NCBI RefSeq assembly: GCF_000385335.1
Contig: NZ_ARWA01000001.1
Location: 3,736,001-3,800,000 of the forward strand
Source of the DNA: Methyloferula stellata AR4
GTDB taxonomy: Bacteria > Pseudomonadota > Alphaproteobacteria > Rhizobiales > Beijerinckiaceae
Reading direction: 5' to 3'
Length of the DNA stretch: 64,000 bases
A program made the position numbers and the translations under genes. Positions 1-64,000 of this stretch are shown here, in pieces (position 1 is the first letter of the stretch; every line of letters begins with the position of its first letter). Below the pieces are notes generated by a model. The model was given only the letters and a program-made list of their open reading frames with translations, was not told the origin of the DNA and did not search any database.

Positions 1-516
1 GCAAGCGATGCGCGCGCCGGCGCCGCCGATCGGCTGCGTCGTGTAATCATCCGGGTTGACATGAATGATCAGCGCGGATCCATCGCCGTCGAGCAGAGAC
101 GGGCGACCGCCTTCGCCCTTGAACGAGACGTAAGTCGAATAGAGCTCGGCTGTCGCCGTGCCATCAGCCGCGACATAGAGATTGGGAAGATCGCCGGAAT
201 CCGTCGCATCCTCCTTCAGGAAACCATGCACGACCGGCGTCACCGCATGAACATGCGCGCCGGCATTCATGAATTTATCGTCGCCGCAATCGCCCTTCTC
301 ATGAAAATGCATGCCGTGCCAGCCCGGCGGAAGACCCTTCAATTCGAGGTGAAGCAAAACGCCTTTCGGCGCATCCGTGAGCGTGATCGTCCCGAGATCT
401 TTCGCATTCGGCCCGACAACTTTCGCGGTCAGTGTCTTATCTTGCGTCTGCGCAGAGGCGGCGGCACTGAGACACACCAAAAAGCAAACTGCGGGAAATA
501 AAGGACGAAAAGGCAT
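1..516 (-). CDS. sodC: Cu/Zn superoxide dismutase, truncated by window edge
   Basis: Periplasmic dismutation of superoxide. Reading the minus strand from an ATG at 516, preceded by AGGAA, gives 172 residues with no stop, so the C-terminus lies outside the window. A signal peptide covers roughly residues 1-22. The copper-site segment GMHFHEKGDC is at 68-77 (H70, H72, disulfide C77), the bridging-His region GAHVH at 86-90, GDLPN at 108-112, and IHVNP carries H152; C172 at the edge is the partner cysteine. The family usually has a zinc-ligand His two residues before the G of GDLP; here that place is D107. It is divergent from an iron-uptake-like cluster, with 201 bp between the two start codons. 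Confidence 0.93.
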   Translation of the reverse strand, partial: MPFRPLFPAVCFLVCLSAAASAQTQDKTLTAKVVGPNAKDLGTITLTDAPKGVLLHLELKGLPPGWHGMHFHEKGDCGDDKFMNAGAHVHAVTPVVHGFLKEDATDSGDLPNLYVAADGTATAELYSTYVSFKGEGGRPSLLDGDGSALIIHVNPDDYTTQPIGGAGARIAC

Positions 517-613
517 TTTGGAATTCCTCGTGCGACTTAGGATGAGCGCGAAGTTTTAGGTGCTGGCCACACATCTAGGCTCAAGCTCGTCAAAAGCAAA
601 TGACGCGGTCTTT

Positions 614-630
614 ATTAGAATAAAACTAAA
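614..630. promoter_or_regulatory. Irr/ICE-box-like inverted repeat between sodC and the cupredoxin gene
   Basis: ATTAGAA-TAA-AACTAAA matches 11 of 14 informative bases of the iron control element TTTAGAA-N3-TTCTAAA bound by Irr in Rhizobiales. It lies in the 201-bp divergent region, 87 bp before the cupredoxin start. A TTGACA follows at 645-650, but I see no good -10 partner. Iron-responsive control of the downstream trio is inference from the motif and the gene content. Confidence 0.35.
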
Positions 631-717
631 GTAACTTCATAGACTTGACATAAATCTTTCTGACTGCCACGTCGTTTTCAGTGCGTAGCTGAGTAGTCAA
701 AGATAAAAAAGGATTGA

Positions 718-1047
718 ATGTTCCGCCTGTCATTGCCAGCCTTTTTCATGACCGCCTTGCTGGTGCAGCCGGCGCAGGCAGCCGATCCGCTTGAGATCGT
801 CATTACTTTAAAAAACCATGTGTTCGAGCCTCAGGAACCGAAAGTGCCGGCCAACCAGCCGCTCCTGATCACGGTGGTCAACGACGACGACACGCCCGAA
901 GAATTTGAAAGCACACCGTTGAAGATCGAAAAGATCGTCGCACCGAAAAGCTCGATCAAACTGCGCGTGAAAGGCCTGGCGCCTGCGCGCTATGAATTTT
1001 TCGGCGAATATAACGAGACTGCCAAAGGCGCTTTGATCGTCGAATGA
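718..1047 (+). CDS. periplasmic cupredoxin-domain protein without cysteine (FtrB/EfeO-N-like)
   Basis: 109 residues with a signal peptide (about 1-21, ending QPAQA) followed by a single cupredoxin-like beta-sandwich domain. The protein contains no cysteine, so a classical type 1 copper centre is excluded. An acidic stretch DDDTPEE (about 58-64) stands where EfeO/FtrB-like proteins carry metal-binding residues. It ends four bases after a possible upstream ATG of the P19-like gene and is clearly in one operon with it. By analogy with FtrB of the FtrABCD ferrous-iron system it may oxidise or shuttle Fe(II); that role is inferred. The start follows AAAGGA. Confidence 0.75.
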   Translation: MFRLSLPAFFMTALLVQPAQAADPLEIVITLKNHVFEPQEPKVPANQPLLITVVNDDDTPEEFESTPLKIEKIVAPKSSIKLRVKGLAPARYEFFGEYNETAKGALIVE

Positions 1048-1061
1048 GGGCCGGAGAAACA

Positions 1062-1577
1062 ATGATGAAGCGATCTTTTCAATTCGCCGCGGCTTTCAGC
1101 CTTCTCTTTGCCTGCGGGGCCCAGGCGCGCGAATATTATGTCGGCGGCCCGGTCCATCAGCACGATATGGAGATCGTCGCCAACTATCTCGTGGGCATCG
1201 AAATGGCGCCGATGACGGCGAATATGGTGCATGGCCCGGACGTCATCCATCTCGAAGCCGATGTTCATGCGACGGCCGACAATGTCTACGGATTTCCCGA
1301 CGGCGCCTGGATGGCCTATCTCACCATCCACTACAAGCTCGAGAAGACTGGATCTTCCTGGACCTCCGAAGGCGTCCTGTTGCCGATGACCGCCAAGGAC
1401 GGACCGCATTACGCAAACAACGTCAAAATGGACGGGCCGGGCGAATACAAGCTCACCTATCGATTTGAACCGCCTGAAAGCAACGGCTTTCTCCATCATA
1501 CCGACGAAGAAACCGGCGTACCGGATTGGTGGAAGCCCTTCACCCAGGAGTTCAAGTTCAAATATCCTCAGAACTAA
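1062..1577 (+). CDS. P19/FtrA-like periplasmic iron-binding protein
   Basis: 171 residues with a signal peptide ending CGAQA, then the iron-transport P19/Tpd fold. EYYVGGPVHQHDMEIVANYL followed shortly by IEMAPM is the N-terminal family signature, and the HLEADVHA and YLTIHYKLE strands supply further conserved His/Glu/Met metal-ligand candidates. I take the ATG at 1062 because GGAG lies 7-10 bases upstream; an in-frame ATG at 1044 overlaps the cupredoxin stop and would add six residues before the signal peptide. P19 proteins bind Cu and Fe/Mn and usually feed an FTR1 permease. No such permease is adjacent; the next gene is a different membrane protein. Confidence 0.85.
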   Translation: MMKRSFQFAAAFSLLFACGAQAREYYVGGPVHQHDMEIVANYLVGIEMAPMTANMVHGPDVIHLEADVHATADNVYGFPDGAWMAYLTIHYKLEKTGSSWTSEGVLLPMTAKDGPHYANNVKMDGPGEYKLTYRFEPPESNGFLHHTDEETGVPDWWKPFTQEFKFKYPQN

Positions 1578-1645
1578 TATGCGGATGACCCGGACTTGAT
1601 CTGCATCATTCCGCTGCCGAACCATCACAGCCGAACATCATGCCG

Positions 1646-1673
1646 TTAGGCATCGGACATGTCCGATGCCTAA
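1646..1673. repeat. 28-bp perfect palindrome
   Basis: TTAGGCATCGGACA is followed immediately by its exact reverse complement, with no spacer. No T-run follows on either strand, so it does not look like an intrinsic terminator. It sits 32 bp before the membrane-protein ATG, between genes 2 and 3 of the iron-like trio. It could be an operator for a dimeric regulator or a small cruciform repeat. Confidence 0.8.
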
Positions 1674-1704
1674 AATCGAAATCCAGGATTGAGCGCAAAG
1701 ACAC

Positions 1705-2226
1705 ATGGCCGACCCAAGCGTATTCGATGTTCTGCGTATCCCGCCCGAGGTCCTGATCGCTCTCGACAATCGAACGTTCCACTTCGCGATCCAGCCTTAT
1801 CATTACATCATCCGGATCGCGCATATCCTGTCGATGGGAGCCTTTTTCGGCGGGATCATATTCCTCGATCTGCGCCTGATCGGGCTCAAAACGCGCGTTG
1901 GGATTCACGATCTGTCAGAGCAATTCATGCTCTGGATCTATATTTTCTTCGCCCTCACCGTCGTCACGGGCATTCCGCTCTTTCTCTTTGATCCTGTTCA
2001 CGTCGGAAGCCATGCCTATTTCGCCCCCAAGCTCGTGCTGCTTGCGGCCGGCCTCGCCAATGCCGCGGTCTTCAACCGGCTCATGGCCCCCAAAATCGCG
2101 GCCGGCGAAGGCAATACCCCTTGGCAAGCGCGGGTCGCGGGGACCCTGTCCGTCCTCATATGGACAGGCGTGGTCATCTTCTCCTCGATGAATGTCGAAG
2201 GCGTGCCAAAGGTCCTCCTGAGGTAA
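1705..2226 (+). CDS. small polytopic membrane protein downstream of the P19-like gene
   Basis: 173 residues with about four hydrophobic segments (around 38-58, 74-96, 105-125 and 147-165). The segment RIAHILSMGAFFGGIIFLDL resembles membrane families such as DUF2214/DUF6644, but I cannot place it confidently. Several histidines lie in or near the membrane segments (TFHFAIQPYHY, RIAHIL), which could bind haem or metal; that is speculation. It follows the P19-like gene by 127 bp on the same strand and occupies the place where an FTR1 permease would be expected. There is no REXXE iron-permease motif, so it is not FTR1. Confidence 0.7.
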   Translation: MADPSVFDVLRIPPEVLIALDNRTFHFAIQPYHYIIRIAHILSMGAFFGGIIFLDLRLIGLKTRVGIHDLSEQFMLWIYIFFALTVVTGIPLFLFDPVHVGSHAYFAPKLVLLAAGLANAAVFNRLMAPKIAAGEGNTPWQARVAGTLSVLIWTGVVIFSSMNVEGVPKVLLR

Positions 2227-2365
2227 GAATGCCTTTATTTTCCTAGATTTGGCGGAGGGATCGGCAGCCTGCCGTCCCTATGTCCTTGATCGGAGCCAGA
2301 GGATCGGCTTATGGAAGGGGACGAAGCGGCAGAGCCGCTTGCCTCTATAAAGGATAGACATCGCT

Positions 2366-2575
2366 ATGAGCGAAGGTGACGCACCGGCGCCGCATGCCAA
2401 TAAGGCCCGCAGAGAAAGCCTTGGGCTTCTCGAAAGCGAAGTAGCCGCCTTGATCGGATGGTCGGTCAAAAAGATCCGGGATTACGAGTCCGGCAGAGTG
2501 CCATTGTCGCCGATCGACGAGGAGCGCGTCTCAATCGCGATCGACAGTCTCGCGCATAGACGGCCCCGCCGGTAA
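2366..2575 (+). CDS. small XRE-like helix-turn-helix protein
   Basis: 69 residues. RRESLGLLESEVAALIGWS followed by VKKIRDYESG reads as the helix-turn-helix of the Cro/C1 class: a helix, a recognition helix beginning near S33, and the ...YESGR... end. The protein is little more than this one domain. The gene ends 10 bp before the SDR gene and is probably cotranscribed with it. The target is unknown; autoregulation of the two-gene unit is plausible. Confidence 0.65.
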   Translation: MSEGDAPAPHANKARRESLGLLESEVAALIGWSVKKIRDYESGRVPLSPIDEERVSIAIDSLAHRRPRR

Positions 2576-2585
2576 GACCGGCGGC

Positions 2586-3383
2586 GTGACACCGACCCCA
2601 AAAACCGGCCCCAAAAACGTCGTCATCACCGGTGCCTCAAGCGGAATCGGCACGGCCCTCGCCCTTCATTACGCCAGACTTGGCGCCACCCTCGGTCTGA
2701 TCGGCCGCAACAAGGAGCGCCTCGACGCCGTCGCAGCCCGGTGCCAGGCCGCGGGCGCGCAAGGTGTCAAGACGGGCGTCATCGACGTCCGCGCCCGCGC
2801 AGAGCTCATGAGCTGGATCGCGGATTTCGATCAAACCGCTCCGGTCGATCTTTTATTCGCCAATGCAGGTGTGACCGGCGGCACGACGGCCGACGGCGCG
2901 TTCGAACCGAACGAACTCAGTCTCAGGCTGATCGAGACCAATGTGTTTGGCACTTTCAGCAGCGTTCATGCGATTCTGCCAGCCATGATCGCCCGCGGTC
3001 ATGGGCAGATCGCCTTGATCGGTTCTCTCGCCGGTTTCGTGCCGCTTGCCGACTCGCCCAGCTATTGCGCCAGCAAATCGGCGATCATGGCTTATGGCCT
3101 TGCGCTTGGCGACGCCTTGCATCCGCGCGGCATAAAGGTCAGCGTCATCTGCCCCGGCTTCGTCGAAACGCCGATGTCCAACAGCGTGGCCAGCAGCAAA
3201 CCTTTTCAAATCTCGGCCGATGATGCGGCCAAACGCATCGCGCGCAACCTCGAACGCGGCCGGGCGATCATTGCCTTTCCCTTCCCTCTCGCCTTTGCAG
3301 CAAGACTCGGCCAATTTCTGCCGGGCGGTCTGCGCCGCTGGCTGTCGCCGCCTTTTCGCGTTCGTGCCGGATCATCCGGATAA
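2586..3383 (+). CDS. short-chain dehydrogenase/reductase (SDR)
   Basis: 265 residues from a GTG. The Rossmann nucleotide motif TGASSGIG is near residue 15, NAG near 97, and the catalytic pair is in YCASKS (Tyr/Lys), with the catalytic Ser in GSLAG. The C-terminal part is short and basic (RRWLSPPFRVR), which suggests peripheral contact with the membrane. The GTG lies just after the helix-turn-helix gene and lacks a clear Shine-Dalgarno, but no ATG precedes the Rossmann motif in frame. The substrate cannot be told from the sequence. Confidence 0.85.
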   Translation: MTPTPKTGPKNVVITGASSGIGTALALHYARLGATLGLIGRNKERLDAVAARCQAAGAQGVKTGVIDVRARAELMSWIADFDQTAPVDLLFANAGVTGGTTADGAFEPNELSLRLIETNVFGTFSSVHAILPAMIARGHGQIALIGSLAGFVPLADSPSYCASKSAIMAYGLALGDALHPRGIKVSVICPGFVETPMSNSVASSKPFQISADDAAKRIARNLERGRAIIAFPFPLAFAARLGQFLPGGLRRWLSPPFRVRAGSSG

Positions 3384-3877
3384 GGATCACAGGAATTTGC
3401 GATGGCCCTCCGCCGGCGGCACAAGCCGGCGCCGGACGCGCATCGGCCTGACCGAAAAAGATGAATTGGATTTCAGGCGATCGCGCGGAAGCGCAAGCGT
3501 ATGAAAAAGAGGCGCCCTGCGGCCTGGCTGGTCTTGGCACCGGACTTGCCAATATGCCTTCAATCATGCGTGCGAAAGTACGGGAAGCGTGACGCTTCTC
3601 CGCAAGACTGGTTGATTTAATGCCAACAACTCTACCGGCCTCTTTTACATCCTCACGTTCGAGCCCGTTTCTATCGCGCCGCATGGCGGGCTTTTTCTAT
3701 CTCGTTTTGCCGCCTGTTTTGATGCTGTTTCCGATCCTTGTCGCGGCCGGCCTCGAACATCACTCCTTGCGGGCCATGGCGAGAGCCGTCAATGTTCAAT
3801 TGAACCATGCGGCCTGCGATGAGATGGGAACATGTATCCTCGGCGAGCACAGCAGGCTTCGAAGGCCCGAAAAACAC

Positions 3878-3966
3878 TAGAGCCGGATGGGGAAACCGTG
3901 CAGCGGTTTTGCGGGCGCAATCAAGTTTACGCAGATTGCGCAACCTGATCTGCGTATCCCGCTCTA
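3878..3966. repeat. Rhizobiales-type intergenic palindrome, AGAGC(C/G)GGAT family
   Basis: The left end TAGAGCCGGAT pairs with the right end ATCCCGCTCTA with a single mismatch, and internal segments (GCGGTTTTGCGGGCGCAA; GCAGATTGCGCAAC) add imperfect pairing. The same end sequences, without mismatch, bound the element at 37788-37834. It is a dispersed noncoding palindrome with no open reading frame of its own. Confidence 0.7.
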
Positions 3967-4202
3967 AGTTATTAGAATCAATCACGACATCGGACGCCGA
4001 TCTTCGATGCCGATGTAATGCAACTGTCACATCCTGCCGATCGATCCTGCCCCACTCCAAAGTTCCGTTAGGGCAGATGGAAACCCGCACGTTTCCGTGG
4101 AAAAACTTACGTAAATTTAACGCCAGGCATACCGCATATGAGGGTTGCGCCATGGCTCCGCGTTTGGAAAAGCTTGGGCGTTTCTTGGATGGCACCAACT
4201 CT

Positions 4203-4233
4203 CTCCTCTCGCCTTGTGCGAGAGGAGATTTTT
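4203..4233 (+). terminator. strong Rho-independent terminator in a gene-poor region
   Basis: CTCCTCTCGC, loop CTTGT and GCGAGAGGAG form a perfect 10-bp stem followed at once by ATTTTT. No confident gene lies upstream on the plus strand within 800 bp, so the transcript it ends is unidentified. Confidence 0.85.
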
Positions 4234-4530
4234 GGAAAATACTCCCTTTTCAGGTGCCGAAAATTGCCAGGGTAGCCGCTTTTCAACATCGCATTTAAAG
4301 CGCATTCAGCCCGGACCATGTCCTGGCAGAATGCGCTCGATGCCGTTGGCGTTTGAGCAAAACGCACCCGCCAGCCGCTTCCATCCGGGGAAATGCGTTG
4401 AAAACCGGGGCTCGGCCTCGCCCAAACCGGCGCCGATTTTTGTCGCTTTGGATGGGCATTCCGCTGTAGAAACATCTGAGATGGCGCGGAAATCACTTTC
4501 GCGGCACGCACGGTGCGACGGGCTTCACGC

Positions 4531-4558
4531 TTGACTTGAAGACGGGCCTATCTTATCC
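4531..4558 (+). promoter_or_regulatory. probable promoter of tRNA-Asp
   Basis: TTGACT at 4531-4536 and TTATCC at 4553-4558 are 16 bp apart and end 35 bp before the mature tRNA. Both hexamers are close to the sigma-70 consensus. No other gene on this strand could use them. Confidence 0.45.
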
Positions 4559-4593
4559 GGCTCATCTCCGCGGTATGCCACTCGCCGCCGCGC

Positions 4594-4670
<77 letters not shown>

Positions 4671-4750
4671 TTATCATGGCGCATTCAAAACAGGTTAGGC
4701 GTGTTTCGGCGAAGATTGACGCCTCGCGCGGCCCACACCTGCGTCGCAGC

Positions 4751-5203
4751 CTAATTCAGAACGCAAAATCCGCCTCGAACCTCGCCAGGGCACGGCGAGG
4801 ATTTCTGGCCTCGGCCGGGGGGGACGGAGGGCTGCGACTGGGCTGTGGGGACAGCCGGGACAGAAACCGCCGAGGCAGCAGGCACCGGCGGCGGCGAAGC
4901 CGCGACAAAGGTCACACGCGGTTCGGATTCCAGCTGTGGGGTCTTGCCAGCCATTTGAGGCGAGATACCCTGATATCCATAGGCACCGATGGTCAGGGCA
5001 ATCAGGATGATGACCAGGCCCAGCCCGAGGCTTCCGGAATCCATTTTGAACAGGCGTCCCGTGCTGACTGTCGAAAATGATTGCGCCGAGGGGCTCGCCT
5101 GGCCGCCGCCGAAAAAGGCCATAGCCCGCGTCTGACGGCCCAAGCCGCCCGTGAGCACATTCACCCGGTTATCCAAGGCCGTGAGGCGACGTCGTCTAAA
5201 CAT
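4751..5203 (-). CDS. uncharacterised single-span membrane protein
   Basis: 150 residues from the ATG at 5203 (MFRRRRLTALDN). A basic N-terminal region of about 50 residues is followed by one hydrophobic segment (GLGLVIILIALTIGAYG), then a Pro/Ala/Ser/Val-rich tail of about 70 residues that is probably exposed to the periplasm. No family is recognised. The longer reading to 5308 would add a Cys/Arg-rich leader with no sign of being coding. The gene ends 81 bp past the tRNA-Asp on the opposite strand. Confidence 0.6.
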   Translation of the reverse strand: MFRRRRLTALDNRVNVLTGGLGRQTRAMAFFGGGQASPSAQSFSTVSTGRLFKMDSGSLGLGLVIILIALTIGAYGYQGISPQMAGKTPQLESEPRVTFVAASPPPVPAASAVSVPAVPTAQSQPSVPPGRGQKSSPCPGEVRGGFCVLN

Positions 5204-5358
5204 CGCTTCAAAGTGGCCGGAAGAATTTAATATATTCTCATGCCAAACGCAGAAACACGCCCGCCCCGCCCGTAAGAATCGCAGCTGCCTTGAAAAAAGC
5301 CGCCACAAACTTCGGATTGGCAGCGTTCAGCGTGACCGGAGCCGCATTGGCTCCGCTT

Positions 5359-5634
5359 CTAGCGGCGGCCGCGAACCCTCGGCTCGACGATGATCGGCCC
5401 GCCGCATCCAGGCCCTGCGCCGCAAGACGAGCTTCTGCCGGTTATGGGCGATGTGGTGGTCACGGGCGGGACCGACCGCGCCGATAGGCCTCCTGCGGTT
5501 AACCCGCCGCTCGGCGTTCCCGACAGGATGGCGGCTCCCGCCGGGATCGTCGGGTCCCTCATTTGCGCCATCGCGCCAGTCGAGATGAGCGCGAAGGCGC
5601 AAGCGAACGCAGCCAAAGTCGAACTTCTGTTCAT
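5359..5634 (-). CDS. small secreted protein of unknown function
   Basis: 91 residues from the ATG at 5634, which is preceded by AAGGAGA at good distance; a reading from 5688 would place a non-signal stretch before it. Residues 1-23 are a clear signal peptide (MNRSSTLAAF...STGAMA). The mature part is Gly/Pro/Ser-rich with a CGAGPGCGG cysteine pair near the end and a basic tail VRGRR. Low-complexity composition gives no function. Confidence 0.65.
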   Translation of the reverse strand: MNRSSTLAAFACAFALISTGAMAQMRDPTIPAGAAILSGTPSGGLTAGGLSARSVPPVTTTSPITGRSSSCGAGPGCGGPIIVEPRVRGRR

Positions 5635-5864
5635 GACGGTCTCCTTCGTTTCCGAAGGTCTAACGGACGGCGCCTCCGGCCGGTTCAAATCGCGAGCAAC
5701 ACTTCGCCGTGAGAACCGGCCACTTGAAATGCCAGCGCGCCGTAAGCTCGGCAGGCTTGCCCGAGCCCATAGAAGCGAAAAGTTTTCGGTTGCTCCAAGG
5801 GAAGCTTTAGGAGATTGAAGCCTCTCCCTTCCCTGTCTTGGCCGCCCAGATCATATCGCTTTAG

Positions 5865-6824
5865 ATGAATAAACGTCCCCTCGGCAATTCCGGCCTTGAG
5901 ACGGCCCCGCTCGTCTTCGGCGGCAATGTTTTCGGCTGGACCACGGACGAGCCGACCTCCTTCGCGCTCCTCGATGCCTTCGTCGATTGCGGCTTCAATT
6001 TCATCGATACGGCGGATGTCTATTCCCGCTGGGCCGAAGGTCATACGGGCGGCGAATCCGAAACCATCATCGGCAAATGGCTGAAGCGCACCGGCAAGCG
6101 CGACAAGATCATCATCGCGACCAAAGTCGGCATGGACATGGGCGCGGCCGGAAAGGGCCTCGGCAAGGCGCATATCGTGAGTTCGATCGAAGATTCGCTG
6201 CGGCGGCTCAACACCGATCATATCGATCTCTATCAGGCGCATCGCGACCTTCCAGAAACGCCCCTCGAAGAAACGCTGGAGGCTTTCGCGGGCCTCGTGC
6301 AAGCCGGCAAAGTCCGGGCGATCGGCGCCTCGAACTATGAAGCGCCGCGCCTGGCTGAGGCGCTGAGGGTGAGCGAGGCGCGTCATTTGCCACGCTACGC
6401 CTGCCTGCAGCCGCATTACAATGTCGCCTATCGCACCCGGTTTGAGAGTGCCTTGCAGAAGCTCTGCATCGACGAGGGACTCGCGGTCATTCCCTATTAT
6501 GTTCTGGCGGGCGGTTTTCTCACGGGCAAATATCGGTCCGAAGCCGACATCATCGGCAAGCCGCGCGATTTCTATGTGAAGAAATATGCGACGGAGCGTT
6601 GCTTCGATATTTTGAAGGCAATCGATGAGGTGGCCGCGCGCTTTAATGCGACGCCGGCGCAGATCTCGATCGCCTGGGCCCTGGCGCAGCCAGGTATCAC
6701 GGCGCCGATCGTCAGCGCCACGAGCCTCGCGCAATGGAACGAGGTCGCAAAATCGATCGAGATCAGGCTCGATGCCGAGGCTCTCGCTCTATTGGATAAG
6801 GCCGGCACCGCATCACCTCAATGA
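5865..6824 (+). CDS. aldo/keto reductase
   Basis: 319 residues, the usual length for a cytoplasmic NADPH-dependent AKR of the YajO/Tas-like group. The barrel begins RPLGNSGLETAPLVFGGNVFG; the catalytic tetrad is visible as D and Y in IDTADVYS, K in IIATKVG and H in LYQAHRD. The NADP-binding end contains PIVSATS. Substrate unknown. It is followed 18 bp later by the P-loop kinase gene, so the two are probably one transcript. Confidence 0.92.
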   Translation: MNKRPLGNSGLETAPLVFGGNVFGWTTDEPTSFALLDAFVDCGFNFIDTADVYSRWAEGHTGGESETIIGKWLKRTGKRDKIIIATKVGMDMGAAGKGLGKAHIVSSIEDSLRRLNTDHIDLYQAHRDLPETPLEETLEAFAGLVQAGKVRAIGASNYEAPRLAEALRVSEARHLPRYACLQPHYNVAYRTRFESALQKLCIDEGLAVIPYYVLAGGFLTGKYRSEADIIGKPRDFYVKKYATERCFDILKAIDEVAARFNATPAQISIAWALAQPGITAPIVSATSLAQWNEVAKSIEIRLDAEALALLDKAGTASPQ

Positions 6825-6842
6825 TGCGCGAAGGAGCGAGAT

Positions 6843-7400
6843 TTGGGAGATGAGATTATCCTGATCGGGCCGAGTGGTGCCGGCAAAAGCACGCAAGGGA
6901 AACTGCTGGCGAGGACGCTTTGTCTGCCGCAATGCTCCATGGACGATCTGCGCTGGGACTATTATCGCGAAATAGGCTTTGATGAGGAAAAACAGCGCGA
7001 GATCACGGAGAAAGAAGGCCTCGGAGCCGTCTTGCGTTACTGGAAACCTTTCGAGGCCCATGCGGTCGAGCGGTTGCTGGCGGAGCATCATGACTGCGTG
7101 ATCGATTTCGGCGCGGGGCATTCCGTCTTTGAGGCAGACGACCTGTTTGCCCGGGTCCAAAAGGCCCTGATGCCCTATCCGAATGTCGTTCTATTGTTAC
7201 CATCGCCGGATCTGGACGAGTCCGTCAGGGTCCTCCTCAAACGCAGACCCGACCTGCCGCCGGGCGTCAATGAACATTTCGTCCGATATCACTGCAATCA
7301 CGACCTCGCGAAGATCGTGATCTACACGGCGGGTCAGAAGCCGAAGGAAACCCGCGACTGTATTCTCAAGGCAGTCGCCGACAAGGCCGGCGCGGCGTAA
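6843..7400 (+). CDS. P-loop nucleotide kinase-like protein (shikimate-kinase-like fold)
   Basis: 185 residues from a TTG start with AAGGAG 8-13 bases upstream. The Walker A motif GPSGAGKST is at residues 8-16, so no ATG start could lie between. The fold resembles shikimate kinase and related small kinases (CVIDFGAGHSVFE as the acidic strand, VVLLLPSPDLDESV as the next), but the substrate-binding residues of AroK are not obvious. Cotranscription with the upstream aldo/keto reductase is likely. The end is convergent with the MATE gene, 16 bp apart. Confidence 0.75.
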   Translation: MGDEIILIGPSGAGKSTQGKLLARTLCLPQCSMDDLRWDYYREIGFDEEKQREITEKEGLGAVLRYWKPFEAHAVERLLAEHHDCVIDFGAGHSVFEADDLFARVQKALMPYPNVVLLLPSPDLDESVRVLLKRRPDLPPGVNEHFVRYHCNHDLAKIVIYTAGQKPKETRDCILKAVADKAGAA

Positions 7401-7416
7401 CCGAAATATTCACAGC

Positions 7417-8808
7417 TCATTCGGCGACGGCCAGGATGACCGGCGCTTCCGCCCTCCGCAGCGGCACATGGCGCAGCCATGCGCCGGAGAAAACGGCGAA
7501 GGCATTGATCCCCCAAAACAGGATCATCCCGGCGGCCAGGGCGACATAGACGCCGGTGGTTCCTGCAACGAGGCGCGTCGCGAGAAAACCGCCGCCCGCC
7601 GCCACAGCGAGGCGGGCGACACCCGCGGCCAAGGGCCAAATCATGCGGCCCGTCCCTTGCGCCGCGAAATAAAGCGCAAGGCCAAATCCAAAGAAGCCGT
7701 AGAAGGGACCAACGATCCGCAAATAGCGGATGCCGAAATCCATCATCACCGGATCGTTGCCATAAAGATCGAGCCAGGACCGCGGCCAGAGTGCCGCTGC
7801 GACGCCGACCGCTTCCGTCAGGAAGCCGGCCATGAAGGCGCCGGTCCAGGCGGCTTTCGCGGCGCGTTGGAATTCGCCCGCGCCGACGGCCGTGCCGACC
7901 ATCGCGCCGAGCGGCGCACCAAGGCCGAAGACCAAAGGCACAAGCAGATATTCGAGCCGCGCGCCGGTGCCATAGCCCGCGACCGCCTGCGGTCCGTAGA
8001 CGCCGACGAAGGCCGTCGCCGTCGCAATCGTCACATTGGTCGTGGTCGCGACGAGCGAAGCGGGTGCACCGACCCGCAAAATATCCGCCAATCTGGCAAA
8101 GGACAGCGCCGGAATCTTCCAGCTCGGATGCAAGATCCCGCGTCCGGACCAGATGTAGCCCACAAAGATCGCCGAGCCGACGGCGTAATAGATGAGCACG
8201 GCGGTGGCGCCGCCGATGATGCCGAGGCGCGGCAGAGGCCCGAACCCAAAGATCAGCAACGGCGACAGCGGTATGAGCACAACGACGCCGCCGAGCACGA
8301 CAAGGGCCGGCAAAATCATATTGCCGGTGCCGCGGATGACGGCGGCCAGCGAGTTGAAGAGCCAGAGCAGGATCGCGCCGCCGAAAACCAGATTGGCATA
8401 GACGATGGCCGCGGCGAGCGAAGCCTCGCGCCCGCCCATCAAACCATAGAGGCTCGGGCCCGCGGGCAACATCACAAGCGTCGTGAGAACGCCGAGACCG
8501 AGCGCCAGCGCGACGGCATGCCAAACCAAAAGATCGGCTTCATCCTTGCGTCCGGCGCCGAGCGCACGCGCGACGGCGGATAAGATCCCGCCGCCCATGG
8601 CGCCGGCGGAGATCATCTGAAACAGCATGAAGACCGGAAAGACGATCGCGATCCCAGCGAGCGCGTCGGTGCCGAGCCAGGCGATGAAATAGGTCTCGAT
8701 GAGGCCGACGAGAGCTTGCGCCGCCATGACGGCGATATTCGGCATAGAGAGCCGCAACAGGGTCCATCCGATCGGCCCTTCCAGCAGGAGTTTGGTCTTC
8801 GCGTCCAT
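7417..8808 (-). CDS. MATE-family multidrug/metabolite efflux transporter
   Basis: 463 residues from the ATG at 8808 (MDAKTKLLLEGPI), which fits the family N-terminus; a reading to 8910 would run into the MarR operator. The protein has about twelve membrane segments, arranged in two similar halves, with the conserved MATE stretches TYFIAWLGTDALAGIAI in the first and GAPLGAMVGTAVGAGE in the second. It is driven by a proton or sodium gradient. It is divergent from a MarR-family gene 101 bp away, which is the likely regulator. Confidence 0.92.
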   Translation of the reverse strand: MDAKTKLLLEGPIGWTLLRLSMPNIAVMAAQALVGLIETYFIAWLGTDALAGIAIVFPVFMLFQMISAGAMGGGILSAVARALGAGRKDEADLLVWHAVALALGLGVLTTLVMLPAGPSLYGLMGGREASLAAAIVYANLVFGGAILLWLFNSLAAVIRGTGNMILPALVVLGGVVVLIPLSPLLIFGFGPLPRLGIIGGATAVLIYYAVGSAIFVGYIWSGRGILHPSWKIPALSFARLADILRVGAPASLVATTTNVTIATATAFVGVYGPQAVAGYGTGARLEYLLVPLVFGLGAPLGAMVGTAVGAGEFQRAAKAAWTGAFMAGFLTEAVGVAAALWPRSWLDLYGNDPVMMDFGIRYLRIVGPFYGFFGFGLALYFAAQGTGRMIWPLAAGVARLAVAAGGGFLATRLVAGTTGVYVALAAGMILFWGINAFAVFSGAWLRHVPLRRAEAPVILAVAE

Positions 8809-8858
8809 GGCAAGCTCTCTTGACGGCCAGGTTCTCTTGACGGTTTGGAACCATACGC

Positions 8859-8889
8859 GCATATACGCGTTATTGACACGTGTATATGC
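8859..8889. promoter_or_regulatory. probable MarR operator
   Basis: GCATATACGCG (8859-8869) and CGTGTATATGC (8879-8889) form an 11-bp inverted repeat with one mismatch and a 9-bp spacer that contains TTGACA (8873-8878). It lies in the divergent region between the MATE and MarR genes, 21 bp before the MarR start. An operator over a -35 box fits autorepression and repression of the pump. Confidence 0.6.
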
Positions 8890-8909
8890 TCCTTTCACGG
8901 TGATTTGCA

Positions 8910-9359
8910 ATGAGTGAACGATCGCAACAACAGGGCGACTGCCCGGTTTGCAACTGTCAGGCGATCCGGCAGGCCGCGCGCCAGGTCACACAGCTCTACG
9001 ACGGACATTTGGCGCCGGCGGGGCTCCGCACCTCGCAGTTGAGCCTCCTCGCCAATCTGAGCCGCAATGGCCCGCAGTCGATCCATGAATTGGCTGCGAA
9101 CCTTGTGATGGACCGCACAACCTTGGGCCGGGGTATTCGGCCCCTGGAACGCGATGGTCTGATCGAGATAGGTGACGGGCCGGACGGCCGCACTAAATCT
9201 TTGAAGCTGACTGCGGCTGGCCGCAAAAAGCTCGCTCAGGCTCTGCCGCTTTGGCAGGCGGCGCAGGACGAGTTCGAAACGGCCTTCGGCACCGCCGAGG
9301 CTCTCACGTTACGCACGACCCTCAATCGGGTCGTATCCCTGATCCCCCGCGAAGATTAA
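8910..9359 (+). CDS. MarR-family transcriptional regulator
   Basis: 149 residues. The winged-helix region spans roughly 38-108, with helix-turn-helix NGPQSIHELAANLVMDRTTL and wing DGPDGRTKSLKLTAAG. An unusual N-terminal CPVCNC (residues 11-16) adds three closely spaced cysteines, which could sense thiol stress or bind metal; such a cysteine-bearing N-terminus is known in some MarR subgroups. It is divergent from the MATE pump and 47 bp before an SDR gene, so its regulon probably covers both. Confidence 0.92.
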   Translation: MSERSQQQGDCPVCNCQAIRQAARQVTQLYDGHLAPAGLRTSQLSLLANLSRNGPQSIHELAANLVMDRTTLGRGIRPLERDGLIEIGDGPDGRTKSLKLTAAGRKKLAQALPLWQAAQDEFETAFGTAEALTLRTTLNRVVSLIPRED

Positions 9360-9406
9360 GCGCGGCCCGGAAACCTGCTTCACACTTTAAGACATGGAGT
9401 TAGATC

Positions 9407-10105
9407 ATGAAAATCGAAGGTTCTGTCGCACTCGTGACCGGCGCCAATCGTGGATTGGGCAAGGTCTTCGCTGAAAAGCTGCTCGCCGCGGGCGCGCGTA
9501 AAGTCTATGCCGGCGCACGCGATCCGATGAAGGTCGCGATTCCCGGCGTCGTGCCCATCAAGCTCGACATCACAAATTCGGACGACGTGAAGGCCGCGGC
9601 TGCCGCTTGCGGCGATGTCACGATCCTCATCAACAATGCCGGCATCGCGGCGCCCGTGCCGCTCCTCGGCGGGGACGTCGCCGAAATAGCGCATCGCGAA
9701 ATGGAGACGAATTATTTCGGCACGTGGCGCGTGAGCAGCGCCTTTGCGCCGATCCTGGTCAAGAATGGTGGTGGAGCGCTCATTAATATTCTCTCCGTGG
9801 CATCGTGGAGGTCGCTGGCTCCGCTCCAATCCTATAGCGCGTCGAAATCGGCCGAATGGTCTTTGACCAACGCGCTTCGGAATGAATTGAAGAAAGACGG
9901 CACGCAGGTGATCGGCGTTCATGCCGGCTTTATCGATACCGATCTTGTCAGCGCGTTCAACGCGCCGAAAACGAGCCCGGAGGATATCGTCGCGCGTGTT
10001 CTGACGGCGCTCGAAAACGGCGAAGAGGAAGTGCTGGCCGACGAGGTTTCCCGCAATGTCAAAGCGGGGCTCAACGCCGAGCCGCCAGTCTATCGGGCGG
10101 CGTAA
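9407..10105 (+). CDS. short-chain dehydrogenase/reductase (SDR)
   Basis: 232 residues. The cofactor motif TGANRGLG is near residue 12, NNAG near 75, the catalytic Ser in ILSVAS and Tyr/Lys in YSASKS. LDITN at about 52-56 is the conserved adenine-ring aspartate. It lies 47 bp after the MarR gene in the same direction and is probably its cotranscribed target. Such MarR-linked SDRs are often induced by electrophiles, but the substrate here is not evident. Confidence 0.88.
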   Translation: MKIEGSVALVTGANRGLGKVFAEKLLAAGARKVYAGARDPMKVAIPGVVPIKLDITNSDDVKAAAAACGDVTILINNAGIAAPVPLLGGDVAEIAHREMETNYFGTWRVSSAFAPILVKNGGGALINILSVASWRSLAPLQSYSASKSAEWSLTNALRNELKKDGTQVIGVHAGFIDTDLVSAFNAPKTSPEDIVARVLTALENGEEEVLADEVSRNVKAGLNAEPPVYRAA

Positions 10106-10210
10106 ACCCTTCCGGATCGACATAAAGCCTCACCCTGGGATGAGACCGGAACGGTCTATGTCTCGGGGTCGGGGCCTGTCATGAGGAATGCGGCTTGCTT
10201 ATAAGGCCGC

Positions 10211-10753
10211 ATGACGCATCTGCCCAAAGACATCATCGCCTTCTGGTATGAGGCCGGACCCTATCGCTGGTACGACGCGACGCCTGAGTTCGACGTCGAG
10301 GTCACGGCCAAATGGCTTGCCGCGCATGAGATGGCGGCGCGCGGCGACTACGACGGTTGGAAGGACGGTCCCGAAGGCGCTTTGGCGCTTCTCCTGCTTC
10401 TGGATCAATTCCCCCGCAATATGTTTCGCGGAACGCCACGCGCCTTTGCAACCGACCCTCTTGCCTATGAGGTCGCCGCGCACGCGCTTGCACAAGGCTT
10501 CGACCAGAAATTCAAAAATCCCTGGCGGCGGTTTTTCTATCTGCCCTTCATGCATTCGGAAAATCTGGCCGACCAGAAACGCTGTCTCGAACTCTGCCTT
10601 GCCTGCGGTGACCAAGGCGGCATAGGTGCAAGCCGCATCCATTTGATGCTGATCGCCCGTTTCGGCCGGTTTCCGCACCGCAACGGGGTTTTGGGCCGGG
10701 AAATGACCCCGGGCGAACAGGCCTACCTCCATGCCGGCGGCTGGAGCGGTTAG
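10211..10753 (+). CDS. DUF924 family protein
   Basis: 180 residues with the family pattern: an N-terminal FWYEAGPYRWY, then LLLLDQFPRNMFRG, FYLPFMHSE and RFGRFPHRN. The fold is alpha-helical and TPR-like, and the molecular function of the family is not known. No operon partner is obvious; the gene ends 111 bp before the AsmA-family gene. Confidence 0.9.
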   Translation: MTHLPKDIIAFWYEAGPYRWYDATPEFDVEVTAKWLAAHEMAARGDYDGWKDGPEGALALLLLLDQFPRNMFRGTPRAFATDPLAYEVAAHALAQGFDQKFKNPWRRFFYLPFMHSENLADQKRCLELCLACGDQGGIGASRIHLMLIARFGRFPHRNGVLGREMTPGEQAYLHAGGWSG

Positions 10754-10864
10754 CTTTCTTCCGAGCCATGCCACGCCTACCTGTCGTCAAAGGACAGCAG
10801 CTTCATGATATAAGCGCGGCGCGCCGTTTCGAGCTCGACGGCGGACGAGAGATCGACCTAGACC

Positions 10865-13800
10865 TTGCGTGAAAGCTTAACCGTACTTGCCGGCTTACTC
10901 ATTCTCTGCCTCAGCATCGCTTTGGCGGCACCATATTTCGTCGATTGGAACGCGCAGCGCGGCTTGATCGAAACCAAGCTCTCGCAGGCCCTCGGCGAAA
11001 AAGTGACTATTCGCGGCAATCTCGATCTGAAGCTCCTGCCGACGCCCTATCTGCATCTCCAAAAGATCGAAATTTTGGATGAGGCCGCCTCGGCGAGTTT
11101 CACGGCCGACGATGTCCTGCTCGAAATCGCCATCCCGCCGCTTCTGCGCGGCGAGGTCGATTTCATCGAGGCACGGGTGAAAAGCCCGCGTCTGAAGCTG
11201 ATCCAAGGCACGGACGGCACGCTGAAGGCGCCGCAACCGGGAGGCTTTTCGGGGCAAGCCCGTTTCGAGCGGATCGCCATAGAAGACGGCAGAATCGAAA
11301 TCGAAGATCCGGCGCAAGCCAATACATTGGTTCTGGATCATCTCGATCTCAGCGCCGAAGCAAACTCGCTGGCCGGGCCATTCAAGGGCGATGGAAGCGG
11401 GATGGTCCTCGGCGAGAAAACCGGCTTCCGCTTTTCGACCGGCCAGCGCGAAGGCGACAGCCTGCGGCTGAAACTCGTCGTCGACAAAAGCAAGACGCAT
11501 CCGCGCGCCGATTTCGACGGCACGCTCACGTTCGAACATCGCAGGAACGGCCGCCTCGCGGCCTCCTTCGCCGGCAATGCCGGATTCTCCGGCCTTTGGC
11601 GCGGCGCCTCCGAGACAAGCGACATTGCCATCCCCTGGCATCTCAGCGGTCCTCTTCGCATAGCAGAGCGCAAGGCCACGATGGACACGCTCGATCTGCG
11701 TCTCGGCGACGAAGACCATGGCGTGAATACGGCCGGCACGGCCGAACTCGATTTCGCGACAACGCCCAAAGCCAGCGTCAATCTCCGCGCCAAACAGATC
11801 GATATAGACCGCCTGTTGGCCGATCCGGCAAAGCCGCAAACCCCCGAGACTCTCGAACAAAGCCTCACGGGTTTGATGAATGAATCGCGTCTTTCGACCT
11901 TCCCCATCCCATTGACCTTGGACGCCACCGTCGAGACGGCGACGGTGAACGGCGAAACGCTTGCCGATCTCTCCGGCGCATTGGTCCTCAATCAGAACCA
12001 GCCGGTCTGGGTGCGCTTTGAAACGAGCCTGCCCGGCCGTTCGCACGTCCATCTCGATGGACGTCTTGAAGCGGGCGCCGCGATGCAGTTCGACGGCCGG
12101 ATCGAGGCTGGCTTCGGCGATTTCGGGCGCGTGAATGCATGGCTCGCGGGCGTGCTGCCGCATTGGGCCGAAGAAACACGCAAGCTGCCATTTCGCACGC
12201 TCGAAGTCAGCGGCGAAGCGAGCCTGTCGCGCGTCGGCTTTTCCGGCCGCGGCCTCAGCCTGCACCTCGACCGCTCGAACCTCACCGGCAATCTGTCCTA
12301 TACGCAGGCGGTCGGTTCGGAGCCCGCGCGTTTCTTCGTCGATATGAGCGCGCCCTCGCTCGATCTCGACGGCTGGCCCGATCTGAAAGATGCCGCTCAT
12401 CTCGTTGAGGCAACCGATCTCGCGATCCGCTTCGATGCGCATGCCGTGAAACTCGGCGGCCTTCGCAAGGGCACGGTCGATACCGGCGAGATCCGGCTGA
12501 AACTGACCAAGACAGGCGCCAATACAAATCTCGAAGAGCTGAGCTTGAACGGCGTCGGCGGCGCCAACGTCAACGCCAAAGGCCAATGGAACGGACAGAG
12601 CGGCGGTCTCGATGCCAAGCTCAATGCGCCACGGCTTGCCGATCTGACGGCCTTCCTGCAGCGTGTGGTTCCGAGCGCCGCGCTCGACATGGTGGCCGAG
12701 CGCGCAACGGCCTTGTCGCCGATCCAGCTCGATCTCCACGCAGAGGCGGGCAGCGCCGTGTCATCCTCGGCGCCGGCGCTGACCGCTTTGACCCTCACGG
12801 GCACGGCGGGAGCGACGCGCGTTTCGGCCAATATCAAATCCAACCCGAAGAACCCGAGTCTCGGCACCGCATCGGCGACGATCGACGCGCCTGACGGCTC
12901 AGCCCTGCTCCGCCAATTGGGCGCACAGGTCTTGCCGCTGAACGGATTGGGACACGGGCGTATCGAGATCAAGACCCAAGGGCCGCTGAGCGGCTCGCCT
13001 GATATGGCGCTGCAAGTGACATTTGCTGGCCTCAACGTCAATTTCCATGGCCGGATCGAACGGCCAACGAGCCCCGGCCAGGAAACGCTCGCGGCCAACG
13101 GCCAATTGACCGTGGCCGCGACAGATCTTTCGCCTTTCCTGCAGGCCACCGGCCTCGCTTTTCCCGATCTGACCGCACGTATCCCGGCCGATGTCGCAAC
13201 GGACATCGACTGGCGCGCGTCACGGCTCGATCTGCGTAATCTCAGGGGTACCTTCGCCGGCCGTGCGCTATCCGGGCGCCTCACTTACGCGCCCCAGGCC
13301 GGCGTGAAGAAATTGACCGGCGCGCTCGACCTCGACAAAACCTCGGCAGCGGCTCTGCTCGAATTGCCGCTCGGTCCGCCGCAACCGGCGAAAGGCGGCA
13401 CGCTCTGGTCGAACCTTTCGTTCGGATCCGGCCTGCCCGATCCACCGCCTGTAAACGTCACGCTGCGGGCGAAGACCTTCGACATTCTGCCTGGATTGTC
13501 GGGCGAAGACGCCGCCCTCCAGCTCGAAATCGCGCCGGACGTTTTTACGTTTCGCGACTTCACGATGAAGATGGGCGGCGGCATGGCGGCCGGCACCCTC
13601 ACCCTGCGCCGCGACGGCGCAACGGCGGCGGTTGCCGGACATATCAATCTTGAAAATTACGGGCTCGATCTTCCGAGCCTGCATGGCCGTGCCTCGGCCG
13701 CGCTCGATATTTCAGGCAGCGGACAAAACCCCCTCGCGCTGATGTCGAACCTTGCCGGTTCAGGACATACGAGCTTCACCGATCTGATGGTGCGGCGCGC

Positions 13801-14536
13801 CGATCCCGCTGCTGTCGCCCGCGTCTTCGCCGATGTCGAACATGACAAGCTTACGGTCGACGAAGCCGAAGTCGAGCGGGCGCTGGGCCGCGAATTCGAT
13901 CGCGCCGGGCTGAACGCCGGCGCGAGGCCTTTCGATCTTGCCGTGGTCGGCGGCGTCTTGCGCCTTACGCCCGCGCCGGTGAAAGAGACCGAAGGCAATC
14001 CCGTCTCGCTCGACGAGTTTTCGCTGTCTCTCGATTTACGCACGGCCGCCATCGACGAACGGCTCGGGCTCGCGCTTCTCGCTTTGCCCAAGGATTGGCA
14101 AGGCTCGCCACCGCGCGTCGTTTTGAACTTTAAAGGCGCTCTCACCAATCCGGCGCGCACGATCGAGGCTGCGAGCTTCGTCAATGCGCTCGCGGCGCGC
14201 GCGATCGCACGCGAAGCGGCGCGCATCCAATCCTATGAATTCGACCTGCATGAACGAGCGTTCTTCAATCAGCGTCTGCAGTATGAACGCCGCCGCGAAC
14301 AGGAGCGGCAGAAGGCCGAGGACGACGCGCGGCGTGCGGAAGCCGAACGCAAAGCCGCCGAAGCGACGCGGCTCGAGCGTCTCAAGAAAGCCGAGGAGGC
14401 GCGCAAGAAGGCCGAAGAGCCCTTGCGCACCAACGCGCCGCCTGAGGCGCAGCCGGCACAAGATCCGCAATCCAATGCAACGCAATCGCAGCGGCCGGTT
14501 ACACCGGCCGATCCGTCGTCGCTTGGTCGTTACTAG
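10865..14536 (+). CDS. AsmA-family inner-membrane-anchored periplasmic protein
   Basis: 1223 residues. An N-terminal membrane anchor (LTVLAGLLILCLSIALAAPY) is followed by the AsmA start FVDWNAQRGLIETKLSQ and a long beta-rich region typical of bridge-like lipid-transport proteins (AsmA/TamB/YhdP superfamily). The AsmA C-terminal domain covers about 950-1110. The last 90 residues are a highly charged Arg/Glu/Ala coiled coil, then a Pro/Gln-rich tail. The start is a TTG; an in-frame TAG two codons upstream leaves no alternative before the anchor. Members affect outer-membrane lipid homeostasis. A terminator hairpin follows. Confidence 0.9.
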   Translation: MRESLTVLAGLLILCLSIALAAPYFVDWNAQRGLIETKLSQALGEKVTIRGNLDLKLLPTPYLHLQKIEILDEAASASFTADDVLLEIAIPPLLRGEVDFIEARVKSPRLKLIQGTDGTLKAPQPGGFSGQARFERIAIEDGRIEIEDPAQANTLVLDHLDLSAEANSLAGPFKGDGSGMVLGEKTGFRFSTGQREGDSLRLKLVVDKSKTHPRADFDGTLTFEHRRNGRLAASFAGNAGFSGLWRGASETSDIAIPWHLSGPLRIAERKATMDTLDLRLGDEDHGVNTAGTAELDFATTPKASVNLRAKQIDIDRLLADPAKPQTPETLEQSLTGLMNESRLSTFPIPLTLDATVETATVNGETLADLSGALVLNQNQPVWVRFETSLPGRSHVHLDGRLEAGAAMQFDGRIEAGFGDFGRVNAWLAGVLPHWAEETRKLPFRTLEVSGEASLSRVGFSGRGLSLHLDRSNLTGNLSYTQAVGSEPARFFVDMSAPSLDLDGWPDLKDAAHLVEATDLAIRFDAHAVKLGGLRKGTVDTGEIRLKLTKTGANTNLEELSLNGVGGANVNAKGQWNGQSGGLDAKLNAPRLADLTAFLQRVVPSAALDMVAERATALSPIQLDLHAEAGSAVSSSAPALTALTLTGTAGATRVSANIKSNPKNPSLGTASATIDAPDGSALLRQLGAQVLPLNGLGHGRIEIKTQGPLSGSPDMALQVTFAGLNVNFHGRIERPTSPGQETLAANGQLTVAATDLSPFLQATGLAFPDLTARIPADVATDIDWRASRLDLRNLRGTFAGRALSGRLTYAPQAGVKKLTGALDLDKTSAAALLELPLGPPQPAKGGTLWSNLSFGSGLPDPPPVNVTLRAKTFDILPGLSGEDAALQLEIAPDVFTFRDFTMKMGGGMAAGTLTLRRDGATAAVAGHINLENYGLDLPSLHGRASAALDISGSGQNPLALMSNLAGSGHTSFTDLMVRRADPAAVARVFADVEHDKLTVDEAEVERALGREFDRAGLNAGARPFDLAVVGGVLRLTPAPVKETEGNPVSLDEFSLSLDLRTAAIDERLGLALLALPKDWQGSPPRVVLNFKGALTNPARTIEAASFVNALAARAIAREAARIQSYEFDLHERAFFNQRLQYERRREQERQKAEDDARRAEAERKAAEATRLERLKKAEEARKKAEEPLRTNAPPEAQPAQDPQSNATQSQRPVTPADPSSLGRY

Positions 14537-14544
14537 AACCCGAG

Positions 14545-14577
14545 CTCGAAAAGCTCCCCAGCTTTTCGAGGTCGTTT
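14545..14577. terminator. hairpin terminator between convergent genes
   Basis: CTCGAAAAGCT, loop CCCC, AGCTTTTCGAG make a perfect 11-bp stem followed by GTCGTTTT. It lies 8 bp after the AsmA-family stop and 14 bp before the end of the minus-strand RHH gene, so it can serve both sides. Confidence 0.7.
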
Positions 14578-14590
14578 TCCAGAATGTGCT

Positions 14591-14836
14591 TCAAGCGGTG
14601 TGAACGCTTTCCGGCACGGGCTCATGATGGCGCATGGCCTTCAACACGAAGACACGCAGAGCCGAGGATAGATTGGCCTCGCCGCGTTCGGAATCGATCT
14701 CCGCCACCAAAGCCGAGATCGAAAGGCCGCGCTGCGAAGCGATGCTCTTCAGACCTTCCCAAAAGTCTTCCTCAAGCGAAACGCTGGTGCGATGACCGGC
14801 GATTGCAAGCGAATGTTTGATGATAGTCATCGTCAT
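14591..14836 (-). CDS. ribbon-helix-helix domain protein of the sspB cluster
   Basis: 81 residues from the ATG at 14836 (an ATG two codons later is also possible), preceded by a run of Gs. The RHH_4-type domain begins HRTSVSLEEDFWEGLKSIA and continues LSISALVAEIDSERG, ending near residue 70. It is the third gene of the conserved Rhizobiales group sspB-DUF4169-RHH. It probably binds DNA as a dimer; its targets are not known. Confidence 0.85.
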   Translation of the reverse strand: MTMTIIKHSLAIAGHRTSVSLEEDFWEGLKSIASQRGLSISALVAEIDSERGEANLSSALRVFVLKAMRHHEPVPESVHTA

Positions 14837-14861
14837 TTGGGGCCCCCCCTTTTCAATCCGA

Positions 14862-15056
14862 TCAGTCCTCAGGCTCATCACAAGAGCGTCGCTTATGTGC
14901 ATCGAGCCTGTGCTCATCAAGCGCAGTATTGGCTTTTGCGTTTTCGCGCTCTGCCTTGCTGCGCCCGAACTGGGTGCGGTTTTCAGCCGCTTTCTGCTCC
15001 GCTTCCGCACGGGCCTTGGCCTTGCGGACGCGGCGCAAATTGACGATCTCCGCCAT
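14862..15056 (-). CDS. DUF4169 family small basic protein
   Basis: 64 residues beginning MAEIVNLRRVRKAKARAEAE, the diagnostic DUF4169 start, followed by a helical Ala/Glu/Arg-rich body. Its ATG overlaps the sspB stop in a TGATG arrangement, so translation is coupled. The function is unknown; constant association with sspB suggests a link to regulated proteolysis. Confidence 0.88.
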   Translation of the reverse strand: MAEIVNLRRVRKAKARAEAEQKAAENRTQFGRSKAERENAKANTALDEHRLDAHKRRSCDEPED

Positions 15057-15625
15057 CACGGCTTCTTGCGAAACGCGTCGATGGAAATGACTTTGGCCTC
15101 TTCCGATTGAGGCGCATCCCCCGCGCCTTCGTCGGCATGTTCGCCAGGCAGAAAGGCAGCAGCCGCGCGGCCGCCAGGATGGGCCGCATCCGACGAAACG
15201 GCCGCGAGATCCTGCGGTTCGGCGGCCCTCGCCTCCAGACCAATCGGCCCTTCGACGTCATTGGCGCCGATCTCGCTCTCGAATTTCAATCCGAACTGGA
15301 CCGACGGATCGAAGAAACCCGTCAAGGCTTCGAACGGGATGAAAAGCGTCTCCGGGATTTTTTGAAACGACAGGCCGACTTCGAAGCCTTGCTCCAACAC
15401 GTTCAACCCCCAGAACTGATGCTGGAGGATGATCGTCATTTCGGTCGGATATTGGTTGCGCATGCGCGCCGAGAGCCGCACGCCGGGAGCGTGCGTTTTG
15501 AAGGTGATATAGAAATGATGCTCGCCCTGAAGCCCGTCGCGCGCCGCGTCCGTTAGGACTTTGCGGACCACGCTGCGCAAGGCCTCCTGAACCAGGAGAT
15601 CGTAACGGATCAGATCTGTTGCCAT
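15056..15625 (-). CDS. sspB: SspB-type ClpXP proteolysis adaptor (alphaproteobacterial form)
   Basis: 189 residues. It tethers ssrA-tagged proteins to ClpX. Residues 1-125 are the substrate-binding domain (YDLLVQEALRSVVRKVL near the start, HHFYITFKTHAPGV, MTIILQHQFWGL). An acidic, flexible linker follows, and the C-terminal KVISIDAFRKKP is the ClpX-docking tail. It stands about 110 bp downstream of the tmRNA gene on the same strand and overlaps the DUF4169 gene. Confidence 0.93.
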   Translation of the reverse strand: MATDLIRYDLLVQEALRSVVRKVLTDAARDGLQGEHHFYITFKTHAPGVRLSARMRNQYPTEMTIILQHQFWGLNVLEQGFEVGLSFQKIPETLFIPFEALTGFFDPSVQFGLKFESEIGANDVEGPIGLEARAAEPQDLAAVSSDAAHPGGRAAAAFLPGEHADEGAGDAPQSEEAKVISIDAFRKKP

Positions 15626-15682
15626 CTATAAGCCTGCCTCTGCGCACATGCCGCAATCCCCCGATGGCTGGCATGGTTATTT

Positions 15683-15732
15683 AGGTAACCAATTACTCCC
15701 GCAGGGTTACCTTGGCCGTTCAAAATTGAACG
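15683..15732. other. two hairpins between tmRNA and sspB
   Basis: AGGTAACC (15683-15690) pairs with GGTTACCT (15705-15712) across 14 bases, and CGTTCA-AAAT-TGAACG spans 15717-15732. The second hairpin coincides with the expected 3' end of the tmRNA precursor. Neither has a T-run on the minus strand, so whether they stop transcription or mark RNA processing is open. Confidence 0.5.
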
Positions 15733-15733
15733 A

Positions 15734-16078
15734 ACCTGAAAACCTTGCCGGGGGAGTGTGTGGAGGCTTCTGTTGCCAGGTGCCTCCGAACCCCGCCTTA
15801 AAGTGCTACCCCTAAGGACTTTAAATCGGTACCTTTACCGCATTACGCAGCAACGGCCACCGGAGCATAGTTGTCATTGGCAACTATAAGTTTAGCCCGA
15901 TAACGGTGGAGCCATGCCGAGCGAAAGAACATCCTTTACACTCCCCGTCGAACCTATTTCGCCCCCGTCAAATTCAGTATGTGCGTTTTCGCACAGACTG
16001 AATTTGGTGGAGGCGCCGGGTACCGCCCCCGGGTCCGAAGAGCTTATTTCGAAGTCGTTTATCGCCATAGCCGGAGAA
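15734..16078 (-). ncRNA. ssrA: tmRNA, two-piece circularly permuted form
   Basis: Read on the minus strand, the acceptor piece comes first and ends CGCCTCCACCA at 16005; an internal hairpin spacer (about 15967-16004) is removed; the coding piece starts GGGGGCG at 15966. GGGGGCG pairs with CGCCTCC to form the acceptor stem. The tag frame at 15881-15843 encodes ANDNYAPVAVAA and a TAA stop, preceded by ATAGTT. This gene order is characteristic of alphaproteobacteria. The outer ends are approximate. The tmRNA rescues stalled ribosomes and marks the product for ClpXP through SspB, encoded next door. Confidence 0.94.
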
Positions 16079-16215
16079 CCAGCAAAAACAATATAGGCGC
16101 GCCTTGCGGAATAAGAAAGAGTTGATGGCCGAGCCCGGATCGAATCAGGCAATTTCTGTTTCGATCAAATTGATGCGATCAGAGCCCCCGGAACCCGCCG
16201 GGGCATTTATGACGG

Positions 16216-17076
16216 ATGCATAACATCGATCCCACCATCGACGACGACCAGACGCCGCCGCCCGAAATGGCGCGCTTAGAGACCACTCCGATCCCCCACC
16301 CGAGCGGTGCAATTGCCGGTTCCGGCAGTGCACAGCCCTATGGGCTTCTCGGATTGTGTCTAAGCCTGTTCGCCATTCTTTTTGTCACAATCGTCTACGC
16401 GGCGCTCGCAGGCGGCCTTGCCCTGCTCGTCGATGGCCTCTCCTTCGGCTGGACGCCGCCGCTCGATCGCGTGCGGCAGCTCGAGGCGGAGAGCGCCAGC
16501 AATCCGGCATTGGCGCTGCATCTCGGTCTCGGCATTTCGCTCGCCGTCTATCTTGCGCTGAGCCTCGCGGTCCTGACGCTGGCCCGGCTGCGCGGCGGCA
16601 GCGCCTGGCGCCAAATCATCGGATGGCGGCCATGGCCGGTGTTGAAGACGCGCCGGGCCTTTTGGTTCATAGTGGGCGCAGCGCTTATCTATGGAATCGC
16701 GGCGAACTTGCTCGTCGGGCTTTACTATCCACCGTCCAAAGACTGGTTCACGGTGCCGAAGGAAGGCCTCGCGGCCTTCATGCTTTTCGTCCTGGCCGTC
16801 GTATTCGCGCCGCTGACGGAAGAGCTTCTGTTTCGCGGCTGGATCTATACGAGCCTGCGCGCCAGTTTCGGTCTATGGACGGCGCTCCTCGTCAGCGCCG
16901 CCCTTTTTGCGGGCGCCCATTATGAAAGCAGCCATATCTATGCCCTGGTTGTATTCCCCATCGGCCTCGCGCTCGGCGGCATGCGCGAAGCAACAGGCAC
17001 CCTCAAGGCATCCATCAGCTTTCACGCATTTTACAACGCGATCGCTTTTGGCCTCGCGCTCTTCGACATAGGGTAG
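16216..17076 (+). CDS. CPBP-family intramembrane glutamic endopeptidase
   Basis: 286 residues with about seven membrane segments after a 40-residue cytoplasmic lead. The catalytic motifs are all present: EELLFRGW (about 201-208), a His in [11 protein letters not shown] (about 230-240) and HAFYN near the C-terminus. The family (Rce1/Abi-like) cleaves membrane proteins or prenylated substrates; the substrate here is unknown. It is 7 bp before thyA, so the two are very likely cotranscribed. Confidence 0.9.
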
Positions 17077-17083
17077 AGCGGAC

Positions 17084-17893
17084 ATGCGCGCCTATCTCGA
17101 TCTGCTCGCCAAAATCCTCGACGAAGGCCAAGAAAAGGCCGACAGAACCGGCACCGGCACTCTGTCGCTTTTCGGCCATCAGATGCGCTTCGATCTCAGC
17201 AAAGGCTTTCCGCTCGTCACGACGAAAAAGCTGCATCTGAAATCGATCGTGCACGAGCTGCTCTGGTTTTTGAAAGGTGACACGAATATCGCCTATCTCA
17301 AGGAGAACGGTGTCGGCATCTGGGACGAATGGGCCGATGAAAACGGCAATCTCGGCCCTGTCTACGGCCAGCAATGGCGCTCGTGGCGCGCACCGGACGG
17401 CAGGACGATCGATCAGATTTCAAACGTGATCGAGGATTTGAAGCGCAACCCGTTTTCGCGCCGCCATATCGTGTCGGCGTGGAATCCCGCGGACCTCGGC
17501 GACATGGCTTTGGCGCCCTGCCATTGCCTCTTCCAATTCCATGTGGCGGAAGACAAGACCGGCACAAAGCGCCTGTCGTGCCAGCTCTATCAGCGTTCGG
17601 GCGATGTGTTTTTAGGCGTGCCCTTCAACATCGCGAGTTATGCGCTCTTGACCCATATGGTCGCGCAGGTCACGGGGCTCGCACCCGGCGACTTCGTGCA
17701 TACGTTCGGCGACGCGCATCTTTATCTCAATCATCTCGACCAGGCGCGCGAGCAACTCTCCCGCACGCCGCGCGCCTTGCCGCGGCTCAAGCTCAATCCA
17801 GAGGTGAAATCGATCTTCGATTTCCGCTTTGAGGATATCGTGATCGAGGATTACGATCCGCATCCGGCGATCAAGGCGGAAGTGGCGGTTTAG
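17084..17893 (+). CDS. thyA: thymidylate synthase
   Basis: 269 residues. It converts dUMP and methylene-tetrahydrofolate to dTMP and dihydrofolate. The catalytic cysteine is in [55 protein letters not shown] and HLYLNH are family signatures. The dihydrofolate formed is recycled by FolA, encoded about 1.9 kb downstream. ATG at 17084 matches the usual N-terminus. Confidence 0.97.
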
Positions 17894-17938
17894 ATTTGCG
17901 CCGCGCTTGTCGCCTCACCTACATCGATGATGAAGGAT

Positions 17939-18403
17939 CTATCGCGACGTGATCGCATTGCGCAGCTCGATCGCATGCGAGATGAACTTGAGCTTCTCAA
18001 AGCCCTGCCCCGTGCCGAGGATCGCAATCGTGCCGTAATCAAGAAGGCGACCAAGAATCGATTGGTCGACGATGACCGACTCGACCTTGTCCATGTTCAT
18101 TTCGTTCGTATAACGATTGATGAAACCCCTCTTATGGACGACCCGCGTAGTCGTGACCGCGATCTCGGTCGTGAAGCTCTTCCACCAGGCGCGCAGAACT
18201 CCGGCCAGACCGAGGATAAGAAACACAAAGGCCAGCGCGAGGGCTGGCCATTGATAATGCGTATATTTGAAATGGACAGAGAGGCCAAAGGCCGCCGCGG
18301 CACAAATGAGCCACAGGATCCCCGGCATATAGATGATCCAATGAATCCGGCCGACGACGAGCACTTTTTCGCCGGGCTGCAATATTTGATTCACGTAGCT
18401 CAT
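17939..18403 (-). CDS. bacterial PH-domain (bPH_2) membrane protein
   Basis: 154 residues: an N-terminal GEKVLVVGRIHWI motif, two membrane segments (about 25-42 and 50-70), then a pleckstrin-homology-like domain beginning FTTEIAVTTTRVVHKRGF and containing MDKVESVIVDQS and LGTG. The function of such proteins is unclear; they are small inner-membrane proteins. The gene is convergent with thyA (45 bp). Confidence 0.85.
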   Translation of the reverse strand: MSYVNQILQPGEKVLVVGRIHWIIYMPGILWLICAAAAFGLSVHFKYTHYQWPALALAFVFLILGLAGVLRAWWKSFTTEIAVTTTRVVHKRGFINRYTNEMNMDKVESVIVDQSILGRLLDYGTIAILGTGQGFEKLKFISHAIELRNAITSR

Positions 18404-18441
18404 GGATCGGACACCACTCTAGAGTCAGGACTCGATCGTCG

Positions 18442-18486
18442 AACCGTCATTGCGAGGAGAGGAGCGATGACGAATCCATGCCGAAG
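18442..18486. repeat. fragment of a dispersed GTCATTGCGAGGAG repeat
   Basis: CGTCATTGCGAGGAG followed by GAGCGATGACGAATCCATG is the kind of sequence that recurs between genes of many Rhizobiales and related genomes. A single, imperfect copy is seen here, in the 116-bp gap between two minus-strand genes. Only the resemblance is claimed. Confidence 0.4.
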
Positions 18487-18519
18487 ATCCATGCCATTAT
18501 CTAAGCAATTGTCCCTGGA

Positions 18520-19008
18520 TTACCTTTTGTCGGCGCCCGACATCGCGCCGGAGAAACCGGCCTTGACAACGGCTTTCTCGTTTCTGATGACACTGGCCTC
18601 GATATCGGGAAAATCGCAGTCAAGCAGGAATTTGAACAGCGCCGCGTAATTGTCATTTTCCAGCGTGTAATCGACCGATGCATCCGCCAGATATCCAAAC
18701 GAATCCACAACGACAACGCGGATGAAGGCTTTCTTATCCTCGGCTGGAACCGCCGGATTCAAGCCGATGGTGATCAGGGGATATGAGCCATTCATCTTGC
18801 CTCTGAAGAGAAGCCGTCTCGCCTTATCGAAACGGACGTCGTAAAGATTAATCACATCGTCCTTGGTTGGATCATCCCGGCGAAAATCAAGGCTGCTGTT
18901 CCAGATTTGCAGGCGCATCCAGGCCGTGTCACCATCCCGCTTTTCAAGCGTGACCTCCAAATGCCGTCCAATGAAAGAATCTGCGAGAAGCGTTAGTGGC
19001 TCAGGCAT
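18520..19008 (-). CDS. hypothetical protein, no family recognised
   Basis: 162 residues, no signal peptide or membrane segment. The body alternates strand-like stretches (HLEVTLEKRDGDTAWMRLQI, RLLFRGKMNGSYPLITIGL, AFIRVVVVDSFGYLADASVD), suggesting an all-beta fold. The codon use looks normal for the window. It follows a 230-bp region holding a large inverted repeat and precedes the PH-domain gene on the same strand. I cannot assign a function. Confidence 0.65.
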   Translation of the reverse strand: MPEPLTLLADSFIGRHLEVTLEKRDGDTAWMRLQIWNSSLDFRRDDPTKDDVINLYDVRFDKARRLLFRGKMNGSYPLITIGLNPAVPAEDKKAFIRVVVVDSFGYLADASVDYTLENDNYAALFKFLLDCDFPDIEASVIRNEKAVVKAGFSGAMSGADKR

Positions 19009-19039
19009 ACGGTTTTCCTTTGAAGTCTGTTTCGCATCT

Positions 19040-19159
19040 TATATCAGGTCCCAGAAATGGCCGCCTGCTCCACTCTCGAATTCGCGTGATCTTAGAAACG
19101 CTGGCAAAACGCGAATTCGAGAAAGGAGCTAAGTGTCGCTCTCCACGACGCCTGATATA
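19040..19159. repeat. 120-bp nested inverted-repeat element
   Basis: The outer arms TATATCAGG (19040-19048) and CCTGATATA (19151-19159) enclose an inner pair of perfect 14-bp arms, TCTCGAATTCGCGT (19074-19087) and ACGCGAATTCGAGA (19109-19122). A further 5 bp (GCTCC 19067-19071 with GGAGC 19125-19129) pairs beyond a symmetrical two-base bulge. The whole can fold as one long interrupted hairpin. It lies between divergent genes and has no coding potential. Confidence 0.8.
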
Positions 19160-19240
19160 GTGTCATAAATCGCTTTTTAGCGCCTGGAATCGACGCCGGA
19201 TAGGCTTTTAGCGCTTACGCAAGGCGCCGGATAGAGGTTT

Positions 19241-19771
19241 ATGGGACATAACGAAAACAGAGTGCCTTTTCACATTCGCTCCGCGGTGCCCGCCGATGCG
19301 GCTCAGATCTTCGCGCTTGTCACCGAACTCGCAGCCTATGAAAAGCTCAGCGCTGCGGTCGATGCCACAGCCGAAACGCTGGCGCAGGCGCTTTTTGGCA
19401 CTGCGCCGCGGGTTTTCTGCGACATGGCAGAGCAGGATGGCGAGCCTATCGGCCTCGCCGTCTGGTTCTATACGTTCTCGACCTTTCGCGGCCGCCACGG
19501 CATTTGGCTCGAAGACCTCTATGTGCGTCCAGCCTTTCGCGGGCGCGGCACCGGCAAGGCGCTTCTCGCCGGCCTCGCGGCGCGTTGCGTCAGAGAAAAT
19601 CTTGCAAGGCTCGAATGGTCTGTGCTCGATTGGAATACGCCATCGATTGCCTTCTACAAGGCTATGGGTGCGGTGCTGATGGACGAATGGACCAATTGCC
19701 GCTGCGAGGGCGGCGCGCTTTCCAGCCTCGCGGCGCTTGCAGCCGGCAAGGCTGATCCTGTCCGCATATGA
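19241..19771 (+). CDS. GNAT-family N-acetyltransferase
   Basis: 176 residues with the GNAT fold: HIRSAVPADAAQIFALVTEL at the start, strand LEDLYVRPAFRGRGTGKALL with the acetyl-CoA loop R-G-R-G-T-G, and LEWSVLDWNTPSIAFYKAMG at the end. The diamine-acetyltransferase-like pattern (WNTPSIAFYKAMGA) hints at a polyamine or amino group acceptor, which is a guess. It overlaps folA by four bases (ATGA), so translation is coupled. Confidence 0.9.
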   Translation: MGHNENRVPFHIRSAVPADAAQIFALVTELAAYEKLSAAVDATAETLAQALFGTAPRVFCDMAEQDGEPIGLAVWFYTFSTFRGRHGIWLEDLYVRPAFRGRGTGKALLAGLAARCVRENLARLEWSVLDWNTPSIAFYKAMGAVLMDEWTNCRCEGGALSSLAALAAGKADPVRI

Positions 19772-20277
19772 ATCCGCCGCTGATCCTCATCGCCGCCATC
19801 GCCGAAAATGGCGTCATCGGCAGGGACAATAGCCTCCCCTGGCATTTGACCAGCGACCTCAAGCGATTTCGCGCGCTGACGATGGGAAAGCCGATGATCA
19901 TGGGACGCAAGAACTTCCAATCAATCGGAAGACCCTTGCCGGGGCGCGAAACCATCGTCGTCACGCGCGACCGCGATTTCACCGCCGAGGGCGTGCATAT
20001 CGTCTATTCGATCGAGGATGCGCTCGCCTGCGCCGCGGAACGCGCCAGCGCCATGCAGGCGCAAGAGATTATTCTCGCCGGCGGAGCCGAACTTTATTCG
20101 GCCATGATCGACGACGTGGATAGGATGAAGATCACTTTCGTCGATCTCGCGCCGGAAGGCGATACGTTTTTTCCTGCCATCAATTGGTCGCAATGGGGGG
20201 AAGAAAGCCGCGTGCGCCCGCCAAAAGACGCGAAGGACGATGCGACATTTTCGTTTGTCGATTATCGTCGGCGATGA
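19768..20277 (+). CDS. folA: dihydrofolate reductase
   Basis: 169 residues. It regenerates tetrahydrofolate after thymidylate synthesis. Family signatures: IAAIAENGVIGRDNSLPWHL near residues 8-27, the catalytic acidic residue D31 in SDLKRF, and MIMGRKNFQSIGRPLPGR for NADPH. The protein starts in the GNAT stop codon. The same thyA-folA-hflKC-degP order is common in Rhizobiales. Confidence 0.96.
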   Translation: MNPPLILIAAIAENGVIGRDNSLPWHLTSDLKRFRALTMGKPMIMGRKNFQSIGRPLPGRETIVVTRDRDFTAEGVHIVYSIEDALACAAERASAMQAQEIILAGGAELYSAMIDDVDRMKITFVDLAPEGDTFFPAINWSQWGEESRVRPPKDAKDDATFSFVDYRRR

Positions 20278-20343
20278 TGTCTCGAACGCCTACGGCATTT
20301 ATATGCGGAAATTCTATAAATGAGATTGGCCGGTTAATGGAAA

Positions 20344-20368
20344 ATCGCTTGGGATACTCCCAAGCGAT
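20344..20368. other. stem-loop after folA
   Basis: ATCGCTTGGGA, loop TAC, TCCCAAGCGAT form a perfect 11-bp stem 67 bp after the folA stop. A third copy of CCAAGCGAT follows at 20390. There is no T-run, so Rho-independent termination is uncertain; it may protect the folA mRNA end. Confidence 0.55.
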
Positions 20369-20509
20369 ATCTTCACCATAGACAAAACCGCCAAGCGATT
20401 TTGCAAAAGACACCTACATTTGCTGGAACTTGTTCTATAAGACTACCGGCCGATAAACCGCGTGATATCGGACGATCGGCACCCCGGCTGAACTTTTGAA
20501 AGGTCTTTT

Positions 20510-21616
20510 ATGCCTTGGACCAGTAACGGCAATGGCGGCGGAAGCTGGAAACCCGGCAATCCCGGCCCGTGGGGACAAGGACCCAGCGGATCGACGCCGC
20601 CAGACCTCGAGGAAATGCTGAGCCGGGTCCAGCAAAGACTGCGGCAATGGATGCCCGGCGGCGGCGTGAGTTCGCGCGGCATCATCGCCCTGGTGCTGAT
20701 CGGCCTTCTCATCTGGCTTCTAACCGGCTTTTACACGGTCGGCCCGAACGAGGTCGGCCTCAACAAAGTCTTCGGTGGCTATACTGGCAGGACCACGCCC
20801 GGCCTCAATTACAATTGGCCCTATCCGGTGGGCTCGGTGCTGAAGCTTCCGGTGACCAACCGCAAGGCCACCAATATCGGCTTCATCTTCCGTCCGAACG
20901 GGCAGCCGCCCATCGATCTGCCGGAAGAAAGCCTGATGCTGACGGCCGATGAAAATATCGCCGACGTCAAATTCGTGGTGATCTGGCAGATCGATCCGGT
21001 TCATCCGGAAGATTACGCCTTCAACGTCGCCAATCAGGAAGAAACCGTGAAAGCCGTCGCGGAAAGCGCGATGCGCGAAGTGATCGGCCGCAGCCAGATT
21101 CAAAAGATCCTGACCGCCGAACGCAAGGTGATCGAACCTGCCGTGCAGGATCTCATGCAGAAAGTCTTGAACGACTATAAAGCCGGCGTGCTCATCCTTC
21201 AGGTGCAATTGCAATCGGTCGATCCGCCCGAGCAGGTCATTGCCGCCTTCCGCGACGTGACCGCGGCGCAGCAGGATCAGGACCGCTTGCGCAACGAAGC
21301 CGAAGCCTATGCCAATAGCGTCGTGCCGGAAGCGCGCGGCAAGGCGGCCGCCATCATTCAAGAGGCCGAAGGCTACCGCCTGCAGACCGTCGCCGAAGCG
21401 CAAGGTCAGGCGGCGCGTTTCACCCAGATCTACGATCAATATAAAAACGCGCCCGAAGTCACTCGCGAGCGCATCTATCTCGAAACCATGGAGCGTGTGT
21501 TGGGCGGTGCCGACAAAGTGATCGTCGACGAGGCCGCCGGGAACGGAAACGGCGTCGTGCCTTATCTGCCGCTGCCGCAACTGGCACCGCGCGCCAGCGA
21601 TGGGAGCCGCAAATGA
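20510..21616 (+). CDS. hflK: HflK subunit of the FtsH-regulating SPFH complex
   Basis: 368 residues. A Gly/Pro/Asn-rich cytoplasmic lead (MPWTSNGNGGGSWKPGNPG) is followed by one membrane span (about 63-83) and the SPFH/band 7 domain, beginning GPNEVGLNKVFGGY, with a coiled coil at about 255-310. With HflC it forms the periplasm-facing cage that regulates the FtsH protease. The stop overlaps the hflC start (ATGA). Confidence 0.95.
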   Translation: MPWTSNGNGGGSWKPGNPGPWGQGPSGSTPPDLEEMLSRVQQRLRQWMPGGGVSSRGIIALVLIGLLIWLLTGFYTVGPNEVGLNKVFGGYTGRTTPGLNYNWPYPVGSVLKLPVTNRKATNIGFIFRPNGQPPIDLPEESLMLTADENIADVKFVVIWQIDPVHPEDYAFNVANQEETVKAVAESAMREVIGRSQIQKILTAERKVIEPAVQDLMQKVLNDYKAGVLILQVQLQSVDPPEQVIAAFRDVTAAQQDQDRLRNEAEAYANSVVPEARGKAAAIIQEAEGYRLQTVAEAQGQAARFTQIYDQYKNAPEVTRERIYLETMERVLGGADKVIVDEAAGNGNGVVPYLPLPQLAPRASDGSRK

Positions 21617-22521
21617 GAGGCGCCTATGGCTTTGTCGCGCTGATCGCGCTCGTTGTTATCCTGGTCGTAGCCGCGGCCTCGACCTTTCAGGTTCAGCAGA
21701 CGGATCAAGGTCTGCTGCTGCGTTTCGGCGAACCTGTCGCCGGACGCGGGCTGATCACACAGCCGGGGCTGCATTTCAAGATTCCGTTCATCGAGGACTA
21801 TATTCCGATCGACAATCGCATTCTCGATCTCGAAGCGCCGAAGCAGGAGGTGCTCGCCTCCGATAATACGCGCATCGAAGTCGATGCGTTCCTGCGCTAC
21901 AAGATCGTCGATCCCTTGAAGTTCTACCAAACCGTCGGCACGATCGAGCGGGCGAGGAACCAATTGGGCTTCGTGCTCAATTCGGCGGTGCGCCGCGTGC
22001 TCGGCGAAGCCGACCTGACGCAGATCGTGCGCGACAACCGCTCCGCGCTCATGCTGAAGATCCGCGACCAGGTGAACCAGGAGGCCGGCCGTCTCGGCGT
22101 CGTCGCCACGGATGTCCGCATCAGGCGCGCCGACCTGCCTCGCCAGATCTCGGAACAGGTGTTCAGGCGCATGCAGACCGAGCGCGCCCGCGAGGCTGCC
22201 GAATATCGGGCGCAGGGCTCCGAACAGGCACAGAAGATTCGCGCGAAGGCGGATCGCGACGTGGTGGTTCTGCGCGGCGATGCGCAAAAGCAAGCCGATC
22301 AGGTCCGCGGCGAAGGCGACGCGACGCGCAACAAGATCTTTGCCGACGCTTATGGCAAAGATCCGGATTTCTTTGCCTTCTACCGGTCGATGCAGGCCTA
22401 TGAGAATGGGCTCAAAGCCTCGGACACGCGCATGATTTTGAGCCCGAAGTCGGATTTCTTCCGCTTCTTTGGAACGTCTCATCCCGAACCCGCCGCGGGC
22501 GCGCCGTCCGCCGCACGTTAA
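21613..22521 (+). CDS. hflC: HflC subunit of the FtsH-regulating SPFH complex
   Basis: 302 residues. One N-terminal membrane span (about 6-24), then the band 7 domain starting FQVQQTDQGLLLRFGEPV, and a helical arm (RAREAAEYRAQGSEQAQKIR). It is the partner of HflK and begins in its stop codon. The tail is short and Pro/Ala-rich (HPEPAAGAPSAAR). Confidence 0.95.
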   Translation: MRGAYGFVALIALVVILVVAAASTFQVQQTDQGLLLRFGEPVAGRGLITQPGLHFKIPFIEDYIPIDNRILDLEAPKQEVLASDNTRIEVDAFLRYKIVDPLKFYQTVGTIERARNQLGFVLNSAVRRVLGEADLTQIVRDNRSALMLKIRDQVNQEAGRLGVVATDVRIRRADLPRQISEQVFRRMQTERAREAAEYRAQGSEQAQKIRAKADRDVVVLRGDAQKQADQVRGEGDATRNKIFADAYGKDPDFFAFYRSMQAYENGLKASDTRMILSPKSDFFRFFGTSHPEPAAGAPSAAR

Positions 22522-22723
22522 CTTACTCGGGCAAATTCTTGCCCTGCAATTTTGAGGTGCGAGCGGCAATTTGCCGGGCTATGGCTATATGAAAGATAAG
22601 GGAAACGGAGCTTTCGGCGAGCCTGGCAAAAAGCGCGACGCCGCCGATTTTCCGCCCTAATTTATCGTTCGATTGGCGCGCTTCTTAAGCCATGCCGCGC
22701 GTCCGGTCGCAGGAGATCACTTC

Positions 22724-24292
22724 ATGGGTTTGTTTGCCTTTTCAGAGCTGCGGGTCGTCACGCCATCAAAACATGCCTTGGCTGGCCGACTGCGCCGCGC
22801 GAACTTGGCCTTCGCCTGCGCGCTCGGTCTGTCGCTTATTGCCTCGCCGGCCGCTCTTGTCGCGCCCGCCTTTGCCAAAGGACCCGATTCTCTCGCCGAT
22901 CTCTCCGATCAAGTCAGCGATGCGGTCGTGAATATTTCGGCGACGCAGACGATGGAAGACAAACATGCCTCGGCCGCGCCGCAGCTCGAACCGGGTACGC
23001 CTTTTGACGATCTCTTCGAAGAATTCTTCCGCCGCCGTCAGCAAGGCGGCGGCAGCGGCGGCAATAATGATACGCCATTGCCGCGTCCGCGCGAGCGCAA
23101 GTCGAATTCGCTTGGCTCAGGCTTCGTGATCGATCCCTCCGGGATCATCATCACCAATAATCACGTCATCGCCGACGCCAATGATATCACCGTCATCTTC
23201 ACCGACGGCCAAAAGCTGAAGGCACAAATCATCGGCAAGGATTCCAAGGTCGATGTCGCGGTCCTTCGCGTGAAACCCGAAAAGCCGCTGAAATCCGTCA
23301 AATTTGGCGACAGCGAGAAAATGCGCGTCGGCGATTGGGTGCTGGCGGTCGGCAATCCATTCGGCCTCGGCGGCACGGTGACGGCCGGCATCATCTCGGC
23401 GCATCACCGCAATATCGAATCGGGTCCCTACGACAATTACATTCAGACCGACGCGGCGATCAATAAAGGCAATTCCGGCGGGCCTCTGTTCAACATGGAC
23501 GGCGAGGTGATCGGCATCAATACGGCGATCCTGTCTCCTTCGGGCGGCTCGATCGGCATTGGTTTCGCCACGCCTGCCGCGACCGTCATGCCGGTCATCG
23601 ACCAATTGCAGAAATTTGGCGAGACGCGGCGCGGCTGGCTCGGTGTCCGCATTCAAAACGTCGATGAGAGCATCGCGGAAAGCCTCAACCTCGGCCCGGT
23701 TCACGGCGCGCTTGTCGCCGGCACCGACGACAAGGGCCCTGCGAAGGCGGCAGGCATCCAGGCCGGCGACGTCATCGTCAAATTCGACGGGACCGACATC
23801 AAGGAATCGCGCGACCTGCCGAAGGTCGTCGCCTCCGCGCCGGTCGGCAAGGACGTTGCCGTCGTCGTCATGCGCCAGGGCAAAGAACTGACCAAAACCG
23901 TCAAACTCGGCCGCCTCGAAGACAATGAGAAGCTTGCCTCGCTCGAAACGAAGGCCCCTGAAACCAGCAAGGCCTTGCCTCCGACGCCGGTCGAAAAAGC
24001 TTTCGGCATGGAGTTTTCGAGCCTCAGCAGCGCCGCGCGGCAAAAATTCTCCATCGGCGAGAGCGTGGCCACAGGCGTCGTCGTCACCGATGTCGATCCG
24101 GAGTCGCCGGCCGCCGAGAAAAATATTCAGCCCGGCGAGGTGATCCTGGAAATCAATCAGATCCCCGTGAAGGACCCGTCCGAGGTATCGGCCAAGATCA
24201 AAGCCCTGAAGGAGGGCGGCAAGAAATCGGCGCTGTTCCTCATCGCCAATACGCAAGGCGAGGTGCGCTTCGTCGCGCTCTCAATGCAATAG
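22724..24292 (+). CDS. degP: Do-family periplasmic serine protease/chaperone DegP
   Basis: 522 residues from the ATG at 22724, which has AGGAGA upstream; a TTG at 22673 would add 17 residues before the signal sequence. A long signal peptide ends ...APAFA. The catalytic triad is visible: His in TNNHVI, Asp in DVAVLRV, Ser in GNSGGPL. Two PDZ domains follow, the first starting RRGWLGVRIQNVDE and the second about residue 430. A Gly/Arg-rich loop (RRRQQGGGSGGNND) precedes the protease domain. It is 202 bp after hflC. Confidence 0.95.
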   Translation: MGLFAFSELRVVTPSKHALAGRLRRANLAFACALGLSLIASPAALVAPAFAKGPDSLADLSDQVSDAVVNISATQTMEDKHASAAPQLEPGTPFDDLFEEFFRRRQQGGGSGGNNDTPLPRPRERKSNSLGSGFVIDPSGIIITNNHVIADANDITVIFTDGQKLKAQIIGKDSKVDVAVLRVKPEKPLKSVKFGDSEKMRVGDWVLAVGNPFGLGGTVTAGIISAHHRNIESGPYDNYIQTDAAINKGNSGGPLFNMDGEVIGINTAILSPSGGSIGIGFATPAATVMPVIDQLQKFGETRRGWLGVRIQNVDESIAESLNLGPVHGALVAGTDDKGPAKAAGIQAGDVIVKFDGTDIKESRDLPKVVASAPVGKDVAVVVMRQGKELTKTVKLGRLEDNEKLASLETKAPETSKALPPTPVEKAFGMEFSSLSSAARQKFSIGESVATGVVVTDVDPESPAAEKNIQPGEVILEINQIPVKDPSEVSAKIKALKEGGKKSALFLIANTQGEVRFVALSMQ

Positions 24293-24499
24293 GCAGAATG
24301 TCTCGAAATCCGATCGCATGGCCGGGGCGAAATTTTCGCGCCCCGCCCTTGCGGGAGGTAGGCCTCCTCACAATTTCAAGCTCCATAGGACAGTTTCCCG
24401 GTCTGCGGCCTTGCCGTAGCTGCCAGCTTTCTATTTTGCTTTAAAATTAAACATTATGCTTCATATATAAGCGATTAATGCTCAAAAATAACTTCTTCC

Positions 24500-24528
24500 T
24501 TGACAATTTGGGGCGCGATGGCTTATTT
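24500..24528 (+). promoter_or_regulatory. groESL promoter
   Basis: TTGACA (24500-24505) and TTATTT (24523-24528) are separated by 17 bp and lie just before the CIRCE element, which would cover the transcription start. This is the standard layout of an HrcA-repressed sigma-70 promoter. Confidence 0.7.
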
Positions 24529-24537
24529 CGCGCCTTG

Positions 24538-24564
24538 TTAGCACTCTATGTTACCGAGTGCTAA
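24538..24564. promoter_or_regulatory. CIRCE operator for HrcA
   Basis: TTAGCACTC-N9-GAGTGCTAA, a perfect match to the CIRCE consensus, 86 bp before groES. HrcA binds it and represses groESL until heat shock. hrcA itself is not in the window. Confidence 0.97.
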
Positions 24565-24649
24565 CGAGGCCTGGGTTGGACCGGCCGAAGCTTCGCGAGG
24601 TGTCCCCTTCGAGAGCAGGGACCCATCATCATTTTAGAGGAAGCAGACC

Positions 24650-24937
24650 ATGAATTTTCGTCCCCTGCATGACCGTGTGGTCGTCAAGCGTCTTGAAGGT
24701 CAGGAAAAGACCAAGGGCGGGATCATCATTCCCGACAACGCGAAAGAGAAACCCCAGGAAGGCGAAATCATCGCCGTTGGTCCTGGCGGCCGCGATGAGA
24801 CCGGCAAAATCACTCCCCTCGATGTCAAGGCCGGCGACAAGGTGCTGTTCGGCAAATGGTCCGGCACCGAAGTCAAGATCGACGGCCAAGACCTCCTCAT
24901 CATGAAGGAGAGCGACATCATGGGTGTCATCGCCTAA
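24650..24937 (+). CDS. groES: co-chaperonin GroES
   Basis: 95 residues, the usual length. [20 protein letters not shown] at the start, the mobile loop [10 protein letters not shown] (about 21-30), and [19 protein letters not shown] at the end. It caps the GroEL ring. The start follows AGAGGAAG. groEL begins 52 bp later. Confidence 0.98.
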
Positions 24938-24965
24938 GGCGAGCCTTCTCTCCGACCGACACTAG

Positions 24966-26636
<1,671 letters not shown>

Positions 26637-26680
26637 ATCCACGTCTGCTGGAAAGCTCCGCCTTTCCGATAAAGAAACCG

Positions 26681-26715
26681 CTCCGCGCGCAGTCACCTGC
26701 GCGCGGAGTTCGTTT
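26681..26715 (+). terminator. groESL terminator
   Basis: CTCCGCGCGCAG, loop TCAC, CTGCGCGCGGAG form a perfect 12-bp stem followed by TTCGTTT, 44 bp after the groEL stop. The remaining sequence to 26972 shows no gene. Confidence 0.9.
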
Positions 26716-26972
26716 AAGGGCCGTCTCTGGTATTCTACAACCGTAGGCTTGAGCAGCGCCTCGCATTGCCGGATGAATTTCAACTTTTATTGAAGAGAAT
26801 TGTTCTGTCTTGACGCGCCCGGTTCGCGCCAATCTTTTGGACCAAGGCAAACTGTCATCAAAGGCATCAACATTTTAATCGGCGCCTGAGGTTTTTTTGC
26901 AACCGCCCTTGCACATTTTCGGTCTAAGCTTCCGCACCTGTTTTTAAAGGGCTCCGGGGGGAGAAGCGGAAA

Positions 26973-27326
26973 GTGCAGCAATCGTCGAAATCGTCAAAGA
27001 TTCGAAAAACTACGACGCGCGCGGATCTTCTGGAGGCTGTCTATAGTTCGAGTCCCGTTCTCTCTCGCGCACAGGCACGCGAAATTTTTGAAATCGCGCT
27101 TGAAGAAATTTCAGATGCTTTGGTTCGCGGCGAAAGCGTCAAACTCCGTTCATTCGGTCTTTTCGCGGTCCGTAGCAAACGCGAGCGAATCGGGCGCAAT
27201 CCACGCACAGGCGTTGAAGTGCCGATCACGCCGAGACGCGTGCTGACGTTCAAACCTTCTCCGGTTTTAACCGCGAGCATCAATGGGACAGCCCTGCCGC
27301 AAGAGGCGGAAGCCGACGCGGAATAA
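26973..27326 (+). CDS. ihfA: integration host factor alpha subunit (HU/IHF family)
   Basis: 117 residues from a GTG with GGGGAG upstream. The HU/IHF fold is complete: [30 protein letters not shown], and the DNA-intercalating arm [19 protein letters not shown]. It resembles IhfA more than HU in this arm and has an extra acidic tail of about 15 residues. The stretch SSSPVLSRA replaces the usual QKVGLSR; its DNA nearly copies the 3' end of the tRNA-Asp gene. Confidence 0.88.
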
Positions 27327-27769
27327 AGATTTGGACATAGGACCCAAAACTGGGGACCGGTACTGATCCCCGCTGTTGCCGGGATCCGGTTTTGAATGAG
27401 CACGTCGGGCAGGCTCGATTTGATCGGATAATCCGATGCTCACGCAAGGTGGCGAGCGGCGGCTCCTGCCCCGTTTGAGCCATTCCAGAGCTTAGGCTTG
27501 CCCATTTTGCACCTAAACTTGCGTATTTTTAAGAAATCAGCGCTTGACCCTGCAAGCCTTGAATGTGACGCATTTTCCGTGCGGTTGGTCAGCTCGAAAT
27601 CGCCAAAACCGGCCAAGATGAAGCGGCCACCGAAGCTCGGCTGTCCCTTGGATAGATTTTCTCGGGACAGGATGACCTGGGCGATTGCTTGGGACGCGAT
27701 GGCTTGGGGATATAAACGCGCTCCGCAATCGAACTGCCGCTTCCGTTTAAATGCAGTGATCGGGTCTTT
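27327..27769. other. 443-bp intergenic stretch without a recognised gene
   Basis: No reading frame here has family support. There are only weak, imperfect palindromes (around CAAAACTGG and CCGGTTTTG near 27350-27397). The last 50 bp before 27770 must contain the ABC transporter ribosome site, but no strong one is visible. Confidence 0.5.
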
Positions 27770-29887
27770 ATGAAATTCCTCGCCCTCGCCGTCGCTCTTT
27801 TTTCCGTCGCCGCCGCGATCATCGCCCAAAAGACCGGCGAACCGCTGGTCACCTTCATGGCCGCCGTCGGCTTCATTTGCGCCGTCACGACCTATCGCGC
27901 CCATGCGATTTCGAGTTTTTTGAAAATCTTCGCGGCGATTTTCGCAACCGAGACGATCGTTTTCGGGAGCGCCTTTCTCCTCGCGAAGTTGGACCTCTGG
28001 CCGCAAGGATATGAGGATTACCTGCCGCCGGAAAGCATGCCGGTGACCGTCGCCATTTTTGCGATCCTGGTTTATCTGCTGTCCTTCATCCCGGTCGTCC
28101 GCGCGATGACGAAAATAGCCGACCGCTATTTCAACACGGATGAGAAAAACCCGGCGCGCATCTGGCCTCTGCCGTCTTTCACGGGACGCGAGCGGCATAT
28201 AGCGACCAGCATGGTCGTTCTTCTGGTGCTGATCAACCAGGCGCAGGTCGGTATCGACGTGCGCCTGTCGTTTTTCTCACGCGATTGGTTCAATGCGATC
28301 CAGAACAAGGACGAAGCAACTTTCTGGTATCAGCTCTTCACGGTTTTTTGCCCCTGGGCTTTTTGTTACATCGCATCGGCCGTCGTCGAACTGGTCGTCC
28401 AATCGACCCTCGTCATCCGCTGGCGGCGCTGGCTTACGGATTATTATGTCACCCGCTGGCTCGCGGGACATACGCATTACCGCATGTCACTCACGGGCGC
28501 CGGCGCCGATAATCCAGATCAACGTATCTCCGAGGATATAGCGCGCTTCATCGATGGCGGACAGGTCGGCTCCGGCATCTATTCCTTTGCGATCCTTTTG
28601 ATCGCCAAACTGACATCGCTCGTCTCCTTCGCCATTCTTTTGTGGGATCTGTCGGCAAATTTCACGCTTCCCTACACGGCCATCGCGGTCCCTGGTTTTC
28701 TCTTCTGGGTCGCCTTGATCTATGCGGGCGTCGGCACTTTGTTCACGCATCTGATCGGACGGCCTCTCGTCGCCCTATCCTTCGTGCGGCAGCGCTATGA
28801 AGCCGATTTCCGCTTTCAGCTCGCACGGCTGCGCGAATATGCCGAGCAGGTTGCGCTTCTTTCCGGCGAAAATGCCGAACAAAAATCCCTGTTGAAATCC
28901 TTTTCGTTCATCGTCCGAAATTATTTCGACATCATCGGCTGCCGCAAACGACTGATCTCTTTTACGGCTTCCTACGGCCAGCTCAGCCCGTTCATTCCCT
29001 ATATCGTGGCGGCGCCATTCTATTTCGCCGGCAAGATCACCCTCGGCATCATGACGCAGACGGCGCGCGCCTTTGGAAGCGTCAACGACGCGCTGACATT
29101 CTTCGTGACCTATTATGTGTCGCTCGCGGAATTCAAATCGGTCCTCGATCGTCTGACCTCCTTCGATGCCGCGCTCGAACGCGCCCATGCCTATGGCACG
29201 GGCCTGCGCAAGGTTCCCGAGGCTTCGAGCGAGGAAAAAAATCTCGATTTAGCCGCTTTCACTTTGGAGCTGCCGGACGGTCGCGTGATCGTTCAAAGCA
29301 GCGATCTGCAATTTGCCGCGAACGAACCCGTGCTTCTTACCGGGCCGTCCGGCTCCGGCAAATCCACACTGTTTCGCGCAATCTCTGGCATCTGGCCCTT
29401 CGGCGAGGGTACGATCACCCTGCCTGCCAATGTCCGCGTGATGCTCCTGCCGCAAAAACCCTATATTCCAAACGGCAGCCTTAAGGCGGCGGTCACTTAT
29501 CCATCGCAACCGGATGATTTTCACGACGAGGCCATCCGCGAGGTTCTGACCGCGGCTCAGCTCGATCACTTCATCGACAGAATCCACGACGAGGATCGGT
29601 GGTCGCAATGCCTGTCGGGCGGCGAACAGCAGCGCGTCTCTCTCGCCCGCGCCTTACTCGCAAAGCCGGATTGGCTGTTTCTGGACGAAGCGACAGCCGC
29701 CATGGAAGAAACCATGGAAGCCAAGGTCTATGAGATCATCGCCGAGCGCTTACCCAATACGACCGTGGTTTCGATCGGCCATCGCACCAGCCTCGTGCGG
29801 TTCCACAAGCGCTATCTCGACATGCACCCGGCGGGCACCACCGGGCTCTTCACGCCGTCCGAGCATGTCGTGAAGGCGGCGGAATAA
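27770..29887 (+). CDS. SbmA/BclA-like ABC transporter, fused permease and ATPase
   Basis: 705 residues. Two or three extra N-terminal membrane segments precede an ABC_membrane_2 (SbmA/BacA-like) permease region (about 130-440). The C-terminal ATPase has Walker A GPSGSGKST, signature LSGGEQQR and Walker B WLFLDEATAAM. The domain order matches BclA of bradyrhizobia and Rv1819c-type importers of peptides and cobalamin-like compounds. The family imports peptide antibiotics; the natural substrate is unknown. It ends 3 bp before a convergent cytochrome gene. Confidence 0.88.
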   Translation: MKFLALAVALFSVAAAIIAQKTGEPLVTFMAAVGFICAVTTYRAHAISSFLKIFAAIFATETIVFGSAFLLAKLDLWPQGYEDYLPPESMPVTVAIFAILVYLLSFIPVVRAMTKIADRYFNTDEKNPARIWPLPSFTGRERHIATSMVVLLVLINQAQVGIDVRLSFFSRDWFNAIQNKDEATFWYQLFTVFCPWAFCYIASAVVELVVQSTLVIRWRRWLTDYYVTRWLAGHTHYRMSLTGAGADNPDQRISEDIARFIDGGQVGSGIYSFAILLIAKLTSLVSFAILLWDLSANFTLPYTAIAVPGFLFWVALIYAGVGTLFTHLIGRPLVALSFVRQRYEADFRFQLARLREYAEQVALLSGENAEQKSLLKSFSFIVRNYFDIIGCRKRLISFTASYGQLSPFIPYIVAAPFYFAGKITLGIMTQTARAFGSVNDALTFFVTYYVSLAEFKSVLDRLTSFDAALERAHAYGTGLRKVPEASSEEKNLDLAAFTLELPDGRVIVQSSDLQFAANEPVLLTGPSGSGKSTLFRAISGIWPFGEGTITLPANVRVMLLPQKPYIPNGSLKAAVTYPSQPDDFHDEAIREVLTAAQLDHFIDRIHDEDRWSQCLSGGEQQRVSLARALLAKPDWLFLDEATAAMEETMEAKVYEIIAERLPNTTVVSIGHRTSLVRFHKRYLDMHPAGTTGLFTPSEHVVKAAE

Positions 29888-29890
29888 TTT

Positions 29891-30385
29891 TTAAGGCTGG
29901 GGAGCCGACCCCTTCAACGGCGCCAGCGGCGCCGGGGTTCGATGGCGGACCGGCGGGAGCGATTTGAGATAGGTCGCAATCGCCAAGGCGTCGTCTTGGG
30001 TCAGGTCTTTAAATTGCGTCCGCCATGGCATGGCGGGCAACAGGACGCGGCCCAGAGGGGTCTCGCCGCTCTTCAAGGCCTTGACAATATCCTCGGCACT
30101 CCAATCGCCGATACCCGTCTCCTCGTCGGGTGTGATATTCGGCGGATAGAATCGGCCGATATCGGTCACTGGCAGCGCGCGGTCACCGCCGGTCAAGCGT
30201 TTGTCCGCGATGATCTCGCCCTCCGAGTCCCTCGGCGAATGGCAGCCGGCACAGCCGGTGATCTGGACGAGATAGGCGCCTCTCTGCTCGAGCTCCTGCG
30301 TATCGGCGCGCGCCGCCGCCGCCGCCGCGGGCAACGCCATAAGAAACGCAATCACGCCAACCCGCTGCAAGCAAGACATTGCCAT
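29891..30385 (-). CDS. exported c-type cytochrome (monohaem)
   Basis: 164 residues from the ATG at 30385, preceded by GGAGGGG. Signal peptide to about residue 27 (ALPAAAAAARA). The haem-binding motif is CAGCH in QITGCAGCHSPRD; the likely distal Met is in LPAMPWRTQF. The spacing between CxxCH and Met and the motif PPNITPDEETGIGDWS match the periplasmic cytochromes that accept electrons from alcohol or aldehyde dehydrogenases. No partner dehydrogenase is next to it. Confidence 0.88.
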   Translation of the reverse strand: MAMSCLQRVGVIAFLMALPAAAAAARADTQELEQRGAYLVQITGCAGCHSPRDSEGEIIADKRLTGGDRALPVTDIGRFYPPNITPDEETGIGDWSAEDIVKALKSGETPLGRVLLPAMPWRTQFKDLTQDDALAIATYLKSLPPVRHRTPAPLAPLKGSAPQP

Positions 30386-30543
30386 AAGCCCCTCCAATCA
30401 AACCAAAGTCATGCGTCATCGCGGCACCCGCTTCAACGCACGATCTCGTTTAAAAGGTCGGGGATTTTTTGGAATGATACTTTGATTTCGCGCATGGCCG
30501 TTCCAAAAAGCCTTCAACTTTTCAGATCATACATAAAGCCATT

Positions 30544-30567
30544 TCGCTTCTGATAGATCAGAAGCGA
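30544..30567. repeat. palindrome between amidase and cytochrome genes
   Basis: TCGCTTCTGAT, two bases, ATCAGAAGCGA: a perfect 11-bp inverted repeat, 67 bp after the amidase stop on the minus strand. AGCC and GGCT extend it imperfectly. No T-run follows on the minus strand. The 248-bp gap contains nothing else recognisable. Confidence 0.6.
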
Positions 30568-30633
30568 GGCTCCATGATTTTGTTTGACGCGTTTTCTTCA
30601 CACCCACCGGTACCGACTTCGCTCGAAAACGCT

Positions 30634-31386
30634 TTATCGCGGCAGACTCGCGAGAAGCGCGCGCAGCGTTTCGATCGTCGATTGATCGGCAATACCATCG
30701 ACAAGCGCCGGCCGGAAATGGCGCTGGAAGGCCCGCACGACATTTTCGGTTTTGGGCCCATAAAGATTGGAAACGCGCAGGCCGTAGCCATACATGGAGA
30801 GCAGCGCCTGCAGCTTCTCGACTTCGACCCCATGCATGCCGCGCTCAAGGCGGGGGCCCTCTTCGATCGGATGTGGCTTGACATAATGGCCGACGCCGCT
30901 CGCGGCGAGCAAATCCCATGGAAAATATTCGCCGGGATCGGCCTTGCGGTCGGGTGCGACGTCCGAATGGGCGAGAATGCGCGCCGCCGGAATCTGATGG
31001 CGCGCCGCGACGTCCTTGCAGAGTGCAATCACCGCCTCGATCTGCGCTTGCGGAAATGCGGGCGCGCCGCCGTCATGGCCGAGATTGACGATCTCGATTC
31101 CGATCGAGGCCGAATTCATGTCGCGTTCGCCGGCCCAGATCGATTGGCCGGCGTGCCAGGCCCGCCGCAATTCCGGCACAAGCTGAATCACCTGCCCGTC
31201 TTCCGCGATCACATAATGCGCGGAAACCTGGGATGCCGGATCGCAGAGCCATTGCAGCGCGGCCTCGCCCGAAGCCATGCCCGTGTAATGCAAAATGACG
31301 GCATCGACCCGGCCGCTTTTGCGGTCCCCATGGTTCGGCGACGGGCGGACATCGCCGACAAGCAGACTATTCGCGGAAAAACTCAT
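30634..31386 (-). CDS. N-acetylmuramoyl-L-alanine amidase with peptidoglycan-binding domain
   Basis: 250 residues. The amidase_2 domain covers about 20-165 with zinc ligands in ILHYTG (His), WHAGQS (His) and ILAHSDVAPDRKADPGE (His and Asp). A PG_binding_1 domain (MHGVEVEKLQALLSMYGYGL) closes the C-terminus. No clear signal peptide is present, so an AmpD-like cytoplasmic recycling role is more likely than secretion. The ATG at 31386 overlaps the upstream lipoprotein stop (TGATG). Confidence 0.93.
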   Translation of the reverse strand: MSFSANSLLVGDVRPSPNHGDRKSGRVDAVILHYTGMASGEAALQWLCDPASQVSAHYVIAEDGQVIQLVPELRRAWHAGQSIWAGERDMNSASIGIEIVNLGHDGGAPAFPQAQIEAVIALCKDVAARHQIPAARILAHSDVAPDRKADPGEYFPWDLLAASGVGHYVKPHPIEEGPRLERGMHGVEVEKLQALLSMYGYGLRVSNLYGPKTENVVRAFQRHFRPALVDGIADQSTIETLRALLASLPR

Positions 31387-31727
31387 CAATAGCCGTAATA
31401 GCGCACGCAGAAAGGATTGCCGGCCGGATCATAGCCCCAACGCGCGCAGGCCGGCCCGGGCGGAGGAGGCGGCGGATAATAACCCGGCGGGGGCGGAGGG
31501 GGAGGAGCTGGCCGCGTATTGGCGCCGATGATTCCGCCGGTCGCGGCACCCAGTGCCGAGCCGGCGAGAACGGCACCGACGCCGCCGCCGGTCGCGGCGC
31601 CAAGCGCCGCGCCTGTCCCCGCGCCGATGGCAGCACCACTGACCGCGCGTTGCTCCGGCGTATAGCCGCATGCGGCCACAGCCAGCGCGGCGGTGAAAAC
31701 CCCTATTGAAGCCAGCACTTTTCGCAT
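31386..31727 (-). CDS. glycine-zipper lipoprotein
   Basis: 113 residues. A signal peptide with lipobox AVAACG predicts a lipidated Cys at about 20. The middle is a run of small-residue repeats (GAAIGAGTGAALGAATGGG), a glycine zipper that inserts in or lies on the outer membrane. A proline tract with tyrosines (PPPPPPPGYYPPPP) follows, then a WGYDPAGNPFCVRYYGY end. It is coupled to the amidase by an overlapping stop/start, so it may help that enzyme or the envelope. Confidence 0.82.
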   Translation of the reverse strand: MRKVLASIGVFTAALAVAACGYTPEQRAVSGAAIGAGTGAALGAATGGGVGAVLAGSALGAATGGIIGANTRPAPPPPPPPGYYPPPPPPGPACARWGYDPAGNPFCVRYYGY

Positions 31728-31892
31728 GGAAGAACCCTGTTGTTTCCGCAGCTCCCCAGAGGCCCAAACCGACCGATAAGGTCAAGACAAGATCAGGTGG
31801 CGCCGCATCTTTGCGTCAATTCGCGGCATTTTCGACATATCACCTTAACGCTTGATGATTGACCCGCGGGTGCATCCCTCCTATGCCGCTTG

Positions 31893-32294
<402 letters not shown>

Positions 32295-32342
32295 TTTAAA
32301 ATATCGGCCGTCACCGCCGACGCTTGATCTCGCCTAAAAGGC

Positions 32343-35300
32343 TCAGACCAAGCGCCCTGCCGCATGGGCGAGCATCGTATAGACTTTGCCCGTTTCCGAC
32401 GCGAGATAGGATCGCGTGACCGTATCGTCGCGGTCGTCGCGATTCACATCCGACAAAAGCCGTTCGAATTCCTTCACGTAGCGATCAACGGTTTTATGGA
32501 ATTCCGTATCGGTACGGTAGCGGCGGCGGATTTCATCAAATGTCTGCTGGCCGCGCGCGGTATAGAGATGCGGCGAAAACGCGTCGGGCTCGCCTCTCCG
32601 ATAGCGGTCCCAGGCGTCGGCCGCGGCATCCGCATCGATCATCCGGGTAATGTCGAGAGAGATGGTTTCGAGCTCGACGCTGGCCGGCGGCGCATGACGC
32701 GCCGGTCCGCGCGGAATGCCGGCGCGATTGTCCTCCACACGCGCTGGCGCTGACGCCGGCTCGTCGCGCGAGGCACGGGCGAGAAGATCAGACAACCATC
32801 CGCCACCGCGATCAGCAGGAGCGGCCTGCGGACGCGCCGCAGCAGCGGGCGGCAACACCGGCACACGTTGCGGCGGCGGGTCGCGGCGCGGTGCGGGCGC
32901 TTCGGGAAGCGGCAGAGGTGCCGGTGCGCGCGTCGCGGCCTCCGGCTTTCTGAACCCGGTCGAAGACCGCTCGGAAAGAACCGGTGCGGCCGACTGTTCG
33001 GCGACATCGAAGGAGCGGCCGGATCTCGTCACGATCTCGGTCAATTCGTTCAGAGCCCGGACCTGATCGAAGACGATGCGGCGCATGGCGGCGGCCTGCT
33101 CCGCCGTCTCCTGCGGAAGATCCGTCACGCTGCGGCGAACTTCGTCGCGCGTCGCATCGAGCTCTTCCTGAATGGTGCGGGCCATGCCGCGCATTTCGGA
33201 AGCCGCGGCCTGGAAACGGTCCGTCGCCTGCCGCATGATCGTGTTCAATTCGGTGTTGGCCTGCTCATAGGCTCCCCGCAAAGCCGAAGCCGTGCGCTCG
33301 CGCTCTTTACCGGTATTGGTGCGGATCTCGCCGAACTGCTGCTCGATCAGACCAGCCGTCGCCTGCGTGGCTTCGGTCAGGAAAGTCCCGATCTCCCTCG
33401 CCCGAGTCTCCGCCTGCTGAAAGGATTCGTCCACCAGAGCGCCGAAGGACTGCATGACGTTTTCGAAATCCTCGCTCTTCGCATTGACCTGCGACAGCAG
33501 GTTTTCGAGCGCGGTGCGGCGTTCGTCGAGCATCTGGTCGAGTTCGCGCTGCGAACGAGCGAGCTCGCCGGCCGAGTAGCTTAAGGATTGCTGATGCCGC
33601 GCGATCGTCTCGGCAAGCGCCTGCGCATCGTTCATCGTCTTGTCGGCGGTCATGTTCAAATGGCCGACATCGGTCGAGACGCGGCTGAAGGCGCTTTGGA
33701 AATCCTGCAGCCGCTCAGACAAGGTCCGCTCGATCGCGATGAAATTAGCGCTGGTATCGCCGATCATCCGTTGCAGCGATTGGCCGCTGAGATGGAGCTT
33801 GTCGATGAGATCGACCAGCTCAGTGCGAAGCCTGTTGCCGGTTTCGGCCAAGGTGCCGACGGAGGCGCCGGCGCCATTCACGAGCGCATCGCGCAATTGT
33901 GCCGAGGATTGATCGATCGCCGCCGTGAGTTCTGTCTGTTTCTGGCCGAGATGCTGGAGGATCGCGCTGCCGCGGTTTTCCAGGGTGTGCGTGACGATTT
34001 CACCGACGCTGGTCATTTCCCTGGCGATTTCGCCGCCACGCGCGGTCAGGATTTCGACAAGCCCGGTGCCTTTCGTGTCGAACAGCGTATGCAGGGCACC
34101 CGTATGACCGGCCAGCAATTCGTGCAATTGGCGGCCGCGTTCGCCAAGCGACCCATCGAGCTCCACCAGGCGGTTGGCGAGCGCCGTCGCGATCTCGTTG
34201 ACGCGGCCCGTTAATACGCTGCCGATTTCGCTCGTCCGGCCGGCCAGAGTCGAGTCGAGATCGAGGATCGCCTGAGCAAGCGCGTTCCTGACCTCCTCGG
34301 TACGGCCAGACAGCAATTGACCCAGTTCGCCGGTCTCGCGATCGAGAACGGCGCGCATATTGGCCGCATGATCGCCGAGAGTTTGATTGAGTTCGGTTGC
34401 CCGCGCGACGAGACTGTCGGCGACGGCATGGCCGCGGGCGTCGAGTTCGCCCGAGACCGTATCGAGCCTGCTGACGACCCGGTCTTCGAAGAGCGAAATA
34501 CGATTGTCGAGCGTATCGGCGATCTCGATCGCCCGGTCGCCCAGCACCTGGTTCACCTCGTCGGCCTTGTCGGACAATGTCGCCGTCAGAGCCGTCGAGC
34601 GGCTGGTGAGAATGGCTCCGATTTCCGCCGCCTTCATATCGAGGGCTTGGGTCACGTCCCGGCCGCCGTCGCCCAGAACTTTGGCGATTTCGATCGCACG
34701 GCTTGCCAAAGCCTCGTTGAGCGCGCGGGCGCGCGTCTCGAGTCCGGTGTCGATCCGCGCCACCAAAGTCTCGAGGAGCTGAGCGATTTCTTGAGTCTTG
34801 GCCGAAGTCTTGTCGTCGAAGGCGTCGATCTGCGTCGTGAACACATGCGCGGTTTCTTCGGCGCGCTCGCCGAGCTTCGTGTTCAGCGCATCGCCATGCA
34901 CGGTCAGCACATTTTCGATCGCTTCGAGCCGGTCGGCGAGCGTCGCCGTAAAGCGCTCGGCATGGGCGCCGAAATCGTTGACGGCGCCGGCGCCCTGCAC
35001 GGTGAACATTTCCTCCGCGCGGCCGAAAAGGTCGGACAGATTGGCCGTGAGCTGTTCCGTATAGGCGTCGAGATTGGCGAGGACGCCGTTCCCCTGCGCA
35101 CCGAACAATTCTTGGACCCGGCTGAAATGGTCGGTCAGAGTCGCCGCGAGTTGCTCGGTGTGGGCGTCGAGTGCCTGCGTAACCGAACCGCTCTGGGAAC
35201 CGAACAATTGGTCAATACGGTCGAAATAATGCGACAGCGTCGACGAGAGACCTCGCGCGTGCACATCGAGATTGTCGGCGACCGCGTTACCCGTTGCCTT

Positions 35301-37562
35301 GAACACGTCGTCCATATGCTGCGAATGATCGGTCAGCGTCGAGGTCAGCCGGTCGGTGTGAGTATCAAGTCCGGAAATCAAGGCGCGCTGCCGCTCGTCG
35401 AAGAGACCTTCGACGCGCGCAAACGCCTCCGACAGCGCCGACATGAACCGCTCGCTGTGGGAATCGATACGCTCGACAACCGAACCGCCCTGGCCGCCGA
35501 ATATCTCTTCAGCCCGAACAAACAAGGTGGTCAGGGACGACGTCAAATATTCCGTATGGGCATCGAGATTTTCAGCCAGCGCATTGCCGCCATTGACGAA
35601 GGTTTCTTGGAACCCTGTGAGGCGGTCGGCCAGATGTTCGTTGATTCTGTCGCTATGCATCGCGAGTGCGCTGATCGCCTCGTGCGCGACCTCGCCGAAC
35701 CTCTCGTTGAGGTCGCGGGTCTGATAGGCGATCGCTTCGATTGCCTGCCCGGCGCTCGTCTCGAATGTTTCCTGCATCGCGCCGGCGTGGCTTGCCAGAG
35801 CGGCCGCGGTCTCTTCGGCGACGGTGGAGAATCTCTGGTGCAATGCTTCGCCATGCTGCACGAATTGCGTCTGCAAATCGTTCAGCTTGTCATTGAGGTC
35901 GCGGGTTTGGAAGCTGATGGCCTCGATCGCCTGTCCGGCGCTCGTCTCGAATGTTTCCTGCATCGCGCCGGCATGGCTGGCGAGCGCGGCAGCCGTCTCT
36001 TCGGCGACGGCGGCAAATCTTTGCTGCAAGCCTTCGCCATGCAGCTCGAACTGCGATTGCAGATGCGCATGGCTTTCATCGATGAGCGCCGAAAGGCTGG
36101 CGGCGGATGTGTCGAACATCTCGCGCGCGGCGGCGGTGCGCTCTTCGAACGTGCCGGCGATCTGGGTGCCCACCTCCGACAAATTGGCATGCAGGTTCGG
36201 GCCGTGAACCGTCACGATTTCATGCAGCCTTTCGCCGACTTCGGCGAGCTGTGCCGTCAGGCTTTCGCCGCGCGAAGAGATCGTATCGGCAATATGCGCG
36301 CCGGTTTCATCCAGCCGTTGCGCCACCTCATTGCCGCGCATGCTGAGATCGGTTGCCAGCACATCGCTGGTCTGCGCCAGACTGGCGGCAACTTCGTTGC
36401 CAGTATGGGCCAGCCGGTTGAGAATATCCTCGCCGCGCGCCGACAATTGCTCGGCAAGCTCAGTGCCGGACCGGCTCATGGCGATGCGGATTTCCTCGCC
36501 TTTGGCGCCGAGGGAAGCCATCACGCGGCCGCCGGCGTCGCCAACGCTTTCCGCGAGCTTCGCCGAAGCCGTGTCGAGTTCCCGCGAAAACGACTCGTGT
36601 GCGCCCGAAATCGCGTTGCGCACCCGGTCGGCATTCACAAGAAGCGATTCACGCTCGGAGGACAATTCATCGATCAACGCCCGAATGCGGCGTTCATTAT
36701 CGCCATAAGAGCGTTCCATATTGGACACTTCGGAACGCACGAGCGTTTCGAGTTCGCCGGCACGCGCCAGCGCGCGCTCGATGCCGTCGCCCATGGAGGC
36801 GACCTCACGGCGGATCGCTTGCGACAAAGTCACCATTTGCTCGGTCGCCGACCCTTCGGGTTCGGCCAGGCGCAAAGCAACTTCCGTCATGGAGCGCGCG
36901 GTCTGACGCATTTCCTGCGCCCGTCTCGCCATGGTTGCCGTGACGAAGAAGAAGATCACCGGTCCGACGATAGCGAGAAGATAAAGCGCCATTTGCGAAC
37001 GCGGAACATCCGCGCTTTCGCCGAAGAAACTCGCCCAATTCGTCCAGGCGTAGACACCCCACAGGCCGATCCAGAGGGCCGAGAGGACAGCCGCGACAAT
37101 GGTCGGCGTGCGGCTTGGCCGGACCTGAAGCGCACGCAGGATCTGGCCGACCGAATGGCGATCGTCATTCGCCGGCATCGCAGAGGGTACGACGCCGCCG
37201 ACCGGCGCATGCGGTTCGGCTCCGGCCGGCGGCGTAACTGGAGAGGATACGGGCACAGCCGTGCCGAAGGCAGGCGCCTTTTCGATCTCCGGCAGGCGCG
37301 GCGTATTTTTGGCGCCTGCGGAAGCCTCGTCGGAAGCACTCAAGACCGGCGGCTTGACCGGCGGCGCGGCGGATTTGCCCGGATTTTTGGCGATGACCTT
37401 ATCCGGGACCCATTTGCGCAATTCGGACGTGTTCTTGTCAGCCGTTTCGACCGGATTGACCGCGGACTCGGCCTCTCCAGGCGGCCCAACGAGGTTCAAA
37501 GCCTCCTCGATCGCCGACAAAGCCGCGGCGGCAGGATCTTGAGCTTTGCCGGGATTGGCCAT
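32343..37562 (-). CDS. giant coiled-coil membrane protein, growth-pole-ring (GPR/RgsE)-like
   Basis: 1739 residues from the ATG at 37562 (MANPGKAQDPA), which has AAGGGG upstream. A Pro/Ala-rich cytoplasmic lead of about 145 residues is followed by two membrane spans (about 150-174 and 190-212), then some 1300 residues of apolipoprotein-like helical repeats, a Pro-rich linker, and a conserved end (WDRYRRGEPDAFSPHLYTAR ... YVKEFERLL). Length, topology and repeats fit the Agrobacterium GPR / Sinorhizobium RgsE scaffold at the growing pole; that identity is inferred. A 62-residue unit occurs as two nearly identical copies (DNA offset 186 bp near 35761 and 35947). Confidence 0.8.
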   Translation of the reverse strand: MANPGKAQDPAAAALSAIEEALNLVGPPGEAESAVNPVETADKNTSELRKWVPDKVIAKNPGKSAAPPVKPPVLSASDEASAGAKNTPRLPEIEKAPAFGTAVPVSSPVTPPAGAEPHAPVGGVVPSAMPANDDRHSVGQILRALQVRPSRTPTIVAAVLSALWIGLWGVYAWTNWASFFGESADVPRSQMALYLLAIVGPVIFFFVTATMARRAQEMRQTARSMTEVALRLAEPEGSATEQMVTLSQAIRREVASMGDGIERALARAGELETLVRSEVSNMERSYGDNERRIRALIDELSSERESLLVNADRVRNAISGAHESFSRELDTASAKLAESVGDAGGRVMASLGAKGEEIRIAMSRSGTELAEQLSARGEDILNRLAHTGNEVAASLAQTSDVLATDLSMRGNEVAQRLDETGAHIADTISSRGESLTAQLAEVGERLHEIVTVHGPNLHANLSEVGTQIAGTFEERTAAAREMFDTSAASLSALIDESHAHLQSQFELHGEGLQQRFAAVAEETAAALASHAGAMQETFETSAGQAIEAISFQTRDLNDKLNDLQTQFVQHGEALHQRFSTVAEETAAALASHAGAMQETFETSAGQAIEAIAYQTRDLNERFGEVAHEAISALAMHSDRINEHLADRLTGFQETFVNGGNALAENLDAHTEYLTSSLTTLFVRAEEIFGGQGGSVVERIDSHSERFMSALSEAFARVEGLFDERQRALISGLDTHTDRLTSTLTDHSQHMDDVFKATGNAVADNLDVHARGLSSTLSHYFDRIDQLFGSQSGSVTQALDAHTEQLAATLTDHFSRVQELFGAQGNGVLANLDAYTEQLTANLSDLFGRAEEMFTVQGAGAVNDFGAHAERFTATLADRLEAIENVLTVHGDALNTKLGERAEETAHVFTTQIDAFDDKTSAKTQEIAQLLETLVARIDTGLETRARALNEALASRAIEIAKVLGDGGRDVTQALDMKAAEIGAILTSRSTALTATLSDKADEVNQVLGDRAIEIADTLDNRISLFEDRVVSRLDTVSGELDARGHAVADSLVARATELNQTLGDHAANMRAVLDRETGELGQLLSGRTEEVRNALAQAILDLDSTLAGRTSEIGSVLTGRVNEIATALANRLVELDGSLGERGRQLHELLAGHTGALHTLFDTKGTGLVEILTARGGEIAREMTSVGEIVTHTLENRGSAILQHLGQKQTELTAAIDQSSAQLRDALVNGAGASVGTLAETGNRLRTELVDLIDKLHLSGQSLQRMIGDTSANFIAIERTLSERLQDFQSAFSRVSTDVGHLNMTADKTMNDAQALAETIARHQQSLSYSAGELARSQRELDQMLDERRTALENLLSQVNAKSEDFENVMQSFGALVDESFQQAETRAREIGTFLTEATQATAGLIEQQFGEIRTNTGKERERTASALRGAYEQANTELNTIMRQATDRFQAAASEMRGMARTIQEELDATRDEVRRSVTDLPQETAEQAAAMRRIVFDQVRALNELTEIVTRSGRSFDVAEQSAAPVLSERSSTGFRKPEAATRAPAPLPLPEAPAPRRDPPPQRVPVLPPAAAARPQAAPADRGGGWLSDLLARASRDEPASAPARVEDNRAGIPRGPARHAPPASVELETISLDITRMIDADAAADAWDRYRRGEPDAFSPHLYTARGQQTFDEIRRRYRTDTEFHKTVDRYVKEFERLLSDVNRDDRDDTVTRSYLASETGKVYTMLAHAAGRLV
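35755..36022 (-). repeat. 186-bp offset duplication inside the giant gene
   Basis: The stretch starting CTCGTCTCGAATGTTTCCTG at 35755 recurs at 35941, and about 80 bp remain almost identical at both places. The encoded unit contains HAGAMQETFETSAGQAIEA in both copies. The 186-bp offset keeps frame (62 codons). It indicates recent duplication or gene conversion within the repeat array. Confidence 0.8.
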
Positions 37563-37787
37563 TCGATGCCCCTTTTTATAAAGGTCCAGCGCTTCCGACG
37601 TCGCGGCGCTCCGCAATCTGTCGGTCTCTGTTAACCACGCGCCACTCTACCGCGCAGAACAAGGGATTAAAACTAGCCGCGTCGTTTCTTTCCAAACGTC
37701 GTTAACCGAACCGTTACCATAAGTGGACAGAGCCCTTTCCCGCCTCTTTAAAATGGCACACCACAGCAGGAGCACGCAGGCGAAGCC

Positions 37788-37834
37788 TAGAGCGGGATGA
37801 AAATACGCGCGACACTTTTCCTCATCCCGCTCTA
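37788..37834. repeat. intergenic palindrome, AGAGCGGGAT family
   Basis: TAGAGCGGGATGA and TCATCCCGCTCTA are perfect inverted arms around a 21-base centre. The ends match those of the 3878-3966 element. It lies in the divergent region between the giant gene and the Hpt gene. Confidence 0.8.
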
Positions 37835-37938
37835 ATTTACGACAATCGATCACGTTTATGGTTTTGGATAAACCTGATCTAGGCCCGAGCTCCAGCTTGC
37901 CAAGTTCGGGAAACTCCATCCGTCACAATGGGTTGAGC

Positions 37939-38298
37939 ATGGAAAATCAGGCAATGCAAATGCCAGCGCTCGATCTCGGCCATCTCGAGGCTCAAACCCT
38001 AGGCGACGAGGCCTTGGAGCGGCAGCTCTTGGCCTTGTTTCGCGTGCAAGCCAGGCAAATCCTGTTCGAGCTTCAAAACGGTACTTTTAAATCGCCCAAG
38101 GTCGGTGCCGATTTCGCGCATCTGCTCAAGGGCTCCGCTCTTGCGATCGGCGCCACCCGCGTCGCCGCCATGGCCGGCGCTTACGAAAATCTCGCCGCAT
38201 CCCCACATGATGCTGGCCCGGCATCTGTCGTTCTCGACGCTCTGGCAAAGGCCGTCGCGGACGTGCTCGCCGCGATCGACCGGCGCATCGGTCCCTGA
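37939..38298 (+). CDS. orphan Hpt-domain phosphotransfer protein
   Basis: 119 residues from ATG 37939. A four-helix Hpt domain is indicated by AHLLKGSALAIGATRVA, where the His before LLKGSA is the phosphoacceptor. No kinase or response regulator is adjacent. The longer reading to 37858 would pass through the repeat-flanking DNA. It is divergent from the giant scaffold gene, 376 bp apart, and 144 bp before the ferredoxin gene. Confidence 0.78.
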   Translation: MENQAMQMPALDLGHLEAQTLGDEALERQLLALFRVQARQILFELQNGTFKSPKVGADFAHLLKGSALAIGATRVAAMAGAYENLAASPHDAGPASVVLDALAKAVADVLAAIDRRIGP

Positions 38299-38442
38299 GC
38301 CAAAAAGGCGCGACAGCAAAGATGCTGTTCTTCGCTGGCGCTCTTCAGTAAAGAAGGCGCCTGATCGGCGCCAACGCGCCTTTCTCAAAACAAACCGCGC
38401 TTTTTCTCCGCGAAATGCCGCATCGAGAGGTCATACCCCTCC

Positions 38443-39914
<1,472 letters not shown>

Positions 39915-39938
39915 AGCTTTATGGAAAATGATCGCGAA

Positions 39939-39971
39939 GTTTGATGTGTTGACAATCGCAACACATCAAAC
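39939..39971. promoter_or_regulatory. operator and promoter of the toxin-antitoxin operon
   Basis: GTTTGATGTGTTG and CAACACATCAAAC are perfect 13-bp arms with a 7-bp spacer. The -35 TTGACA (39949-39954) is inside the operator, and a -10 CATATT lies at 39972-39977, 17 bp away. The expected transcription start coincides with the antitoxin ATG at 39984, so the mRNA should be leaderless. Binding of the antitoxin here would block the -35. Confidence 0.75.
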
Positions 39972-39983
39972 CATATTCGTGGA

Positions 39984-40274
39984 ATGAAGGAGCAGCCGTC
40001 ACTCGCCGAGGTCAATATTCATCTGCGCGCCCGCGCGCAGGATAAGGAACTCATTGACCAAGCGGCAGAGCTAGTCGGCGCGAATCGCTCGCAATTCATG
40101 CTGGCCTCTGCTCTGAAAGAAGCCAAAAACATTCTTCTCGATCAATCGACCATTCATGCCGATGCCAAAGCCTTTCAAAAGGTGATGGATTGGATGGATA
40201 GCCCAGCGACTCCCGCCGAAGCCGCCGGCATGAAGCGCATCCTTAAATCCAAAGCGCCTTGGCGACGTGACTGA
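39984..40274 (+). CDS. DUF1778 antitoxin (TacA-like)
   Basis: 96 residues. The N-terminal ribbon-helix-helix (EVNIHLRARAQDKELIDQAA) binds DNA as a dimer, and the helical C-terminal part (DAKAFQKVMDWMDSPATP) wraps the toxin. It overlaps the GNAT toxin gene by 8 bp, the standard TacAT layout. Its own operator covers the promoter. Confidence 0.9.
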   Translation: MKEQPSLAEVNIHLRARAQDKELIDQAAELVGANRSQFMLASALKEAKNILLDQSTIHADAKAFQKVMDWMDSPATPAEAAGMKRILKSKAPWRRD

Positions 40275-40788
40275 GAGGTCACCTCTCTTCGACCCTCCTG
40301 TTCTTTTGACGGAAGCTCACGACAGTTCGGCTTTCGACTCCGGCGAACCTGCGCTCGACGACTGGCTGCGCCGGCGCGCATGGAACAATCTGCAAATCGC
40401 AGCGAGCCGGACTTACGTCGCCTGCCCTATCGGCTCGCCTAAAATCGCCGGCTATTTTGCCCTGAGCATGGGACAAATCCTCGCGCAGGACGCAACAGGC
40501 TCAATGCGGCGAAATATGCCAAACCATATACCGGCAGTCATACTCGGGCGGCTTGCCATCGACCGAACCTGGCAAGGCCAAGGATTAGGCCGCGCCCTTC
40601 TCGCTGATGCCGTCCGGCGTTCCCTACATGCTTCGCACGAAATTTCGGCGCGGCTCGTCATCGTTCACGCGATCTCCGCAGCGGCTGAAGCCTTCTATCT
40701 TCATCACGGTTTCACGCGCCTGCCGGTCGAGATCCCAACGCTGGCGCTCGATCTCATCAAGCTTCAGAAGCTCGGCAAATTATCCTAG
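40267..40788 (+). CDS. GNAT toxin of a DUF1778-linked toxin-antitoxin system (TacT-like)
   Basis: 173 residues from a GTG inside the antitoxin end. The acetyl-CoA site is RLAIDRTWQGQGLGRALLAD (R/Q-x-x-G-x-G); the C-terminal FYLHHGF gives the catalytic Tyr region. Known TacT-type toxins acetylate the amino acid on charged tRNAs and stop translation; the tRNA preference cannot be read here. The DNA shows no composition anomaly. Confidence 0.9.
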   Translation: MTERSPLFDPPVLLTEAHDSSAFDSGEPALDDWLRRRAWNNLQIAASRTYVACPIGSPKIAGYFALSMGQILAQDATGSMRRNMPNHIPAVILGRLAIDRTWQGQGLGRALLADAVRRSLHASHEISARLVIVHAISAAAEAFYLHHGFTRLPVEIPTLALDLIKLQKLGKLS

Positions 40789-40837
40789 GCCGCGATCGCG
40801 CACGCCGCAGCGCGCGCGATCATGAGTCTGGACCTCG

Positions 40838-41281
40838 TTACGCGCCTTCGACCTCAAGCGCGAAATCGATATTGCCGCGCGTCGCATGGCTATAGGGGCA
40901 AACTTTCTCGTGCGTCTCTTCCACCAAGGGGCGTGCTTCGTCCGCGGACAGCTTCGGCACTTTCACATGCATCTTGACGGCGATGCCGAAACCGCCGCCC
41001 TCGCGCGGACCGACCGAAGTCTCGCAGGTGACGACCGTGCCCGACACGTCTTTCTTGTGCTGATGCGCCACGAACTCCAGAGCGCCACCGAAGCAGGCCG
41101 CATAGCCGGCCGCGAAAAGATGCTCCGGCGTCGTCGTGTTCGGCAGGCCAGGACCGCCCATTTCCTTGCGGACGGAGAGATCGACCGAGACCGAATGGTC
41201 GGTCGTCTCGGAATGGCCGTTGCGTCCGCCGGTGTTGGTCGCCGTCGCCGTCACAAGCGGTTTGATCGTATAAGCAGCCAT
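40838..41281 (-). CDS. ohr: organic hydroperoxide resistance protein (Ohr/OsmC family)
   Basis: 147 residues. Thiol-dependent reduction of organic peroxides. The two redox cysteines are in GYAACFGGAL and EKVCPYSHATRGN. TTDHSVSVDLSVRKEMGG is the Ohr-type rather than OsmC-type N-terminal half. An OhrR regulator is not adjacent. The start is followed upstream by the hairpin repeat region. Confidence 0.95.
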   Translation of the reverse strand: MAAYTIKPLVTATATNTGGRNGHSETTDHSVSVDLSVRKEMGGPGLPNTTTPEHLFAAGYAACFGGALEFVAHQHKKDVSGTVVTCETSVGPREGGGFGIAVKMHVKVPKLSADEARPLVEETHEKVCPYSHATRGNIDFALEVEGA

Positions 41282-41327
41282 CTTCGCCTCCTCAAAAATG
41301 ATAATGCTAGAATCATGACCTCATCGA

Positions 41328-41384
41328 CCGATCCCTCATCCTGAGGAGCCCGCGAAGCGGGCGTCTCGAAGGACGAGGGATCGG
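41328..41384. repeat. hairpin repeat, copy 1
   Basis: CCGATCCCTCATCCT pairs with AGGACGAGGGATCGG (one mismatch), and at the tip CCCGC-GAA-GCGGG adds a second stem. The same sequence occurs inverted at 41401-41455 with a different but still self-pairing tip. Located between ohr and ycjF, both on the minus strand. Confidence 0.85.
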
Positions 41385-41400
41385 TATCGTTTGCGTGGCT

Positions 41401-41456
41401 AAAACCCTCGTCCTTCGAGACGGGTCCTTTGGACCCTCCTCAGGATGAGGGTTTTT
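41401..41456. repeat. hairpin repeat, copy 2 (inverted), terminator-like on the plus strand
   Basis: AAAACCCTCGTCCT pairs with AGGATGAGGGTTTT; the tip is GGTCC-TTT-GGACC. Read on the other strand it is nearly the same as copy 1 outside the tip (CCCTCATCCTGAGGAG ... GTCTCGAAGGACGAGGG). The T-run after the stem could act as a terminator for plus-strand transcripts, though none is known here. Confidence 0.85.
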
Positions 41457-41548
41457 AACCTGCCTGCTATGACTCAGGCCCTTGTATTGTTCCCGACCGT
41501 CTACGCCGGCCTCGTGACATCACATAGGGCGGCCTCGGCGATCTGCCT

Positions 41549-42586
41549 TCAAACCTTTTTGTCCATCGAAAATAAAAATGGCGCGACATCGCGAACGCCC
41601 GGTGCGCGCGTGGTTGCAAAAGGCACGGGCCGGCAGACCGCCATGGCGGAAAGCCCCACCCGCGTCGTCAGGAGCCCGTTCAAAACGCCTTCGCCGAGCC
41701 GCGCCGAGACTTTCGCGGCAAGGCCGTGGCCAACCACCTGCTGCAACAGGCTGTCGCCCGCCGCCATGCCGCCGGTGATCGTGAGATGCGCGCCGACCGA
41801 GCGCGCGAGCTTCAGAAAACCCAGAAGCCCCGGCCGCCCGCCATAGATCTCGGCGATGCGCCGCATGAGGCGGATCGCTTGCGCAGCGACGAAAAGCACG
41901 TCGATGATGGCGCGCGGTGCGATCGTCGTGACGACCGAGACGCGCTTGGCGGCCTGCGCGATCTCGCGCTGCGCTTCACGGTCGAGCGGTTCGATCAAAG
42001 TGCGCTCCGCAATGTCGATCAGGTCGCGGCCATCGACAATGTCCTGGCTGAGTTCGGCGAGATGCGCGCGGGCCAGTGCGCTTTCCGGCCGCGTGGAATA
42101 AAGCGCCACAAGTTCCTTGATGAGCTTGCGGGCTTTGACCGTATCATCGGCTGTTCGTGCCTCGGCAAAGGCGATGTGCAATTCGGCGATGCGGCGTTGC
42201 CGCGCAATGCCGAAGAATTCGCGTCCGGCCATCACCAGAAGCGCGATCACGGCCAATGCCGCAAGGACCACCCCGATCACGCCAAAGGTCAGCGAGCGGG
42301 CGAAGAGATCATCGACGAGTTTCGTCAGCCAGAGGCCGATGGCGAGCGATGCGAGTCCGCCGACAGCCGACCAGAACAGACCGCCCCAGGAGAAAAGCGA
42401 GCGCGCGACGACGCCGCGCTTTTGCGCGACTTCGACCGCCTGCTCCTGCGGATCGGCCGAGGCCATCGCGGCCAAGGCCTCGGCCTCGTAAGGATCGGGC
42501 GTCAGCTCGATGATGGGTGCGTCCGGTGATTTCGCTGCCTCTGCCTCATCGAGACGGAACGCACGCGGTTTGCGATCGGCACTCAT
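41549..42586 (-). CDS. ycjF: YcjF/TIGR01620 inner-membrane protein
   Basis: 345 residues. Two membrane spans near 75-120 (GGLASLAIGLWLTKLVDDL, VLAALAVIALLVMAGREFFG) are followed by a large soluble domain with GRDLIDIAERTLIEPLD, IAPRAIIDVLFVAAQAIRLM and GMAAGDSLLQQVVGHGLAAK. It is the regular partner of the YcjX P-loop protein, which is encoded just upstream on this strand. The pair is stress-associated in enterobacteria; the mechanism is unknown. Confidence 0.9.
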   Translation of the reverse strand: MSADRKPRAFRLDEAEAAKSPDAPIIELTPDPYEAEALAAMASADPQEQAVEVAQKRGVVARSLFSWGGLFWSAVGGLASLAIGLWLTKLVDDLFARSLTFGVIGVVLAALAVIALLVMAGREFFGIARQRRIAELHIAFAEARTADDTVKARKLIKELVALYSTRPESALARAHLAELSQDIVDGRDLIDIAERTLIEPLDREAQREIAQAAKRVSVVTTIAPRAIIDVLFVAAQAIRLMRRIAEIYGGRPGLLGFLKLARSVGAHLTITGGMAAGDSLLQQVVGHGLAAKVSARLGEGVLNGLLTTRVGLSAMAVCRPVPFATTRAPGVRDVAPFLFSMDKKV

Positions 42587-42638
42587 CGGCGCATGGTCAA
42601 TTTGGGGTGAACCATCTGCTCCCTCTCATCCCTTTACC

Positions 42639-42682
42639 GCATGATCTCAATCCAAAAAGTCTGCAACTTTTTGGGATCATGC
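42639..42682. repeat. intergenic palindrome, GCATGATC family, between ycjX and ycjF
   Basis: GCATGATC and GATCATGC are the ends; inside, CCAAAAAGT (42652-42660) and ACTTTTTGG (42666-42674) continue the pairing. It fills the 97-bp gap between two genes that should form an operon, so it will be transcribed and could modulate ycjF expression. Confidence 0.8.
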
Positions 42683-42683
42683 T

Positions 42684-44180
42684 CTACAACCTGTCTCCGA
42701 TCAGAAATTGCAAGGCGCGATCGAGCCTTATATGCGGCAAAGGCAAGGGCGCACCCGTGCTGTCGCGAACGGCTACCGGCGGCCGGAACCGCACGAAACG
42801 ATAGTCCAATTCTTCCGGCGTCAAAACATGTCCGCTGTCGCGAAAGACGGCTTTCGGATCGGCCGGCAATTCGCCCGGAAAGATCGCCGCCTCCGCGCGG
42901 CCGTCAAAAATCTCAGTGCCGATCTTCTCACCCGCCATGGGCGTGCCGATGACGGCATCGAGCCCTTTTTCGCCGCGGCCGCCGACGCGGCCCTCGCGCG
43001 TCGCCCGCACAGACGCGAGCGCGATCACGTCGATCGCCGCGCCGACGTCTTCCGCCCGCATGATCGCGCGCGCCGTCAGATGGCGCAAAATGGCCTCCAA
43101 CCGGTCATGGCTTTCATGATGCAGATGATCGGCCTTTGTCGCAGCGAACAGGATCTTGTCGATATGCGGCCTGAACAATGTCGACAAAAACGAACGCCGG
43201 CCGGTGCGGAAAGCCATCAGCACTTCCGTCATCGCGGTTTCGAGATCGCGCACCGCCGCCGGCCCGGCGTTGAGCGCGGCCAGCGCATCGACAAGCACGA
43301 TCTGCCGGTCGAGCCGCGCGAAATGATCGCGGAAGAAGGGCCGCACCACATGCGCCTTATAGGATTCATAGCGGCGCTCCATCATGGCCGCGAAAGACCC
43401 CGGCTCATAGGTCACGCCCTCTTCCACCGCGAGCGGCGCGAAAGTCAGAGCGGGCGAACCCTCGAGATCGCCCGGCATCAAAAACCGGCCGGGCGGCAAG
43501 GTCGAAAATCCGAAATCCTCCGTCCGGCAAGCCCGCAGATAGGCGGTGAAAAGATCGGCGGCGCGGCGGGCCTTGTCTTCATCGGCGGCCGTGCCTGGCG
43601 CTTCGGCCAGCGTAAAATGCCGCCAAGCATCTGAAATTTTTTGCCGCGCGGGCGAAGCAGCCGTCTCCAAAGTTTCGCGCGACCATTGCGCGAATGACTT
43701 GCCGAGCAGCGGCAGATCGAGCAGCCATTCGCCTGGATAATCGACGATGTCGATCGTCAAGCTCCGCGGCGTCCCGCGAGACCGCACCCTTTCGAAATCG
43801 AGCCGCAGCCGCAATTCGGAAATCCGCCTTGTCGATTCCGGCCAATGGCGCGCATCGGCATCCCCACCAGGCCCCGTCAAAGCCGCCAGATGATCCTCGA
43901 AGGCAAAGCGCGGCACTTGATCGTCTGGCTGCGGTTCGAGATGGCCGCCCGTCAGCCTGCCTTCGGCAAGGACGCGAAACACCGGCAAGGGATTTTTTTT
44001 GTCCCGCAGGGTGGGGCTCGCGGCCCGAACGAGATGATGGATCAGGGCCGTCAGAAAAACCGTCTTGCCCGAGCGCGACAGGCCGGTGACGCCGAGACGC
44101 AAGCTGGGGCCGCCGACATAATCGGCGAGGCTTTGCGCCGCGATCTGCGCTTCGAATAAAAGATCGGAAAGAAAAGGCAA
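42684..44180 (-). CDS. ycjX: YcjX-family P-loop NTPase (DUF463)
   Basis: 498 residues. The Walker A loop GLSRSGKTVFLTAL lies near residues 33-46, and IDIVDYPGEWLLDLPLL is the G-domain-like second motif. KADHLHHESHDRL matches the base-recognition region and DALAALNAG the following helix. It is encoded with YcjF, its membrane partner. The start is at the ATG before FLSDLLFEAQIA. Confidence 0.93.
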   Translation of the reverse strand: MPFLSDLLFEAQIAAQSLADYVGGPSLRLGVTGLSRSGKTVFLTALIHHLVRAASPTLRDKKNPLPVFRVLAEGRLTGGHLEPQPDDQVPRFAFEDHLAALTGPGGDADARHWPESTRRISELRLRLDFERVRSRGTPRSLTIDIVDYPGEWLLDLPLLGKSFAQWSRETLETAASPARQKISDAWRHFTLAEAPGTAADEDKARRAADLFTAYLRACRTEDFGFSTLPPGRFLMPGDLEGSPALTFAPLAVEEGVTYEPGSFAAMMERRYESYKAHVVRPFFRDHFARLDRQIVLVDALAALNAGPAAVRDLETAMTEVLMAFRTGRRSFLSTLFRPHIDKILFAATKADHLHHESHDRLEAILRHLTARAIMRAEDVGAAIDVIALASVRATREGRVGGRGEKGLDAVIGTPMAGEKIGTEIFDGRAEAAIFPGELPADPKAVFRDSGHVLTPEELDYRFVRFRPPVAVRDSTGAPLPLPHIRLDRALQFLIGDRL

Positions 44181-44246
44181 GCTTGGGACTCGAGAGGGAA
44201 CGGATGAGAGGCTTGGACAAGAATGTAATCACTTATCGATGAAAAA

Positions 44247-45398
44247 TCATGGCTGCATGGCGGGTCCCGCCGCTTGACGGGCCTTTTCGTCATGCAGGCG
44301 GTCAGCCAAGGCCGCAATGCCCGCATCGATGAGCCGTGCCTGCACTGAAAGCGGCCCGATCTCGACACTTGCCATATTCCGCATGACCCGGGCGAGATTT
44401 GGCGTCGGCGATCCATCTTCGGCAAAAAGCCTCAGATCGTCATTGATCCCGGTCACGACGCCGTCGATCGCATGGTGCGCATAGGCCGCGATGCGCGGGC
44501 CGTCGTCGGTGCAGGAGACTATCGGCGAAGCGAGGGGCTTGCCAAAGCCGAGCGCCGTATATTCGACCGGGTTCAGTTTGATATCGCGCTCGCCCATGCC
44601 GACGGCGATTTCGGGCGCCGGCATCATGGCCGGCATATGGCTGCGCACGATCGAATGGCGCAGTACCGCCTTCGTCCGCGCAGGCCGCTGTGGCGCCGAG
44701 GCAAGCCGGAGGCTACGGCCGGCCGCATGCCCATGCAGACGCTCCTGAGGAACGCGCAGATGCTCGTGGCGAACATGCAGGCTCTCCTTTTGAGGCAGAG
44801 CCGGAGCGAAATCATGCACGGAGAGCTCGCTCAAGGAGGGAATCACCATCGCCGTGCTCGCGAGCTTCACGCGCGTCTTGGCCGGTAGAGCGAGCACCTT
44901 CGCCGGCGCGGGGAGTTTCGTCGGCATGGCAGTTTGAAGGCTGCATTGCGCGGGCGCCCAGCGCGCGATGATCGACAGAGCCGAATGACGCTTCAAATCG
45001 ACATAATAATGGCGCAACAGCAAGGCTGCGACCGCAGACCCTTCCAGCGCGGAAGCAAAGGCGACATGGCCTTCGCCGTCCGATGCTATCTCGCCATTCC
45101 AGCCGGCCTTCTTGATGCACCAATAATTATTGAGCTTGACGCATCGCGGCAGAGCGCCGCTTTCCTTGCCGATCAGGAGATGCGCGGCTGGAAGCGGCGC
45201 AAGAGCCACATTCCAAACGGCTTCCATGCGCCAATTGGAAACCGCCCGCTCGATCGGGCGAAAGCTCGGCGGTTCAGGTTTTGCGATAGCCAGAGAATAG
45301 AGCCGCATCGGCCAAGCCGGCGGGACCGGCGCCTTTTCAGCCGCGTGAAACGCGCTCATCGCGAGCGACAGATAAAGTCCGAGAAACTCCGGCAGCAT
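44247..45398 (-). CDS. conserved hypothetical protein with a cysteine-bearing N-terminal domain
   Basis: 383 residues with no membrane span. The N-terminal 140 residues contain the most conserved-looking part: GALPRCVKLNNYWCIKKAGW, then HVAFASALEGSAVAALLLRH and APAQCS. A variable Ala/Pro/His-rich middle follows (about 150-260), and a second folded region VEYTALGFGKPLASPIVSC runs to the end. Its role is not known. It sits between SixA and YcjX on the same strand, 66-67 bp from each. Confidence 0.65.
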   Translation of the reverse strand: MLPEFLGLYLSLAMSAFHAAEKAPVPPAWPMRLYSLAIAKPEPPSFRPIERAVSNWRMEAVWNVALAPLPAAHLLIGKESGALPRCVKLNNYWCIKKAGWNGEIASDGEGHVAFASALEGSAVAALLLRHYYVDLKRHSALSIIARWAPAQCSLQTAMPTKLPAPAKVLALPAKTRVKLASTAMVIPSLSELSVHDFAPALPQKESLHVRHEHLRVPQERLHGHAAGRSLRLASAPQRPARTKAVLRHSIVRSHMPAMMPAPEIAVGMGERDIKLNPVEYTALGFGKPLASPIVSCTDDGPRIAAYAHHAIDGVVTGINDDLRLFAEDGSPTPNLARVMRNMASVEIGPLSVQARLIDAGIAALADRLHDEKARQAAGPAMQP

Positions 45399-45464
45399 AA
45401 GTCATACCTATGCGCCAATTCGGCTTTTTCAGCCGGTCACCCGAAACTCGCCCGGACCGAAAGG

Positions 45465-45980
45465 TTAACCGGACAGCAGAGTCTTTGTCACGAAACGGTC
45501 CAGGACGCCCTGCCCGGCCGCGATCTCGGCCCAGCTATCGATCGCAAAGTCGATGACGGCCAAAGCCGGCGCCGGAAAATGCGCGCGCATCTCAGCGAGC
45601 ATGCCGGGATCGCCCTGGCCCGAGAGTGCGATCGCACTTTCGGCAATGCCGGGATTATGACCGACGACGAGGATGAGCTTGTGGTCGGAGGTCACTTGCG
45701 CGACCAGCATCTTGATCGTGGTCGAGGTCGCATTATAGAGCGCCGGATCGAACGTGACTTTCAAATCCTGGCCGATCTCCTCGGCGACGATCTCATAGGT
45801 CTCTTTCGCGCGCAGCGCCGGTGAGACAAGGGAAAGATCGGGCACGAGCCCCATGTCGCGGCAATATTTACCCATGCGAGTCGCCATCTTGCGACCTGCC
45901 TTCGTCAGCGACCTTTCCTTGTCGCCGCCTTGAGCATGCGGATGGGCCTCGGAATGGCGCAGGAGAGCAAGGCGAAGCAT
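45465..45980 (-). CDS. SixA-type histidine phosphatase
   Basis: 171 residues. The catalytic His is in LLRHSEAHPHA (RHS in place of RHG, as in SixA), a second Arg in SPALRAKET, and the second His in VVGHNPGIAE. The short length fits SixA, which removes phosphate from Hpt histidines or other phosphohistidine proteins. An orphan Hpt protein is encoded 7 kb away, but a link is only a guess. Confidence 0.88.
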   Translation of the reverse strand: MLRLALLRHSEAHPHAQGGDKERSLTKAGRKMATRMGKYCRDMGLVPDLSLVSPALRAKETYEIVAEEIGQDLKVTFDPALYNATSTTIKMLVAQVTSDHKLILVVGHNPGIAESAIALSGQGDPGMLAEMRAHFPAPALAVIDFAIDSWAEIAAGQGVLDRFVTKTLLSG

Positions 45981-46078
45981 GAGATCAAACTAGCAGGACA
46001 AGAGCATGGAAGCGTGCGCGATCTCATCAAAACGCCAAGCGCCGCCAGCGGTCAATGGTCGCTGCGCAGTTGCGAGAC

Positions 46079-46116
46079 AAAAACAAGAAAGCGGGCATCG
46101 AAATGCCCGCTTTCTA
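46079..46116 (-). terminator. bidirectional terminator hairpin
   Basis: GAAAGCGGGCAT, loop CGAA, ATGCCCGCTTTC: 12 bp, perfect. On the minus strand it is followed by TTGTTTTTG, on the plus strand by TATTCTTT. It lies 77 bp after the DUF1328 stop on the minus strand and can end that transcript. Confidence 0.8.
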
Positions 46117-46190
46117 TTCTTTCGATATGTTTAACGGTATCGGACCCCAAAGCGCAAGACGGTCTTGGGATAGTCGGAACGTTCGCCGCC

Positions 46191-46373
46191 CTAACCTCGC
46201 CGTCTGGCGAAACCGAAGATCAACGAGATCAAAAGCAGGACTATCGCGACCCAGAACAGGAGGCGTGCGCCTTCCATCGCGGTGCCCGCGACACCGCCGA
46301 ATCCGAGTACGCCCGCGACAAGGGCGACGATCAGAAAGACAAGCGCCCAGTGCAAGAGATTTCCGAAATTCAT
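46191..46373 (-). CDS. DUF1328 small membrane protein
   Basis: 60 residues from the ATG at 46373 with GAGGAG upstream. Two membrane segments (LLHWALVFLIVALVAGVLGF and LLFWVAIVLLLISLIFGF) around a short GGVAGTAMEG loop. The family (YtjA-like) is common in proteobacteria and has no known function; it is often stress-induced. Confidence 0.93.
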   Translation of the reverse strand: MNFGNLLHWALVFLIVALVAGVLGFGGVAGTAMEGARLLFWVAIVLLLISLIFGFARRRG

Positions 46374-46462
46374 AGCCACTCCTCGAAACCTGGATATTCC
46401 GTGGCATAACAGCCTTAGCCATGCGCGGTTCCAAAAGCGGCAGCTTTATTTGAAATAAAAGC

Positions 46463-49063
46463 TCAAGCTGCGGATGTCGCCACGCGCTTTTCGCCGACCG
46501 GCAGAAGCACGGCATAAAAGGCCGGCAGAGCGAGAAGATAGGCACCAGCCGCGACGAAGAGCACGGACGAGAGACCGAAGGCCGTCGCAACCAAGGGGAC
46601 GGCGGCGGCGCCGACCACCGAAAAACATCCGTTGATGCCCCAGGCCCATAAGAACATATGGTCCTTGCCGAGCCGCGCCAACGTGTCCATGGCCGTCGGC
46701 ATGGGAAAGCCCATTAGAAAAGCCGGCGGTGCGATGAGGCCGAAGCATAAGAGAAGCCGCAGCCCATAGGGATATTGGCCGATCCAATCGAGTGGAAAGT
46801 GCAGCCATAGTCCATAGGCGATGAGGAAAGCCGCTATGCCTATAAAAATCCTCGGCATGAAAATCTTCGAGCGGTCGAGATAGCGCTCCGAGGCGAGGCT
46901 GCCGAGCCCGGAGAAAATCAACATGCCCGTGATCATCACGGAGGCCGAGACCGTCGCATTGCTCAAGGCCAAAACGAATTCGGCGATGAGGCCGACTTCG
47001 ACCATGATATAGCCCGCGCCAAGACAGGCGAAATAAAGGATCGTGCGCAATTTGCCGGGATAGCGCGAAAAGATCGTGCGCCAGCCGAAGATGACAGGGA
47101 TCAGCACCAAGGTCGAAGCCAGCGCGACGGCGACCAAGAGCGTCGCCCATAAAAGCAGATAGCCCCATTCGTCCTGCACGAGTTCGAGCCGGTCGAGAAT
47201 TTTCGGCAGATCGAACGGCTTGATATAGGCGGCGAAATAAGGCCGGTTATTGGTCAGCGGGCGCGCGTCGAACACATATTGACTGGCGATCTCCGGCCAG
47301 CCGCCATGGATCAGATAATGCCAGGTCAGACGGCCCATCAGCGTTGAGGGCAGAACCGATGATTCAGGAGCCGCCGCTTCGATCTCGGGCTCGGCCCCAG
47401 GCTGGATATCGACCGTGCCGGGCGCTGTGTCGGCCTCGAAGAACACCTGGTTCTTATAGCCGTCGAGAACCGATCGCGTCTGCGCCGGGTCGAAGACGAA
47501 GCCCGGATAATAGATTTCGTCAAACGACATGGCGCGCGTATGAGCGCGCAATTTGGCGATCTCTTCATCGGTGAAACCGCCCTTCTTATAAAGTACGGTC
47601 GCTGTCGAGAGATAGCTTGAGACGACGAAGAAATCCTGGGCGATGTCGGGCTCGCCATTCTGCTTGGCTGCTTCCGCCATGGTCGCATAAAGCTTGATGA
47701 TCGATTTCGGCGGCTCTTCCTTGTTCCAGAGCGTGACCGAGAGAATGCCGCCCGGCGCGAGAGCCCGCATATAGTTCTGCATTGATTCCCGCGCGTAGGA
47801 AAATTTCTCGACGACGGAGAAACCGCCGGGGCTCGACAGGCCGGCAGAATCGGCAAGGCTCAGATCGATGACATCGAAACGCCGCGGCGTATGGGCGAGA
47901 AAGAGCCGTCCGTCATAATCGACGACATCGAGCCGCGGATTGGCGAGAATGTCGCCTGTAAAAGCCTTCAGCGTGGGATCGTTACGAAACGCCGCGAGCA
48001 CCGCGGGATTGCCTTCTGCAACCGTGACATGTCTCGACCGGTCGAGCGCGATCGAGGTCGAAAGGCCGCCGCCGAATTGCACGACGAAAGTCTGCGGCTG
48101 ATCCTTCACCACATAGGGATAGATCATCGGCAAGAAGCGATAATAATCCGTTTGATCCTTAGGCAGATCGCGGATGATGCCCGACGGCCCCTCGCCGTCG
48201 ATATAAAGGCCTAAATAGGCATTGGCCGGCATGTCCTTCAGATTGAAGGCGGCATTGTCCGAAAGGCCCGGCGCGAAATGAAGATAGGAACTTCCATAGA
48301 CTTCGAGATAGCCGAAGGGCGTGTCGCGTTCATAGACGCGCTGCGAATCCGGGAATTTCCGCGCATAGGCGACGCCCTTATAATCGGAGACCGCGAGTTT
48401 CGCGACGTTGAGCCAGAGCGGCACGGTGAAATGCGCAGCCAAGGTCAGCGCCGCGACAACGCCCAATAAAACCGTCACCTGCTTTTTGGCATAGGCAAAA
48501 AAGAAGGCGAGGCTGCCGAGCAGCCAAAGGATCAGCGGCGCGACGATCAGGTCCTGCGGCGCGAAGACATACATGGCAAGCAGGAAGATCAGGCCGCCGA
48601 AGCCGGCGCCCGCGAGATCGGCGAAATAGACGCGATTGAAGGTCTTCGCCTGCTGCAGAAAAACCGTTCCGAGAAAAGTGGCGCCTGCGAGAAAGGGCAG
48701 AAGATAGAGAAGGAAATTGGCGAGCAGCCGCCATTTCTGCGCCGGGTCGGACACCAGAAAAATCGCGTTGAACGGAACCTGCTGGGCCAAAAGATTGGAG
48801 GCAACCGCAAGCGGCCCGAATAAAAGCAGCGAGGCCGTAATGACTCCCAGTGCGTGGCGCTCGAACCAATTTTTTGCCACGCACATGATGGCGCTCGTCA
48901 GGCCGAAGCCGAGCATGGCGAGGCTGACGACGAAAGAGCCGAAATGCGCCCAGGAACCGATCGCAAAGATCCGCATGATGCAGATCTGCAGCGCGATCAC
49001 CGCGCCGGCGACGAGGCCGACGGCAATGTAGAGAGGCGCATTCGTCCGGGCTTGTGCGGTCAC
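46463..49063 (-). CDS. polytopic spermidine-synthase-like protein
   Basis: 866 residues from a GTG that overlaps the methyltransferase stop (GTGA). About seven membrane segments (1-230), a central soluble Rossmann-like domain (about 270-580) with FVVQFGGGLSTSIAL and VAEGNPAVLAAF as the nucleotide-binding strand and acidic residue, and about six further spans at the C-terminus. The central domain resembles polyamine synthases, but the catalytic Asp motif of spermidine synthase is not obvious (DVIDLSLADSAGL is the nearest). Membrane-embedded polyamine aminopropyltransferase-like proteins have no settled function. Confidence 0.75.
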   Translation of the reverse strand: MTAQARTNAPLYIAVGLVAGAVIALQICIMRIFAIGSWAHFGSFVVSLAMLGFGLTSAIMCVAKNWFERHALGVITASLLLFGPLAVASNLLAQQVPFNAIFLVSDPAQKWRLLANFLLYLLPFLAGATFLGTVFLQQAKTFNRVYFADLAGAGFGGLIFLLAMYVFAPQDLIVAPLILWLLGSLAFFFAYAKKQVTVLLGVVAALTLAAHFTVPLWLNVAKLAVSDYKGVAYARKFPDSQRVYERDTPFGYLEVYGSSYLHFAPGLSDNAAFNLKDMPANAYLGLYIDGEGPSGIIRDLPKDQTDYYRFLPMIYPYVVKDQPQTFVVQFGGGLSTSIALDRSRHVTVAEGNPAVLAAFRNDPTLKAFTGDILANPRLDVVDYDGRLFLAHTPRRFDVIDLSLADSAGLSSPGGFSVVEKFSYARESMQNYMRALAPGGILSVTLWNKEEPPKSIIKLYATMAEAAKQNGEPDIAQDFFVVSSYLSTATVLYKKGGFTDEEIAKLRAHTRAMSFDEIYYPGFVFDPAQTRSVLDGYKNQVFFEADTAPGTVDIQPGAEPEIEAAAPESSVLPSTLMGRLTWHYLIHGGWPEIASQYVFDARPLTNNRPYFAAYIKPFDLPKILDRLELVQDEWGYLLLWATLLVAVALASTLVLIPVIFGWRTIFSRYPGKLRTILYFACLGAGYIMVEVGLIAEFVLALSNATVSASVMITGMLIFSGLGSLASERYLDRSKIFMPRIFIGIAAFLIAYGLWLHFPLDWIGQYPYGLRLLLCFGLIAPPAFLMGFPMPTAMDTLARLGKDHMFLWAWGINGCFSVVGAAAVPLVATAFGLSSVLFVAAGAYLLALPAFYAVLLPVGEKRVATSAA

Positions 49064-49929
49064 TTGTTATGCGTGCCAGAAATCGCGTCGCCTTCAAGCT
49101 TGGTGAAAGGCACGAAGGGCACGACGCGGCCATTGTAAATGTCCGAGCGCGCGACATTGATGGTGCCGTCAGCCGCCTGTTCCTTGACGATCTTCAAAAG
49201 CCGCTGAGCACCGGGCGGACCGACGGGGATCACCATGATGCCGCCCGGCTTCAATTGCTGCAGCAAAGGCGGCGGCACGTGATCGATGCCGCAGGTTACG
49301 ATGATCTTGTCGAAAGGCGCGTTTTCTTCCCAGCCATAATATCCGTCGGCATTCTTGCTGGTGATCGACTTATATTCGGTATAGCCGCGCCCGATCAGCG
49401 CGTCATAGACGCCGCGCGTGCGCTCGGCGAGCGGCTTGATGATCTCGATCGTCCAGACCTTGTCGGTGAGATTGGCGAGATAGGCCGATTGATAGCCGGA
49501 GCCTGTGCCGATCTCCAAAACCTTGTCGCCCATCTTGACGTCGATCGTGCTCGTCATGCGCGCGACGACATGCGGGCCGGAGATCGTGACACCATAGCCG
49601 ATATCGAGAAAGGCGTGGTCATAGGCGCGGCCCAAGTTCTGCTTGAGAACAAAGTCCTCGCGCGGCACGAGCAGAAAGGCGCGATCGTCGCGCTTGTCCC
49701 AAACGTCTTTATTGGCGACGAGGACACGGTAGCGGTCGAAACGCTCGCCAAGATATTTCGGATCCTCGCCGCGGTTCTTCACGCCCCAGGCAATGAAGGC
49801 CTCTCGATTGTCCATCGGCGGCGTGAGATCCCAATTATAGGGGACGGGCACATCGGCGAAAGCGCGCGCGGCAAAGCCGGCTTCGGCCAAAACGGCGGCT
49901 GACGAGATCAGAAAATGGCGCCGATTCAA
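49060..49929 (-). CDS. exported protein-L-isoaspartate O-methyltransferase-like protein
   Basis: 289 residues from a TTG at 49929, with GGAGGGG 6-12 bases upstream; the reading from 50028 begins with non-coding-looking sequence. The start NRRHFLISSAAVLAEAG is a twin-arginine signal (RR-x-F-L), ending near ARAFA. The SAM-binding motif VLEIGTGSGYQSAYLA and GGIMVIPVGPPGAQ are typical of PCMT. A secreted PCMT-type methyltransferase is uncommon because SAM is cytoplasmic. It is translationally coupled to the downstream spermidine-synthase-like gene. Confidence 0.85.
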   Translation of the reverse strand: MNRRHFLISSAAVLAEAGFAARAFADVPVPYNWDLTPPMDNREAFIAWGVKNRGEDPKYLGERFDRYRVLVANKDVWDKRDDRAFLLVPREDFVLKQNLGRAYDHAFLDIGYGVTISGPHVVARMTSTIDVKMGDKVLEIGTGSGYQSAYLANLTDKVWTIEIIKPLAERTRGVYDALIGRGYTEYKSITSKNADGYYGWEENAPFDKIIVTCGIDHVPPPLLQQLKPGGIMVIPVGPPGAQRLLKIVKEQAADGTINVARSDIYNGRVVPFVPFTKLEGDAISGTHNK

Positions 49930-50221
49930 AAGCCCCTCCAATGGGTGCCGGTGCAAATGACTGAAACTAGCTAGACTCAGGGATGCTAAACGGCAATGGG
50001 CATACCCCCGTATGGGCCTGCAGTCCACGACTTACCGCCCTGTCATGGCCAAAGAGGCAGCAGCTTCACGCCGGAGCAGCCTTTTTCCACAGAAGTGCCC
50101 TGCTCCAAATTTGTGTAACGATTTAATTCGCAAACTTACAGACTACAATCAAAATCGGCGCTGTAAATTACATTGTTTAACGACAGAGCCGAAATGCGTA
50201 GACGCCAACGAACTCCGCTGC
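49930..50221. other. 292-bp AT-richer junction upstream of the methyltransferase gene
   Basis: From about 50095 the DNA becomes visibly richer in A and T (for example TTGTGTAACGATTTAATTCG), marking the start of the putative acquired segment. No gene, att-like direct repeat or integrase is seen. The methyltransferase promoter should be between 49935 and 50030. Confidence 0.45.
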
Positions 50222-53200
50222 TCATGCCTTCAACAAAGCTTCCGTCTTTATGTCCATATCAGCGAGAAGACTTTTTCGAGCCGTGTCCGTTGTCGCCGCA
50301 TGCGCTTGGCGGCATAATTCTATGACCTTGCGATGGCCGACGTTCTTGGGGTCAAAGCGTGGAATGCTGAGATGCTTAAAAATATTACTGACCTGAATTT
50401 GGATCGTGTGGCTCTCGACATATTCACGAACCAACGCAGAATTTAAAATCCCGCACACAAAATAGGCTGTGTCCGCATCAGTAAAGTCAGCAAAAAAGAC
50501 CTTATGGTCTGGCACATAAGGGCGCTTGCCATTTAACGGCATCTTTGTGTTTTCGACGACAACGGCTTCAAACGTCGATGACTGTTCCGCCCACATCACT
50601 TTATAGGGGGCAAAAGTGTAAGCCCCTGAATTGTAAACGACATAGTATGGAGCCGTTGGTTGGCGCTGTTTATAGGTTGCTCGGGTGCTAAGTTTGGTCT
50701 TAAAGGCCTTGAAGTATTTCTCTGTCAATTTCAGCGTGGCCATCTTGGCCATAGCGCTCGCATAGTCCGCTTGCTGGATTCCTTTGTTCGGAATGAACAT
50801 GTAGAGATCGTCCTCGATGTGCAAGTGGCATGCGGAAAAGTCGCCAGCTCCCTTTATCAAGGGATATAAAAAATCCGGCTCGACCCAAAATTTGCGAGCT
50901 GGGCCAATATCGGTTCTCCCCGCTTCTGGACGTGTCTCAATTTGAAAAAGATTCTGCGCTTTATCCGTGTCAACGATGCGCACCATATAGACGCCATTCA
51001 AGTCAGTGGTAACGCCTTTACGGCCCGCGATCCAATCGCTTCGGCCTTGGATCTTGGCCATGTCCTTGAACCGGCCTTTCGGCAAAACCGCCCAAGGCGA
51101 ATTTCCTCCTTCGACCGGTATTGCCTCCCAATTTTTAATGGCCACACGCTTTTCAACATCGTTTTTTAGCAATGATTCAGGGATAACCGCACTAGCTGAT
51201 CCTGCTTTCTCCCATATTCGATAGGGGATCGGGTAACTCGGCTTCTTGGTGGCGGCAACCTTTTGCAAGCGCATGATTGCCGACCTATTTGCCACTTTAG
51301 CGAACGGCTTAAGCTTCCTAAGGTCATCAACTTCAACCGGAATAAAGCTGGCATTCTTGGTGATCGAAAAGCTACGGAAACCTTGGGACGACGGCGACTG
51401 AAAATGTGTTTGTGTAATGACGAATACAAGCGTTCCGCCGTCCTTCAGCCACTTGTCTCCGACCGTGTAAGTTATCATGCCGGAGATATCGAGTTCATTG
51501 CCACCATGGAAAGGCGTTTCAGAAAAGATCGCGTATTGCTCGCACGTAGGCTTAATGCGGTCGCGATATATTTCTGGAAGATTTGACCAACGAACCCATG
51601 GCGGATTGCCGATAATCAAATCAAACTGTCCCGCAACGGCAGACCAAAAAAAGTTTCTTACAATTCGAAACCATATCCCGTTCCAGGCCTGCTGATGCAG
51701 CACAAGGACTTGGCCATAGGTTTCAGCAAGCGCGTCACGCCATTTCTCCGCTTCGATCGCCGTGATTATGTTTTTGGCGATCAGAACCCTTTCGACAAGC
51801 TCATACGGCGCCTGATCTTCAACAGAGTCACCCATTACTAAGAACGCATCATCAAGGCGCGAACGGTCGAAAGCCAAGGTCGCGGGCAAAACCACTAAAA
51901 GGTCTGATTGCGAGCTACCGATGCGATATTTCACATCACCGTTGTGATCCTCCGGCACATGCGCCGGAGAGTACACAGCATCCGCCAAAAGGATGGGCAG
52001 CTCAATTTCGATCTTCGCCGCTGCAACGAGGTCGGCGATTGCGATAAGAAAATTGACCCGCGACGCCTGTACCGCGAGCGGATTCAAATCGAATCCCCAG
52101 ACATTGGCGAGGATATTTGCGAGAGTCGCTTTCGCATCTAGTTTCGCGGCTTCTGCCGCTTTTCTTTTCCGACGAATGGCCTCTAGCAAAAAAGACCCGG
52201 AGCCGCATGTTGGATCGAGCACTCGTATAGAAAACCAGTCTTTGACCGAGGCACGATCACACGCCACATCGACGAGCCAATCCGGCGTATAAAACTCTCC
52301 AAGTGCCTTGCGAAGAACCTCAGGTATCAGCGACTGATAGAAGGCTTTCAAGACATCTCGTGAGCGCGCCGCGTTCAGGTCATCCATTCTGTATAATGAA
52401 AGCTGCGTAAGGAGTCCGCGTATGCCGCTACAAATCGCTCTGCGACCGCTGGCCGATAGCGACGCATCTGCGTACCAAGAAAATACAGCCTCCTCCACAA
52501 ATCCCTTTATTCGCGCCCCTTCAAAATAGGCGCTTCTTTCCACTTCTCTATCGAGCGATCTGAGAAGTTCATCGTCTTCGTAACCGAGTAAGTGTTCGCA
52601 AAAGTCCGGGTGAGCTGTGAGCTTATATTCCGCCACGATCTCGGCAGCGAGCAACTTCATCAAAAACGCGTTATAGGTGTGAATTGTAAAAAGCAGGGCG
52701 GCGACCGCGTCATTGTTCGGCAAATCTGCCATCATAGGTATCTGCCGTTGGATGGCGGTGGCTTGTGCAGCCGATAAATCCGCTACCTGGCCGAACAAAG
52801 TCCGCCATTCCTCAAAAAGCATTTTAATTTTGTTGTTTCCGCCCGCTTTAACGTGCGCCGCCAGCTCCGCGCTAAGCACCTGCATCATGCCGTGGCCGAT
52901 TTCCGCCTCATGACCGAAATCCTCGACAAGATTATCGGCGGTAACAGCGCGGCGTTTAGAGTCGGCGCAGGCTTGGGCGACGAGAGAAATAGACGCTGCG
53001 TTAAACGGAAGCAAATTTCTGGCGACGATCTGGCCGTCCTTGTAAAAGGCGAAGCATATATGATCGCCGTCTGTCGCTATACCAATATAGTCCTCAGGGG
53101 CAAGCCCTTCTTCTTTCGCCCGCCGTGGAATGTATTTATGAAGCCTGTCATAAATCGCTTCCCTGAAAGCTGGGCTCGCCGTGCTGCCCCTGAATAGTCC

Positions 53201-53374
53201 CTTGTCCTTAAATTCAATAATCACTTGGTTGTAAGACGCATCGTTCCGTCCGCGCTCAGCATGGAACGCTATCCCGAGTTCGTTCTCGATGTGCTTTAAC
53301 CAGCTCTTACGAACCTCTTCTTCGTTCGCCCAATTGTGGCTGTCTTTTTTTAGTTTGGTGAAGAGGGGCGACAC
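50222..53374 (-). CDS. fused restriction-modification enzyme, type IIG/Eco57I-like
   Basis: 1050 residues. The N-terminus has a PD-(D/E)xK-like nuclease core: D45 and E54-F-K56. After a helical region comes an N6-adenine methyltransferase: GEFYTP (359-364), motif I DPTCGSGSF (387-395), motif IV NPPW (590-593). A target-recognition-like domain fills the C-terminal half. One polypeptide thus carries both activities, as in type IIG enzymes. No specificity subunit or other defence gene is adjacent. The codon use and composition are AT-richer than the neighbours, which suggests acquisition. Confidence 0.82.
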   Translation of the reverse strand: MSPLFTKLKKDSHNWANEEEVRKSWLKHIENELGIAFHAERGRNDASYNQVIIEFKDKGLFRGSTASPAFREAIYDRLHKYIPRRAKEEGLAPEDYIGIATDGDHICFAFYKDGQIVARNLLPFNAASISLVAQACADSKRRAVTADNLVEDFGHEAEIGHGMMQVLSAELAAHVKAGGNNKIKMLFEEWRTLFGQVADLSAAQATAIQRQIPMMADLPNNDAVAALLFTIHTYNAFLMKLLAAEIVAEYKLTAHPDFCEHLLGYEDDELLRSLDREVERSAYFEGARIKGFVEEAVFSWYADASLSASGRRAICSGIRGLLTQLSLYRMDDLNAARSRDVLKAFYQSLIPEVLRKALGEFYTPDWLVDVACDRASVKDWFSIRVLDPTCGSGSFLLEAIRRKRKAAEAAKLDAKATLANILANVWGFDLNPLAVQASRVNFLIAIADLVAAAKIEIELPILLADAVYSPAHVPEDHNGDVKYRIGSSQSDLLVVLPATLAFDRSRLDDAFLVMGDSVEDQAPYELVERVLIAKNIITAIEAEKWRDALAETYGQVLVLHQQAWNGIWFRIVRNFFWSAVAGQFDLIIGNPPWVRWSNLPEIYRDRIKPTCEQYAIFSETPFHGGNELDISGMITYTVGDKWLKDGGTLVFVITQTHFQSPSSQGFRSFSITKNASFIPVEVDDLRKLKPFAKVANRSAIMRLQKVAATKKPSYPIPYRIWEKAGSASAVIPESLLKNDVEKRVAIKNWEAIPVEGGNSPWAVLPKGRFKDMAKIQGRSDWIAGRKGVTTDLNGVYMVRIVDTDKAQNLFQIETRPEAGRTDIGPARKFWVEPDFLYPLIKGAGDFSACHLHIEDDLYMFIPNKGIQQADYASAMAKMATLKLTEKYFKAFKTKLSTRATYKQRQPTAPYYVVYNSGAYTFAPYKVMWAEQSSTFEAVVVENTKMPLNGKRPYVPDHKVFFADFTDADTAYFVCGILNSALVREYVESHTIQIQVSNIFKHLSIPRFDPKNVGHRKVIELCRQAHAATTDTARKSLLADMDIKTEALLKA

Positions 53375-53567
53375 GGAAAATCCTTTGATTTACTAACCGA
53401 GAAGTCTTGAAATTGTGCCTCGACCGACACCGTAACTAACGACAGGGTCGCGCGTTTTCTGATCGTGCGCAAGGCCGCTGACAGGCTCTTTGATCTGATG
53501 CCGCGAGAGGTCGGCTCACGTCATTTTGACGCCAAGAGCTAAGCAGCTCCAGACCCGGCGCTCGAGA

Positions 53568-54662
53568 TTAAGCTGGAAATCGGCCGACCGTGCGTTCGTC
53601 GAGCGCGACCGTCTTGATGAGCGCGAAAACCTGATCGCCGAGACTAAGGCCAAGATCGTCGATGGCGCGGCGCGTCGCCATGCCAAAAAGCCGTCCGCCG
53701 CCGTTGAGCGCGATTTCGACCGAGGCCAGCGCGCCCTCCCTCTCTATCTCGCGAATCTGGCCTTCGAGCACGCTGCGCACGCTGAGATTGCGCGGCTGGA
53801 CGGCGGAAAGCGTGACATCGGTCGCACGCACCATGATCCTAACCTTGCTGCCTCTGTCACCCGCCGGGCCCGCGAGCCAGATGGTGCCGGCCGGATGCAA
53901 TAGCTCGGTCAGGCCATAGCCCTTGTCCTCACCGCCGACTTGCATGGTAAGCACGCTCGATCGATCGAAACGCGATTCCGCGGCTTGCACGGCCGAAGGT
54001 CCGAACACTTCGCCGGGATCGCCCGCGGCCTTCACCGTTCCGCCTTCGAGAACGACGACATAGCCTGCGAGCCGCACGACTTCTTCAAGCGCATGCGAGA
54101 CATAGACGATCGGGATTTTGAATTCGTCGCGCAGCCGTTCGATGAGCGGTAGAATCTGCAACCGGCGCTGGAGATCGAGCGCGGCGAAAGGCTCATCCAT
54201 CAGAAGCAGTCGCGGACAAGCGAGCAAAGCGCGGCCAATCGCGACGCGCTGGCGCTCGCCACCCGACAGGAGTGCCGGGCGGCGCTTCAAAAGATGCCCT
54301 ATCCCCAAAGTCTCGACGACGGACCCGAAGGTGATGCCGCGTTCCCGGCGCGGCGCGAACCAGCGGCCGAACAAGAGATTTTGCTGCACCGACAAATGCG
54401 GGAAGAGATGCGAATCCTGAAAGACAAGGCCGATGTGGCGGCGATGGGGCGGAACGAAAATGCGAGCTTTTGTATCGACGAGCACGCGGCCATCGAGAAC
54501 AATGCGGCCTTCATCCGGCCGGCTGAGGCCCGCGATGAGACTGATCGTTAGGGATTTGCCCGAACCCGACTGGCCGAACAAAGCCGTAATCCCGTTATTA
54601 TTGGAGAAAGCCACCTTCAGCACGAACGCGCCGACCGTTCGCGTGACATCGACCTCGATCAT
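53568..54662 (-). CDS. modC: molybdate ABC transporter ATP-binding protein
   Basis: 364 residues. Walker A GQSGSGKS, signature LSGGERQRVAIGRALL, Walker B LLLMDEPFAALDLQ. The C-terminal 70 residues are a TOBE/Mop domain that binds molybdate (VRSVLEGQIREIEREGALAS). ATG at 54662 overlaps the modB stop (ATGA). A longer reading on this strand runs through modB in a wrong frame and is not used. Confidence 0.95.
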   Translation of the reverse strand: MIEVDVTRTVGAFVLKVAFSNNNGITALFGQSGSGKSLTISLIAGLSRPDEGRIVLDGRVLVDTKARIFVPPHRRHIGLVFQDSHLFPHLSVQQNLLFGRWFAPRRERGITFGSVVETLGIGHLLKRRPALLSGGERQRVAIGRALLACPRLLLMDEPFAALDLQRRLQILPLIERLRDEFKIPIVYVSHALEEVVRLAGYVVVLEGGTVKAAGDPGEVFGPSAVQAAESRFDRSSVLTMQVGGEDKGYGLTELLHPAGTIWLAGPAGDRGSKVRIMVRATDVTLSAVQPRNLSVRSVLEGQIREIEREGALASVEIALNGGGRLFGMATRRAIDDLGLSLGDQVFALIKTVALDERTVGRFPA

Positions 54663-55363
54663 TCGAAACTCGCGACACGTTGGTTGGCGCGCTGCTGGAT
54701 CAATTCGGACGCGATCAAGGTGGAGAGCGCGATGATGATCGAAACCACGGTCAACCGCATGGCGCCGAGATCGCCGCCCGGAACCTGGGTATAGGTATAG
54801 ATCGCGGCAGAAATGGTTTGCGTCTGCCCCGGTATGTTTGAAACGAATGTGATCGTCGCACCGAACTCGCCGAGCGAGCGTGCAAAAGACAGAATGGCCC
54901 CGACCACGATGCCGGGCATTGCCAAGGGCAGACTGATCAGAATGAAGGTCCAGAACGGCCCGGCGCCGAGCGAGCCGGCGGCATGTTCCAAGCGCTTGTC
55001 GATGGATTCGAAGGACAAGCGGATCGCGCGGACCATCAGGGGAAACCCCATGACCGCGCATGCCAAGGCGGCGCCGGTCCAGCGAAACGACAAGACAATG
55101 CCGAGATCGGCCAGAAAAGGCCCGAACGTGCCTCTGCGTCCGAAGAGCAAAAGCAGAATAAAGCCGGTGACGACAGGCGGCAGCACGAGCGGCATATGGA
55201 TGATCCCGTTGAAGATCATCTTGCCGGGGAAATTCCAGCGCGCCAAGGCATAGGCGCAAAGCACGCCGAAGGGGAGGCTCGCCAGCATCGCAACAGTTGC
55301 GATGCGAAGCGACAGCCAGATCGCCGTCCATTCTTCCGGCGATAGATCAGTGAACGTGCCCAT
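54659..55363 (-). CDS. modB: molybdate ABC transporter permease
   Basis: 234 residues from ATG 55363. Five or six membrane segments and the EAA loop ASLPFGVLCAYALARWNFPG to GAGPFWTFILISLPLAMPG. The conserved RSLGEFGATI lies at the cytoplasmic interface with ModC. It overlaps modC by four bases and follows modA by 127 bp. Confidence 0.95.
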   Translation of the reverse strand: MGTFTDLSPEEWTAIWLSLRIATVAMLASLPFGVLCAYALARWNFPGKMIFNGIIHMPLVLPPVVTGFILLLLFGRRGTFGPFLADLGIVLSFRWTGAALACAVMGFPLMVRAIRLSFESIDKRLEHAAGSLGAGPFWTFILISLPLAMPGIVVGAILSFARSLGEFGATITFVSNIPGQTQTISAAIYTYTQVPGGDLGAMRLTVVSIIIALSTLIASELIQQRANQRVASFE

Positions 55364-55490
55364 TCGTCTTTTATCGCCGCTGATTGTTTGGAGCGGCGGC
55401 GTTCCCAAGATGCGCCACCGCTCTATTCCTTATCCGAACATCGGATCGCCCCAAACCAATACCGGCTTTTGGGTCCGATGCTCCAGCCTC

Positions 55491-56312
55491 TTATTTGTCC
55501 AGAATGGCAAAGCCCTGGTCGAGAAATATCTTGGTGGCGGCCTGCGAGCGCATATAGGCAAGGAAGGCCGTTGCATCCGGGTTTTTAGAACCCGCGATGA
55601 TCGCCGCCGGATAGACGATCGGCCCATGGCTCGATTCGGGGAATGTATCGACCACTTTGACCTTGGGTTCGGCCTTCGCGTCGGTGCCATAGACCACGCC
55701 GAATTTGGCTTCGCCGCGCGCAACGAGGGTCAGTGCATTGCGGATATTATCGGCTTGCGCGAGCTTCGGCTCGACGGCCGACCAGATCCCGAGCTTTTCG
55801 AAAGCCGCCTTGGCGTAGATACCGCCGGGGCATGAGGCGATCGTGCAGACGGCGATCTTGCCGTCGCCCACCGCGCCCGCGAGATCGAAATTGGGGGCGA
55901 TCTTAAGCGTCGATGTGCCGTCGGCGGGCTCGATCAGCACAAGCGTATTGCCGAGAAGATTTAAGCGCGTTCCGGGTTTCAGCAGTTTTGCCTTGTCGAG
56001 ATAATCCATCCAGACGAGATCGGCGGAAATGAAAATATCGGCCGGGGCACCCTGTTCGATCTGCTTGGCGAGGACCGCCGAAGAGGCATAGGAGATCGGA
56101 ACGCTTTTGCCATTTTGGGTTTTCCATGTAGCCGCGACCGCATCGAGCGCCGTTTTCATGCTGGCGGCGGCGAAGACGACTGGGCCGTCCCCGGCAGCGG
56201 CGGCGGGAGCCACCGTCCCAGCCGGCTGTTCCGCGAATGCGCCCGGGGCGACGAGGGCAAGGAAGGCAAAGACCAAGGGTACAAGACCCTGACGGCGTGT
56301 CCAATCGAGCAT
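55491..56312 (-). CDS. modA: molybdate-binding periplasmic protein
   Basis: 273 residues from ATG 56312 (MLDWTRRQG); an ATG four codons earlier is also possible. Signal peptide ends APGAFA. Typical motifs: FAAASMKTALDAVAATW, ISYASSAVLAKQIEQGAPADIFISAD, and VARGEAKFGVVYGTDA. Substrate-binding protein of the modABC importer that supplies molybdoenzymes. A TATATAACG half-site upstream (56464-56472) recalls ModE boxes but is not a full site. Confidence 0.95.
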   Translation of the reverse strand: MLDWTRRQGLVPLVFAFLALVAPGAFAEQPAGTVAPAAAAGDGPVVFAAASMKTALDAVAATWKTQNGKSVPISYASSAVLAKQIEQGAPADIFISADLVWMDYLDKAKLLKPGTRLNLLGNTLVLIEPADGTSTLKIAPNFDLAGAVGDGKIAVCTIASCPGGIYAKAAFEKLGIWSAVEPKLAQADNIRNALTLVARGEAKFGVVYGTDAKAEPKVKVVDTFPESSHGPIVYPAAIIAGSKNPDATAFLAYMRSQAATKIFLDQGFAILDK

Positions 56313-56588
56313 AGTGATGTGCACCTATGTTTGAAGCGGCTTACCTAATGGAAAAGACCGCAGATAGCGCCAGAAGCTGCAACTCGGCGCGGGTTAGCGC
56401 GGAAGCTGTAAACTTATTTTTATACACTCTTATGTCTCAGCTTATACAGGACGACAAGTATTTTATATAACGCTATGAGTTGTTTTGAATGATATTCGCA
56501 GGCGCTTATTTACCAATAAAAACAAAGGCCCGCCTCTTTTAGGGCAGATTGCGCTAGACTGTGGCCAGTTTCGCTACGAGTAACACGC

Positions 56589-57083
56589 ATGTCCCGCCCT
56601 TTCGATCGCCTGGACGAGCCTCTTTCTCTACGGGGGTCGAAGCCGCAGTTCGCCTATCCGGAAAGGCCGCAATCGATCCTGGAGGCTCAAAAGGTCGATA
56701 GGCTTTCAGCGCGCAGCGGCGCGGTCACTTATACAGTGACCGATAGTCCGCCCAAGCCGAACGGCCAGGACCGGCGCGACCCGCCTCGGAAACGGACGCG
56801 GCTGCGCTGCGGCAAGATTCTGGATCAGCACGGCAAGTTTCTGATCGAATGCCAAGTCCACGACCGGACGGCGGTGGGCGCGCATCTGCGCCTCATAAAG
56901 CCGATCGGCCTGCCCCGCCACATCAAGTTCTTCGATGACGAGCAAGGCGTCGTTCTGGACGCCGACGTGATCTGGCGCAAAAAGGGTGAGGTCGGCATTC
57001 AGTTTTGGACGAAGTTGAACGGGCAGACCACCCGGTCAGGGCTTCGCAGCACGCTCGGCGGCAAATATTACGCTGTGACCTGA
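56589..57083 (+). CDS. PilZ-domain protein (possible c-di-GMP receptor)
   Basis: 164 residues. A disordered lead of 50 residues is followed by a PilZ domain: RRDPPRKRTR provides the RxxxR motif and DRTAVGAHL the (D/N)xSxxG motif with Thr for Ser. Both parts are needed for c-di-GMP binding, so binding is plausible. It faces the flagellar cluster convergently, which fits a role in the motile-sessile switch; this link is an inference. Confidence 0.8.
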   Translation: MSRPFDRLDEPLSLRGSKPQFAYPERPQSILEAQKVDRLSARSGAVTYTVTDSPPKPNGQDRRDPPRKRTRLRCGKILDQHGKFLIECQVHDRTAVGAHLRLIKPIGLPRHIKFFDDEQGVVLDADVIWRKKGEVGIQFWTKLNGQTTRSGLRSTLGGKYYAVT

Positions 57084-57120
57084 AGAAGCGAACCCGAAAG
57101 CGGGACGCTGTCTTAGCCAT

Positions 57121-57747
57121 TTATTGATCTTCGATGATGCCGGCCGACGTCACGACCACCCAATGCCCGCCGCGCCGGTCGATCGAGAGAACCTGATCGC
57201 CATTCGGCATGAGACTTCCGCTTTCAACGATAAAATGTCCGGTCGGGCCTGAGATGGTCGCTATGCCGCCGCGCACGCTGCGCAACACATAATCCTTCAG
57301 CGGGAGGCGCGGCCCTTGCGGCACATCGCCGGCACTATCGGCCGGGCGCGCCAATGGCCTGACCGTTCCCGTCGCCATAAAATCGATGTTGGGATGGGGA
57401 GAACGGTCGGCCGTCTGGTTGCCTGGGGCTCCATTGGGCGCTCCAAGCGGATGCAGCGGCCGCGTAAACAATAATAGATATTCGGAGCCGCCGAAGGTCG
57501 GATCGGGAATATCTGCCCTCATCATTGCGAAGGCGAAGACCACCGAGGCCAATGCCATGCCGGCGCCGGTCGCGCCGAGGCCGAAATCGGCTATGCGCCG
57601 CAATGCGCGCCTGCGCATGCCGTAGGACGTACGCCACTGCACCAGCCGTTTGCCCTGATCGGCGCTCGCGGTGCTCATGAGCGGCGGATCCAAATCCGGT
57701 ATCGTATAGTCCGGTATCAAATAGTCCGGTGTCATGTTGCGCGGCAT
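57121..57747 (-). CDS. uncharacterised membrane-anchored protein, end of flagellar operon
   Basis: 208 residues. A repeated Asp/Pro/Tyr lead (PDYLIPDYTIPDLDPP), then a basic stretch and one membrane span (LGATGAGMALASVVFAFAMM), then a periplasmic region ending with a small beta-rich module (IATISGPTGHFIVESGSLMP). That end looks like a pilot or anchor domain. It is 37 bp after the preceding flagellar-operon gene and convergent with the PilZ gene. Confidence 0.65.
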   Translation of the reverse strand: MPRNMTPDYLIPDYTIPDLDPPLMSTASADQGKRLVQWRTSYGMRRRALRRIADFGLGATGAGMALASVVFAFAMMRADIPDPTFGGSEYLLLFTRPLHPLGAPNGAPGNQTADRSPHPNIDFMATGTVRPLARPADSAGDVPQGPRLPLKDYVLRSVRGGIATISGPTGHFIVESGSLMPNGDQVLSIDRRGGHWVVVTSAGIIEDQ

Positions 57748-57784
57748 TGTGACTTAAACCTCGACGGAGGCCCCAATCTGTCGG

Positions 57785-58387
57785 CTACCCGATAAACTCG
57801 GCCGCCTCGCGAAGAGACGGGAAGCGGCGCAGTCCCAGTAATGTCTCGATCTCGATGCTTCCGTCGCCGAAAAGCACATAAGCGCGATCCTTCAACAAGC
57901 CGCGTTCGACGATCTTGCCGCGCGGCTTGGCGCCGGCGGCCGGAGCGGGTTTCGGCGCCTGCGCTGCGGCCGAATTGGAAACGGCCGGGCTAGAAACTGA
58001 TCTATAGGTTTGCGCCGGCGTGGCGACACGCGGCGCCGTCTCGGCTTGCGCAAGAGAACGATCGAAGTCCTGGCGCTTAGCCGTCCTCTCAAGCACGGAA
58101 TCGAAAAAGCGATTGAGCGCGCTGAAGCCCGTTTGCAACAGACCAAGGATGGCAAGTCCGAAGCCCGTCAAAATCGTGCACTGCGCGACGACGGCCGTGC
58201 TGATGGACATGACAGCTGGAGACACATGGCCCGCAACACGGGTGACGATATCGGCGAGTGAGACGCCCGAAAAAAGCAGCGTCCAGCCGAACGTCACGAT
58301 GATCAAACCGATCCACGTCAGTTTGCCGAATTGCAAGGTCCGCGCCTTTCGGCTGGAGGGATTGCCGGTGGATGAGAAAAATGTCAC
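57785..58387 (-). CDS. uncharacterised two-span membrane protein of the flagellar operon
   Basis: 200 residues. Two membrane spans (about 23-45 and 65-90), a helical stretch with RFFDSVLERTAKRQDF, an Ala/Pro linker, and a conserved-looking C-terminus RGLLKDRAYVLFGDGSIEIE. Not recognised. It overlaps the FliL-like gene by four bases (58384-58387), so it is translated with it. Confidence 0.68.
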   Translation of the reverse strand: MTFFSSTGNPSSRKARTLQFGKLTWIGLIIVTFGWTLLFSGVSLADIVTRVAGHVSPAVMSISTAVVAQCTILTGFGLAILGLLQTGFSALNRFFDSVLERTAKRQDFDRSLAQAETAPRVATPAQTYRSVSSPAVSNSAAAQAPKPAPAAGAKPRGKIVERGLLKDRAYVLFGDGSIEIETLLGLRRFPSLREAAEFIG

Positions 58388-58836
58388 CGCGAAATGTCCT
58401 CTTTGGATATGTAGTTGAATTCTTCCACGAGCACGTCTTTCACCATGGGGCTATTCAACCGGACATTGACCTTGTCGACGAGATTTTTGGTCAATGTGGC
58501 AATGTCATATTTTTCGAGATGCCTGAAATCCAACTTGTCGTCGGCGTAAAGCGTTTTGAAAGCCTCATCGAGAAGGAAGGCTTCTATCGGAACGGTCGCC
58601 TGCTTCTTGTTGTCGGTATTGGACGTATAGGCGAACTGGGCGATCACATAGCCTTGTACAGCGCCATTCGCGATCATCGGCACGTTGATCGGGCGCGTCT
58701 TCTCGTAATCCGTCTTATCGATCGCCGCCTGGGCGGCCGCCTCGGCGTGATGCATCTTCACGTTAATCATCGTATAGGCGGACAAGAGCGTGACGGCGCA
58801 AATCCAGAGGCAGCTTATGACAAGCCTTGCCATCAT
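58384..58836 (-). CDS. FliL-like membrane protein of the flagellar operon
   Basis: 150 residues. One N-terminal membrane span (LVISCLWICAVTLLSAYTMI) then a periplasmic domain. The end VDKVNVRLNSPMVKDVLVEE followed by FNYISKED matches the FliL pattern (...in..l....v.dV.f.eF.i), and the preceding VPIEAFLLDEAF fits too. FliL supports the stator and motor torque. It overlaps both neighbours by four bases. Identity is by motif pattern only. Confidence 0.65.
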   Translation of the reverse strand: MMARLVISCLWICAVTLLSAYTMINVKMHHAEAAAQAAIDKTDYEKTRPINVPMIANGAVQGYVIAQFAYTSNTDNKKQATVPIEAFLLDEAFKTLYADDKLDFRHLEKYDIATLTKNLVDKVNVRLNSPMVKDVLVEEFNYISKEDISR

Positions 58837-59186
58837 CCTCTATCCTGGCTCATCCGCTTTGAATAAGTGCCGTCGGAGTCGCGTTCCTGAATCGCATACG
58901 CGATTATGTCGGACACCGCGTGCACCGCCCGCATATGGATTTCGAGAATCGAAAGGTTCTTCTCCAACTTGCCCCGCAGGCGATGCAGAGGGCCTTGCGC
59001 GAATTCGAGCGCCTCCTCGTCAAGGACGCGCATGGTCCGGCTCAATTCAAGCACGCCATGGCGTTTCTTGTGATTGAACTCGGAAAGATCCACACCCGTA
59101 TGCTGTTGCAAGGCTGCCGTTTCGGCATCAAGGACACATTCGAGACGTTCGATCGTATTCAGAAAGGCGTCGAGCATAGCGGTCAT
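58833..59186 (-). CDS. FlgN-like flagellar export chaperone
   Basis: 117 residues, all helical. FLNTIERLECVLDAETAALQ followed by LSEFNHKKRHGVLELSRTMR is the FlgN-type coiled arrangement; the C-terminus is LEIHMRAVHAVSDIIAYAIQ. FlgN guards hook-associated proteins before export. It overlaps the rod-binding gene by four bases and the next gene likewise. Confidence 0.75.
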   Translation of the reverse strand: MTAMLDAFLNTIERLECVLDAETAALQQHTGVDLSEFNHKKRHGVLELSRTMRVLDEEALEFAQGPLHRLRGKLEKNLSILEIHMRAVHAVSDIIAYAIQERDSDGTYSKRMSQDRG

Positions 59187-59704
59187 GAGGAGGACTCAGG
59201 CGTTTGCGGATCGGCTACGGGCAATGGCGCGATCATATTGTTATGCGGCAGGCCATTGCTTATCTGGGGCGCGTGTGCCGCTTTGGACTTCGGCACAAGG
59301 CCGAGATCAATCATCTTCGCCGTCTGCTTGCCCAATTGCTCGGCCAGCATGGATCTCCAGACATCGCCAGCCATGCCGCTGCCCAGAGTCGCGTCATGCG
59401 GCAAGGTCGTCTCGAACAGATTCTGGAAGACGAGCGCCTCAAGGCCTTTATAAGCCCTCGTCCGCGCATCCGTCGGATCTGCGTGGCCGATGCCCGGCGA
59501 GCCGCCCATCATGCCCAATCGCGTCCGCAGATCGGCCGTATTCTCCAAGGGCGGGGACAGATTCTCGAGAACGCCGGAGAAATCGCCGCCGGCCGCGTCG
59601 GGGGCGCCCATCTGTACGAGCCGTTGCGAAGCGGCCATGGATTTCACCGGATCCGCCGCTTGCGCCACATCGAGAACAATATCTGAAGGCGGCTGAATGG
59701 ACAA
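59183..59704 (-). CDS. FlgJ-type rod-binding protein without muramidase domain
   Basis: 173 residues. The rod-binding domain (about 80-130) reads RAYKGLEALVFQNLFETTLP and MAGDVWRSMLAEQLGKQTAK, the classical FlgJ N-terminal signature with the EALVFQ start and a WRSMLAEQ end. No peptidoglycan hydrolase domain follows, as is usual for alphaproteobacteria. The first 75 residues are disordered. Confidence 0.86.
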   Translation of the reverse strand: MSIQPPSDIVLDVAQAADPVKSMAASQRLVQMGAPDAAGGDFSGVLENLSPPLENTADLRTRLGMMGGSPGIGHADPTDARTRAYKGLEALVFQNLFETTLPHDATLGSGMAGDVWRSMLAEQLGKQTAKMIDLGLVPKSKAAHAPQISNGLPHNNMIAPLPVADPQTPESSS

Positions 59705-59755
59705 AGACGATCCCTCACAGGCGTAAGTAGTACTGCTCAGGGTGACGGACCAAGC

Positions 59756-60154
59756 TTACCGGGGGCTTGCGTGGCGGCGGTGGCCAAGTAGTTCGAGAAT
59801 TTCTCGGAGCTCCTGGCGTTCGCGCTCTTGCCGCGCCTCGTCTTCAAGCTCGTCGCCCATACGCTGCATCTGGCCGACGCGGCGCAACTCCTCGAGAGTC
59901 TTGTCCGCTTGCTCTTGTTTCGCCGTCGAGACCTGGGCTTTTTCCTCGCTGATGCTGCGCAGCCGCCGCATCAGGGCATTGCCAAACAAAGCCGCATAGG
60001 CCCCATCCTCATCGACGAAGCGAAGCAGGCTCTCGTGGCGTGCCTGCAAGGCGTCTTCCCGCCGTTCAAGCCCGGCAAGCTTCCATTGCGCCAGGCGATG
60101 GAGCTGGGCTTGCACCGAAAGGATGCGCTGCACGGCGCGAAGACGATTCGCCAC
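59756..60154 (-). CDS. FliJ-like flagellar coiled-coil protein
   Basis: 132 residues, almost entirely charged coiled coil (RLRAVQRILSVQAQLHRLAQ to RQERERQELREILELLG). Its place after fliR and before the rod-binding gene, its size and helical form suggest the FliJ-type stalk or a related export factor; identity is by context. Confidence 0.6.
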   Translation of the reverse strand: MANRLRAVQRILSVQAQLHRLAQWKLAGLERREDALQARHESLLRFVDEDGAYAALFGNALMRRLRSISEEKAQVSTAKQEQADKTLEELRRVGQMQRMGDELEDEARQERERQELREILELLGHRRHASPR

Positions 60155-60160
60155 TTGACG

Positions 60161-60916
60161 TCACCCCGTCCGAAGCCAGGTCTCAAAGCCCGCCATGAAC
60201 AATTCGATAAATTGCTTGAAGCTGAAGTAGAAAAGAAAAAGGCCGCCGGCGACGATGAAAGGCGCCGATATGAAGAAAATCGGAATCTGCGGCGTGAGCT
60301 TGTTCGTCAGTCCCACCGAGAGGTTCACGATGATCGCGAAGGCGATGAAGGGCGAACTCACCCGCAACGAAAGAAAGAAGGCTTTAGACAGGCAATCGGC
60401 GATCTGAATGAGACCGAATTGCGCTCCGAATCCGGTGGACACCGGAAGGGCCTGATATGACGCGACGATGCCATGCAGGATCTCCCAATGCAGATCCATC
60501 ACAAACAGCAAGACCGTCGCCGTCAATGTAATCAGGGTCGAAATGGCAGGCAAAGGCTCCATCTCGTCGATCGGCGCGCCAAGCGCGCTCGAAAGGCCAA
60601 TGCCCATCGCGATCGAAGTCGCCAAAGTTTCGAGCGCCGCGAAAAAAATCCGCCCGAGAAAGCCGATCAAAATGCCGATCAACACTTCCGATAGAAGAAG
60701 CTTGATGAGTTCGATGGCCGAAGCATGAATGAAAGAAGGCTGAACTTCCGGGCCCAGCAAGGGCGTCAAGGCCAAGGTGATCGACAAAGCCACGAAGAGT
60801 CTGACATTGACCGGAACACGGTCGCTGGAAAATCCCGGCATCAGCATGAGACAAGAGCCGATGCGGCAGAACAGGACGAAAACCGACAAAACCGCGTTGG
60901 AACCAATATCCGTCAT
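60161..60916 (-). CDS. fliR: flagellar export apparatus protein FliR
   Basis: 251 residues, five to six membrane spans. Characteristic stretches: [32 protein letters not shown], and [20 protein letters not shown]. It forms the export gate with FliP, FliQ, FlhA and FlhB. It starts four bases inside flhA (ATGA). Confidence 0.95.
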
Positions 60917-63003
60917 GAGATGGAGCCGAGCGATTTGATCTCGATTCCCCGCGCGATTTCAAGATGCGACAGAACCGGAAGCGTCGCAAAGAGGCGTTCT
61001 ACCACCATGCGCACATAAGGCCGCGCTTCCGGGGTCGCGACGAGCACAAAATTATGACCCTGATCCATCCGCTCGCGGATCGCCGCCGAGGCTTCCGTGC
61101 CGAATTGCTCGACCATGGCCGGATCGAGGTCGAATTCGATGATGTCGCCTTTCGCATCCCGCTTCAGGCTTTGATGAAAGGTCAGATCCCATCGATTGCC
61201 GAGACGCAGAACTTTCAGCACATTATTATCCATCAAATCGCCGCAGATCTGCTGCGCGATGCGCATGCGGACATGTTCGGCGACCTGTTCCGCCCGCCGC
61301 ACATGCGGCGCGATCTCCGCGATCGCTTCGAGAATCAAATGCAGGTTTCGAATGGAAACGCGCTCGGCGAGCAGAAGCTTTAAAACGGCCTGCAAGCCAG
61401 AGTAGGAAATCTGTCCGGGGCATATATCGTCGATCAGCCGCTTATATTCCGGACCGAGACGGTCAAACAGCGCGCGCATGTCCTTGTAAGAGAGAAGCTG
61501 CGACAGGTTATTGCGGATGACTTCGCTGAGATGCGTGAGCATCACCGAGAGATTATCGATCGGATTGAAGCCATTGCGCTTGAGCTCGCCGGTGAAGGCT
61601 TCCGAAACCCAGACGGCCTTCATGCCGAACGCCGGTTCGCGCACCGGGTCACCAGGCACATCCGGCTCATGACCGTCGCCGATGATGACCATCAGATCGC
61701 CGATTCGCATCTCCTGCATGGCGACGATAGTTCCGTGAATTTTGATCTGATAGGACTTCGAGGGGATCGTAAGGCTGTCCGACAGTTTGATTTCGGGAAC
61801 GACGAAGCCATATTGCTTGGCGAATTTGCGGCGCATCTTTGCGACGCGATGCGCGAGCTCGCTCTGGCTGGTCAGCAGCCTCCCCGCGAGCTGTTTGCCG
61901 AGGCAAAGTTCGATCTCCGACGTTTTCAAGGATTCTTTGACGGATTCCTTTGCTTCTTTTTGCACACGTGCTTCGACCTCGGCGATCTTCGAAGATTCTT
62001 CCGCCTCGGCCCGCATCCGGCGAAGCGGGACCACATAGCCGAGCGAAGCGAAGACGCCGCCAAGCAAGGCGAAAGGCAGAAACGGCAGCCCTGGGATGAG
62101 TGCCAGAAGCACCATCAGCAGAGCTGCGACGAAGAGCGCACGCGGATATTTGATGAGCTGGCTCAGAACCGCCTGCTCTGTCGAGCCGCGGGTTCCGCCC
62201 TTTGACACGAGCAAGGCGGCGGCCAACGAAACGATCAGGGCCGGCACCTGCGATACGAGACCGTCGCCGACCGAAAGCTTGGTGAACACATCGGCCGCTT
62301 CGCTAAGCGGCATGTTGTGGCGGGTCGTGCCGATGACGATGCCGCCAAAAATATTCACGGCCAGAATGATGATGCCGGCGATCGCATCGCCGCGCACGAA
62401 TTTGGAAGCGCCGTCCATCGAACCGAAGAAGGAGCTTTCTTCTTCAAGCTCCCGCCGGCGGCGCTGTGCTTCCTTGTCGTCGATCAGACCGGCGTTCAGA
62501 TCCGCATCGATGGCCATCTGCTTGCCGGGTATGGCGTCGAGCGTAAACCTCGCTCCAACCTCGGCGATACGCGTGGCACCCTTGGTGATCACGACGAAAT
62601 TGACGGTCATCAAGATCGCGAAGACGATCAGACCGATCACGAAATCGCCGCTCATCACGAGCTTTGAAAAGCCGCCGATGATATAGCCGGCCGCCGTCAC
62701 GCCCTCCGGTCCGTGCGAGAGGATGAGACGCGTCGTCGCGATATTGAGCGCAAGACGCAAGAGAGTCACGACCAGCAGGATCGTCGGGAACGCGGAAAAA
62801 TCGAGCGGCCGCTGGATCCACAAGGCGACCATCAGGACCAGCACGGACATAGCGATCGAAAACGCCAGACCGAGATCGATCAGAAAGGCCGGGACCGGCA
62901 GGAAGAAGATGGACAGGATCGCGACAATGCCGATGGCAAAGCCGATATCGCGCCGGCTCTTTGGATCCGCGACGGCGGAGCTGGTCAATAAGGCTTCCGC
63001 CAT
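60913..63003 (-). CDS. flhA: flagellar export gate protein FlhA
   Basis: 696 residues. Eight membrane spans in the first 330 residues with the FHIPEP region ([40 protein letters not shown]), then a cytoplasmic domain with [20 protein letters not shown] and [19 protein letters not shown]. It drives protein export. The ATG at 63003 lies 201 bp after fliQ. Confidence 0.97.
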
Positions 63004-63203
63004 GGTCTCCCGCGCTTTGCTCTATTCACGCCGCGGCGTCAAAGCCCCGGCCGAATCCCTCCGGCGCGATGTGCCGGGCGGGAAGACCAAAGTCCACTTT
63101 CGGCCGGCGAGGGCTGTCGCCCAACGCCGCGGTTCATGAGCCTTTGTGCAAGTTGAAGCTTGTGCCAAGGTGGCGGTTCGGCGAGGCGCCACCAGACCAG
63201 GGC

Positions 63204-63470
63204 TCAATAGCCCTTTTCAATCCGGGAATAGACCTGCTCGGTAAAAGCATAAACTTGCCCACCAATAAATGGCGCGGCCAAAGTCATGACGACGAAAATC
63301 GCCAGAATTTTCGGAACGAAGGTCAGCGTCATCTCTTGGATTTGCGTCAAAGCCTGAAACAGCGCGATGACCACGCCGACGCCCATGGCGGTCCCGACCG
63401 CCGGCCCGGAGCCTAGAATGATCGTCCAAACCGCGGAGCGGATAATTTCGAGAGCGTCGGCTTCGTTCAT
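63204..63470 (-). CDS. fliQ: flagellar export gate protein FliQ
   Basis: 88 residues with two membrane helices (IILGSGPAVGTAMGVGVVIA and VPKILAIFVVMTLAAPFIGG) and the typical centre ALFQALTQIQEMTLTFVPK. It overlaps flgD by four bases. The 200 bp to flhA contain no gene. Confidence 0.95.
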   Translation of the reverse strand: MNEADALEIIRSAVWTIILGSGPAVGTAMGVGVVIALFQALTQIQEMTLTFVPKILAIFVVMTLAAPFIGGQVYAFTEQVYSRIEKGY

Positions 63471-63892
63471 TGAGACGCCGTCGGATTGCTGATCGTTATG
63501 CCATTGGCAAGCGACATCGTGCTTCCGTTCGTCAGTGTCGCCGTCGCCGTTCCGTCGCTTGCGATCGTCACCGATGCGACAGTGCCGCTCGTCTTGCCAT
63601 CCGCCGACGCCACATTTTTTCCGATGAGGCTGTCGGCTTGAGACAGCGTCGAAGAGGTGAGCATGGCGCTCAGCGTCGTATTGGTCTGCACCTGCTGCTC
63701 AACCTGCGAAAACGATGCGAGCTGGCTCATATATTGAGTCGGATCGGTTGGCTGGGTCGGATCCTGATTTTTCAGCTCGGCGATCAGCAGTTGCAAAAAC
63801 TCATTATAATTGACAGTGGGCGTCGATGCTGTCGAGGAACTCGACGACGAAGACGTACTTGACGTTGACGAGTTGACTGGGCTCACTGTCAT
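63467..63892 (-). CDS. flgD: flagellar hook-assembly scaffold protein FlgD
   Basis: 141 residues from ATG 63892, preceded by AAAGGTG. A Ser/Thr-rich secretion lead (VNSSTSSTSSSSSSST) is followed by the FlgD core NYNEFLQLLIAELKNQDPTQ and MSQLASFSQVEQQVQTNTTL. It is a short form without the large C-terminal fibronectin-like part. It is the first gene of the flgD-fliQ-flhA-fliR run in this window; upstream genes are beyond the edge. Confidence 0.94.
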   Translation of the reverse strand: MTVSPVNSSTSSTSSSSSSSTASTPTVNYNEFLQLLIAELKNQDPTQPTDPTQYMSQLASFSQVEQQVQTNTTLSAMLTSSTLSQADSLIGKNVASADGKTSGTVASVTIASDGTATATLTNGSTMSLANGITISNPTASQ

Positions 63893-64000
63893 GATGGCAC
63901 CTTTAAGCTGCTTGGTTGGGTGAAACGGCCATTCCACTCATGATTTCGGCTTCTATTGAAAATAAGCCCCGAATGCATTTCAAAGCTTCGAAGATTCGGT

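Follow-up and report, generated by a model that had tools for sequence, protein, structure and literature searches.

The window, the whole 64,000-nucleotide stretch of the Methyloferula stellata AR4 genome (a single contig of 4.24 Mb) that was analysed, carries two overlapping open reading frames on the minus strand, which an earlier sequence-only reading had correctly located and proposed as a pair. The first (P0002, positions 49060..49929) encodes a 289-residue, putatively exported methyltransferase of the PIMT type (PF01135), with a TTG start at 49929 and GGAGG ahead of it. A twin-arginine (Tat) signal peptide, NRRHFLISSAAVLAEAGFAARAFA, occupies 49853..49929 on the same strand, with cleavage likely after AFA at about residue 25. 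The second gene (P0001, 46463..49063) encodes an 866-residue membrane protein, here termed TM-SpeE, comprising seven transmembrane (TM) helices, a domain with the fold of spermidine synthase (SpeE) and a further seven helices. The two genes share the four bases GTGA (49060..49063, minus strand), in which the GTG start of TM-SpeE overlaps the TGA stop of the PIMT. The overlap had been noticed before and is indeed present, but it is confined to the window's genus; elsewhere the two genes are separated by gaps of about 20–330 bases. Conserved translational coupling through the GTGA was rejected on this ground. Upstream of the PIMT gene, a 1050-residue open reading frame (50222–53374) has, as read from its sequence, an NPPW motif like that of N6-adenine methylases of the restriction type.

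The methyltransferase matched PF01135 with an E value of 1.3e-43 (149.7 bits against a curated cut-off of 20.3), its best scores being with PIMT models. Its nearest solved relatives are PIMTs, with 4o29 the best (E 4.1e-34). Scores fell below the cut-offs of both housekeeping equivalogs (150.0 vs 159.05 bits for TIGR00080; 168.2 vs 188 bits for NF001453), and by these profiles the protein is classed as a member of the PF01135 family and not as the housekeeping equivalog. It shares with PIMT/Pcm the whole core, the SAM motifs, T-I-S and the C-terminal F-V-P. The SAM-site residues E139, G141, G143, E162, D195 and G196 are invariant in 44/44 exported homologs, covering motif I (E-x-G-x-G), the ribose Glu and the adenine Asp. 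Elements of the isoaspartyl site, T-I-S-x-P and F-V-P, are also kept (T115, S117 and P119 each in 42/44; F272 and P274 each in 44/44). Unlike PIMT/Pcm, the window protein is predicted to be exported, has a longer N-terminal region and has a membrane partner tied to it. Its clade also reads V-T-I-S-G-P against Q-T-I-S-Q-P, with G118 in place of Q/A; PIMTs of a distant clade retain the canonical GQTISQP motif.

Export of the PIMT was next considered. Its N-terminus reads L/M-NRRHFLISSAAVLAEAGFAARAFA with D directly after the AFA cleavage-type site, and thus combines a twin-arginine motif (NRRHFLIS...AFA), a hydrophobic stretch and an A-x-A site. Together with the PF01135 match, these features bear out the earlier description of a PCMT-type enzyme with a Tat signal. 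The RR pair is invariant across seven close orthologs. Wherever the ortholog N-terminus is complete (73 sequences), an export-type signal is present, as called by pattern and eye (63 Tat with RR, 6 Sec-like and 4 with a single Arg). In the distant clade (~30% identical) the signals are of the Sec type, with Tat-lipoprotein forms bearing a lipobox-like cysteine in two cases. Unlinked PIMTs of pair-carrying genomes mostly lack an export signal, as does the housekeeping PIMT of the window genome. In a maximum-likelihood tree a single branch separated all 44 exported PIMTs from 20 PIMTs of the same genomes that lack a signal (support 98/96; branch present in 98% of bootstrap trees). The non-exported set was drawn from eleven genomes, and wider sampling could change this picture. 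Judged by the predicted signals, export is a conserved property of the PIMT clade although the route changes (Tat, Sec or Tat-lipoprotein). For a Phyllobacterium PIMT (L129:5306–5947), the deposited start falls within the gene and an in-frame Sec-type signal precedes it; annotation in databases can thus conceal export.

The architecture of TM-SpeE was examined with an AlphaFold2 model built on a 34-sequence alignment (mean pLDDT 83.7). Helices 1–7 form an N-terminal block (residues ~11–216, 48416..49033), followed by the SpeE-fold domain (residues ~217–632, 47168..48415) and a C-terminal block of helices 8–14 (residues ~633–853, 46505..47167), all on the minus strand. The 50 best PDB matches listed by Foldseek were all spermidine or polyamine synthases, led by 4yuy (E 5.4e-07). 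Model and Foldseek matches agree with the layout described by the sequence-only reading, a synthase-like domain between two membrane blocks. Counts of K+R in short loops averaged 16.3 inside against 1.6 outside across the family, and 11.7 against 1.2 in its distant members, for which they point to the same topology. By the positive-inside rule, these counts and the 14 predicted helices place both termini inside and the central domain outside, consistent with a periplasmic location. A cytoplasmic active site as in SpeE is accordingly not predicted, since loop charge puts the domain on the other side. The earlier reading had set only the PIMT outside; its placement of the PIMT agrees with the conserved signal, but the TM-SpeE central domain is predicted to be periplasmic as well.

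The central domain keeps the fold, GGG loop, ribose-type Glu and decarboxylated-SAM-site Tyr of spermidine synthase. Residues of the nucleoside site are strongly conserved (G333 and Y307 in 28/28, E350 in 27/28, D/E384 in 26/28), as is a near-invariant Asp, D405 (26/28). TM-SpeE departs from SpeE in its 14 TM helices, the predicted periplasmic domain and the loss of the aminopropyltransferase motif D-x-x-D: both Asp residues occur together in 0/28 members. D405 can be aligned in two registers, and neither restores the motif. Sequence matches were weak (Spermine_synth PF01564, 15.7 bits against a cut-off of 22.9; NF002956 (PRK03612), 24.9 against 472; NF002010, 16 against 260). Because D-x-x-D is lost and the curated cut-offs are missed by far, TM-SpeE is probably not a polyamine synthase; the activity suggested by its first label, polyamine-synthase-like, is not supported, and polyamine synthesis was rejected as the lead reading. 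The domain could instead bind a nucleoside without transferring aminopropyl groups, with the membrane body as a carrier. Within the C-terminal block, intramembrane E689, W808, N811 and S815 are invariant across the family, and E689 and N811 would suit a transport or transfer path. TM-SpeE resembles PRK03612-type and other multi-TM SpeE-fold proteins in joining TM helices to a SpeE-fold domain, and has layout and loop-charge topology in common with two such proteins (L028 and L029). It differs from the PRK03612 type in its NF002956 score and in being paired with an exported PIMT.

Linkage of the two genes had been named beforehand as one of two points on which the pair would stand or fall, and it holds; on the other, export by the signal, the sequences indicate conservation. 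Every ortholog in close relatives is paired. Across species genomes of bacteria and archaea, a search yielded 80 TM-SpeE loci (Beijerinckiaceae, Reyranella, Rudaea, Burkholderiales and others); five are cut by a contig end, and a PIMT lies directly upstream in 74 of the remaining 75. The single exception (L111) has an rpsM-like gene in the PIMT position. Separate searches of an order-level sample found PIMT and TM-SpeE in the same 9/298 genomes (hypergeometric p 2e-17, relatedness ignored). Phylum-wide, TM-SpeE was present in 23/349 genomes, and when ~30%-identical relatives are included a PIMT with an export signal adjoins it in 21/23 loci; two of these 21 are Tat-lipoprotein forms located downstream of TM-SpeE. 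In the genomes of the two unpaired loci, a PIMT with a Sec signal is encoded at another site. Plasmid records added ~30%-identical TM-SpeE proteins in Phyllobacterium, Microvirga, Paraburkholderia and Sinorhizobium, and in every case a PIMT gene lies upstream. Going by these homologs, the pair recurs in a ~30%-identical clade across Pseudomonadota, and linkage is far beyond chance. Comparative sequence data support both the location outside the cytoplasm and the coupling well.

Departures from this arrangement were also seen. The two genes are divergently oriented in Rhizobium jaguaris, and exported PIMTs occur without an adjacent TM-SpeE in two Bradyrhizobium-like genomes and on one Mesorhizobium plasmid. 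Conversely, TM-SpeE relatives without an adjacent PIMT are found at L111 and L028–L030. Adjacency is thus not strictly needed. The Tat-PIMT of the Mesorhizobium plasmid (L131:6995–7873) lies in a transposase-rich stretch. In one genome the pair is accompanied by another Tat-PIMT copy nearby, oriented the opposite way (L120:9483–10358 and 11186–12241).

A gene for a putatively exported alpha/beta-hydrolase was present in 69/74 loci with enough downstream sequence, usually following the pair; at one locus counted among the 69 (L102) it lies upstream of the PIMT. The modelled hydrolase (pLDDT 92.4) has a feruloyl-esterase-like, CE1-type fold (match to 1gkl, E 4.1e-08), in which the Ser-Asp-His triad S200, D226 and H295 is invariant in 32 sequences; the Ser lies in S-G-G-Y, and a His-Gly is invariant too. 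Unlike CE1-type hydrolases, it gave no match in Pfam and NCBIfam profile searches and often stands after the PIMT/TM-SpeE pair. It was found in 10/10 pair-positive genomes tested and, in the order sample, in 9/9 pair-positive against 23/289 pair-negative genomes (Fisher p 6e-10, relatedness ignored). Its presence in those 23 weakens the case for a strict third member, and by distribution it is a frequent companion of the pair. A search of the 64-kb window for this gene gave no match better than E 3.5, and the open reading frame at 44247–45398 was rejected as a candidate for want of a family match. In the window genome the hydrolase gene is unlinked to the pair (L117, G000:C1:964411–965319), out of view of a reading that had proposed a two-gene module; the pair stands, often with this third member. 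There, by eye, the gene overlaps the end of a gene with an alanyl-tRNA synthetase-like start. In three genomes without the pair (L118, L119 and L123) it adjoins, again by eye, an APC-type-permease-like gene. A YcjX-like gene occurs near the pair in the window (41549–44180) and, in another genome, close to the hydrolase gene (L128:4096–5586), possibly by coincidence.

We favour, at somewhat less than even confidence, an extracytoplasmic carboxyl-methylation module in which TM-SpeE handles SAM or SAH rather than making polyamines. Periplasmic methylation of carboxylates is likely. The PIMT, exported here by Tat, would work in the periplasm, where its most likely substrates would be isoaspartyl or other damaged or free carboxylates of envelope proteins. 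TM-SpeE, as dedicated partner, would serve the PIMT by binding SAM (or SAH), moving it or passing it on, and the serine-hydrolase-type third member could act on methyl esters or a related ester. The site of methylation, the substrate, SAM delivery and the part of the hydrolase are all inferred. That TM-SpeE would handle SAM/SAH rather than make polyamines is suggested by the retention of nucleoside-binding residues together with the loss of the aminopropyl-transfer motif. Neither a pool of SAM in the periplasm nor an exporter of SAM is known to us from free-living proteobacteria, and a literature search for periplasmic PIMT, periplasmic SAM or a SAM exporter found nothing on point. The sequence-only reading had pointed out this cofactor problem for an exported PIMT coupled to a membrane SpeE-fold protein. 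Both the coupling and the problem stand, but the two SAM-fold domains are predicted to lie outside and would share it. SAM handling by TM-SpeE is the most economical answer, although we put this clearly below an even chance. A narrower proposal is that TM-SpeE loads a periplasmic methyltransferase as a dedicated carrier of SAM (or SAM/SAH), which would make this the first extracytoplasmic system of SAM-dependent protein repair in free-living bacteria; on balance we consider it unlikely.

Other explanations were weighed against this module. Exported PIMT and TM-SpeE may be successive enzymes that, outside the cytoplasm, modify or assemble a secreted molecule (lipid, glycan or peptide), with TM-SpeE as a catalyst instead of a cofactor handler and the hydrolase trimming the product. 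The three-gene neighbourhood, the nucleoside-type site with D405, and the use of PIMT-like enzymes by the peptide-maturation families TIGR04364 and TIGR04188 (weak matches here) fit this account. Against it stand the absence, across lineages, of recurring biosynthetic genes beyond the three, PIMT scores that are highest for PIMT models, and the canonical GQTISQP of the distant clade. A cofactor source would still be required, and we regard successive enzymes as an unlikely if serious contender. A more restricted enzymatic role, TM-SpeE as a periplasm-facing aminopropyltransferase that makes or modifies envelope polyamines, draws on the SpeE fold, the retained Y307, GGG and E350, and the weak PRK03612 and Spermine_synth matches. 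It runs against the absence of D-x-x-D from every member in any loop alignment, scores under the curated cut-offs of 472 and 22.9 bits, and the cytoplasmic origin of decarboxylated SAM, and appears very improbable.

The exported PIMT fold may instead serve as a SAM-free binder or chaperone of isoaspartyl envelope proteins, or each molecule may carry out a single SAM through Tat. Proteins pass through Tat in the folded state and can take a bound cofactor with them, and such roles suit the lack of known periplasmic SAM. The invariant SAM site counts against these roles, as do the Sec-type signals: Sec chains are exported unfolded and cannot carry SAM, so the Sec-type export of several lineages argues, from general knowledge, against a folded PIMT bringing it along. 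Either role seems improbable. Least probable of all, in our judgement, is a Tat-like N-terminus that does not export, with a cytoplasmic PIMT linked to TM-SpeE through some other joint function. The signal calls do rest on pattern and eye, but they extend to every complete N-terminus by differing routes, include lipobox-bearing Tat-lipoprotein forms in distant relatives, and are mostly lacking in unlinked PIMTs of the same genomes.

Isoaspartyl damage should also accumulate in long-lived envelope proteins. PIMT repair is generally regarded as a cytoplasmic process, since SAM is not known to exist in the periplasm. Given a PIMT clade that is monophyletic, conserved in export and equipped with a membrane partner of its own, the presence of periplasmic SAM and the route by which it gets there become directly testable. 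The pair also gives a function-linked handle on multi-TM SpeE-fold proteins, found here without a curated family.
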